A stretch of DNA of 32,985 nucleotides, from the NCBI GenBank assembly GCA_029256785.1, contig JAQSXG010000005.1, positions 1-32,985 of the forward strand, in the 5' to 3' direction. Under the pieces are notes generated by a model. That model was given only the letters and a program-made list of their open reading frames with translations, was not told where the DNA came from and searched no databases. Source of the DNA: Neobacillus sp. Its GTDB lineage: Bacteria; Bacillota; Bacilli; Bacillales; Cytobacillaceae. Shown piece after piece: positions 1-32,985 of this stretch (its first letter is position 1; each line of letters starts with the position of its first letter). The position numbers and the translations under genes were made by a program.

Positions 1-101
1 TGGATGAAAAGATTGGTCGCCCCTCTACCAAGTTACCCATAAAAGTTCATACAGACGTTTTAAGGTGCTGTGAAATCAAGGACAAGCGTAGCGTAGCATA
101 G
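1..101 (+). CDS. Possible 3' end of a gene entering from the left edge
   Basis: Frame 3 is open from the window edge to a TAG at 99-101 and encodes 32 codons beginning DEKIGRPSTKLPIKVHTDV. The last residues (DKRSVA) are encoded by the left arm of the inverted repeat at 80-154, so the reading frame may have been cut or extended by that repeat. I do not recognise the family. The basic, GRP-containing tail would fit a DNA-binding protein but this is only an impression. It could equally be a chance open frame. Confidence 0.2.
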   Translation, partial: DEKIGRPSTKLPIKVHTDVLRCCEIKDKRSVA

Positions 102-154
102 CAGGGATACGGAATGGCTAACGCAAGTATCCTTCTGCTACGCTAATGCTTGTC
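80..154. repeat. Inverted repeat, REP-like hairpin
   Basis: The sequence begins GGACAAGC and ends GCTTGTCC. The two arms of about 30 bases pair almost completely (GTAGCGTAGC and GCTACGCTA, GGGATAC and GTATCC) around a loop of about 15 bases. It contains an AGCnnnGCAGGGATA motif that recurs in the elements at 2651-2712 and 13267-13328. It lies just downstream of the 3' end of the minus-strand gene at 174-455 and could also work as a transcription barrier, although no clear T-run follows. Confidence 0.6.
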
Positions 155-173
155 CACTTTTACACTCTAATTT

Positions 174-455
174 TTAGCTGCTTTCTTCTTCAGTCGCAGA
201 TGGAACTAACAAGAAAAACAAGATAAATATGATGAGGAATACAATTGCCCATCTACGTTCGAATTCATTATTCTGTTGAGGATTATGTGCAACATTGAGC
301 AAAGCATTAGGGTTTGTTACATTAACACCAGGCAATGTGTCAGAAGCGACCTCTCGTAAAGTATTAAAAACCTCCAGTTGGTTGTTTTCGTTTGCAATAA
401 AACGTAGAAATCTTTCTTGTGCTTCTCTAAACTGTTTTCTTGCTTTGTTTGACAT
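174..455 (-). CDS. Small tail-anchored membrane protein, unknown function
   Basis: A 93-residue protein with a soluble, charged N-terminal part and a single hydrophobic segment at about residues 69-84 (WAIVFLIIFILFFLLV), followed by a short acidic tail ending EEESS. There is no N-terminal signal peptide, so it would sit in the membrane by its C-terminus. The start is supported by AAGGTGGA (461-468) at good spacing from the ATG at 455. It stands alone, with a terminator-like hairpin on its upstream side (625-657). I do not recognise the family. The length, RBS and coherent topology support a real gene. Confidence 0.6.
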   Translation of the reverse strand: MSNKARKQFREAQERFLRFIANENNQLEVFNTLREVASDTLPGVNVTNPNALLNVAHNPQQNNEFERRWAIVFLIIFILFFLLVPSATEEESS

Positions 456-624
456 AGTTGTCCACCTTTCAATTAGGTGTTTAGTAAAAAGGTAGAAATC
501 CCCTTTACTACTTATACTTTATGTTTGAAGTGGACAAGCTGTTCTATGTAATACATCTAAAAGCAGACAAAATAAGCAAAGTACCCGAAGGCTTTTAACA
601 GTGCTTGTTATTGTTTATTTAACG

Positions 625-657
625 AAAAAAAGACAGCTGACCAGGCTGTCTCTTTTT
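625..657. terminator. Bidirectional rho-independent terminator
   Basis: The stem GACAGC/GCTGTC has a TGACCAG loop and is flanked by an A-run on the left and TCTTTTT on the right, so it can terminate transcription on either strand. It lies between the small membrane protein (174-455) and the dioxygenase gene (ends at 865). Confidence 0.75.
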
Positions 658-864
658 GGGTTCTAAGGAGAGTAATCTCCATATTGATTGCATTCTATAT
701 ACAATACGTTTGCCTAAAGATTTTGGAACTACAAATGTTTATCACTAATAAAAAAAGGCATAGTGAGGCAGGCTTAACAGCCATTATACATCCTATTTAA
801 GTAGAATAGATACCGTTCTCCTAAAAATGAACTTCCGTTATGGTGTATTACGGCATATTGAATT
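658..864. other. Non-coding spacer
   Basis: About 200 bases of AT-rich sequence downstream of the dioxygenase gene. I see no convincing gene or structured element here. The minus-strand transcript from 865 would be stopped by the terminator at 625-657. Confidence 0.5.
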
Positions 865-1743
865 TTATTGCTTACTAATTAATTGACTTGATTCACCCTT
901 TTGACTAACGGGTACGTTTTTTCCAACTGTAATACGACGAACAACACGGTGATCATCATAATCTGCAATCGCATAATGCTGTGTTGCGAGGTTATCCCAA
1001 ATAACAACGTCTCCCTCACTCCATTTCCAGCGTACTGTGTTTTCTAAGCGTGTTACGTATGAATGGAAAATGTTTAATAACGCTTCTGTTTCCCCTGTTG
1101 TATAGCCATCGAAGCGACGAACGAAACCACCTAGTAATAAATGCTTCTTACCTGTTTCTGCATGTACGTGAACAATAGGGTGACGTGTTTCATAACGCGT
1201 TGATACAAATACTTTACGATAATCTGCCACTTCTTTTGTTAATTCCTTATGTCCAATCGTTGCATAATCAAATTCATTCGAATGAATAGCCCATAGCTCA
1301 TCTGCTAATTTCTTTAGACCCTCCGGTAAGTCCTCATATGCTTTGTTTGTATTTGCCCAAACAGTGTCACCACCAACGGATGGGATTGTTACTCCACGCA
1401 ATACAGAGTATTTCGGTACGTCTGGTACAAACGTTACATCTGTGTGCCATTGGTTTGCTTTCGCACCTTTTTCTGAGTCTAACTCAAAAATTGCATTGGA
1501 ATTTTCCTTCACTGGTACTGTTGGATGAGCGTATAATTCGCCTAACTTTGTTGCGAAAGCCTCATGTGATGCGTCGTCTAAATGATTTTGTCCTTTAAAG
1601 AAAATCACCTGATATTCTTGTAATGCTTCTTTGATTTGCGCTAGTACTGCTGGATCTAAATCTGCACTTAATTTTACGCCGTGTACTTCTGCTCCAATAC
1701 GACCTGCTACTTTTACGATTTCTAATTTTGCTTGTGTTGCCAT
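865..1743 (-). CDS. tauD: TauD/TfdA-family Fe(II)/2-oxoglutarate-dependent dioxygenase
   Basis: A cytoplasmic oxygenase of 292 residues, close to the usual 280-300 of TauD/TfdA enzymes. Enzymes of this family hydroxylate taurine, alkylsulfonates or related acids at the expense of 2-oxoglutarate, releasing sulfite in the taurine case. The HxD iron motif is visible in WHTDVTF (His100, Asp102), as in TauD, and the distal part carries QHYAIADYDDHR followed by RRITVG, which supplies the third iron His and the 2-oxoglutarate Arg. There is a choice of start: ATG at 1749 or ATG at 1743. I prefer 1743 because it lies about 9 bases from AGAGAG and matches the usual family N-terminus (MATQAKLEIVKV). No taurine transporter genes (tauABC) are adjacent, so the actual substrate is uncertain. 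The long AT-rich leader with a hairpin at 1951-2005 may regulate it. Confidence 0.88.
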   Translation of the reverse strand: MATQAKLEIVKVAGRIGAEVHGVKLSADLDPAVLAQIKEALQEYQVIFFKGQNHLDDASHEAFATKLGELYAHPTVPVKENSNAIFELDSEKGAKANQWHTDVTFVPDVPKYSVLRGVTIPSVGGDTVWANTNKAYEDLPEGLKKLADELWAIHSNEFDYATIGHKELTKEVADYRKVFVSTRYETRHPIVHVHAETGKKHLLLGGFVRRFDGYTTGETEALLNIFHSYVTRLENTVRWKWSEGDVVIWDNLATQHYAIADYDDHRVVRRITVGKNVPVSQKGESSQLISKQ

Positions 1744-1950
1744 AATCATTCACTCTCTTTTCTTGTTTTATTTTAAATATATTTTTCACTAAACTAATTA
1801 AAATAACTTTTCATATGAATTTAATTGGTTTTAATTAAAATTTTTTTAGATTAATTGAATGGACGTTCAAGATTTAGATACTCAAAATGTTATTTACTTC
1901 ACCTCCCCTTAATTCAACTTTTTGCATATTTTTACTGCTAGTTAATAAAA

Positions 1951-2005
1951 AGAGATTCAACAGAAACGTAATCCATACGGACACTGCACGTTTCGTTGAA
2001 TCTCT
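1951..2005 (-). terminator. Hairpin with T-run on minus strand, upstream of the tauD-like gene
   Basis: The arms AGAGATTCAAC.GAAACGT and ACGTTTCGTTGAATCTCT form a stem of about 18 bp. On the minus strand the stem is followed by TTTTTATT, the layout of an intrinsic terminator. No recognisable gene ends just upstream on that strand, so it is either the end of a lost gene or an attenuator in the leader of the dioxygenase gene 200 bases downstream. Confidence 0.6.
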
Positions 2006-2442
2006 AGTTACCTAGTCAATTCTAGTTATGTAAAAATAAGTATTAGGTATTTCTTAAGAGAAATCATAACAGCATTAGAAATAAGATGTCAATGATATAT
2101 TTTATTATTCTTATGTTTTTAGTTGGTTTAACTAGAGGAGTGTGTAGGGATGAGCCTGCATGGGAGTAAGCTGGAAGAGGCTAAGTGGAGATTATGCAAG
2201 TGCAATTGGAGGATGCGCTCTCGGAGGCTGTCCTTCTGATATCCTCCCCTCCCCGACGGCTTGAGCCCAACAGCAGATCTGGCTGCTTCATTCTACGAGT
2301 GTAGTAAAGATGTTCGCAAGGAAAGTTGTATGAGAATTGACTCCTATAACTCTTTGTCAAAAGTCATGTTAAAAGTGCCATAACTCAAGAGTGGTGGATT
2401 CTTTCTTTATAGATTATAAAATATAAAATCATATGAAGTTAA
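2006..2442. other. Intergenic stretch without a supported gene
   Basis: More than 400 bases with no convincing coding region. Two overlapping micro-ORFs start behind GAGGAG at 2135-2140 (ATG at 2150 and at 2160, about 30 codons each), but neither resembles a family I know. The segment 2220-2280 is notably GC-richer than its surroundings and may be imported sequence. Confidence 0.4.
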
Positions 2443-2546
2443 ATTAAACAGGCTATTAAACGGCATTCTAATGCTACACTTAAAGAATTAGTCGATTTAT
2501 TGGGGATGCATCGTTCACATTTATACCGTCTTTTAAAGCAATTATA
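2443..2546 (+). pseudogene. Remnant of a Fis-type HTH domain
   Basis: An open frame of 34 codons ending at TAA 2544-2546 reads ...AIKRHSNATLKELVDLLG and then MHRSHLYRLLKQL. This is the pattern of a C-terminal Fis-type helix-turn-helix, as found at the end of sigma-54 activators and some recombinases. There is no start codon or RBS, and a stop lies immediately upstream (TAA 2440-2442), so only the tail of the gene survives. Confidence 0.5.
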
Positions 2547-2640
2547 AAGTGTCTCATGGTTCTCGCCCTTATATTATGGGCGATAGCCTGCTTGCCTCGT
2601 TTTGGAAAGGTTTAAAAGCAAAGATCTATAAGAGGATTCA

Positions 2641-2782
2641 TTACTTGCCCTTTGTTGGAGGGCGTAGTCTCGGAGCGAGCAGCGGTAGGCAAGCGAAAGC
2701 GCGGCAGGGGAGAGGGAGAGATACCGATTTCTTTGGCAGCTTTTCGAATGCTAGGATTTAGTGATTCGATAGCTCTTTTCAT
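2641..2782 (-). pseudogene. HTH protein fragment interrupted by a REP-like repeat
   Basis: On the minus strand a frame starting at ATG 2782 reads MKRAIESLNPSIRKAAKEIG followed by IS, the first half of a helix-turn-helix. It closely resembles the C-terminal HTH of the plasmid initiator at 9095-10807 (SIRKAAAEMGLSHSTL). At the point where the recognition helix should follow, the frame runs into the repeat at 2651-2712 and continues as Pro/Leu/Arg-rich sequence to a stop. I read it as a gene broken by insertion of, or recombination at, the repeat. Confidence 0.45.
2651..2712. repeat. REP-like dispersed repeat, copy 1
   Basis: About 62 bases carrying TTTGTTGG, AGTCTCGGAGCGAG, AGCGGTA, AAGCGAAAGCG and GGCAGGGG. 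It matches the element at 13267-13328 in the same order and orientation, with a few substitutions. It is GC-rich compared with its neighbours and contains the small palindrome CTCGGAGCGAG. It forms the end of the broken HTH frame at 2641-2782. Confidence 0.7.
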
Positions 2783-2884
2783 CAGTTCTAGATTTAGGTA
2801 GAGGGTTCACTTATAGAGTTTTCTTTTCCTTTCGAAAATCGTTATACTAACCTTATTAGATTAAAGTGTGTGGAGGTGGAATAT

Positions 2885-3292
2885 GTGATCAGTGAAGAAT
2901 GGAAAGAGGGCATTCAAGAAATACTCGGAGAACGCTTGCAACCCGCATTTTTACTTGTTTTTGGTTCTTATGCGAAAGGAATAGTAAGAGAAGGCAGTGA
3001 TTTGGATTTGGCGTATTATTCGGATATACAGTTAACGAATTATGAACGCTTTTTACTTGCAGGAGATCTTGCAGCCATCTGTAATATCGAAGTGGACCTT
3101 GTTGATATTCGTCAGATTGATACCGTATTTGCAGCTCAAATTTTTTCGACAGGTGAATTGCTCGAATGTGCAGATGAAAACATATTTACAAGAGAGCGTA
3201 TGAAAGCTTTGTCCATGTACGCAACGCTTAATGAGCAACGAGCCGAGGTGTTACGTGCAATCGAGGAAAGAGGAACAATCTATGGCGAATAA
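2885..3292 (+). CDS. mntA: MntA-like nucleotidyltransferase antitoxin (type VII TA)
   Basis: A minimal nucleotidyltransferase of about 135 residues. The signature GSYAKG followed ten residues later by SDLDLAYYSD is the GSX10DXD motif that binds metal and ATP in MNT antitoxins, which add AMP residues to a tyrosine of the HepT toxin. I choose the GTG at 2885 because GGAGGTGG ends five bases before it; a GTG at 2870 in the same frame lies before that RBS. The gene overlaps the start of the hepT remnant (ATG 3282) by 11 bases, the usual operon order here. The antitoxin appears intact, while its toxin partner is not. Confidence 0.85.
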   Translation: MISEEWKEGIQEILGERLQPAFLLVFGSYAKGIVREGSDLDLAYYSDIQLTNYERFLLAGDLAAICNIEVDLVDIRQIDTVFAAQIFSTGELLECADENIFTRERMKALSMYATLNEQRAEVLRAIEERGTIYGE

Positions 3293-3688
3293 TGATGTCC
3301 TTTTAAACAAAGCAGCAACGATTGAACGATGTGTAAAACGTATTCATGAGGAGTCGCAGGGAATCCAGCCAATTTAAAAGATTACACGAAGCAAGACAGT
3401 ATCATTTTAAACATTCAGCGTGCCTGTGGGGCGAGCATTGATCTTGCGATGCATATTGTGAGCGAGAAAAAGCTTGGTTTACCAAAGGCAAGCCGAGATG
3501 CGTTTAAGTTTTTACAAGAAGCGAAGATCATCGATAGTGCTTTAGCGAAAACGTTAATGAATATGGTAGGATTCCGTAACATTGCTGTGCACGATTATCA
3601 AGCGATTAAGTTAGATATATTATAAGCTATCATTGAACAACATCTCGGTGATTTTACAACCTTTTCAACAATCATTTTGCAAAAATAG
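3282..3688 (+). pseudogene. hepT: HepT-like HEPN toxin, inactivated by frameshift and nonsense mutation
   Basis: The reading starts MANNDVLLNKAATIERC with ATG inside the end of mntA, then loses frame near 3354-3356. A one-base deletion there would restore the expected EEYAGNPANLKDYTKQD pattern of HepT. In the shifted frame the protein continues through the HEPN RNase motif RNIAVHDY (R-x4-H-x-Y), which is preserved, and then meets TAA at 3623-3625 where homologs would have Gln (CAA to TAA). Reading on gives AIIEQHLGDFTTF and a final TAG at 3686. Two independent lesions make loss of the toxin likely. In the family the toxin is an RNase blocked by AMPylation by MntA. Confidence 0.82.
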
Positions 3689-3749
3689 TGAATTAGCTTG
3701 ATAAACATGTAGCAGTATCCCATTCATGATATAAGAAACTATGCTATGA

Positions 3750-3911
3750 GAATATACTTGCTGGGTAAAGGCTAATAGTAAAGCGAAAGGCTCTTTTACG
3801 GCTTATTTACAGAAAAAATCAGGAAGTAAGTGGTTAACGGTTAAAACATTCAAAGCTACTAGAAATGGATATACGAAATTATTCTATAACAAGAGTGAAT
3901 TATACGTTTAG
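3750..3911 (+). pseudogene. Decayed fragment of an unidentified protein
   Basis: An open frame without a start, bounded by TGA 3747-3749 and TAG 3909-3911. It reads ...SFTAYLQKKSGSKWLTVKTF and ends KLFYNKSELYV. The composition (Lys, Ser, aromatic residues, short strands) looks like the C-terminal repeat of a secreted or cell-wall protein, but I cannot name the family. It lies just before a strong terminator, as a gene end would. Confidence 0.35.
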
Positions 3912-3938
3912 TGTCGAGCAAGCCATTTAATAAAGAGG

Positions 3939-3966
3939 AAGCCGCCGTTTATATCGGCGGCTTTTA
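3939..3966 (+). terminator. Rho-independent terminator
   Basis: The stem AAGCCGCCG/CGGCGGCTT is followed by TTTATTATTTT. It sits 28 bases after the fragment ending at 3911 and probably closed the lost transcription unit. Confidence 0.85.
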
Positions 3967-4097
3967 TTATTTTACGATCAAATTCTGTTTTGGACGGGCA
4001 GTATATACACGCTGAGTTAACGCTGCATAATTGTGCACGAAAAGTCGGATGGGTGCATTCAATTCCTGCTATTCTTTTGATAAAGGAGGTTATATCA

Positions 4098-4970
4098 ATG
4101 GATTTGCTTAAAAACATGAATGGAGCCTTAACGTATATTGAGGAGAATCTAACTAACGATATTGACTTTAAAGAAGTAGCCAGGCTGGCTTTCTGCTCTG
4201 AATATCATTTTAAAAGGATGTTTTCCTTCCTTGCAGGTGTTTCACTATCGGAATACATTCGTCGCAGACGGCTTACTCTTGCAGCATTTGAGCTTAAAGA
4301 TAGCAGCGTAAAGGTCATTGATATTGCAATGAAATACGGGTACAACTCACCAGATTCTTTTGCGCGAGCTTTTCAAAATTTGCATGGCATAACACCATCA
4401 GAAGCTAGAAATAATGGCCAATCACTTAAAGCCTATCCACGAATGAACTTCCATTTATCAATCAAAGGAGGAAGTGAAATGAACTATCGAATTGAAGAAA
4501 AAGGAGCATTTCGCATCGTTGGTATTAAAAAAAGAGTGCCTATTATTTTCAACGGGGTTAATCCGGAAATTGCTTCTATGTGGAGAAGTTTAGATATCGA
4601 AACGATAAATAAACTAAAAAAACTTTCTAATGTTGCGCCTATGGGGCTTCTTAGCGCATCTACGAACTTTTCCGAAGGCAGGATGGAGGAAAAAGGGGAG
4701 CTTGATCACTATATTGGTGTGGCCACAACTAAAGCGTGTCCCGATAACTTAACAGAGCTTGAAGTTCCTGCCTCATCATGGGCTGTATTTGAAGCAATCG
4801 GACCATTTCCCGATACGCTGCAAGATGTATGGGGACGCATTTATTCTGAGTGGTTTCCATCCTCAAATTATGAACAAATAGAAGGTCCCGAAATCCTATG
4901 GAATGAGAGTAAAGATGTAACTTCATCCACTTTCAAAAGCGAAATATGGATACCGGTTTTAAAAAGGTAA
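4098..4970 (+). CDS. AraC-family regulator with GyrI-like effector domain
   Basis: A transcription factor of 290 residues. Residues 1-105 hold two AraC-type helix-turn-helices: the first includes [21 protein letters not shown], split here as FKEVARLAF and SEYHFKRMF, and the second [20 protein letters not shown], ending in the diagnostic HGITPSEAR. Residues from about 130 to the end form a GyrI-like/SOUL ligand domain, seen in regulators such as Rob or those answering to hydrophobic drugs. The ATG at 4098 is 7 bases after a perfect AAAGGAGG (4082-4089); a longer frame from 3990 has no RBS and is rejected. It is monocistronic with a terminator at 5031-5078. The target is unknown, though a multidrug or stress gene would be typical. 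Confidence 0.9.
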
Positions 4971-5030
4971 GTATAATCAATGAGAAGGCCAGCGTACTAT
5001 TTCAGAATCGAGCACCTTAATAGAGTAACT

Positions 5031-5078
5031 AAAAAGCCGAATTTCTCTATTTTAATTCATAGAGAAGTTGGGCTTTTT
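5031..5078. terminator. Bidirectional terminator
   Basis: A long imperfect stem (AAAAAGCC..TTTCTCTAT pairing with ATAGAGAA..GGGCTTTTT) sits between the convergent regulator gene (ends 4970) and flavoenzyme gene (ends 5136). There is an A-run on the left and a T-run on the right. Confidence 0.85.
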
Positions 5079-5135
5079 ATATTGGAATGTTCTTAACGTG
5101 TTACATCTACACTTTCCATACAACAAACAATAGAA

Positions 5136-6119
5136 TTATCTATGATTCAGCTCTCCGAAAAGCCTATCTATACGGCTTTGCCCTTTTTCTGCTGTTAGAA
5201 TCATCTCATCAAACAACTCTTGCACTGTCGGAATCGTGTTGATGAGACCGATTACCTGCCCGGCCCATCCGAAACCTTCTACTTCATTACCATCATAAAT
5301 ATATTCGAGATTTGCTTTCCCGCTGATCACATCTTTCAGATCTTCGTAGGTTGCGCCTTCTTGTTCACGTTCAATAATATTCAATGCAAAATCGTTTTTT
5401 AGGACTCGTCCCGGTGCACCTAATGTTCTCTTAATCACGACTGTATCTGTCTCTTTTGCATGAACGATTGCTTGTTTATATTTTTCGTTTGCGTGAATAC
5501 ACTCTTGGGTCGCAATAAAGCGAGTTCCCATTTCAATTCCTTCTGCACCAAGTGAAAGAGCTGCCAATAAACCTCGTCCATCGCCAATCCCTCCGCTGGC
5601 TATTACAGGAATGGAGACAGAATCTACGACACGAGGAATAAGCACCATTGTACCAATATCATCCCGTCCTAAATGCCCTCCGCCTTCCTGTCCAACCGCC
5701 ATCACCGCATCAGCACCTAATTCTTCAGCTTTTTGTGCTTGTCTAGCACCAGCTACAAGTACAAGAGTTCGAATGTTTTCTCCTTTAATTCGTTCAAAAA
5801 CAGGCTGCGGATTCGCTCCTGTTATAGAGATTGCCGGTACTTTTTCCTCAATGACAACTTCAAGCAATTCTTGATATTTTCCACCGTTGTCGTGCTTTGC
5901 AATGGCCAAGTTTACAGCGAATGGCTTATCGGTAAGTGTACGAACTTTCCGGATCTCCTCCCGGAGCTTTTCTGGTGTACCTAGCGTTGCTGCCGTAATT
6001 TGTCCGAGTCCTCCTGCATTCGATACTGCAGCCGCCAGTTCAGCATAAGCGAGGTAAGCAAGACCTCCTTGTATAATCGGATATTTAATTCCAAAAATCT
6101 CCGTTACCCGTGTTTTCAT
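5136..6119 (-). CDS. Nitronate monooxygenase / FabK-like FMN enzyme
   Basis: A TIM-barrel flavoprotein of 327 residues in the 2-nitropropane dioxygenase (NPD) family, which includes nitronate monooxygenases and FabK enoyl-ACP reductases. The N-terminus FGIKYPIIQGGLAYLA, the segment GQEGGGHLGR, and the phosphate-binding ASGGIGDGRGL and GAEGIEMGTRF are family landmarks. I place the start at ATG 6119 (MKTRVTEIFG), 11 bases after AAGGAG; a GTG at 6131 lies inside the RBS region. Members oxidise alkyl nitronates, protecting against propionate-3-nitronate, but some reduce enoyl-ACP. Sequence alone does not separate the two, and no fatty-acid genes are adjacent. Confidence 0.88.
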   Translation of the reverse strand: MKTRVTEIFGIKYPIIQGGLAYLAYAELAAAVSNAGGLGQITAATLGTPEKLREEIRKVRTLTDKPFAVNLAIAKHDNGGKYQELLEVVIEEKVPAISITGANPQPVFERIKGENIRTLVLVAGARQAQKAEELGADAVMAVGQEGGGHLGRDDIGTMVLIPRVVDSVSIPVIASGGIGDGRGLLAALSLGAEGIEMGTRFIATQECIHANEKYKQAIVHAKETDTVVIKRTLGAPGRVLKNDFALNIIEREQEGATYEDLKDVISGKANLEYIYDGNEVEGFGWAGQVIGLINTIPTVQELFDEMILTAEKGQSRIDRLFGELNHR

Positions 6120-6239
6120 ATTCTCTCCCACTCCTTTTCAACTTCTCTATGTTTTTATTCGCTAAAAATATGGAGAATCCTGTAACTTTTTGTATGAAAA
6201 AACTTACGGAGCATAGATAGTTGTGAATGGCACTAAAGA

Positions 6240-6268
6240 TTGCACCCTTTATGATAATTAGATAGAAT
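6240..6268 (+). promoter_or_regulatory. Sigma-A type promoter for the Dabb gene
   Basis: TTGCAC (6240-6245) and TAGAAT (6263-6268) are separated by exactly 17 bases, 39 bases upstream of the start at 6308. Confidence 0.6.
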
Positions 6269-6307
6269 TAGCACAGAAGAAAAATGATATAGAAAAGGGG
6301 CTTTTAC

Positions 6308-6601
6308 ATGATTCATCGTACGGTACTCGTTAAATTTGCGGAAACGACAACGACAGAACAGCTAAAGGAAGTCGTTGCCCGATTTAAAGCGTTAAAAAAT
6401 CATCTTACAGGGATTGTTGATCTGCAGGCAGGCTTAAATTTTGCAGAGAAAAGCAAAGAATACCAGGTAGCTTTGGTGATAAGGTTTGAAGATAAAGCGG
6501 CTCTTGATGCATATGTATCAAATGAGGAACACCAGGCTGTTGCCGCGTTCATTAAAGAGGTAGGACGAGTGGACAGCATTGGGGTAGATATCGAAATCTA
6601 G
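6308..6601 (+). CDS. Stress-responsive A/B-barrel (Dabb) domain protein
   Basis: A single-domain cytoplasmic protein of 97 residues. The opening MIHRTVLVKF, the central LVIRFEDKAALDAYVSNEEH and the closing VDSIGVDIEI fit the Dabb ferredoxin-like fold, whose members dimerise into a barrel. Some Dabb proteins are enzymes (for example olivetolic acid cyclase), but most bacterial ones are uncharacterised. AAAAGGGG (6293-6300) lies before the ATG, and a good promoter is at 6240-6268. The gene is monocistronic; the repeat at 6722-6880 supplies a terminator. Confidence 0.85.
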   Translation: MIHRTVLVKFAETTTTEQLKEVVARFKALKNHLTGIVDLQAGLNFAEKSKEYQVALVIRFEDKAALDAYVSNEEHQAVAAFIKEVGRVDSIGVDIEI

Positions 6602-6721
6602 CTTCATAGGAATTCCAAACCTGAATAGTGTACTATAAGTGCCTGGCTCTTTTTTATCTTACATAGTCAGTCTTTTGTCAGGAATGCGTTTTTGTAGAAA
6701 GTTTTTTAAGAAAATTTTCTT

Positions 6722-6880
6722 ATTGAACGAAACTGGTGCATTTCCACTAGCATGGTGCATTTTCGCGTCCAAACCGTGTGGCAAAAAATTTGTTCAAACC
6801 TCTGGGACTCTCGGCTTCAGAGGGTCCTTTTTTTGCCCAAGTCCCTTAGAGAGGCCTTTTGTTCAAAGGCTCTGTTAAAC
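6722..6880. repeat. Direct repeat A with terminator, matching 8869-9040
   Basis: About 160 bases, alignable along their length to repeat B: ATTGAACGAAA, TGGTGCATTT, GTCCAAA, AAAAAATTT, TTCAAACCT, GCTTCAGAGGGT, a T-run, CTTAGAG and GGCTCTG occur in the same order. It contains an intrinsic terminator (CCTCTG/CAGAGG followed by TCCTTTTTTT, about 6799-6834) serving the Dabb gene. The two copies bracket the genes at 6977-8687. Confidence 0.75.
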
Positions 6881-6976
6881 CATACTGTTGATATTTTGAG
6901 CCTAAAAATAGACCATCATTTTGGGTCTTATTTAATCAGCACCCGGTAGTTCAATAAGGAGGAAGCCCTTCTACCT

Positions 6977-7861
6977 TTAGAACAATTGTGCCTTCGTTTT
7001 AAATTCCTCGTACTTCTGTTTGAATTCTTCTTCCGTTACAGCCTGAAACGACAGGTTTTGATTGGTCGTCCAAAACGACAGGTCGAAACCAGTGGCACCG
7101 TTATGAAAATTACCTTCCAACTTGGTTTCCTTTCCATCTACGGTGGTGAAGAACCGCACCATAAGTCCGTCCGTTATTCCGTTCAAAACATATCTGCTTT
7201 CTTCGTACGGGTTGGTTTTACTCCCTGTGTCAGTCATCATAAGAAGAGAACCTGTCAATTCGCCTTGGAGTAAAGCTTCATCGATTTTGACGAACAGCTG
7301 AAACGATCCGTTCTCCGCGGAGTAAAGATATCCGTACACACTATCAAGATCGGAGAAAAACTTTCTTAAACGGTTCTTTTCTTTTTCTTCCGAATGATAG
7401 ATGGCCATTTGCAACTCTTGTTGTAGCGCTTTTACATATTTATCGAGTTCTTCTTGGTCAACAGCTTTGTATACTTCGTTTTCCTTTTCTCCTTGCTTTT
7501 GTACTACAAGATTTCCCTCAGAAAACCAAGCGTCAAACGTCATGACTTTCCCGCCATTATTCACCTTAAATTCATATCCTTTTTCGGTTGTTTCTCCAGT
7601 TAGGGGGAACTTTTTTTCTTCCATAAGCGGTACTTTCCCGACTTCTTCTATGATTTTCTGTTGATGAAGTGTACCTTCCACTTTCCCTTTTTGACTAGTT
7701 AGGTCGAACCAATAAAGTATGCTGTTATCACTGTATACAAATGCGTCAGATTGGTTCAGAGGGTCCTTTCGGTCTTTCACCCCGGATGTGGCCCACCAAA
7801 ATGCCACACCAATCAGCAACCCAATTACCACTGTCATTCGCCAATAGTTTAATTTCCTCAT
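6977..7861 (-). CDS. Membrane-anchored or secreted protein of unknown function
   Basis: A protein of 294 residues with a short basic N-terminus and one hydrophobic segment (about residues 9-26, MTVVIGLLIGVAFWWA), which serves as an anchor or uncleaved signal. The rest is hydrophilic and beta-rich, with a Lys/Glu-rich helix around residues 130-165 (DQEELDKYVKALQQEL...). No lipobox Cys is present. GGAGG in CCGGAGGCAAAC precedes the ATG by 8 bases. I do not recognise the family. It lies in the segment bracketed by the direct repeats 6722-6880 and 8869-9040, and is divergent from the SAM-riboswitch unit. Confidence 0.7.
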   Translation of the reverse strand: MRKLNYWRMTVVIGLLIGVAFWWATSGVKDRKDPLNQSDAFVYSDNSILYWFDLTSQKGKVEGTLHQQKIIEEVGKVPLMEEKKFPLTGETTEKGYEFKVNNGGKVMTFDAWFSEGNLVVQKQGEKENEVYKAVDQEELDKYVKALQQELQMAIYHSEEKEKNRLRKFFSDLDSVYGYLYSAENGSFQLFVKIDEALLQGELTGSLLMMTDTGSKTNPYEESRYVLNGITDGLMVRFFTTVDGKETKLEGNFHNGATGFDLSFWTTNQNLSFQAVTEEEFKQKYEEFKTKAQLF

Positions 7862-8101
7862 TTTGTTTGCCTCCGGTCAACGAAAGTTTGAAAATGAGAG
7901 CCGTTTATCTTTTTATTTAAATAAAAAGTAATTTAAATACATATTCCTGTATAGCTGTATTTATGTATTAGGATGAATTCTAAAAAATATTTCGTTACTT
8001 TCAATGAGAATTTTCATGAAAGTACTTGAATTTTAGATAACTGAATGATACTATCAGTAACAATCAACTAGTTAAATAAAAATAAAAATAAATAGCGATA
8101 A

Positions 8102-8219
8102 CTTCTTATCCAGAGTGGTAGAGGGACAGGCCCTGTGAAACCCGGCAACCATCAAGTCAAAATATTGTCTTGAACGGTGCTAATTCCTGCAAAGGTGTTA
8201 ACCTTTGAAAGATGAGAGG
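8102..8219 (+). promoter_or_regulatory. SAM-I (S-box) riboswitch
   Basis: The conserved core is present in order: CTTATCCAGAGTGGTAGAGG, GGCCCTGTGAAACCCGGCAA, GGTGCTAATTCCTGCAAA, and the closing GATGAGAGGA. Helix P1 pairs 8102-8110 with 8211-8219. It is followed within 20 bases by an intrinsic terminator (8238-8267), so binding of S-adenosylmethionine should stop transcription before the MsrA-like gene at 8307. Expression is therefore expected when SAM or methionine is scarce. Confidence 0.95.
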
Positions 8220-8237
8220 AATGTATGTAATAATACA

Positions 8238-8267
8238 AACCTCTCTTTAAACAAAGAGAGGTTTTTT
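8238..8267 (+). terminator. Riboswitch expression-platform terminator
   Basis: The perfect 11-bp stem AACCTCTCTTT/AAAGAGAGGTT with an AAAC loop is followed by TTTTTT. The CCTCTC arm can alternatively pair with the riboswitch GAGAGG (8214-8219), the usual antiterminator logic of S-boxes. Confidence 0.92.
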
Positions 8268-8306
8268 GGATGGTAAGAGGCTTATCGCTCAAAGGAGCGA
8301 ATTTAA

Positions 8307-8687
8307 ATGGAAAAAGCAGTGTTTGGTGCAAGCGAGTTTTTTAGTCAACAAGCTTTTATTACAGGTTTTCATGGTATTGAAAACGCTCGAATAGGACATC
8401 TAAGAGGGACAAATCTAGATATAGTAGAAATATGGTTTAATCCTTGGAAAGTATCTTATAATGAATTATTAGAATTGTTTTTTGACTTACATGACCCAAC
8501 ATCTAGAGAAGGTCAGTCATTCAAAAACCAATCATTGATTTTCTTCTCTGATAAAAACCAATTAACATTAGCTAAACAAAAGAAAAGCGAGCTAAAATAT
8601 TTGTTTAAAGATGAGGTTATTACAAAAATTACTCCAGCATGTGAATATATTAATGATCTAAAAGAGATAGAATTAATGTCTTATTGA
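8307..8687 (+). CDS. MsrA-like protein lacking the catalytic cysteine
   Basis: A protein of 126 residues that keeps the MsrA (peptide methionine sulfoxide reductase) frame: AVFGASEFF at the start, GIENARIGHLRG, VEIWFNPWKVSYNELLELFF, and LHDPTSREGQS. The catalytic GCFW motif is replaced, with Glu10 where the nucleophilic Cys belongs and Phe-Phe for Phe-Trp, and the DxGxQYRS substrate motif is lost (GQSFKNQS). The only Cys (in TPACEYI) is distal. It should not be a working reductase by the known mechanism. AAAGGAG precedes the ATG. It is directly under the SAM riboswitch at 8102-8219, linking it to methionine supply, perhaps as a binding or sensing protein. Confidence 0.82.
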   Translation: MEKAVFGASEFFSQQAFITGFHGIENARIGHLRGTNLDIVEIWFNPWKVSYNELLELFFDLHDPTSREGQSFKNQSLIFFSDKNQLTLAKQKKSELKYLFKDEVITKITPACEYINDLKEIELMSY

Positions 8688-8733
8688 ACTAACCACCACT
8701 TAATTTTCTAATAAAACTTTGAAGTGGGAGTCT
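8684..8733 (-). mobile_element. Solo IS200/IS605-type right end
   Basis: On the minus strand this reads GACTCCCACTTCAAAG ... TTAAGTGGTGGTTAGTTCAA, the same pattern as the right end of the element at 24007-24424 (CCCCCACTTCAAGC ... AAGTGGTGGGTAGTTCAAC). No transposase gene or left end is attached. It begins inside the stop codon of the MsrA-like gene, so an insertion or excision seems to have touched the gene's 3' end. Confidence 0.55.
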
Positions 8734-8823
8734 TCTCGTCTAAAATGATAAGAAACATTGGCGCAATTCAACAATTTGTCCCATCCTTCCCCATTCTAGA
8801 CGGCTTTGGATTTCTAGCGTATC

Positions 8824-8892
8824 AAAAATGCACCACTTCCGAATGAAATGTACCACAATGGTACACAGATTGAACGAAAATGGTGCATTTTT
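8824..8892. repeat. Nested concentric inverted repeats
   Basis: The outer arms AAAAATGCACCA (8824-8835) and TGGTGCATTTTT (8881-8892) are perfect complements. Inside them TGTACCA (8849-8855) and TGGTACA (8859-8865) are also perfect and share almost the same centre. It lies 3' of the initiator gene and overlaps the start of direct repeat B. The TGGTGCATTTT word also occurs in repeat A and, inverted, beside an iteron at 11185-11193. Confidence 0.65.
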
Positions 8893-9040
8893 TGTGACTT
8901 CGTCCAAAGTGTGTAGTAAAAAATTTCAAAGTTTTTTCAAACCTTTGGGGCTCTGAGCTTCAGAGGGTTTTTTTGTGCATTCTCTCTTAGAGTGAGGGCT
9001 TTATCAAAAGAAATTATTTTTACTTTGGCTCTGATTACAC
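8869..9040. repeat. Direct repeat B with terminator, matching 6722-6880
   Basis: The second copy of the roughly 160-base repeat. Its terminator (CCTTTG/CAGAGG then GTTTTTTT, about 8941-8974) follows the MsrA-like gene and faces the convergent initiator gene. The copy is diverged but collinear with repeat A. It probably belongs to the plasmid replication module, with copy A arising by duplication. Confidence 0.75.
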
Positions 9041-9094
9041 GAATACTAGTACTGAACCTTATTGCGACTTTTTTATCATTTAGCTTCAATTCTT

Positions 9095-10807
9095 TCATCT
9101 TTTTGTGCATTGCTTTTGTTTAGCCCATTGCTCTAACTTTGAGATATTCCTCTTGTTGAAGCGTTTGTTTTGCCTATTCAAATAACGAAGAAGGGTACTA
9201 TGGGAAAGCCCCATTTCTGCAGCAGCTTTACGAATACTTAATTTTTCCTGTTCAATTAAATCGGATATATACTCTGGTGAAATTTCAATAACCGTATTTT
9301 CTTCTAGGTCCATTGCTATTTGTTCAGAAGTTCCAGGTAGCTGTTCGATAATAGGGGGAGTCATTACAGTAGCAGCCAGCTCATTTACAGCTGGCGAAGC
9401 TAAAGTTTCGATATTAATTTTCTTTAGATTCTCTGCAATAATCTCATCCGGTGGTACGATCACCACAGTTAGTGGACCCCAATATTTTTGTATCCAGAAG
9501 CGCTTCCCGATACGTTCTTCATCAATTGGTTCTGTGTAATACCAGCTTTTGATGACATAATCGCGCTGGAGATCATCTAGTACAGATTCAAGACGATCAC
9601 GTATTTGTACACCATTATAGCTTTTAGGAAAAGCTATAACATCTAATAGTGTCTTAATCTTAAACGGCTGGTGTAAATTGCGTTTTAACGCTCGTATTTT
9701 CCATTGGTAATTTAAATAGCGTGTTAAACGTTTGTGTTCACGTTGTGTATGGTGGCTATATTGAAAGACTTTTAAATCAAGGGCCCCAAAAGATTGCTGC
9801 TCATTGTTTAAATAATATGAAAGAATAGGTGCAGGGCGAATTTGTAAAGAGTAAATTCCTTTTGCCTTCCCTGTCTTTTTATCGTAAGCCATATGTACAC
9901 TTCCGATGTCAAACATGCGATTAAATGTTGTGAAATCATAGTGCTGTTCGTCTGAAATCTTTTCCGTGTCGATTACGGTTATATTGTCACCACGCATAGA
10001 TACCCAAATACTTGAAAGGGCGGCAACACGTTTCATAATGCTAAAGCGCTCTTTTTCACGAATATAGAAATCTTCCTTCATTGCATCAGTAAATCGAAGT
10101 TTTAAGGCTTCATCACTGTGGAATTTGATGTAGCCATCAGCATCTTTAGGTTGTACGATCCACAAATAAGAAATCAGGTCAAATAAGTCGGCTGTCCATT
10201 CATCTAGTGAGTTAAGTGTAGATTCCACGAGTGATAACCACATTTGCTGCTTTTCAGAATTGAAAATCTCCATAGCAATTGGCCGTAACTCAGCTTTTCC
10301 TCGTATAATCCCCCTACTATCCTGAATTTCAGCTCCGTATAAGCCATCTCCATTTTCAACAAATTGCTTTTTCTTCGTGACTAAATCACGCATCAGCTGA
10401 TAATCAGAGTGCATGGTACTGTACATATAATCATTTTCTAGTACTTGCTCTATCGTTTCGACATGATGTGGTTCATTTTCTTTAAAAGACATTTCATTTT
10501 GTAAATATGGCTCAACTTCAGCCACGATGGAATCTGTATAGTTATGAATTGCATTACGAATCATCAATTTTGTTAATGGTTGATTGGGATATAAAGTGTC
10601 CTTAAAGAAATTGCAAAGTGCCTGAAAGCTTTGTGAAGGCACATGGGTGGCATTTACGTTGATTAAAGAGGCGTCTTGTATCCAACGTTCTAAAGGTTCT
10701 ATATAGCGTGAATCTGCTTGAAATAGAGGAAGTGCTTCTTCTAATATGACCAACGGCAGCCATTCATTTTTAATAATCATGCGTTCGGGTAAATCTTTAT
10801 AGGACAC
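9095..10807 (-). CDS. Plasmid replication initiator-like protein with C-terminal HTH
   Basis: A protein of 570 residues transcribed away from the iteron array at 10952-11340. The middle is a mixed alpha/beta region without motifs I can assign. The C-terminal 50 residues hold a clear helix-turn-helix (IRKAAAEMGLSHSTLLRYL) and a basic tail (KRFNKRNISKLEQWAKQ), suited to binding DNA. The start is GTG with GAGGTG 7 bases upstream. Its position beside iterons and divergent from a primase-like gene argues that it is the replication initiator; a partition or copy-control role is the alternative. I infer the role mainly from context. The 3' flank holds nested palindromes and a terminator. Confidence 0.7.
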   Translation of the reverse strand: MSYKDLPERMIIKNEWLPLVILEEALPLFQADSRYIEPLERWIQDASLINVNATHVPSQSFQALCNFFKDTLYPNQPLTKLMIRNAIHNYTDSIVAEVEPYLQNEMSFKENEPHHVETIEQVLENDYMYSTMHSDYQLMRDLVTKKKQFVENGDGLYGAEIQDSRGIIRGKAELRPIAMEIFNSEKQQMWLSLVESTLNSLDEWTADLFDLISYLWIVQPKDADGYIKFHSDEALKLRFTDAMKEDFYIREKERFSIMKRVAALSSIWVSMRGDNITVIDTEKISDEQHYDFTTFNRMFDIGSVHMAYDKKTGKAKGIYSLQIRPAPILSYYLNNEQQSFGALDLKVFQYSHHTQREHKRLTRYLNYQWKIRALKRNLHQPFKIKTLLDVIAFPKSYNGVQIRDRLESVLDDLQRDYVIKSWYYTEPIDEERIGKRFWIQKYWGPLTVVIVPPDEIIAENLKKINIETLASPAVNELAATVMTPPIIEQLPGTSEQIAMDLEENTVIEISPEYISDLIEQEKLSIRKAAAEMGLSHSTLLRYLNRQNKRFNKRNISKLEQWAKQKQCTKR

Positions 10808-10877
10808 TCCGTTTCACCTCATATCGTTCTATTAGTATATCTAGTATAACAAAAATGAACTAATAACGGATGATTTA

Positions 10878-11541
10878 TGAACCATTTTCGCGGTTAAAAC
10901 TATAAAATGAACCACTATTGGCGCAAAAGTAGAGAGTGTCTGGTTTATATGTTTCGGAAACTAGGTGTATTAAAAATGGACCATATGATGATTGTGAGGT
11001 AAAAAGTGAATCAATTTTCGGGAACTAGGTGTACTAAAGTGGTTCATTTTAAGTTGATTTTCGGGAACTAGGTGTACTTATAGTATTTTCGGGAACTAGG
11101 TGTACTTAGAAACCCAGTCATATCAACAAAGTGATTCAAGGGTGGTTCATTTTAAGTTGATTTTCGGGAACTAGGTGTACTAAAAAATGCACCAGTGTCC
11201 ATTTTTTTCGGGAACTAGGTGTACTTAGAAAATGATTAATAGTTTTAAAAATACAGTTATATCAAGGCTTAGAGGGTATTATGGTTCAGTTTAAATAGTG
11301 GTTCATATTCGATATAGTGGTTCATTTTTTCGGGAACTCGTCATAGAAACTTTTTTTTGAAAAAACGCGCAATCCCTTGCGGCTCTAAGAAAAAAAGTTG
11401 TTTGAAAAAGTGGTTCAAAAACGCTTAGAGAGCTCCATTTTGCAGATGGATCATTTAGTATACTTATTCTCAGTAGAAAAGAACGTTTTTAGGACAAGTG
11501 TTGAACCATGTGATACATGCAGTTTCCGCAAATATGAACCA
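10878..11541. repeat. Second origin repeat: TGGTTCA heptamer in both orientations
   Basis: The word TGGTTCA occurs at 11040, 11143, 11282, 11299, 11318 and 11411, and its complement TGAACCA at 10878, 10908, 11502 and 11535. Plus-oriented copies lie in the middle and inverted copies at both outer edges, flanking the iterons. It may be a second binding site, for the initiator or a host factor. The region 11340-11560 otherwise has only A/T-runs (AACTTTTTTTT ... AAAAAAAGTT), fitting a DNA unwinding element. Confidence 0.6.
10952..11340. repeat. Iteron array, probable plasmid origin of replication
   Basis: Five identical copies of a unit containing TTCGGGAACTAGGTGTACT (full unit begins with two more T) lie at 11015-11035, 11058-11078, 11086-11106, 11161-11181 and 11205-11225, all in the same orientation. 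A diverged copy starts the array (10952-10970, TTTCGGAAACTAGGTGTAT) and a half copy ends it (11327-11339, TCGGGAACTCG). Two copies are preceded by the same GTGGTTCATTTTAAGTTGA. The array occupies the intergenic space between the divergent initiator and primase genes, the classic arrangement of a theta-replicating plasmid origin. Confidence 0.88.
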
Positions 11542-11669
11542 ATTAATGTTGAGTTACAAAAGGTATGATTTTCAGAGCTTCGCTGGTAGGTTTTTTAGAT
11601 AGGGAAAAGAGTCTACCAGTTTGCGTGGTGCATAACTTGCTAGTTTTTAAAGGAGAGAAGGTGAGAGAA

Positions 11670-13157
11670 ATGAAACAATCAATATCAATCGTTGAATTAA
11701 TGCAGTTGATGACGCATGATAGCTTGCTGTTGTATAAGAAGAAAGGGTCACGTGCACCGATTGGTCGTCTTGCTGCGGATTTGAACAGTCCTTATCGCAA
11801 AGGCGTTGTCTTTGTTTCTCCATCGAAGGCTGACCTGACGGAAGGGAAAGGCTATGTCGTCACTTCTTACGAAACGTTACAGGAAAAGCACCAGCAATTA
11901 ACACACTGGACACCGAATACATATCGCGGCGGTACATACTATGATTTCAAAAAAAGGCTGATAAAAGGACATACAAGGGACAATTTGAAACAAATCAATG
12001 TGATTGGTTTAGATATTGATTCAAACGAGGCGGACGTATACGGCCTTTATTTAGGCTGCGAAGAAGTGGGATTGCCGCGCCCGAACCTTTTGCTGCAAAC
12101 ACCGCGTGGATTCCAAGTATTTTTTATCCTAGACACGCCTTTTTACATCCATAATAAAGAGGATTACAAAGCGTTACGAGTAGCAGAACGTTTGTCTCAA
12201 AACATTCGTCAGGCGCTATCGAAATATGCACCAGTGGATACAAACTGTGTACCATTTGGCTTTTATCGCATTCCAAGAGAGGATAATGTGCTAGATTTCT
12301 CTGCGGAATTGGCCAATACCAGTCAATTATTAGTGTGGTCGAAGAAATATGAAGCACAGCATCAAAAGAAACTGCACGTTGTGTACAGCGAAAATGCACC
12401 AGGTGTGGATTATATCTCTTCTGACTGGTATCAAGCGATTATTCGGTCTCAACATATTGATAAGGGTCATCTTAGCGCTAGTCGTAATAATGCGTTATTT
12501 ACATTAGCATTGGCCAATTATGCAAGTGGTCGTCCATTTGAAGTGGCTTATGATGAGTTGGATCAGTTTAATAGCAATCTACATGCACCACTTTCTCTGC
12601 GTGAGTTTGAAAAAACGCTAAAAAGTGCATATTCCGGTAAATATCAAGGGGTCAAACGTGAATATGTAGACGGATTGCTGGAATTATGGACGGAAGGAAA
12701 CGTAAAATTTCAAGGAAAACAAGGCTGGTACAAGTTTAAAAAGGAGCGTGAAGAACGCAGACGTTCTCATTACAATGAATGGGAAGAAGATATTATTTCC
12801 TATATTGCGACGCACCAAAGTTCTGAAAATCCATATTTGCAGGGGTCCTTAAGCATGCTTTCAGACATGCTAGGAATCGCGCTGTCTTCATTAAAAGAAG
12901 TCTTAAAGCGTTCGCGTAACCTAATGACTAAAACCGTTGGACGCGGCAGAAAAGCATATACGATGATTACGAGCCGTCAGCTGTTTATTCAACATCTAGT
13001 AAACTCACGAAAAAGAAACAAGCAACAAGCGTTACAAGAAATTTTAGAGGCAGCTAATCCAGTGTTAAAAGACTTAGAGATTAATAGAGTGACGATTACA
13101 GAGGATATTCCAATCTCGCAATTGATTCACACTCATTCAGTACGAAATACTAGTTAA
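11670..13157 (+). CDS. Primase-like plasmid replication protein (primase-polymerase fold, PriCT-like region)
   Basis: A protein of 495 residues. VIGLDIDSNE (Asp115, Asp117) supplies a DxD metal site, and TPRGFQVFFIL (residues 144 on) matches the following strand of archaeo-eukaryotic primase/RepB-type primases. Residues about 295-360 (GHLSASRNNALFTLALANY ... FEKTLKSAYSGKYQG) resemble the PriCT-1 helical domain. The C-terminal third is basic with a probable winged helix (GSLSMLSDMLGIALSSLKEV). The start is ATG 11670, 7 bases after AAGGTG; an upstream ATG at 11565 in the same frame has no RBS. It is divergent from the initiator gene across the origin and probably primes plasmid DNA synthesis. 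Confidence 0.78.
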   Translation: MKQSISIVELMQLMTHDSLLLYKKKGSRAPIGRLAADLNSPYRKGVVFVSPSKADLTEGKGYVVTSYETLQEKHQQLTHWTPNTYRGGTYYDFKKRLIKGHTRDNLKQINVIGLDIDSNEADVYGLYLGCEEVGLPRPNLLLQTPRGFQVFFILDTPFYIHNKEDYKALRVAERLSQNIRQALSKYAPVDTNCVPFGFYRIPREDNVLDFSAELANTSQLLVWSKKYEAQHQKKLHVVYSENAPGVDYISSDWYQAIIRSQHIDKGHLSASRNNALFTLALANYASGRPFEVAYDELDQFNSNLHAPLSLREFEKTLKSAYSGKYQGVKREYVDGLLELWTEGNVKFQGKQGWYKFKKEREERRRSHYNEWEEDIISYIATHQSSENPYLQGSLSMLSDMLGIALSSLKEVLKRSRNLMTKTVGRGRKAYTMITSRQLFIQHLVNSRKRNKQQALQEILEAANPVLKDLEINRVTITEDIPISQLIHTHSVRNTS

Positions 13158-13438
13158 AATAAATAGGCCAGTCTGCCATTACATATCTATATTCTCCTGT
13201 GGTTGTTTGGCTAGGGAGGGTATTATAAAGAGATAAAAAGTTATATATAGTATTTCATTTTTGTTTTTTGTTGGCGGGTAAAGTCTCGGAGCGAGTAGCG
13301 GTAAGGTAAGCGATAGCGTGGCAGGGATAAGATGGTTATTTTGAGGGGATTAGTCTATATTGTTTTTTTTAATGCCTACGGAATATTTAGTTTTGCAGTA
13401 CTATTCATTATGAGTACAATACTAAGGGGGAAATTACT
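13158..13438. other. Spacer with REP-like repeat
   Basis: Non-coding sequence between the primase-like gene and the DUF4256 gene. It contains only the repeat listed at 13267-13328 and AT-rich sequence. I see no clear terminator for the primase-like gene. Confidence 0.5.
13267..13328. repeat. REP-like dispersed repeat, copy 2
   Basis: This matches 2651-2712: TTTGTTGG, GGG, AGTCTCGGAGCGAG, AGCGGTAA, AAGCGATAGCG, GGCAGGGATA. It is intergenic and oriented the same way. The shared AGCG..GGCAGGGATA tail links it also to the hairpin at 80-154. Confidence 0.7.
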
Positions 13439-13996
13439 ATGACACTAGATTTATCATTAGAACAACGTGAAGAATTACTAAGAGCATTGAAAGCCCGTTT
13501 TGAGAAAAATATGAACCGCCATAAGGACCTTGAATGGGCTAAAGTTCAAGCAAAACTGGAAGATAATACTGAAAAGCTATGGTCGCTCAATGAAATGGAG
13601 AGAACTGGCGGAGAACCGGATGTTGTTGGTTATGATACAGAGAAGGACGAATATATTTTTTATGATTGTTCAGCAGAAAGTCCTAAAGGTCGCAGAAGTA
13701 TTTGTTACGATCGTGAAGCGCTGGAGTCAAGGAAAAAACATAAACCAGAAAATAACGCTATTGATATGGCAACTGCCATGGGTATTGAACTTTTAGAGGA
13801 AGAACAATATCGAGCGTTGCAGAAACTTGGAAATTTCGATATGAAAACGTCGAGTTGGGTGCAAACACCTTCTGATATTAGAGAACTTGGCGGTGCCCTT
13901 TTTTGTGATTGTCGTTATGGTCATGTCTTTGTGTACCATAATGGAGCAGAATCTTACTATGCTGCCAGGGGATTCCGTGGCTCGCTAAGGGTTTAA
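13439..13996 (+). CDS. DUF4256 family protein
   Basis: A soluble protein of 185 residues. It starts LSLEQREELLRALKARFEKN and includes RTGGEPDVVGYD, EYIFYDCSAESPKGRRS and the end ALFCDCRYGHVFVYHNGAES, all typical of DUF4256. AAGGGGG precedes the ATG by 9 bases. The function is not known. Several conserved Asp, Cys and His residues could form an active or metal site, but that is a guess. It is monocistronic, with the hairpin at 14107-14150 as the likely terminator shared with the convergent operon. Confidence 0.85.
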   Translation: MTLDLSLEQREELLRALKARFEKNMNRHKDLEWAKVQAKLEDNTEKLWSLNEMERTGGEPDVVGYDTEKDEYIFYDCSAESPKGRRSICYDREALESRKKHKPENNAIDMATAMGIELLEEEQYRALQKLGNFDMKTSSWVQTPSDIRELGGALFCDCRYGHVFVYHNGAESYYAARGFRGSLRV

Positions 13997-14106
13997 ATTA
14001 CATTTGAATTTGCGAACGAATTATATAGGGAACGGCCTTAATTTTATTCTTCAATTAAAGGGTGTATTTTCAGAGTAAGGAATGGTCATTTTTAATGGAA
14101 TAATAG

Positions 14107-14150
14107 AAAACTCATTTGCCATCTATTATTGCAAATGAGTTTCTACTTTT
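14107..14150. terminator. Bidirectional terminator
   Basis: The stem AAACTCATTTGC/GCAAATGAGTTT has an 11-base loop. It is followed by TTCTACTTTT on the plus strand and TTTTCTATT on the minus strand. It separates the convergent DUF4256 gene and the GIY-YIG/DUF2087 operon. Confidence 0.8.
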
Positions 14151-14182
14151 GGACTTGTTGGTTTAAAAGAATAGTAAAGGGA

Positions 14183-14515
14183 TTACCCCTTTTTTAGCTT
14201 ATTGTATCCCTGTTCTTCATAAGGCTTGAGTTGTTCCAGCCATTTATTTTCAAGTTCTAACAAGGTTTCATTAAAATAGGGGTCATCTTTCTTTTTGAGT
14301 GTTTCTAAAATATCAATACTGAATGCTTTTGCACCATAATGATGCCAGTCTTTTTGTAGCTCTTTGTTCATAACTGTGCCGGCTTCTAAACTAAATTTTA
14401 GTCCGTTTAATGTTTTAAAATTTCTTGTACTTCCGACGAAAATTTTACCGTTTTGGTTATTTTTGATTTGATAAATACCAGCTTCAATGGGGGTTTCCTT
14501 ATATTGTTGTTTCAA
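14183..14515 (-). CDS. GIY-YIG nuclease-family protein
   Basis: A protein of 110 residues. GIYQIKNNQNGKIFVGST is the GIY-YIG motif with YIG changed to FVG, followed by the short helical part and the glutamate-rich region LLELENKWLEQLKPYEEQGY, which ends the domain. The domain fills the protein, so any target specificity must come from a partner. The start is TTG at 14515, with GGGAGGATC some 14 bases upstream, so initiation is weak or the exact start is uncertain. It is the second gene of an operon, 24 bases after the zinc-finger/DUF2087 gene. Such small GIY-YIG proteins are common in Bacillus genomes and mostly uncharacterised. Confidence 0.8.
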   Translation of the reverse strand: MKQQYKETPIEAGIYQIKNNQNGKIFVGSTRNFKTLNGLKFSLEAGTVMNKELQKDWHHYGAKAFSIDILETLKKKDDPYFNETLLELENKWLEQLKPYEEQGYNKLKKG

Positions 14516-14539
14516 TTCTCTTTTTCGATCCTCCCTTTC

Positions 14540-15295
14540 TTATTTTTTTAGCCAATATTGACTTCCGTCTGACTTTCTTTCTAAAAAGCCGTATTCGATT
14601 AAATATCTTCTAATCAAGACATAATCATCGTATATGGCTTCTAAAATCTGATTAATTTCTTTTTCCGGATAGATTCTATCTTTTTCAAAGAGTCCTGTGA
14701 TTTCTCGAAGGATAATTAGTCTTTGTTTTTCTTTTGGCGGGAATTTCTTTAATCGTCCATGTATTCCTTCAGGTAAAAACTTTTTAGTGATTTCTTTTTG
14801 TTCTTCTTCTGTGACAGCGTATCGATCATCGACCATTTTTGCTGTTTTATGTGGTGGGACAAATGCTGGCGCATGTTGATCTTTTTCTTTTAAAAGCTCC
14901 ATAATGGCTAAAAAGGTCTTTGCTTGACGTTCTTTTTCTTTTAATGCAAAACGATGATGCCTAATCGTAGAGGTACTGCCAATCCCCATCTCAGCTTGAA
15001 CCTTTTTATCGCTTTTACCTTGGTAAAAAAGACGAAGCAGGTGATTCTGATGATCGGTAAGCCCTGTTAATTTCTTATCAAGACCGATTAAATAATCAAA
15101 TACGGATTGATGGGCACTTTCGATATGAATACGCATATATCTCTCAGCTTCATAAAAAGTTTCGTCATGACGGTAAATAATCCCCTTTTCGATTTTCTCA
15201 CCGCATAAAAGGCAAATATATGAATCTGACTCTTGAATATATCCCCGTTTAAGTTCTTCTAATGAGGCATTCCAAAAATTATCTGAGATATCCAC
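14540..15295 (-). CDS. Zinc-finger / LuxR-like HTH / DUF2087 regulator
   Basis: A protein of 251 residues with three parts. An N-terminal zinc-binding module has C28-x2-C31 and H57-x4-H62. A LuxR/sigma-type helix-turn-helix spans about residues 77-125 (LTDHQNHLLRLFYQGKSDKK ... MGIGSTSTIRHHRFALKEK). A C-terminal DUF2087 domain runs from about 170 (FLPEGIHGRLKKFPPKEKQR ... RRYLIEYGFLERKSDG). DUF2087 is usually a winged-helix module in regulators. It is the first gene of the operon with the GIY-YIG protein, suggesting a DNA-binding partner. Its upstream region (15296-15600) is very AT-rich. Confidence 0.82.
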   Translation of the reverse strand: MDISDNFWNASLEELKRGYIQESDSYICLLCGEKIEKGIIYRHDETFYEAERYMRIHIESAHQSVFDYLIGLDKKLTGLTDHQNHLLRLFYQGKSDKKVQAEMGIGSTSTIRHHRFALKEKERQAKTFLAIMELLKEKDQHAPAFVPPHKTAKMVDDRYAVTEEEQKEITKKFLPEGIHGRLKKFPPKEKQRLIILREITGLFEKDRIYPEKEINQILEAIYDDYVLIRRYLIEYGFLERKSDGSQYWLKK

Positions 15296-15610
15296 TTTTT
15301 AAACACATCCAATCAAAGTTTGAAATAAAACAAACAAATATAAAAAACGTTTACTTAATAATAAACATACTAATATAAAGTTCAACCGTTTTCAAAAGTA
15401 TATGCAAACATTGTTTTTATATATTTGAAAATAAGCAAACAAAATTTGATATTGTTAGTTTTTATATGGGCATTTTCCTGACCCTACCCCTAATATGGCT
15501 GTGTTCAAGAATATTGTTTAAACAGTTCCTATTGTTGGACAAACAAACAAGCGGACAAGCATTTATTCTCATAATCTATTCTAGTTTCTTATAAAAGAAG
15601 GGGATAGATT
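15296..15610. other. AT-rich divergent promoter region
   Basis: About 300 bases between divergent genes at 15295 and 15611. It is rich in A/T with repeated CAAACA and ATATAAA words and presumably carries both promoters, but I cannot fix either with confidence. I see no gene here. Confidence 0.45.
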
Positions 15611-16540
15611 ATGAAAGATAAACCTGATAAGCCTAAAAACAATGAGCATAGACTCGGACAGCACAAAAAGGGCGAGCATAAACTCAATAAGCCTAAAAAG
15701 GAAGAGTATAAACTTGATAAGCCTAAAAAGGACAAGCATAAACAGCCAGGTAATCAAGAATCTATTCAAACTTCATCACAATTCTTATTCAATCAATATA
15801 ATGTTTCTTATACAGTTAATGTAGTGGGTATTTTTTATAATGGTGAAACTATTGAACAAGCTACTAGTAGATTCCAAAGAGATGTTGAGATTGCTAATAA
15901 AATATGGACAATTAACGGGAGAAGTTGTATTAGGTTTGACATAACAAAAGTTATTGCTCCTGGACTACTAGCAAATCCTGATGGGACCCCACGATTTGCT
16001 GAGTCTATAAATCCTTTAGAGTTACAAGCGAATACAGGTATTATTAATCAAATAATAGAGTTTTATAAAAAGGATATTACAAATCCAAACCATACAATAT
16101 TTGTTGTTTATTTCAAAGGAAATGCTTTTGCTAATGGGAGTGTTGGTACTGGGGGCATTCAGGGGAATAGCATTGAATTTGCAAATGGTCATGTACATGG
16201 ACGAGTTATAATGGCTGATCGGTCAATAAAAACGGCAACGAATGATCCAACAAAGCAGTTTAATACGCTTGCACATGAATTTGGACATGTTTTATTCACT
16301 AGATTAGAAGCCGGACAATTTACAATGAATGACCCTTCACCTACAGCCCCTTATGTTAACGCACCGAATAGACCTTTGGATTGGTCTCCTGCGATTCATA
16401 ATAATGATATAAGGAATACGATGTGGCCTGTCGCTTTTGATGTCACTAATACTTCTATTCTTCCTATAATTGACGAGATACAATGTATACAAGCTAGAAA
16501 AAGTCCATTAGTAATGGTACAAAATCTATTTATGCAATAA
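15611..16540 (+). CDS. Zincin-like metalloprotease with Lys-rich repeat head
   Basis: A protein of 309 residues. Residues 1-47 are a low-complexity head of about three copies of an 11-residue unit (HKLNKPKKEEY, YKLDKPKKDKH) with no hydrophobic signal peptide. Residues 60 to the end form a globular domain containing NTLAHEFGHVLF (HEFGH, 222-226), the HExxH zinc site of zincin proteases. A downstream NTMWPV resembles a Met-turn, and His in SPAIHNN or an acidic residue could be the third ligand. The metzincin HExxHxxGxxH extension is absent. AGAAGGGG precedes the ATG. The family is not recognised. A lysine-rich head could bind nucleic acid, teichoic acid or the spore surface, or arise from slippage. 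Confidence 0.72.
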   Translation: MKDKPDKPKNNEHRLGQHKKGEHKLNKPKKEEYKLDKPKKDKHKQPGNQESIQTSSQFLFNQYNVSYTVNVVGIFYNGETIEQATSRFQRDVEIANKIWTINGRSCIRFDITKVIAPGLLANPDGTPRFAESINPLELQANTGIINQIIEFYKKDITNPNHTIFVVYFKGNAFANGSVGTGGIQGNSIEFANGHVHGRVIMADRSIKTATNDPTKQFNTLAHEFGHVLFTRLEAGQFTMNDPSPTAPYVNAPNRPLDWSPAIHNNDIRNTMWPVAFDVTNTSILPIIDEIQCIQARKSPLVMVQNLFMQ

Positions 16541-16549
16541 TCACAGTTT

Positions 16550-16590
16550 AAACCCTTAGTTTACTTCTTTATAAGGACTAAGGGTTTTAC
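16550..16590 (+). terminator. Rho-independent terminator
   Basis: The stem AAACCCTTAGT/ACTAAGGGTTT is followed by TTACTTGTTT. It lies 9 bases after the stop of the HExxH gene. Confidence 0.85.
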
Positions 16591-16715
16591 TTGTTTGGAA
16601 TGTAACAAATTGTACCTGGTTATATTTCACTGTATTTCGTTGTATTCTAACTATATACCATCAATCTTCGGCACATAAAATAAACCATTAATAGAAGGAA
16701 CAATGGGGTGATTAT

Positions 16716-17480
16716 TTGGTGATTTATGAGAGGAAACATGATTGGGTTATGATTCCACAATATCATCATAGCTTGCTTTCAGGAGATATTTCTAAAAATT
16801 GGGGGATGGATGATCTAAAGGAAGACAATCGATGGGATGATGTGACTTTGGCTATCGCTCAACATGACTGTGCATGGATTGATTTAGATGAAATGCCTTT
16901 TTGGAATGACAGAGCCAAGTCTCCTTATTCCTTCATTGATTTTCCGATAAATCTTCGATTGACGTTCTATACAAAAGGAATTGATCAATTGGAAAGGCAG
17001 TCCCCGTATGCTGGATTGCTGTGCAGTATGCACTTTTATTCCTTTTTTATTGAGTCTAAGGAGCAGGCTGCCATTGAATTTGCTAAACAGGAGAAAGCTA
17101 GGCAGAACCGTTTGATAGAGCAATTGAACCTTGTTGAATCCGGTTCGAAAGAACTTTTACAGCTTCATTTTTTGCTGATTCAATTTTGCGATAACCTCTC
17201 TTTATATTTGTGCCTGCAAGAACCTGGTACTCCGAAAGCTGAAGAATTCCCTTGGTTTAAAAATGGATTTCCAGAACTCTTTCCGTTCGCGAATGGACGC
17301 AAAATTATGGCAGAATGGCTGGATTCAAAACGTGTATCCTTGCGCCCCTTTCCTTTAGTCTCTCCGACTGTTGTATCTGTTCGGATAAAGGAAGTACCAA
17401 AGGCAAACATCCAACAATACGGGATTGCCAAAGCCTATAAGGATACAAAATGGACGGAACGAACATTTACGTTGGTCTAA
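16716..17480 (+). CDS. DUF3891 family protein
   Basis: A soluble protein of about 254 residues. It begins VIYERKHDWVMIPQYHHSLL and contains LAIAQHDCAWIDLD, SPYAGLLCSMHFYSFF and SLYLCLQEPG, which fit DUF3891. The paired His/Asp residues (QHD, HHSLLSGD) and all-helical look suggest an HD-like metal site, which is inference. The start is unusual: TTG (16716) directly followed by GTG (16719), with GGGGTG about 7 bases upstream, so either may be used. It is monocistronic, and the spacer downstream carries hexamer repeat tract 1. Confidence 0.82.
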   Translation: MVIYERKHDWVMIPQYHHSLLSGDISKNWGMDDLKEDNRWDDVTLAIAQHDCAWIDLDEMPFWNDRAKSPYSFIDFPINLRLTFYTKGIDQLERQSPYAGLLCSMHFYSFFIESKEQAAIEFAKQEKARQNRLIEQLNLVESGSKELLQLHFLLIQFCDNLSLYLCLQEPGTPKAEEFPWFKNGFPELFPFANGRKIMAEWLDSKRVSLRPFPLVSPTVVSVRIKEVPKANIQQYGIAKAYKDTKWTERTFTLV

Positions 17481-17608
17481 AAATGTAAGCGCTTTATCCA
17501 GCCGCGATAACGGATTATGGAACAAAAGATGAAGTCGCTCTGTGCTTCATCTTCTTTCCTTTTATGCAGATCTATGCGTAGAGTAAGGGATAAGAGGTTT
17601 TTGTTATT
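17481..17608. other. Spacer after DUF3891 with weak hairpin
   Basis: This contains GATGAAG ... CTTCATC (17530-17555 region), a short stem followed by TTCTTTCCTTTT that may terminate the DUF3891 transcript. I see no gene. Confidence 0.45.
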
Positions 17609-17662
17609 GATGTTTATGTATACATCGATGTCGATATCGTCGTTTATATCTATGTTTATATT
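17609..17662. repeat. Degenerate palindromic hexamer tract 1 (9 units)
   Basis: The units in order are GATGTT TATGTA TACATC, GATGTC GATATC GTCGTT, TATATC TATGTT TATATT. Nearly every unit fits KAYRTH (A at position 2, T at position 5), a consensus that is its own reverse complement. Its right flank (CTCTATACTTATTAAAT) resembles the right flank of tract 3. Confidence 0.8.
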
Positions 17663-17669
17663 TCACTAA

Positions 17670-17768
17670 TCTGCTTCTCTATACTTATTAAATGATGCAG
17701 AAGAGGAACTAACCGATGATGAATTTCTACATGATATTCTTCAGCTTAAGGATCTTAAAAAAATATAA
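17670..17768 (+). pseudogene. Possible C-terminal gene fragment
   Basis: A 32-codon open frame without a start reads LLNDAEEELTDDEFLHDILQ then LKDLKKI and a TAA, immediately followed by a good terminator. The acidic, amphipathic composition looks like a real protein end, but no family is recognised and chance is not excluded. Confidence 0.25.
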
Positions 17769-17770
17769 GG

Positions 17771-17810
17771 AAAGAGCCAGAATTCAAAAATTCTGGCTCT
17801 TTCTCTTTTT
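17771..17810 (+). terminator. Rho-independent terminator
   Basis: The stem AAAGAGCCAGAATT/AATTCTGGCTCTTT is followed by CTCTTTTT. It directly abuts the right end of the TnpB element, so the element inserted next to it. Confidence 0.85.
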
Positions 17811-18003
17811 GTCAACAACCCCCCACTTAATGACCTTACGGTCTGTTTGAAGTGGGGGCTTGCGTCTGTCAGAGTTTGACAGTGCTTCTACCCTCATAGA
17901 GAGCAACTACGCTTGTTCCTACCCAGTAGTACGAACGAGCAATGCTCTCCTACCTTAGTGTGGTGGAACATAAGGACGGTTGACTTCGCCCCTACCGCAA
18001 GAG
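17811..18003 (-). ncRNA. Probable omega (right-end) guide RNA of TnpB
   Basis: The 190 bases between the tnpB stop and the right end are non-coding and highly structured. They contain GAGAGCATTGCTCGTTCGTA ... AACAAGCG.AGTTGCTCTC, GTCAAACTCTGAC, and the terminal CCCCCACTT/AAGTGGGGG hairpin. In TnpB systems this region is the scaffold of the guide RNA, with the guide taken from the host DNA just beyond the right end. The guide here would come from the bases below 17811 on the minus strand. The call rests on position and structure. Confidence 0.6.
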
Positions 18004-19119
18004 TTATACTTCTGTGGTAACTACACCAATATGTTCAGTTCCTTTACGGTGTAGATTCATAGCACCAATACGGTCATCATTTGATTGGTATTGGCAATTT
18101 TTGCACTTAAAAGTGTGTAGCTTTTTATTACGATTTGCTTTTTCAATATGTCCACATTTGGGGCAAGTTTGAGAAGTATATTTTGGGTCTACCACAATCA
18201 CCTTCTGTCCGTTCAATTCAGCTTTATACTCAAGCATTTGACGGAATTGGTAGAAAGCCCAAGACACAGAAACATAGCGGTTTTTTACTCGTACTTTTTC
18301 AGTGGCAGTGCGAACACCTGTCAAATCTTCCAAAACAAACATAGTACCTCTAGGGTATTTATCAACGAGTGCCTTTGTAATTTGATGGTTTACATCAGTT
18401 ACATAACCGTTTTCTCTTGAACCAATTTGTTTTAGTTTCTTACGAGCAGATGGTGTTTGTCGCATTTGGAGTTGTTTGCGAGTAGCTTTAAACTTACCAC
18501 GCTTATGCTTGACAATGTTGCCATTATAGAAAGTGGTTTTACCTTGACTATCATAAGTAGTAGCAAGAAAGTTAATTCCTAAGTCAATACCGACAATACT
18601 ATTTACATCTGCTAGGCCTAATACTTGGTACTCTTTTGTCATCGGGATATGCAAGAACCACTTCTTGTATTTATGCACTAATTTAGCAGTGCCAAATTTC
18701 CAAGTACCATTGAAGTATTTCTTCATAGCCTTACGCTCATAATTTAGCTTTAGACGACCATCCAGTGTATTTACGCTAAATTGATTTTTAGTTAGTGAGT
18801 AATCACGATTCCATACAAGGTCATATTCAGGAAGTTTAAATTCAATCAAAGACCATTCATGTCCATTCGATTTAGCTGACTTGTAACGAGCGATTACGGT
18901 TTTCATCACAGATTGAGCCATTTGACTTTTTAGTCCAAATTGATTTCGCAAATCAGAATAATACAAGTTATTAAGACTTGTTTGGTTTAGGTTTTTTGTT
19001 TCAAATATGTGTTTCGATAACCAATTACAAGCTTTGCGATAAGCACTAGTCGTTATCCTTAAACTTTGAGCTTGATTATCGGAAACATAGATTTGTATTT
19101 TTGCAGTAATGGTAGACAT
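18004..19119 (-). CDS. tnpB: TnpB RNA-guided DNA endonuclease
   Basis: A protein of 371 residues, the usual TnpB size. The RuvC-like residues are all present: Asp179 in GIDLGINFLATT, Glu264 in FVLEDLTGVR, and Asp349 in NDDRIGAMNL. The zinc finger is complete (C319-P-K-C322 and C339-K-N-C342). The protein should be catalytically competent, cutting DNA at sites that match its guide RNA and so keeping the element in the population. I choose the ATG at 19119 (MSTITAKIQIYV) over an ATG at 19143, which lies within the GGAGGTGG region that acts as RBS. No tnpA accompanies it. The right-end RNA is at 17811-18003. Confidence 0.93.
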   Translation of the reverse strand: MSTITAKIQIYVSDNQAQSLRITTSAYRKACNWLSKHIFETKNLNQTSLNNLYYSDLRNQFGLKSQMAQSVMKTVIARYKSAKSNGHEWSLIEFKLPEYDLVWNRDYSLTKNQFSVNTLDGRLKLNYERKAMKKYFNGTWKFGTAKLVHKYKKWFLHIPMTKEYQVLGLADVNSIVGIDLGINFLATTYDSQGKTTFYNGNIVKHKRGKFKATRKQLQMRQTPSARKKLKQIGSRENGYVTDVNHQITKALVDKYPRGTMFVLEDLTGVRTATEKVRVKNRYVSVSWAFYQFRQMLEYKAELNGQKVIVVDPKYTSQTCPKCGHIEKANRNKKLHTFKCKNCQYQSNDDRIGAMNLHRKGTEHIGVVTTEV

Positions 19120-19336
19120 TATTTTCACACCACCTCCCACCAACCGAATTATACCAATTTTTTAGTGGAAGTAAATAACTTAAACAGAGGAAGGAGGAGG
19201 CAAGGCGGAAGTTTCAGATACTTGATATGGCACAAAACCTTACGATTTTCACCGTACCATACCGTATCTGACGGCAATTCCTCCCCCACTTATCCGTTGG
19301 GCTAACGCCCTTCACACGATTGAAGTAGGGGTATCC

Positions 19337-19692
19337 TTGCCGATTTTAGATGAAAATTTCCTTTCCAAAACAGTTCTCTCTCCTCAGTACATACTATCTA
19401 AGTTAAAGGGACCTTTTCTATAGTAAGATAATGATTGATGGGCTGATCATTTTTTACTGTTCAGTCTATTGTTTTCAATAAGGTACCTTATTGATTTTCA
19501 AGGCTTCCAAGCATGGAGAATACACTTATCACAATTGTTCAAATGCTATGTTTACTCCCCTAGTGGCCTCTCATCCTTTGAATTGTTTCCGTTTTTGGCA
19601 GGGAGGGGTATGATAAAGATATACAAAGTCGTGCTTCATTCATCCTTTTTGGTGGAGATCTATTTGAGGTTCAGTTCTGTGGAGGTGATATC
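19337..19692. other. Upstream region of the polymerase gene
   Basis: About 350 bases without a supported gene. It presumably holds the uvrX promoter. I looked for the Bacillus LexA box (GAACnnnnGTTC) and did not see a convincing one. Confidence 0.45.
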
Positions 19693-21021
19693 TTGACTCA
19701 ACAATTTCATCCCCGAAATGGCCGGGTAGTAGCACACGTCGATTGTAACTCTTATTTTGCGGCGGTTGAGATCGCGAATGATTCTAGTCTTGAAGGTAAA
19801 CCTGTTGTCGTTGCAGGAAATCTAAAGAGAAATGGAATCATTATAGCAGCTAGCTATAAAGCAAGAGAGTATGGGATATACACGACTCAGTTATTGTCAC
19901 AGGCAAAGAAGCTTTGTACGGATTTGGTCGTAAAAGCTCCTAACTTTGATTTATACAGAGAAACTTCTGCTAAAATCTTTGATTTTCTTTCTACCATAAC
20001 AGAAGAAATTGAGATAGCCAGTATTGATGAATCTTATCTAGATTTAACTGAACTAGCCAAACGAGGAATGAATCCTATAGAAATTGCGAAAAAGGGCCAA
20101 CTGGATATCCTTGAAATGTTTGGAATACCGACTAGCTGGGGAATCGGTCCAAATAAGGTTTTGGCAAAACACGCTAGCGATTGGAAGAAGCCCAATGGTT
20201 TGACGATTATCAGGCGTCGGGATGTACCACATATGCTTTGGCCAAAGCCCGTTAGTGAACTTCATGGCTGTGGGGAAAAAACGGCTGAAAAACTTAGTAG
20301 TATTGGCGTAAAAACCATTGAAGATTTAGCGGAAATAGAAGAGGGGATAGTTCGGAGGCTCCTCGGAAAAAACGGAGTTATGCTTAAAAATTGGGCAAAT
20401 GGGATTGACAATCGTCCAGTCGATAAGGAAAAGGCCCTCTCGATTACTACGGTTGGAAATTCAACGACCCTCCAAGTTAATACAGCTGAAGAACGTGTTC
20501 TTTTGGAAACCTTTAAAAGTTTGGCTCAATCAGTGAGCCTAAGAATGAAGGCTAAAAAAGTAGTCACGTACACGGTTCAAATCACCATTCGTTACTCTGA
20601 CTTTAAAACTATTACAAGGAGTAGGACATTGATTAATCCTGTAGTGGAAGCTCGAGAATTATTTCAATGCGCTATGCAATTGTTCCATAAACATTGGAGT
20701 GGTGATAGCGTTAGATTATTGGGGATTTCAGCTCAAAACGTTGTAGAAGAAAGGGAAGCAGTCAAGCAGCTTGATTTGTTTGATTTTGAAGCCGACGCGA
20801 AAGAAGTTGAAAAGAAGGAGCCACTTCTTCAGGTTGTGGGACAGTTGAAGATGAAATTTGGAACGTCTATTATTCAAACCGGCGCTGATTTAGTTCAAAA
20901 ACAAGCAAAAACAGCTGGTGATACATTCAAATGGAGGTATGGCCAGCAAATTGAAAAAAACACGATAAGTAAAGATTTTAACCTGAAAAGTCGGATTCCA
21001 AGTGAACTGCCCCCCAATTGA
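19693..21021 (+). CDS. uvrX: Y-family DNA polymerase, UvrX / Pol IV-like
   Basis: A translesion polymerase of 442 residues. HVDCNSYFAAVEIAND gives the first catalytic Asp, and IASIDESYLDLT the Asp-Glu pair. A helix-hairpin-helix region follows (ELHGCGEKTAEKLSSIGVKT), then the little-finger domain. The sequence QLDLFDF near residue 360 is a textbook beta-clamp binding motif. The start is TTG at 19693 with GGAGGTGAT 5 bases upstream. UvrX-type polymerases are typical of Bacillus prophages and plasmids and promote SOS mutagenesis. The usual YolD-like partner is not found beside it. The 3' end lies in a strong hairpin that includes the stop codon. Confidence 0.92.
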   Translation: MTQQFHPRNGRVVAHVDCNSYFAAVEIANDSSLEGKPVVVAGNLKRNGIIIAASYKAREYGIYTTQLLSQAKKLCTDLVVKAPNFDLYRETSAKIFDFLSTITEEIEIASIDESYLDLTELAKRGMNPIEIAKKGQLDILEMFGIPTSWGIGPNKVLAKHASDWKKPNGLTIIRRRDVPHMLWPKPVSELHGCGEKTAEKLSSIGVKTIEDLAEIEEGIVRRLLGKNGVMLKNWANGIDNRPVDKEKALSITTVGNSTTLQVNTAEERVLLETFKSLAQSVSLRMKAKKVVTYTVQITIRYSDFKTITRSRTLINPVVEARELFQCAMQLFHKHWSGDSVRLLGISAQNVVEEREAVKQLDLFDFEADAKEVEKKEPLLQVVGQLKMKFGTSIIQTGADLVQKQAKTAGDTFKWRYGQQIEKNTISKDFNLKSRIPSELPPN

Positions 21022-21051
21022 TAGTTGTGTCTAACAATTGGGGGACGGTTC
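21004..21051. terminator. Hairpin over the uvrX stop codon
   Basis: CCCCCAATTG (21011-21020) pairs perfectly with CAATTGGGGG (21035-21044), and the flanking GAAC/GTTC extends the stem. There is no T-run, so it may act as an mRNA 3' stabiliser or a repeat rather than a classic terminator. Confidence 0.55.
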
Positions 21052-21133
21052 ATTATAAGGGATTCGACTTCTTTAATAGTAAATCTAATTGCCTTCCCCT
21101 CCGGTTATAAAATCACTTTTATAAAACTACATT

Positions 21134-21205
21134 GATGTTCATATCGATATCGATGTCTACATGGATGTTCATATCGATATTTCCATCGATATTGATACCG
21201 GTATT
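21134..21205. repeat. Degenerate palindromic hexamer tract 2 (12 units)
   Basis: The units include GATGTT CATATC GATATC, GATGTC TACATG GATGTT, CATATC GATATT TCCATC and GATATT GATACC GGTATT. Its left flank (CCCCTCCGGTTATAAAATC, then TTTTATAAAACT) matches the left flank of tract 4 (CCCCTCCGTTTATAGAAAA, then TTTATTAAACT), so a longer element is shared. Confidence 0.8.
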
Positions 21206-21343
21206 TAAGTAATCTTATGGTACAGCAACGATTACAGGCACCACTATTCTAAAGGTTTTTTAATCCCTTTAATGAGATTAAATCCTCTTTAAGGAATGTT
21301 AAACCTGCTATTGTGAGTGCGGGTTCGGGTCTCATCAATTGAA

Positions 21344-21892
21344 TCATTGCCCTCTGTACATTAAATGAATTTGATTTGCTATATAATCTGAACTAAAATG
21401 AAGCCCCTTTTTTATCCACCACATGATGATGCCTACCACTGAGGCTGTTTTAATTTCGACCGCAACATAATCCGCAGGTAAATCCTTCTTAGTATTCTGC
21501 CTTCTTGTTTCAACTAATTGCTTTAATAATAAAAACAATTGCTCCTCAAATTGATTCATTTTAAATAAAGTAAGTAAATAATTTCGATGGATATATAAAT
21601 AATCGAGTACTTGTGTTAGCTTTTGTTTTTCTGGTAAATCTTTTGCGTGTATTAAATCAACCATTTTATCAGAAAGCCCCTGTAAAATCTCATTAGTGAT
21701 TTGCGCTAGTAAATCTTCAATATCTTGATAATGTAAGTAAAATGTTGTTCGATTTAATCCTGCTTTAGCTGCGACTTTCTGAACCGTTAAATTAGACATA
21801 GTGGGGTCCTCTGAAAGGAGCGAAAAGACGGCATTTTTGAACATTTCTCTTGAACGAAGTGTACGAGGATCTTCTTTTTTAGGTGTAGACAT
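21344..21892 (-). CDS. TetR-family transcriptional repressor
   Basis: A protein of 182 residues. The N-terminal TetR HTH is clear (SNLTVQKVAAKAGLNRTTFY then LHYQDIEDLL, about residues 33-63), followed by a helical ligand domain with a TetR_C-type end (VGIIMWWIKKGLHFSSDYIA). AAAGGAGGG lies 5 bases before the ATG. It is divergent from the MFS exporter gene at 22066, with a palindrome in the exporter promoter, so it most likely represses the exporter until a drug or toxic metabolite binds. Confidence 0.9.
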   Translation of the reverse strand: MSTPKKEDPRTLRSREMFKNAVFSLLSEDPTMSNLTVQKVAAKAGLNRTTFYLHYQDIEDLLAQITNEILQGLSDKMVDLIHAKDLPEKQKLTQVLDYLYIHRNYLLTLFKMNQFEEQLFLLLKQLVETRRQNTKKDLPADYVAVEIKTASVVGIIMWWIKKGLHFSSDYIANQIHLMYRGQ

Positions 21893-22010
21893 TTCAACCC
21901 TCCTTTATAGATTTTTCTTTGACTTTCACAACACGATATATTTTCTATGTCGATTAGTGAACATTTTCAAAAAAACTGTTCATGGTCAAATAATATACAT
22001 TTTGTTACTA

Positions 22011-22038
22011 TTGATTTTATCGACACAGTGTTGATAAT
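22011..22038 (+). promoter_or_regulatory. Exporter promoter with embedded TetR operator
   Basis: TTGATT (22011-22016) and GATAAT (22033-22038) are spaced by 16 bases. The spacer is filled by a palindrome with arms TTATCGACAC and GTGTTGATAA around one central base (one mismatch). A repressor bound there would block RNA polymerase. A second, looser repeat GAACA ... TGTTC lies at 21959-21981, nearer to tetR, and may serve autoregulation. Confidence 0.65.
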
Positions 22039-22065
22039 GCAAGTCTAGAATAGAGGTGGTTATGA

Positions 22066-23526
22066 ATGACGAACGAATTAACAGATAGCAATAAAAAAAT
22101 CTTATTAATTGTCCTGATTGCTGGCTGCTTTTTATCAACATTAAATCAGACGTTATTAAATGTTGCATTGAGTAATTTAATGGAGGTATTTGATGTTACG
22201 CCCGCAACTGTACAATGGTTATCAACAGGCTTTATGCTCGTAAACGGTGTTTTAGTGCCAATCACGGCGTTTTTAATGAAGCGTTTTACAACAAGGCAGC
22301 TGTTTATTAGCTCGATGTTCTTTTTGTTCATCGGTTCTGTACTTTGTGCCTGTGCCATGAATTTTGGCGTTCTGTTAACAGGAAGAATGATTCAAGCCAT
22401 TGGGGCAGGAATTATTATGCCACTGATGATGACCGTTATTTTATATTTATATCCTAGTGAAAAGCGTGGAAGTATTATGGGTACGATCGGCTTTGCCATC
22501 ATTTTTGCACCGGCCATCGCTCCAACTTTATCCGGCTTTATCATTGAATATGTATCATGGAGATGGCTGTTTATTGGATTAGTTCCATTTGTATTAATCG
22601 TTATTATTCTTACGTTTAAATATTTAATGAATGTTGCAGACACAATAAAAGCAAAATTAGATATCGTTAGCGTCATTATATCAACGATTGGATTTGGTTC
22701 TATTTTATTTGGATTTAGTAGTGCAGGAAGCAAGGGATGGGATCATCCGGTTGTTATTACAACCATTGTCATTGGAATAATCGTGACAACTCTATTCTGT
22801 TTACGTCAAATAAAGTCTAACGATCCATTATTAAATTTATCTGTATTTAAGTATAAAGTTTTTACTCTTACATCCGTTATTAACGTACTCATTACAATCA
22901 TTATGTATGCGGATCTAATTCTTTTACCCATTTACTTGCAAAATGGAAGAGGTGTTACCGCATTTGAAGCAGGTCTGCTTTTATTACCAGGGGCTGTGAT
23001 TAATGCTTTCTTATCACCTATCACAGGTAAAATGTATGATAAATACGGGGCGAAACCAATCTTTATTACAGGTTTAGTATTTATCTTTATTTCGATGTGG
23101 GCTGTAATTGATTTGACCGAATCCACGACTTATATGTATTTAATGGTTCGTACCATTCTTTTACGAATTGGATTAAGCTTCATTTCGATGCCTTTAAATG
23201 CAGCCGGATTGAATGCTTTACCAAGAGAATTGGGTTCACATGGTTCAGCAGTAAATAATACTATTCGCCAATTAGCAGGTGCTATTGGAACGGCAGTTGT
23301 CATCACGGTTTATACCATTCAATCCACTTCACATGCTTCTGAGTTATCTATGGAGAATGGCAATATTTCAGCTATGCAACTAGCTAAATTAGCTTCTATC
23401 TTTGGCTCAAGCGATGCCTATGTGTTTATGTTAGTTTTATCTTTTGTGGCATTCATTTTTGTATGTATGATGCCTAAAAAGGCCGCAATTCCAAAAAGTG
23501 AATCACAAAAGGAAAAGTATAGTTGA
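22066..23526 (+). CDS. MFS multidrug exporter, DHA2 (EmrB/QacA) family
   Basis: An integral membrane protein of 486 residues with about 14 hydrophobic segments. Family signatures are LNQTLLNVALSNLMEVFDVT near the N-terminus (helix 1), the motif-A-like MKRFTTRQLF, the motif-C-like GRMIQAIGAGIIMPLMMTVI, and a late SHGSAVNNTIRQLAGAIGTA. These proton antiporters export lipophilic drugs, dyes or metabolites. AGAGGTGG precedes the ATG. It is divergent from and probably repressed by the TetR protein. A 22-bp-stem terminator overlaps its stop codon. Confidence 0.92.
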   Translation: MTNELTDSNKKILLIVLIAGCFLSTLNQTLLNVALSNLMEVFDVTPATVQWLSTGFMLVNGVLVPITAFLMKRFTTRQLFISSMFFLFIGSVLCACAMNFGVLLTGRMIQAIGAGIIMPLMMTVILYLYPSEKRGSIMGTIGFAIIFAPAIAPTLSGFIIEYVSWRWLFIGLVPFVLIVIILTFKYLMNVADTIKAKLDIVSVIISTIGFGSILFGFSSAGSKGWDHPVVITTIVIGIIVTTLFCLRQIKSNDPLLNLSVFKYKVFTLTSVINVLITIIMYADLILLPIYLQNGRGVTAFEAGLLLLPGAVINAFLSPITGKMYDKYGAKPIFITGLVFIFISMWAVIDLTESTTYMYLMVRTILLRIGLSFISMPLNAAGLNALPRELGSHGSAVNNTIRQLAGAIGTAVVITVYTIQSTSHASELSMENGNISAMQLAKLASIFGSSDAYVFMLVLSFVAFIFVCMMPKKAAIPKSESQKEKYS

Positions 23527-23552
23527 GATATCTCAGCTATGCTTTTCCTTTT
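23507..23552. terminator. Long perfect-stem terminator over the exporter stop
   Basis: The left arm 23507-23528 and right arm 23531-23552 (TCTCAGCTATGCTTTTCCTTTT split as TCTCAGCTATGC and TTTTCCTTTT) pair over 22 bp with two G-U pairs and a 2-base centre. The sequence has an A-rich left and T-rich right side, so it may work for both the exporter and the convergent SMR-like gene. Confidence 0.8.
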
Positions 23553-23634
23553 GTTGAAAAAGAATAAAGCCTTTATCTTTCTTAACCGAACCTTGTACGG
23601 ATTCCTGATATGCGTATGTTTAAAATGAAACATA

Positions 23635-23976
23635 TTATTTATTTAAAAGGACGGCACCTATAGCAATCAGGAAAATACCAATAATGGAATAGACTGAAAT
23701 TTTCTGTTGTAAAACTAAAATAGATAAAATCGTAACAAGAATGGCATTGACCCCAGTTTGAATACCGCCAAGCATGACCGTATTTCTAAATATTTTGCTG
23801 CCTTGAATGAAACCCCAGGCTAATACAATGTTTCCTATAAAAGAAAGAGGAAGAAAATATAGATTAAATTTGATGCTATCTTTTAAAGTTGGTTGAAAAA
23901 AATAGGCAGATAAAATGGGTAACAAGGAAAAAATACTAGCACCAATGATAATGGATCCAATTATAAGAAATTTCAA
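23635..23976 (-). CDS. Small four-helix membrane protein, SMR/EamA-like
   Basis: A protein of 113 residues with four hydrophobic segments: about 3-25, 36-60, 67-92 and 94-111, the layout of small multidrug resistance (SMR) or half-EamA transporters. It lacks the conserved early Glu (Glu14 of EmrE) in helix 1, which is uncharged here, so it may be a partner subunit or a diverged or truncated EamA half. The start is TTG 23976, with AAGAGGTG 5 bases upstream. The tnpB-less IS605-like element begins about 30 bases upstream, so it may have lost its original promoter or N-terminal half to that insertion. Confidence 0.65.
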   Translation of the reverse strand: MKFLIIGSIIIGASIFSLLPILSAYFFQPTLKDSIKFNLYFLPLSFIGNIVLAWGFIQGSKIFRNTVMLGGIQTGVNAILVTILSILVLQQKISVYSIIGIFLIAIGAVLLNK

Positions 23977-24006
23977 CTGAACACCTCTTTTAATGGTAAT
24001 ACTTTA

Positions 24007-24424
24007 TCTTTTCCCGACAGAAGACTCCCATCCTCAAGGAATATGAAGGGCAATAGCCCAATGAGTAGGTGGGAGATGAATGTCGGTTGGCGGTAGCCAA
24101 AACACTTGTTTGTATGGTAAAATATTCCTGTAAGTTGTTCTTTGAAAACTGAAGATAGGAGGTTGTGACAGGAAAAACGTCTGTCACGTAAAATCTTCAA
24201 CGTTCTAATCGCCTCCACACGCACCGAAGTAGCGAAAACCAAGCAGAGTAGGGCGTGTGGCGAGTTCAACGTACAAAATAGCAACACCGCGCAGGAGGCT
24301 AATAAGCCATCTGTACTGCTAACTGTCGGTGCGACAGGGTTAGCCTGCTAAATAACTAGTGGATACACTGGTGTTCGCAGGAATCCCCCACTTCAAGCTT
24401 TAGCTAAGTGGTGGGTAGTTCAAC
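24007..24424 (+). mobile_element. IS200/IS605-like element without tnpB (deletion derivative)
   Basis: The left part has the IS605-type left-end hairpin (ACTCCCATCCTCA ... GGGCAATAGCCC ... TGAGTAGGTGGGAG) and then GTCGGTTGGCGGTAGCCAAA and TATGGTAAAATATTC, the usual promoter region before tnpB. The right part ends GTTCGCAGGAATCCCCCACT ... AAGTGGTGGGTAGTTCAAC, a right end of the same kind as 8684-8733. The roughly 1.1 kb coding region is missing, leaving about 420 bases. It resembles a MITE-like or palindrome-associated non-autonomous element. Confidence 0.72.
24150..24424 (+). ncRNA. Candidate orphan omega (guide) RNA
   Basis: The region is non-coding and strongly structured: GGAGG ... CCTCC (24158-24217), CACACGC ... 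GCGTGTGG (24216-24261), CTAACTGTCGG/CAGGGTTAG (24319-24346), and the terminal CCCCCACTT/AAGTGGTGGG hairpin. The 3' portion (GTTCGCAGGAATC then the hairpin) has the look of the TnpB guide-RNA scaffold end, and the bases after 24424 (CTAAATAGTATCG...) would be the guide. Start and extent are estimates. Confidence 0.5.
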
Positions 24425-24561
24425 CTAAATAGTATCGTACATTCTTTTTCCATCTATTCAGTTCTTCTTTAATAAAGATACCTCCATTATCCACAATATG
24501 GAACGATTTTGCATAAAAATAAACACTTATACACTGTTTCGCTGATTTCTTTTACTATGTA

Positions 24562-24600
24562 GGTTACAAGCCAACATTTTTAAAATGTTGGCTTGTAACC
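24562..24600. repeat. Perfect 39-bp palindrome near recombinase
   Basis: The arms GGTTACAAGCCAACATTTT (24562-24580) and AAAATGTTGGCTTGTAACC (24582-24600) are perfect complements around a single T. There is no T-run on either side, so a terminator is unlikely. It lies 51 bases beyond the 3' end of the tyrosine recombinase gene and could be its crossover or binding site, or a cruciform element. Confidence 0.7.
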
Positions 24601-24651
24601 CTGGCTCTTGTAGAATATAGAAGTTGATTGGTTTTAGATGTAAAGGCTCAA

Positions 24652-25569
24652 TTAAAATCGCGGTAGAGAATCAACCGCATCCGCTAAATCATCATACGAA
24701 TCTTTTAAATATTTACTTGTCGTCGCAATATTACTGTGGCCGGCCAGTCTTCTTACTTTTTCAATGTCATTGTTGGTTGCTTTTAACATCCATTTACAAA
24801 AAGTGTGTCTAAACATATGTGGAGTTAACTTTTTCCTTGGTAAGCTGTAGCTTTCAATCATTGTTTGAATTCCACGAATCGTGAACTTTGGAGAGCGCTG
24901 GCTGTAAAAGACATATGGTGATTCCATGACATGAGCTTTTTGCTTGGCCATTTCGGCACGAAAGATGAGCCAGTCCTGAATTTCAGCTAGTAATGTATTA
25001 GAAATAGGAAGAGTTCGGATTTTCCTGCCTTTCCCTACTATTCTAAGACGTTTCAACTCTAGGTCCAGGTCGGTTAGTTTTAAATTAGATAGTTCTTCGA
25101 CTCGTAATCCGGCATACGTAAGCAGGTAAATGATTGCTCGATCACGGCGATATTTTTCCTCGGGATTGACTCCTCGACTTTTGACGGTTTTCTTTCTTAA
25201 CTTTTCTAGCAATCTCTCAAATTCATCTTCTGTAAGCCACATAATTTTTTCATTTTCTTCATCGGCATTTTTCAAATCCTGAATATCCTGCATCGGATTA
25301 TGCTTCAGTTTTTCGTGTCGGATTGCCCAGGAGTAGAAACCACGCAGTGAATTGAGGCGCCTGTTAATTGTGGTAATGGCCAAAGGTTTGACATCGGTTG
25401 GATTAACCATGTCACTGATCCATTTACGAATGTCAGCAGCTGTTACATAATCTTCCGGTTGGATATGTAAATCGGTGAAAAAACAGTTCAAATCATTCGT
25501 ATAAGAAATAATCGTATTTTCTGCCATTCCCTTTTCTTGAAGATACGAAATGTACGCTGAAAACATCAT
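24652..25569 (-). CDS. Tyrosine recombinase (XerC/D-like integrase)
   Basis: A protein of about 305 residues with an N-terminal SAM-like DNA-binding domain (FSAYISYLQEKGMAENTI ... LNSLRGFYSWAIRHEK) and a C-terminal catalytic domain. The catalytic residues are visible: Arg in YAGLRVEELSNL, HMFRHTF (H-x-x-R), HSNIATTSKYL with the His and the nucleophilic Tyr. I prefer ATG 25569, 7 bases from AAAGGAC, over GTG 25575, which is too close. Such enzymes resolve plasmid dimers or integrate elements. It is monocistronic and near the 39-bp palindrome. Confidence 0.9.
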   Translation of the reverse strand: MMFSAYISYLQEKGMAENTIISYTNDLNCFFTDLHIQPEDYVTAADIRKWISDMVNPTDVKPLAITTINRRLNSLRGFYSWAIRHEKLKHNPMQDIQDLKNADEENEKIMWLTEDEFERLLEKLRKKTVKSRGVNPEEKYRRDRAIIYLLTYAGLRVEELSNLKLTDLDLELKRLRIVGKGRKIRTLPISNTLLAEIQDWLIFRAEMAKQKAHVMESPYVFYSQRSPKFTIRGIQTMIESYSLPRKKLTPHMFRHTFCKWMLKATNNDIEKVRRLAGHSNIATTSKYLKDSYDDLADAVDSLPRF

Positions 25570-25779
25570 TTTCACGTCCTTTACTTATATGACGAGTTTA
25601 ATAACCCTCATTTTTGAGAAAATAATGCTAAAAAAATCCACATTATATGATGAGTATAGCATAAGTGAGGGGATTATAAACGTGTATAAAGTATGTTATA
25701 TGCTGAGTTAAAAATTAAAAGTAAAGATTTGAAAAGTGAATATAGGAATATATTAAGTGTAGTTGGATTTATCAAACTG

Positions 25780-25822
25780 AAAGCCTTTCATCTAATCATA
25801 ATTAGATGAAAGGCTTTTTTTA
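25780..25822. terminator. Strong hairpin terminator
   Basis: The perfect 16-bp stem AAGCCTTTCATCTAAT/ATTAGATGAAAGGCTT with an ATCA-like loop of 4 bases is followed by TTTTTTTATAG on the plus strand. It lies just after the 3' end of the PhnB-like gene, where the minus strand carries only a weak T-run. Confidence 0.85.
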
Positions 25823-25829
25823 TAGCAAT

Positions 25830-26258
25830 TTATTGTTGACCTTCCGTGAAAATTTGAAAGTTTATACCGAACTTGTCTGTTATATTACCATAAGCTGGGC
25901 TAAAAAAAGTTTCTTGTAAAGGCATGTTTACTTGACCGCCTTGCTGTAATGCCTCGTACATTTTTGTTGCTTTTTCTGCATCATTCGTTGAAATACAGAT
26001 CGTCACTTGGCTTCCACTCTGATGTGGTTGACCAGGAAACGTATCAGAAAACATAAGCTCTGTTTCACCAACCTTTAACGTCGCGTGTGATATACGGTCC
26101 TTTGCCTCAGCTGGTAAAGGGTATTCTGGATTTTCCGGCATTTCCCCGAAAGATTGAATAAAGAGCACTTGAGCATCTAATGCTTTTTCGTAAAATTCGA
26201 TAGCTTCCTTTGCATTTCCATTCATCACTAAGTAGGGAATTAAGCGTAATGTCATCAT
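25830..26258 (-). CDS. PhnB-like VOC (glyoxalase-fold) protein
   Basis: A protein of 142 residues. The N-terminal LRLIPYLVMNGNAKEAIEFY, ALDAQVLFIQSFGEMP, RISHATLKVGETELMFSD and the C-terminal FFSPAYGNITDKFGINFQIF are typical of the PhnB/DUF1338-like branch of the vicinal oxygen chelate superfamily. Most members have no proven reaction; related proteins include metalloenzymes and antibiotic-binding proteins. AGGAG lies 8 bases before the first of two ATGs. It is monocistronic, and its promoter region holds GAACAAATGTTC, a short palindrome near 26363-26374 that may be an operator. Confidence 0.88.
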   Translation of the reverse strand: MMTLRLIPYLVMNGNAKEAIEFYEKALDAQVLFIQSFGEMPENPEYPLPAEAKDRISHATLKVGETELMFSDTFPGQPHQSGSQVTICISTNDAEKATKMYEALQQGGQVNMPLQETFFSPAYGNITDKFGINFQIFTEGQQ

Positions 26259-26459
26259 AATCAGCTCCTCGGTTCTAACTATTTTTAACTAGTTTGTCGG
26301 CCATTTCAATTGGGTAATAATAGTCATTCAACTATTATTACCCACATCTAGATTATAAGATAACGAACAAATGTTCGCAAGTTAAATTTTAAATAAAATC
26401 CTGCTTTCTTCAGTGAATACTGTGGTGTCCAGTTGTACATGAAGTGTCGTATCATTAAT

Positions 26460-26507
26460 TATGTCGATGTCGATATTGATGTCGACGTTTATATCTATGT
26501 TTACCTT
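26460..26507. repeat. Degenerate palindromic hexamer tract 3 (8 units)
   Basis: The units are TATGTC GATGTC GATATT, GATGTC GACGTT TATATC, TATGTT TACCTT. The final three units and the right flank (CTCTATAATTGATTAAG) match the end of tract 1 and its flank. Confidence 0.8.
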
Positions 26508-26667
26508 CTGTTATTTTTCGTCTCTATAATTGATTAAGTTATCCTGTTTCAATAGAGTTTTTTACTTTGGAAAGATGAATGGGATAAGATGAGTGAACGG
26601 AATATAAAATAGTAAATTTCATTCACTAGCCCCTCCGTTTATAGAAAAATTTTTATTAAACTGTGTG

Positions 26668-26733
26668 GATGTTTATGTAGGTATCGATGTCTACGTTTAT
26701 ATCGATGTTTCTATCGAGGTAAACGTAGACTTC
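26668..26733. repeat. Degenerate palindromic hexamer tract 4 (11 units)
   Basis: The units are GATGTT TATGTA GGTATC, GATGTC TACGTT TATATC, GATGTT TCTATC GAGGTA, AACGTA GACTTC. It lies only 160 bases from tract 3. Its left flank matches that of tract 2. Confidence 0.78.
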
Positions 26734-26813
26734 TATTTTTATTCTTTAACCAATTTATTATTTTGGTTTGCCTAGCTTATTAGATTGCCCTTTTTATTAG
26801 TTCAATTGAAATA

Positions 26814-26848
26814 GTACTTAGCATGTCCCATTAATCCATGCTAAGTAC
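26814..26848. repeat. Perfect hairpin, 12-bp stem
   Basis: GTACTTAGCATG (26814-26825) pairs with CATGCTAAGTAC (26837-26848) around an 11-base loop. No T-run follows on either strand. The function is unknown; it may be the end of a lost unit. Confidence 0.55.
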
Positions 26849-26973
26849 GGCTGAAAACGAAGAGGCAGCTTCTAGTGCTGCGAAAAAACAAGATAAGCAT
26901 AAGTTTTCTTCTTTGTAAGTTCCTTCTATATATACTCCTACTCTTTAAATCCTGGGTTGCACCGACGTTGGTA

Positions 26974-27102
26974 TTAGCATTCTACTCCTCTTTTGCTGAA
27001 TAGGTTGCTAGGCATTGGTAGTCCTAAATGTTCTCGCAGTGTTTGGCCTGTATATTCTTCTTTAAATAACTTTCGCCTTTGTAAGGTCCAATCGTGATAA
27101 AA
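26974..27102 (-). pseudogene. C-terminal fragment of an unidentified protein
   Basis: On the minus strand an open frame without a start reads FYHDWTLQRRKLFKEEYTGQ then TLREHLGLPMPSNLFSKRG and VEC, a TAA at 26974. The composition is protein-like and unlike a chance frame, with a stop (TGA 27103-27105) just upstream, so only the tail of a gene survives. I do not recognise the family. Confidence 0.4.
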
Positions 27103-27186
27103 TCAAACAAATAGAGCTATAAAATATGAAATTAGCTAATAATAGGAATCGTAAAAAAGTCATTAGAATAAAGGGGAAAGATAGGA

Positions 27187-27874
27187 ATGGCAGAATTAAT
27201 AGATTTGGAAAAATGGTGCTTGCGGGCATAAATTTATAGCTTCTTTTAGCGGAGGAAAGGATAGTGTCTTAGCTCTACATAAAGCAATGAAGGTTGGAGA
27301 AGCAGTCGGACTAATTGTTATGCTGGAGGAAGAAGGGAGACGTTCTAGATCCCATGGAATGCCTCCTGAATTCATAAGTGCCCAAGCTCAATCGATAGGC
27401 TTGCCTGTATATACTGCAGCCGCAAGTTGGACAGATTATGAAAAAGTATTTATGCGCCTTTTAGAAAAGGCTAAAAACCAAGGAGCAGAAGTGTTAGTAA
27501 CTGGAGACTTAGATATGCCTGCTCATGGCTGTTGGCATGAAAAGGTTACGAAGAATGCTGGATTAAAGCTTGGGATGCCTTTATGGGAAATGAACCATCG
27601 TGAAGCTGTCGAAGAGTTCCTAAATCTAGGGTTTGTAACGACCATTGTAACGGTTAATTTATCCCTTGGAATGCGAGAGGACGATTTAGGGCGAATGTTA
27701 ACTCATGAATATGTGAAGGAGCTTGAAGCTCGCGGTATTGATCCCTGCGGAGAAGGTGGAGAGTTCCATACGACAGTCATAGATGGGCCTATTTTTAAAC
27801 ATCCTATTCCAGTTCGGAAATGTGAGATTATTAAGGACGGAGAATATGCCTTTTTGCCTTTGGAGCTAGATTAG
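27187..27874 (+). pseudogene. Dph6-like ATP pyrophosphatase, frameshifted in an A-run
   Basis: The protein carries the PP-loop FIASFSGGKDSVLALHKAM (27248-27265 encodes SGGKDS) and family landmarks VLVTGDLDMPAHGCWHEKV and DPCGEGGEFHTTVIDGP, the Dph6/diphthine-ammonia-ligase-like adenine nucleotide alpha hydrolase group (usually about 220-230 residues). A good start (ATG 27187 after GGGGAAAGATAGG) reads MAELIDLEKWCLRA and stops. One additional A in the run at 27209-27213 would join it to KNGACGHKFIASF. The downstream frame has no start before ATG 27287, which would omit the PP-loop. I therefore call it frameshifted, unless transcriptional slippage or a sequencing error at the A-run rescues it. 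Bacterial members lack diphthamide and their role is unclear. Confidence 0.75.
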
Positions 27875-27955
27875 ATGGCGGATATGGGAACTCCCCCTTA
27901 AGCCATTGAAAACACTTTTCTAGTATTCCTTTTCTGGCTTCTCATGATGGCTTAA

Positions 27956-28696
27956 TCAACACTTCTCTATAAACGCTTTGACGATGCTATTAAACTGTGC
28001 TGGCTTTTGAATGTTAGATAAGTGACCTGTTTGATTAAGCAGAGTCAGTTTCGCTTTACGCGCCCACCATTGCGTAACGTAAGCGTTGTATAAATACGGT
28101 GTAACGTAATCGTGACTGGATGAGATGATTTGAATCGGTACTGTTGTAAGCGTTAGCATCATTAAATAATTAATGCCCTGGGTTGCCCTTGCTGTTTGGA
28201 TATACGTCTCTCTGTTCAAATGGAACGTTTGCAACGCGTGATTTATCGTCTCGTCACTTGGTTTGTACAAAGAATTAAGGGCTATCTTTTTTATATAGTC
28301 CTCGTCCGATAAGCGATTTAAAGAACGCTCCTGATCCTGTAAAACCAGTTCCGCCAACAAGCCAGGTACATAGCTTGTTGTGTTAGCGAGTATCATAGAC
28401 TTTACGCGTTTTTTCGCTTGACTATGAATTTCTTGAACGATCATGCCGCCAAGTGATAGCCCGCAAAAATGAGCAGAATCGATACCGTTTTCATCTAACA
28501 TGCTTAAAATATCTTGTGCAAAGTAACGTAAAGCTATATTTTGCGTGACCGGTGATGTCCCATGTCCTTGCAAAGTTGGAATGAACAACTGAAAATACTC
28601 TGATAACTCTTCTTGTAATTTCCAAGCGTCTCCTGTTTGACCTAACCCATGAATCAGAACTAAAGGTTGACCTTCTCCAATTGTGCGATAGAACAT
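27956..28696 (-). CDS. Alpha/beta hydrolase
   Basis: A protein of 246 residues with the alpha/beta hydrolase fold. LVLIHGLGQTGDAW supplies the HG oxyanion motif, FCGLSLGGMIVQE the nucleophile elbow (Ser in GLSLGG), IISSSHDYVTP the acid Asp, and NQTGHLSNIQKP the His. The closest families are enol-lactone hydrolase (PcaD) and MenH-like esterases, but no pathway genes are adjacent to fix the substrate. AAAGGGGTG lies 7 bases before the ATG. It is monocistronic. An inverted repeat TTAAGCCAT/ATGGCTTAA (27899-27957) overlaps its stop and may aid termination. Confidence 0.9.
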   Translation of the reverse strand: MFYRTIGEGQPLVLIHGLGQTGDAWKLQEELSEYFQLFIPTLQGHGTSPVTQNIALRYFAQDILSMLDENGIDSAHFCGLSLGGMIVQEIHSQAKKRVKSMILANTTSYVPGLLAELVLQDQERSLNRLSDEDYIKKIALNSLYKPSDETINHALQTFHLNRETYIQTARATQGINYLMMLTLTTVPIQIISSSHDYVTPYLYNAYVTQWWARKAKLTLLNQTGHLSNIQKPAQFNSIVKAFIEKC

Positions 28697-28940
28697 AGTT
28701 CATCACCCCTTTGTATATATATATTTTTGTTTCTTTGTATTGTTCATTAAATGGAGGCTTTGCATTTAATTCGGTAATTAGTGTCTGTACCTAGTGTCTG
28801 TACCAGTGGTGAGGAACAGGCACCTGAAATCACGATGATTAGATGTATTAATTGGTTAGGGGAGAGGTTCCTATTGTATGAAAGAGGGCGATATAGGTTA
28901 GCGACATGTAAACATATAGGTTAAGGGAGGCCAAATCATT

Positions 28941-29013
28941 GATATAACAGGAATATTTCTAGATGTAACAGCGTAAACATGTCACAGATGAACACAGTTA
29001 ACGTGTAACAGTG
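28941..29013. repeat. Imperfect TGTAACAG repeats upstream of the RHH gene
   Basis: GATATAACAGG (28941), GATGTAACAGCG (28962), CATGTCACAGAT (28978) and CGTGTAACAGTG (29002) follow each other with about 16-24-base spacing, all in one orientation. They lie 65-135 bases before the start of the ribbon-helix-helix gene and could be its operator, as many RHH proteins bind such direct repeats. Confidence 0.45.
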
Positions 29014-29076
29014 TTAGTGAGCTAAGTTAGAAATCTTACTGATGATTTTTCAAAAATGAGAAAGGGGAATGGCTAA

Positions 29077-29346
29077 ATGATTAAATCAAATTTGAAAATG
29101 AAAGATGATAAAAAACCTCGTTCTGATAAAAAAATTCGTGTTAATTCGTCCCTGGATTTTGATACACATGAAAAATTAAAGAAACTGGCGGTTAGTTGTG
29201 ATATGACTAAGACGATGCTTTCAGCTGAGATCATAAAAATTGTGGTCAATCATGTTGAGTTTATTGAGTGGTTTCAAGGTAAATATAATAAAAATGAGCA
29301 GTATAAGGTATTTCCCATTAGGAAAGATGGCAAGACCTATTACTAA
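29077..29346 (+). CDS. Ribbon-helix-helix (CopG-like) DNA-binding protein
   Basis: A protein of 89 residues with a basic N-terminus (KMKDDKKPRSDKKIRVNSSL) followed by one strand and two helices (DFDTHEKLKKLAVSCDMTKT, MLSAEIIKIVVNHVEFIEWF), the pattern of a RHH/Arc-CopG fold, and a short C-terminal extension. AAAGGGG precedes the ATG by 9 bases. Such small proteins are frequent on Gram-positive plasmids as copy-number or partition regulators. It is convergent with and overlaps by 4 bases the 3' end of the zinc-ribbon gene at 29343-29465. Confidence 0.72.
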   Translation: MIKSNLKMKDDKKPRSDKKIRVNSSLDFDTHEKLKKLAVSCDMTKTMLSAEIIKIVVNHVEFIEWFQGKYNKNEQYKVFPIRKDGKTYY

Positions 29347-29465
29347 GCGTATTTGTCCAAGTTCTTGCCTATTTTTTTATACAGTGTGTAGCATTTGGCA
29401 CACATGCCTTCTCGTTTTTTACTATCGTTTGTTGTTCGTTTGCCGCACCAACTACATTTTTTCAT
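29343..29465 (-). CDS. Tiny zinc-ribbon protein
   Basis: A 40-residue protein: MKKCSWCGKR, then TTNDSKKREGMCAKCY and TLYKKIGKNLDKYA. Two CxxC pairs (Cys4/Cys7 and Cys22/Cys25) form a compact zinc ribbon, and the rest is basic, suited to nucleic acid binding. It is too short for ordinary gene callers, but has AAGGAG 10 bases before the ATG at 29465 and a coherent motif. Its stop overlaps the stop of the convergent RHH gene by 4 bases. Function unknown. Confidence 0.68.
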   Translation of the reverse strand: MKKCSWCGKRTTNDSKKREGMCAKCYTLYKKIGKNLDKYA

Positions 29466-30125
29466 ATCTATGATACTCCTTGTCTATTTGATTATTAATC
29501 ATTATGGACAGGGAGTTTTTATTTTATACATATTATAGAATTACTAAATTGGCTCCTGACCTTTTTCGCAATTCAGGGGAGATATAAGGATAACATTTTT
29601 ATGAAATTTATAGATTTCCATAAGATATCATAGGAGACGAATTTTAAAGCTTACATTTTCGGTTTCAATATTAATTCAACAATTCCTTTTGTTGTTTTTA
29701 ATATATTGTTTTAATTGTTTTCGGAGGTCTGAATCCCTTGGTATATAAGGTTTTTCGAGAATTAACCCTTACACTTTCGGTTTTAACCTTTCGCACCTAG
29801 TCATTTACATCGTTAGCCCCCCTGTAAGGAAGTGGACTAGTAATTTAGAGAGAACCGGCGAAAACGGAAGAACTTGATCCTAGATTATTGGAGTGTTTTT
29901 CGCGTTATTCCCCAACATCAAAACCCCTGAATTTCGCCGATTTTGGCTGGATTCAGGGGTTGACTCGTGTTTTGGCTTCTATGATGGGGTTTTATGGTAA
30001 CCAAATAATTCTGATTTAGTATAATGTTACCTTTTATTATTTCATTACTAGCCAAACAATTAACAAAATTATTGCAAGAGTAGCCCGAAATATTACTTGA
30101 CCTTTTTTAAATAAAACCTCTTAAT
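29466..30125. other. Intergenic region with short repeats and a hairpin
   Basis: About 650 bases without a supported gene. Two direct repeats (CTTACATTTTCGGTTT at 29650 and CTTACACTTTCGGTTT at 29768) and the hairpin below are the only structures I see. TCCTGA ... TCAGG at 29554-29578 is a weaker hairpin sharing the TTCAGGGG word with it. Confidence 0.45.
29922..29961 (-). terminator. Hairpin, likely terminator on minus strand
   Basis: AACCCCTGAAT (29922-29932) pairs perfectly with ATTCAGGGGTT (29951-29961). On the minus strand it is followed by TTGATGTTGG, and it lies downstream of the interrupted gene at 30126-30551, so it probably terminates that unit, possibly together with pyc. Confidence 0.55.
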
Positions 30126-30551
30126 TTAACAAGATGAATACCATCGTGTAGGCACATACATATAACAATCTAGGTATACTCCACAACTCTTATCTTGTTT
30201 AATAAGTGGCCATACGCCTACTCCTGCTACAGCTGCAACAAAACTAGTTACCCAACCTGGAGAAGATAAAAAGTAAGAAATTGTTGCATTTAATGCTGCA
30301 GTACCTGCTCCATATAAAACAATATTACTTTTTAGTTTTTCAACAAATTTATGTGACTAATATACCTGTAATCCCCAACAAGTAAACTCCCAATCAAACT
30401 TCTTCTTATTAATAGCTAGTGGTTGAATACCAGATTCTGTTTCCTCTACTTGATTAGAAATAAATTTATCTTCTGTTATTATCAAATCAGATCTATATTC
30501 TTTTACTTGGCTATTTCTCTCAACAATTACTACTTTTGATATCTCACTCAA
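30126..30551 (-). pseudogene. Interrupted bacteriocin-like small protein gene
   Basis: One frame runs from TTG 30551 to TAA 30126 with a single in-frame TAG at 30357-30359. The first part (64 residues) ends FDWEFTCWGLQVY, and the second (76 residues) reads SHKFVEKLKSNIVLYGAGTA through a hydrophobic Ala/Gly/Val segment (SFVAAVAGVGVWPLI) to CGVYLDCYMYVPTRWYSSC. No start codon exists for the second part before its final residues. The arrangement (aromatic-rich patch, hydrophobic Gly/Ala helices, Cys and aromatic tail) recalls secreted bacteriocin-like proteins of Bacillus, from memory only. There is no signal peptide, and the TTG start overlaps the pyc stop by 8 bases, so the 5' end may also be truncated. 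Confidence 0.55.
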
Positions 30552-32985
30552 ATGAAATTAAAAGATCTCCTGTTGAAATGGAATCTCCTTCTATAATATA
30601 TATATCTTTGATTATCCCATCTCTAGGTGCTTGAACAGTCGTTTCCATTTTCATCGCTTCTGTAATGAGTAAGTGGTCACCACGTTTAACGGGTCTGTCT
30701 TTTGATACAACAACTTTTAAAACCGTTCCTGGCATCGTTGCACCAATCTGATTCGGATTTGTTGGATCTGCTTTTAACGCAGCCGTACCTGTTGTTTTAA
30801 CATTACTATCTTGAATGACAAGCTCACGTGATTGACCATTTAACTCAAAGTATAACACTCGCGTTCCATTGTGTTGGGCTTCTCCAATGGATACTAACTT
30901 CACAATCAGTGTTTTTCCTTTTTCAATCTCTACATCGATTTCTTCGCCAATCTTTAGACCATAAATAAATGTCGGTGTATCTAATACAGAAATATCACCA
31001 AACTGTTCTTCTGCTGCAATGTATTCTTCAAATACTTTGTCGTATAGCGCATGTGAAATACAATCCTGTTCTGTAATATGGCGATTAGGGAATTTGTCTT
31101 GAAGCATTAACCGTAATGCTTCAAAGTCTACTGCAGGCAATAATTCACCTGGGCGTACAGTAATCGCCTCACGTTCTTTTAAAATAACCTTTTGTAATGC
31201 CTCTGGGAATCCACCATGCGGTTGCCCTAAATAACCTTGAAATAGTTCAATAACAGACGCTGGGAAATCAAGAGACGCTCCACGTTCAATAACTGATTGT
31301 TCATCTAAATCGTTTTGTACCATAAATAGCGCCATATCGCCAACAACTTTTGAGGATGGTGTCACTTTTACAATATCACCAAACATCATATTGACGCGAC
31401 CGTACATTTCCTTAACATCTTCCCAACGATTTCCAAGCCCTACACCCTTTGCTTGTTGTTGAAGATTACTATATTGTCCACCTGGCATCTCGTGTACATA
31501 TACTTCAGCATGAGGACTAACCATGCCACTTTCAAATTCGCTATAAAACTTACGTACATCTTCATAATAGTCAGATAAAGACCCTAATGAATCGACATCC
31601 ATGCGCACTTGACGGCCTGCACCCGATAAAGCATAGGCAAGTGAATTGGCAGACGGCTGTGACGTTAACCCGGACATTGAACCAAGTGCTGTATCGATAA
31701 TATCTACACCTGCATCAATTGCACGTATATATGTGTAAATACCATTACCACTTGTATCATGCGTATGCAAATGAATTGGTAATGTCGTCACATCTTTCAA
31801 CTCAGAAATTAAACGATATGCTGCCTCTGGTTTTAATAAACCTGCCATATCTTTGATTGCTAAAATATGTGCGCCAGCCCTTTCTAACTCTTTTGCCATA
31901 TCTTTATAATATTGCACCGTATATTTCGCACGATTGTCGTTTAAAATATCACCTGTATAGCAAATCGCTGCTTCTGCCACTTTCCCAGCGTCGCGTACTG
32001 CCTCAATCGATATTTCCATCGATTTAATCCAGTTTAGCGAGTCAAAAATTCTAAATACATCGATACCTGCTTCGGCAGATTGTCCAATGAATTCACGAAT
32101 TACGTTGTCTGGATAATTTTTATATCCAACTGCATTTGCTCCACGTATTAGCATTTGGAACAGGACATTTGGAATCTCTTTTCGTAGCTGTTCTAAACGT
32201 TTCCATGGATCTTCCTTTAAAAAACGATATGCCACATCAAATGTAGCACCACCCCACATTTCAAGTGAAAAGAAATCTTTCATCCCTGCAGCAGTTTGTT
32301 TTGCAACAGCTAGCATATCAGCTGTACGCATACGTGTTGCAAGTAAAGATTGATGCGCATCACGCATCGTTGTATCTGTTAATAATACATCTTCTTGTTC
32401 GTGAATCCATTTTACAAGCCCCTCCACGCCTTGAGTGTCTAAAATTTGTTTCGTGCCAGACAAATCATCCGGAACAATAGTACTTGGTAAAACGGGCTTT
32501 GTGAAAATCGGCTTTGATTTCGCTTCAACACTTGGAAAACCATTTACTGTTACATTACCAATATAATTTAATAATTTAGAACCGCGATTTCGTGGTAATT
32601 TAAAATTGAAAAGCTCTTCAGTTGTATCAATAAAATTCGTATTAAAATCTCCAGACAAAAACTTAGGATGAGTGACAACATTTTCTAAAAAGGGGATATT
32701 TGTTTTCACGCCGCGAATACGAAACTCACTTAAATTACGTTTCATTTTCTCCGCTGCCTGTTTAAATGTCGTCCCCCAAGTCGAAACTTTTACAAGCAAT
32801 GAATCATAATATGGTGTAACAATTGCACCTTGGAATCCGTTTCCAGCATCTAATCGTACACCAAATCCACCAGAAGATCGATATACTTGTAGTTTCCCTG
32901 TATCTGGCATGAAATTATTTAATGGATCTTCTGTTGTGACACGTGATTGAATAGCGTAACCGAATAACGGAATATCTTGTTGTTT
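30544..32985 (-). CDS. pyc: Pyruvate carboxylase, C-terminal 813 residues (continues past the right edge)
   Basis: Pyruvate carboxylase makes oxaloacetate from pyruvate and bicarbonate with ATP, feeding the TCA cycle and gluconeogenesis. The open frame reaches the window edge, so the biotin-carboxylase domain is mostly missing; full enzymes are about 1,145 residues. What is present is the end of the carboxylase part, the carboxyltransferase barrel (LLTDTTMRDAHQSLLATRM, LHLHTHDTSGNG region, MPGGQYSNLQQQA), the allosteric linker, and the biotinyl domain with EAMKMET, whose Lys carries biotin. The barrel metal ligands (Asp in TDTTMRDAHQS, HLHTHD) are intact. It ends normally (GDLLISFE). The gene after it overlaps its stop. 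Confidence 0.95.
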   Translation of the reverse strand, partial: KQQDIPLFGYAIQSRVTTEDPLNNFMPDTGKLQVYRSSGGFGVRLDAGNGFQGAIVTPYYDSLLVKVSTWGTTFKQAAEKMKRNLSEFRIRGVKTNIPFLENVVTHPKFLSGDFNTNFIDTTEELFNFKLPRNRGSKLLNYIGNVTVNGFPSVEAKSKPIFTKPVLPSTIVPDDLSGTKQILDTQGVEGLVKWIHEQEDVLLTDTTMRDAHQSLLATRMRTADMLAVAKQTAAGMKDFFSLEMWGGATFDVAYRFLKEDPWKRLEQLRKEIPNVLFQMLIRGANAVGYKNYPDNVIREFIGQSAEAGIDVFRIFDSLNWIKSMEISIEAVRDAGKVAEAAICYTGDILNDNRAKYTVQYYKDMAKELERAGAHILAIKDMAGLLKPEAAYRLISELKDVTTLPIHLHTHDTSGNGIYTYIRAIDAGVDIIDTALGSMSGLTSQPSANSLAYALSGAGRQVRMDVDSLGSLSDYYEDVRKFYSEFESGMVSPHAEVYVHEMPGGQYSNLQQQAKGVGLGNRWEDVKEMYGRVNMMFGDIVKVTPSSKVVGDMALFMVQNDLDEQSVIERGASLDFPASVIELFQGYLGQPHGGFPEALQKVILKEREAITVRPGELLPAVDFEALRLMLQDKFPNRHITEQDCISHALYDKVFEEYIAAEEQFGDISVLDTPTFIYGLKIGEEIDVEIEKGKTLIVKLVSIGEAQHNGTRVLYFELNGQSRELVIQDSNVKTTGTAALKADPTNPNQIGATMPGTVLKVVVSKDRPVKRGDHLLITEAMKMETTVQAPRDGIIKDIYIIEGDSISTGDLLISFE

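Follow-up and report, generated by a model that had tools for sequence, protein, structure and literature searches.

The partition pairs of enterococcal RepA_N plasmids, PrgP/PrgO and the RepB/RepC type, go with 8-bp repeats (TAGTARRR); in TP228, a ParA-like ATPase (ParF) and a ribbon-helix-helix (RHH) centromere-binding protein (ParG) are associated with parH, an array of short degenerate tetramer boxes separated by spacers, and on the Bacillus subtilis chromosome a parS centromere site, a single 16-bp sequence for an HTH-type ParB, lies within the spo0J gene. For most Bacillales plasmids, no mapped centromere is known to us. ParF/ParG is classed as type Ib in a review (PMC9178275). The delta/omega system of pSM19035 combines a small ParA and an RHH partner with several separate arrays of 7–10 contiguous short repeats, with arrays overlying par gene promoters, and at least four contiguous repeats are required (PMC9499535).

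The DNA analysed here (the window) is a single draft-genome contig of 32,985 nucleotides, syntenic with two Peribacillus asahii plasmids, KF4 and CK1, and contains four tracts of a degenerate hexamer. The initial annotation had suggested that the tracts may be arrayed binding sites of a dimeric protein, one per half turn; comparative sequence evidence favours this proposal, and the likely protein is the RHH ParB of a plasmid partition system. We put the probability at roughly three in four that the tracts represent parS-like (centromere-like) arrays dispersed over a P. asahii-type large plasmid or chromid, bound by a predicted RHH ParB and moved by ParA; most likely, they belong to a known kind of DNA-segregation site, in a version that is scattered and built of 6-bp repeats. 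As in delta/omega, a small ParA would be paired with an RHH partner and with several separate arrays of contiguous repeats, at a similar number of copies per site. In comparison with pSM19035, however, the unit is 6 bp with an AYRT core, in phase over 8–14 copies in the window, instead of the 7-bp WATCACW; 9–10 arrays extend across tens of kb on the P. asahii plasmids, where pSM19035 has six; and one P. asahii array lies within the parB coding sequence, the encoded protein having a long linker that leads up to a C-terminal RHH-like region. ParF/ParG-parH shares the ParA-like ATPase, the RHH protein and the short degenerate boxes, although the P. asahii-type arrays are contiguous hexamers and the hosts differ. 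The B. subtilis parS/spo0J arrangement is alike in that a centromere site falls within the gene of its own (here predicted) binding protein, but in P. asahii the single site is replaced by a coding array of putative RHH sites.

Scanning the plus strand with a log-odds KAYRTH matrix, with 20 second-order Markov shuffles of the window as a control, recovered all four in-phase tracts (Table 1), which score 45.1–58.7 against 17.1 for the best shuffle and 13.5 for the best match elsewhere in the window. The initial boundaries held for tract 3, while those of tracts 1, 2 and 4 were stretched slightly by the scan. The hexamer had been described as its own reverse complement, with A and T fixed at positions 2 and 5. 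In fact, the complement of KAYRTH is DAYRTM; self-complementarity is confined to the core AYRT, and all four window tracts score higher on the plus strand. Nor are the two bases invariant: across 24 tract copies from the window's genome and the two plasmids, A is present in 246 and T in 284 of 302 hexamers. Positions 3 and 4 vary independently of each other (TA 103, TG 83, CA 56, CG 44).

Table 1. Coordinates of the hexamer tracts, their surroundings and their orthologues on the P. asahii plasmids
Feature	Window position	Strand	Description	Score	KF4 orthologue	CK1 orthologue
Tract 1	17603–17662	+	Putative type A parS-like array of 10 KAYRTH hexamers, ~120 bp past DUF3891 gene	51.2	L021:19134-19205	L023:31698-31757 (minus strand)
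Left flank of tract 2	21075–21127	+	Common to tract 4; best-kept part CCCCTCCG.TTATA.AA...TTTTAT.AAACT
Tract 2	21128–21211	+	Putative type B parS-like array of 14 hexamers, flanked by the convergent genes for DNA polymerase IV and TetR	58.7	L021:22547-22630	L023:28010-28081
Tract 3	26460–26507	+	8 hexamers, putative parS-like array type A	45.1	L021:27877-27936	L023:23189-23230
Spacer, tracts 3 to 4	26508–26667	+	Right part (from 26595) similar to spacer beside parB on KF4 plasmid
Tract 4	26668–26739	+	Putative type B parS-like array of 12 hexamers, the last few of them degenerate	49.3	L021:28091-28186	L023:22939-23034

The flanks said to be shared between tracts are real but short: tracts 2 and 4 have ~50 bp in common on their left side, and tracts 1 and 3 ~30 bp on their right. 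When tracts 3–4 are used as a DNA query, 21075–21189 matches query positions 229–338 in the same genome (E 1.3e-14), and window positions 26595–26720 match positions 394–524 of a KF4 query (L022:13100-14250) at 70% identity (E 1.0e-8). The suggestion of a longer dispersed element stands in part: a tract-spacer-tract unit, its tract starts 208–214 bp apart, is present twice on the KF4 plasmid and once in the window. Among 61 genomes of the window's genus, with up to 11 candidates per genome scored, the same tract 3–4 query gave weak matches in six besides its own (E 4.5e-5 to 0.006).

Synteny with the P. asahii plasmids extends to contigs C235 and C343 of the window's genome, and a further contig, C573, carries a DUF1778 gene followed by the start of parA, the first 100 residues of which are identical to KF4 ParA. 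The ParA gene is outside the window, on C573, and parB had no match in the draft genome. KF4 has nine tracts and CK1 ten, including a 5-hexamer run directly past parB; they lie in a single orientation, spread across tens of kb, and are densest around the parA-parB operon. On the second par plasmid of strain KF4, no tract reaches a score of 15.

Judged from alignments of three related plasmids, the tracts evolve in the manner of binding sites. Substitutions at hexamer positions 3 and 4 comprise 58 transitions and 3 transversions (58/61), against 349 and 236 in the flanks (349/585; Fisher p 2e-9), and indels are multiples of 6 in 6/7 cases in tracts against 8/47 in flanks. CpG-type mutation could be an alternative source of the extra transitions at Y-R steps. 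The possibility of a structured RNA, also raised at the outset, is left unsupported, since folding energies are mostly explained by hexamer content: for 24 tract copies on both strands, shuffling the order of hexamers mostly leaves them close to the observed values, and a few copies deviate, by as much as z -3.9, although some tracts fold well relative to dinucleotide shuffles (z to -7.6). RNA structure as the main function was rejected on the similar energies that hexamer-order shuffles give for most copies.

On KF4 and CK1, parB overlaps the end of parA. KF4 ParA matches Pfam AAA_31 (E 4.3e-32), which places a ParA-type Walker ATPase on the same replicon as the arrays; its best NCBIfam model is PrgP (E 2.3e-22), yet at 79.7 bits it is far under the family cut-off of 400. 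KF4 ParB matched no Pfam or NCBIfam family; it is a putative RHH protein, based on its alignment with relatives (alignment A3), a weak profile match to PDB 2kel (E 0.0073) and a low-confidence predicted structure of the relative L067 (mean pLDDT 60.8), in which there are two C-terminal helices and no strand. Two of three VFTSFYM-type relatives match RHH_1 above its cut-off (24.8 and 21.8; cut-off 20.5); the third does not, and neither do three further relatives that were scanned. A search with KF4 ParB in the 61 genomes, run without a positive control, gave only three matches (E ~0.07), and a DNA search of phages for the par region gave none.

The analysis covered 24 plasmid par loci, out of 71 plasmid records with this ParA; L068 was omitted from the survey of array positions around par. 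An AYRT-hexamer array is located immediately upstream of parA in all six plasmids whose ParB has an R.T.[WY][IV][ER]N ribbon (at most 1/200 shuffles) and in none of the five with an RKRVSFD ribbon, the ribbon classes having been set after the arrays were seen and KF4 and CK1 falling in the remaining class, outside these six; the KF4 ribbon, RKLTVWVEN, fits R.T.[WY] by eye only and one residue out. Such an array precedes parA in all four non-asahii tblastn matches of KF4 ParB (at most 1/200 shuffles). Exceptions to the rule run both ways: upstream arrays occur alongside other ribbons in CMF4, B. marinus and P. psychrosaccharolyticus (0/200 shuffles), and Pseudalkalibacillus, with the near ribbon RQTYLVRN, has none upstream (53/200) and one after parB (1/200). 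The P. asahii plasmids carry the array within parB and beyond its end, and their score upstream of the operon is reached by 46/200 and 32/200 shuffles.

In the proposed mechanism, each array would be a series of 8–14 contiguous 6-bp sites with an A-Y-R-T core, which the RHH ParB may bind and cooperatively coat; ParA would then move the ParB-bound arrays and so segregate the plasmid, as in pSM19035 delta/omega. Because the arrays of relatives cover the parA promoter region, autoregulation of par is also probable. On the P. asahii plasmids, the array would have been multiplied to its 9–10 copies across tens of kb, one of which is the coding DNA of the ParB linker. If so, the place of the centromere in a large plasmid family could be read from sequence, as runs of adjacent 6-bp AYRT sites that precede parA, follow parB or fall within the parB linker, the ParB ribbon would be a suggested predictor of plasmid incompatibility, and a plasmid with two rRNA operons and 24 tRNA genes (KF4 unnamed1) would bear many scattered centromere arrays.

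The same promoter coverage would suit operators of a transcription factor, such as the RHH-like DUF1778 product or some other regulator of the plasmid, that serve gene regulation and not partition. The DUF1778 gene (TacA1-like) lies 3 bp ahead of parA on both KF4 and C573, and its product, the second RHH-like protein of the operon, could bind the arrays instead of ParB. However, P. urinalis and P. brasilensis have an array and no annotated DUF1778 gene before parA (in an incomplete gene table), and at least two of the nine KF4 tracts (L021:22547 and L022:12303) sit between convergent genes, off promoters; we consider this explanation unlikely. We consider it more improbable still that the tracts are decayed or duplicated copies of an (Asp/Asn)-(Val/Ile) coding repeat from the parB linker, kept by former protein-level selection. 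The initial annotation found no start for the tracts, which is true of tract 1 in the window, but the frames from first starts vary among copies. One P. asahii tract is coding inside parB, another KF4 tract falls in a 49-codon frame, tract 5 has a minus-strand frame and tract 3 a short TTG frame, each open in 3/3 copies, and constraint at positions 3, 4 and 6 would suit codons too. Against this, the remaining tracts have no start and frame common to all orthologues, and codon choice in the parB linker tracks the DNA motif, Val/Ile codons ending in A or C in 9/9 cases there against 3/9 elsewhere in the gene. In P. brasilensis and Terribacillus, parA is preceded and parB followed by an array, and parB itself contains none (93/100 and 89/100 shuffles attain the parB score). 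A decayed coding repeat, the refuting case named in the initial annotation, may still be where the copies came from, but it leaves the arrays directly upstream of relatives' parA unexplained.

Functionless simple-sequence repeats, spread by slippage and gene conversion, would account for the in-phase indels typical of slippage, for the overall substitution rate, which is alike in tracts (141/1103) and flanks (585/4340), and for a (GATGTC)n repeat at locus L081 in another genome of the genus. This origin is very improbable: the units are diverged, not identical, their substitutions preserve base class, orthologous sites are kept in three plasmids, and arrays adjoin parA in relatives. Rep-binding iterons or other replication-control sites would likewise be contiguous, short and plasmid-borne, and the P. 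urinalis rep gene ends ~1.5 kb ahead of parA; nevertheless, the arrays accompany the par operon, and the annotated CK1 rep gene (2626–3570) is ~19 kb from the nearest tract (22939); we give this possibility hardly any weight.

Under the preferred reading of the tracts as parS-like arrays, the copy inside parB raises a further and more tentative idea, held at somewhat less than even odds, that, in this ParA/RHH-ParB family, the plasmid's own centromere repeats encode the disordered ParB linker, and that the site word co-evolves with the RHH ribbon. The amino acids of such a linker would follow the DNA-level site, a possible instance of a protein shaped by the site to which it probably binds, and the parB gene alone would then yield a replicon-specific centromere. 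The P. asahii tract is in frame in both KF4 and CK1, and synonymous recoding of parB attains the observed tract score in 1/2000 trials on each plasmid, a result that also favours the parS-like reading; the result of codon permutation within parB is weaker (59/2000 and 54/2000). In a sister group, where the linkers vary in other respects, 13 of 15 keep ACATATG in frame, each time read as ACA TAT G. These 15 genes are from two plasmids (L051 and L052) and 13 loci, including the near-identical L067 and L068, that remained of 17 after leaving out L060, which stops within parA, L073, in which no parB was found, L074, which duplicates L071, and the remote L075.

K-mer sharing between parB genes and flanks (8-, 10- and 12-mers) is a blunt test, and for 8-mers the single replicons are mostly weak. 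The sister group shares 458 10-mers against 323 expected (0/1000 recodings, 0/1000 permutations) and alone stands out for 12-mers. Sharing of 10-mers is modest in P. asahii, 36 against 18.7 over two non-independent plasmids (0/1000 recodings, 6/1000 permutations), and weak in a phage-plasmid group (12 and 66 of 1000). That group has no convincing single palindromic 8-mer; GATAAC/AATCAT words are common to its pre-parA array and parB linker. On the second plasmid of KF4, AAAGAAGAAAAAAATAAAA is common to the pre-parA array region and the parB linker.

Four tracts of in-phase KAYRTH hexamers, as claimed by the initial annotation, are present in the window, where they score 45.1-58.7 with a hexamer matrix against 17.1 for the highest-scoring of 20 second-order Markov shuffles and 13.5 for the next-best place on the forward strand.

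Hexamer tracts of the window and their KAYRTH matrix scores
Feature	Positions	Strand	Score
Tract 1	17603-17662	+	51.2
Tract 2	21128-21211	+	58.7
Tract 3	26460-26507	+	45.1
Tract 4	26668-26739	+	49.3

The window makes up all of contig C125 of a draft genome. The region of tract 1 has matches, with gene order mostly kept, on two plasmids of Peribacillus asahii: KF4 unnamed1 (78 kb; hereafter KF4) and CK1 unnamed2 (108 kb; hereafter CK1). KF4 carries nine tracts and CK1 ten; one cluster lies in the region shared with the window, and the other surrounds a DUF1778-parA-parB operon in which DUF1778 is a small TacA1-like protein and parB is a name assigned here. Within the window's own genome, contigs C235 and C343 also bear tracts together with genes of the same plasmid, and contig C573 holds the beginning of the parA operon, with DUF1778 followed by the first 100 residues of ParA, which are identical to those of KF4 and at which point the contig ends; searching this genome with DNA of the tracts and of the par region turned up no further convincing place.

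The A and T of the hexamer, described initially as fixed among otherwise varying positions, are strongly preferred but not invariant (A at position 2 in 246 and T at position 5 in 284 of 302 hexamers). Across 24 tract copies, position 3 is a pyrimidine in 296/302 hexamers and position 4 a purine in 292/302; the dinucleotides at these positions (TA 103, TG 83, CA 56, CG 44) indicate that Y and R vary independently, and the site is thus A-Y-R-T with a pyrimidine-purine step, not the strict palindrome implied by a self-complementary consensus. The same strand scores higher in all four window tracts, in 9/9 KF4 tracts and in 9/10 CK1 tracts, the tenth being a 5-hexamer stretch directly after parB in which both strands tie.

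Constraint on the tracts was assessed at nine sites aligned between KF4 and CK1, with the window's genome added at six of them. Substitutions are about equally frequent within tracts (141/1103) and outside (585/4340). Transitions make up 58 of the 61 changes seen at positions 3 and 4, versus 349 of 585 in the flanks (Fisher p 2e-9, on counts from related sequences that are not independent), so that the Y and R classes are preserved; CpG-type mutation could contribute to this excess. The fewest changes fall at position 5 (11/184), followed by positions 1 and 2 (18/184 apiece), with 28 to 33 at positions 3, 4 and 6. Indels come in multiples of six in 6/7 cases in tracts versus 8/47 in flanks, counts that are likewise non-independent.

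The view that this type of tract lacks a start and is non-coding does not extend to KF4, where one tract lies in frame inside the 134-codon parB and encodes an (Asn/Asp)-(Val/Ile) linker. Here the hexamer motif is preserved at the DNA level: the observed score is reached in 1/2000 synonymous recodings drawn from plasmid codon usage, on either plasmid, and in 59/2000 and 54/2000 within-gene codon permutations for the two plasmids; Val/Ile codons end in A or C in 9/9 cases in the linker versus 3/9 elsewhere in parB. Two further KF4 tracts lie 166-249 and 386-463 bp 3' of parB, and the hairpin directly 3' of the gene is likewise made of the hexamers. Tracts also recur as pairs whose starts are 208-214 bp apart (KF4 27877/28091 and 53345/53559; window 26460/26668), and the spacers of the pair compared are related; this pair unit partly bears out the longer dispersed element proposed initially. 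A 49-codon KF4 frame (L022:13500-13700) with a DUF1778-like start (MEKTTSI vs MEKKTANI, with a similar leader) runs into a hexamer tract; its CK1 counterpart is shorter and has no such start.

Relatives of the KF4 ParA occur in 71 plasmid records, and a second gene overlaps the match in 52 of the 60 matches listed. The survey covered 24 plasmid par loci, 17 bacterial-genome loci and two viral contigs, and ParB ribbon classes were defined after the arrays had been seen. With this post hoc classification, all six plasmids with ribbon R.T.[WY][IV][ER]N (Paenibacillus urinalis, peoriae, brasilensis and JNUCC32; Brevibacillus laterosporus Wq-1; Terribacillus pT1) have an AYRT-hexamer array (e.g., TACGTA TACGTA AACATA AACGTA) no more than 300 bp upstream of parA, matched by at most 1/200 dinucleotide shuffles; several have a TATAAT-like box directly after it, and 4/6 have a second array within 600 bp after parB (0/200 shuffles). 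In a forward test on P. brasilensis, Terribacillus and Alicyclobacillus SO9, chosen as tblastn matches of KF4 ParB, an array precedes parA in 3/3 (ParB sequences being available for the first two); a fourth match, Brevibacillus Wq-1, examined earlier, has one too. In the sister group (ribbon VFTSFYM), 9/14 have upstream arrays equalled by at most 2/200 shuffles. Several results go against a simple ribbon rule. CMF4, B. marinus and P. psychrosaccharolyticus have other ribbons, yet carry upstream arrays at 0/200. The KF4/CK1 ribbon, RKLTVWVEN, fits the R.T.[WY] pattern by eye only; these plasmids have arrays within and after parB, their upstream-of-operon scores being reached by 46/200 and 32/200 shuffles. 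Pseudalkalibacillus, with the near ribbon RQTYLVRN, has nothing upstream (53/200) and a borderline array after parB (1/200). By the shuffle test, no array lies upstream of parA in any of five RKRVSFD-ribbon plasmids (lowest 15/200), in three phage-plasmid types, or in Alicyclobacillus acidoterrestris, Natranaerobius and Brevibacillus pAZOBL1. Those five include KF4 unnamed2, the second par plasmid of that strain, whose parA-parB is different and which has no tract scoring at least 15 across 76 kb. It carries AAGAAGAAAA-like stretches before parA in place of AYRT hexamers (L094:27623-29257), as do some Geobacillus, Niallia, B. badius and B. methanolicus relatives; judged by sequence, these are a candidate second array type.

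In several lineages (e.g., KF4 at L022:13808-14212 and the sister loci), sequence comparison suggests that the ParB linker is encoded by the group's own centromere repeats. Around sister par loci the palindrome ACATATGT is enriched (50 observed vs 5.4 expected, 16 loci), and ACATATG lies in frame in 13/15 sister parB genes, always as codons ACA TAT G, within an otherwise variable linker. The words GATAAC and AATCAT are common to the parB linker and the array directly before parA in a phage-plasmid group, although the statistical test is weak, and in KF4 unnamed2 AAAGAAGAAAAAAATAAAA is shared, by inspection, between linker and stretch before parA.

The analysis shows the arrays, the constraint on them, their place around par and their association with ParB type; the arrays are best read as dispersed parS of a ParA/RHH-ParB partition system. 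Dimers of the putative ribbon-helix-helix (RHH) ParB would occupy adjoining 6-bp sites along an array and coat it, forming a partition complex that ParA would move; ParB binding would probably also provide autoregulation. DUF1778 might instead be the binder; ParB is the likelier of the two, since relatives carry the array and have no DUF1778 gene annotated ahead of parA. Modelled with AlphaFold2 (mean pLDDT 60.8), a relative has two C-terminal helices, as would be expected of an RHH monomer, with no strand and a low-confidence linker. The closest characterised system is pSM19035, in which, according to PMC9499535, omega binds six sites, each of 7-10 contiguous 7-bp repeats, and full ParA stimulation needs four contiguous repeats; what sets the P. 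asahii plasmids apart is the length of the unit, the number of sites and the coding array. Such arrays are undescribed in the titles and abstract openings of the matches listed in the open-licence literature for RHH centromeres made of coding or hexamer arrays, PrgP/PrgO, RepB/RepC and P. asahii plasmids.

Elsewhere in the genus, weak DNA matches to a tract query occur in 6/60 other genomes (E 4.5e-5 to 0.006); of the two read, one is a simple GATGTC repeat and the other has no tract. At L081:1410-1650, in a genome of the genus other than the window's own, (GATGTC)n/(GATGTT)n units repeat in tandem over >180 bp, partly masked. Also on KF4 (L022:21107-33358) are 24 tRNA genes and two rRNA operons, each a complete 16S-23S-5S set; KF4 unnamed2 has a similar gap in annotation (54397-62499). 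In the window, a TnpB/Cas12f-like IS605 OrfB gene (18004-19143; Pfam TNB domain) lies after tract 1 and before the DNA polymerase IV gene, where KF4 has an M23 peptidase gene. A 309-aa protein without a Pfam match has a Lys/Pro-rich N-terminus encoded by a 30-bp tandem repeat (15627-15743), and a SAM riboswitch (8103-8218; Rfam RF00162, 90 bits) lies upstream of an ORF syntenic with the KF4 peptide-methionine sulfoxide reductase gene.
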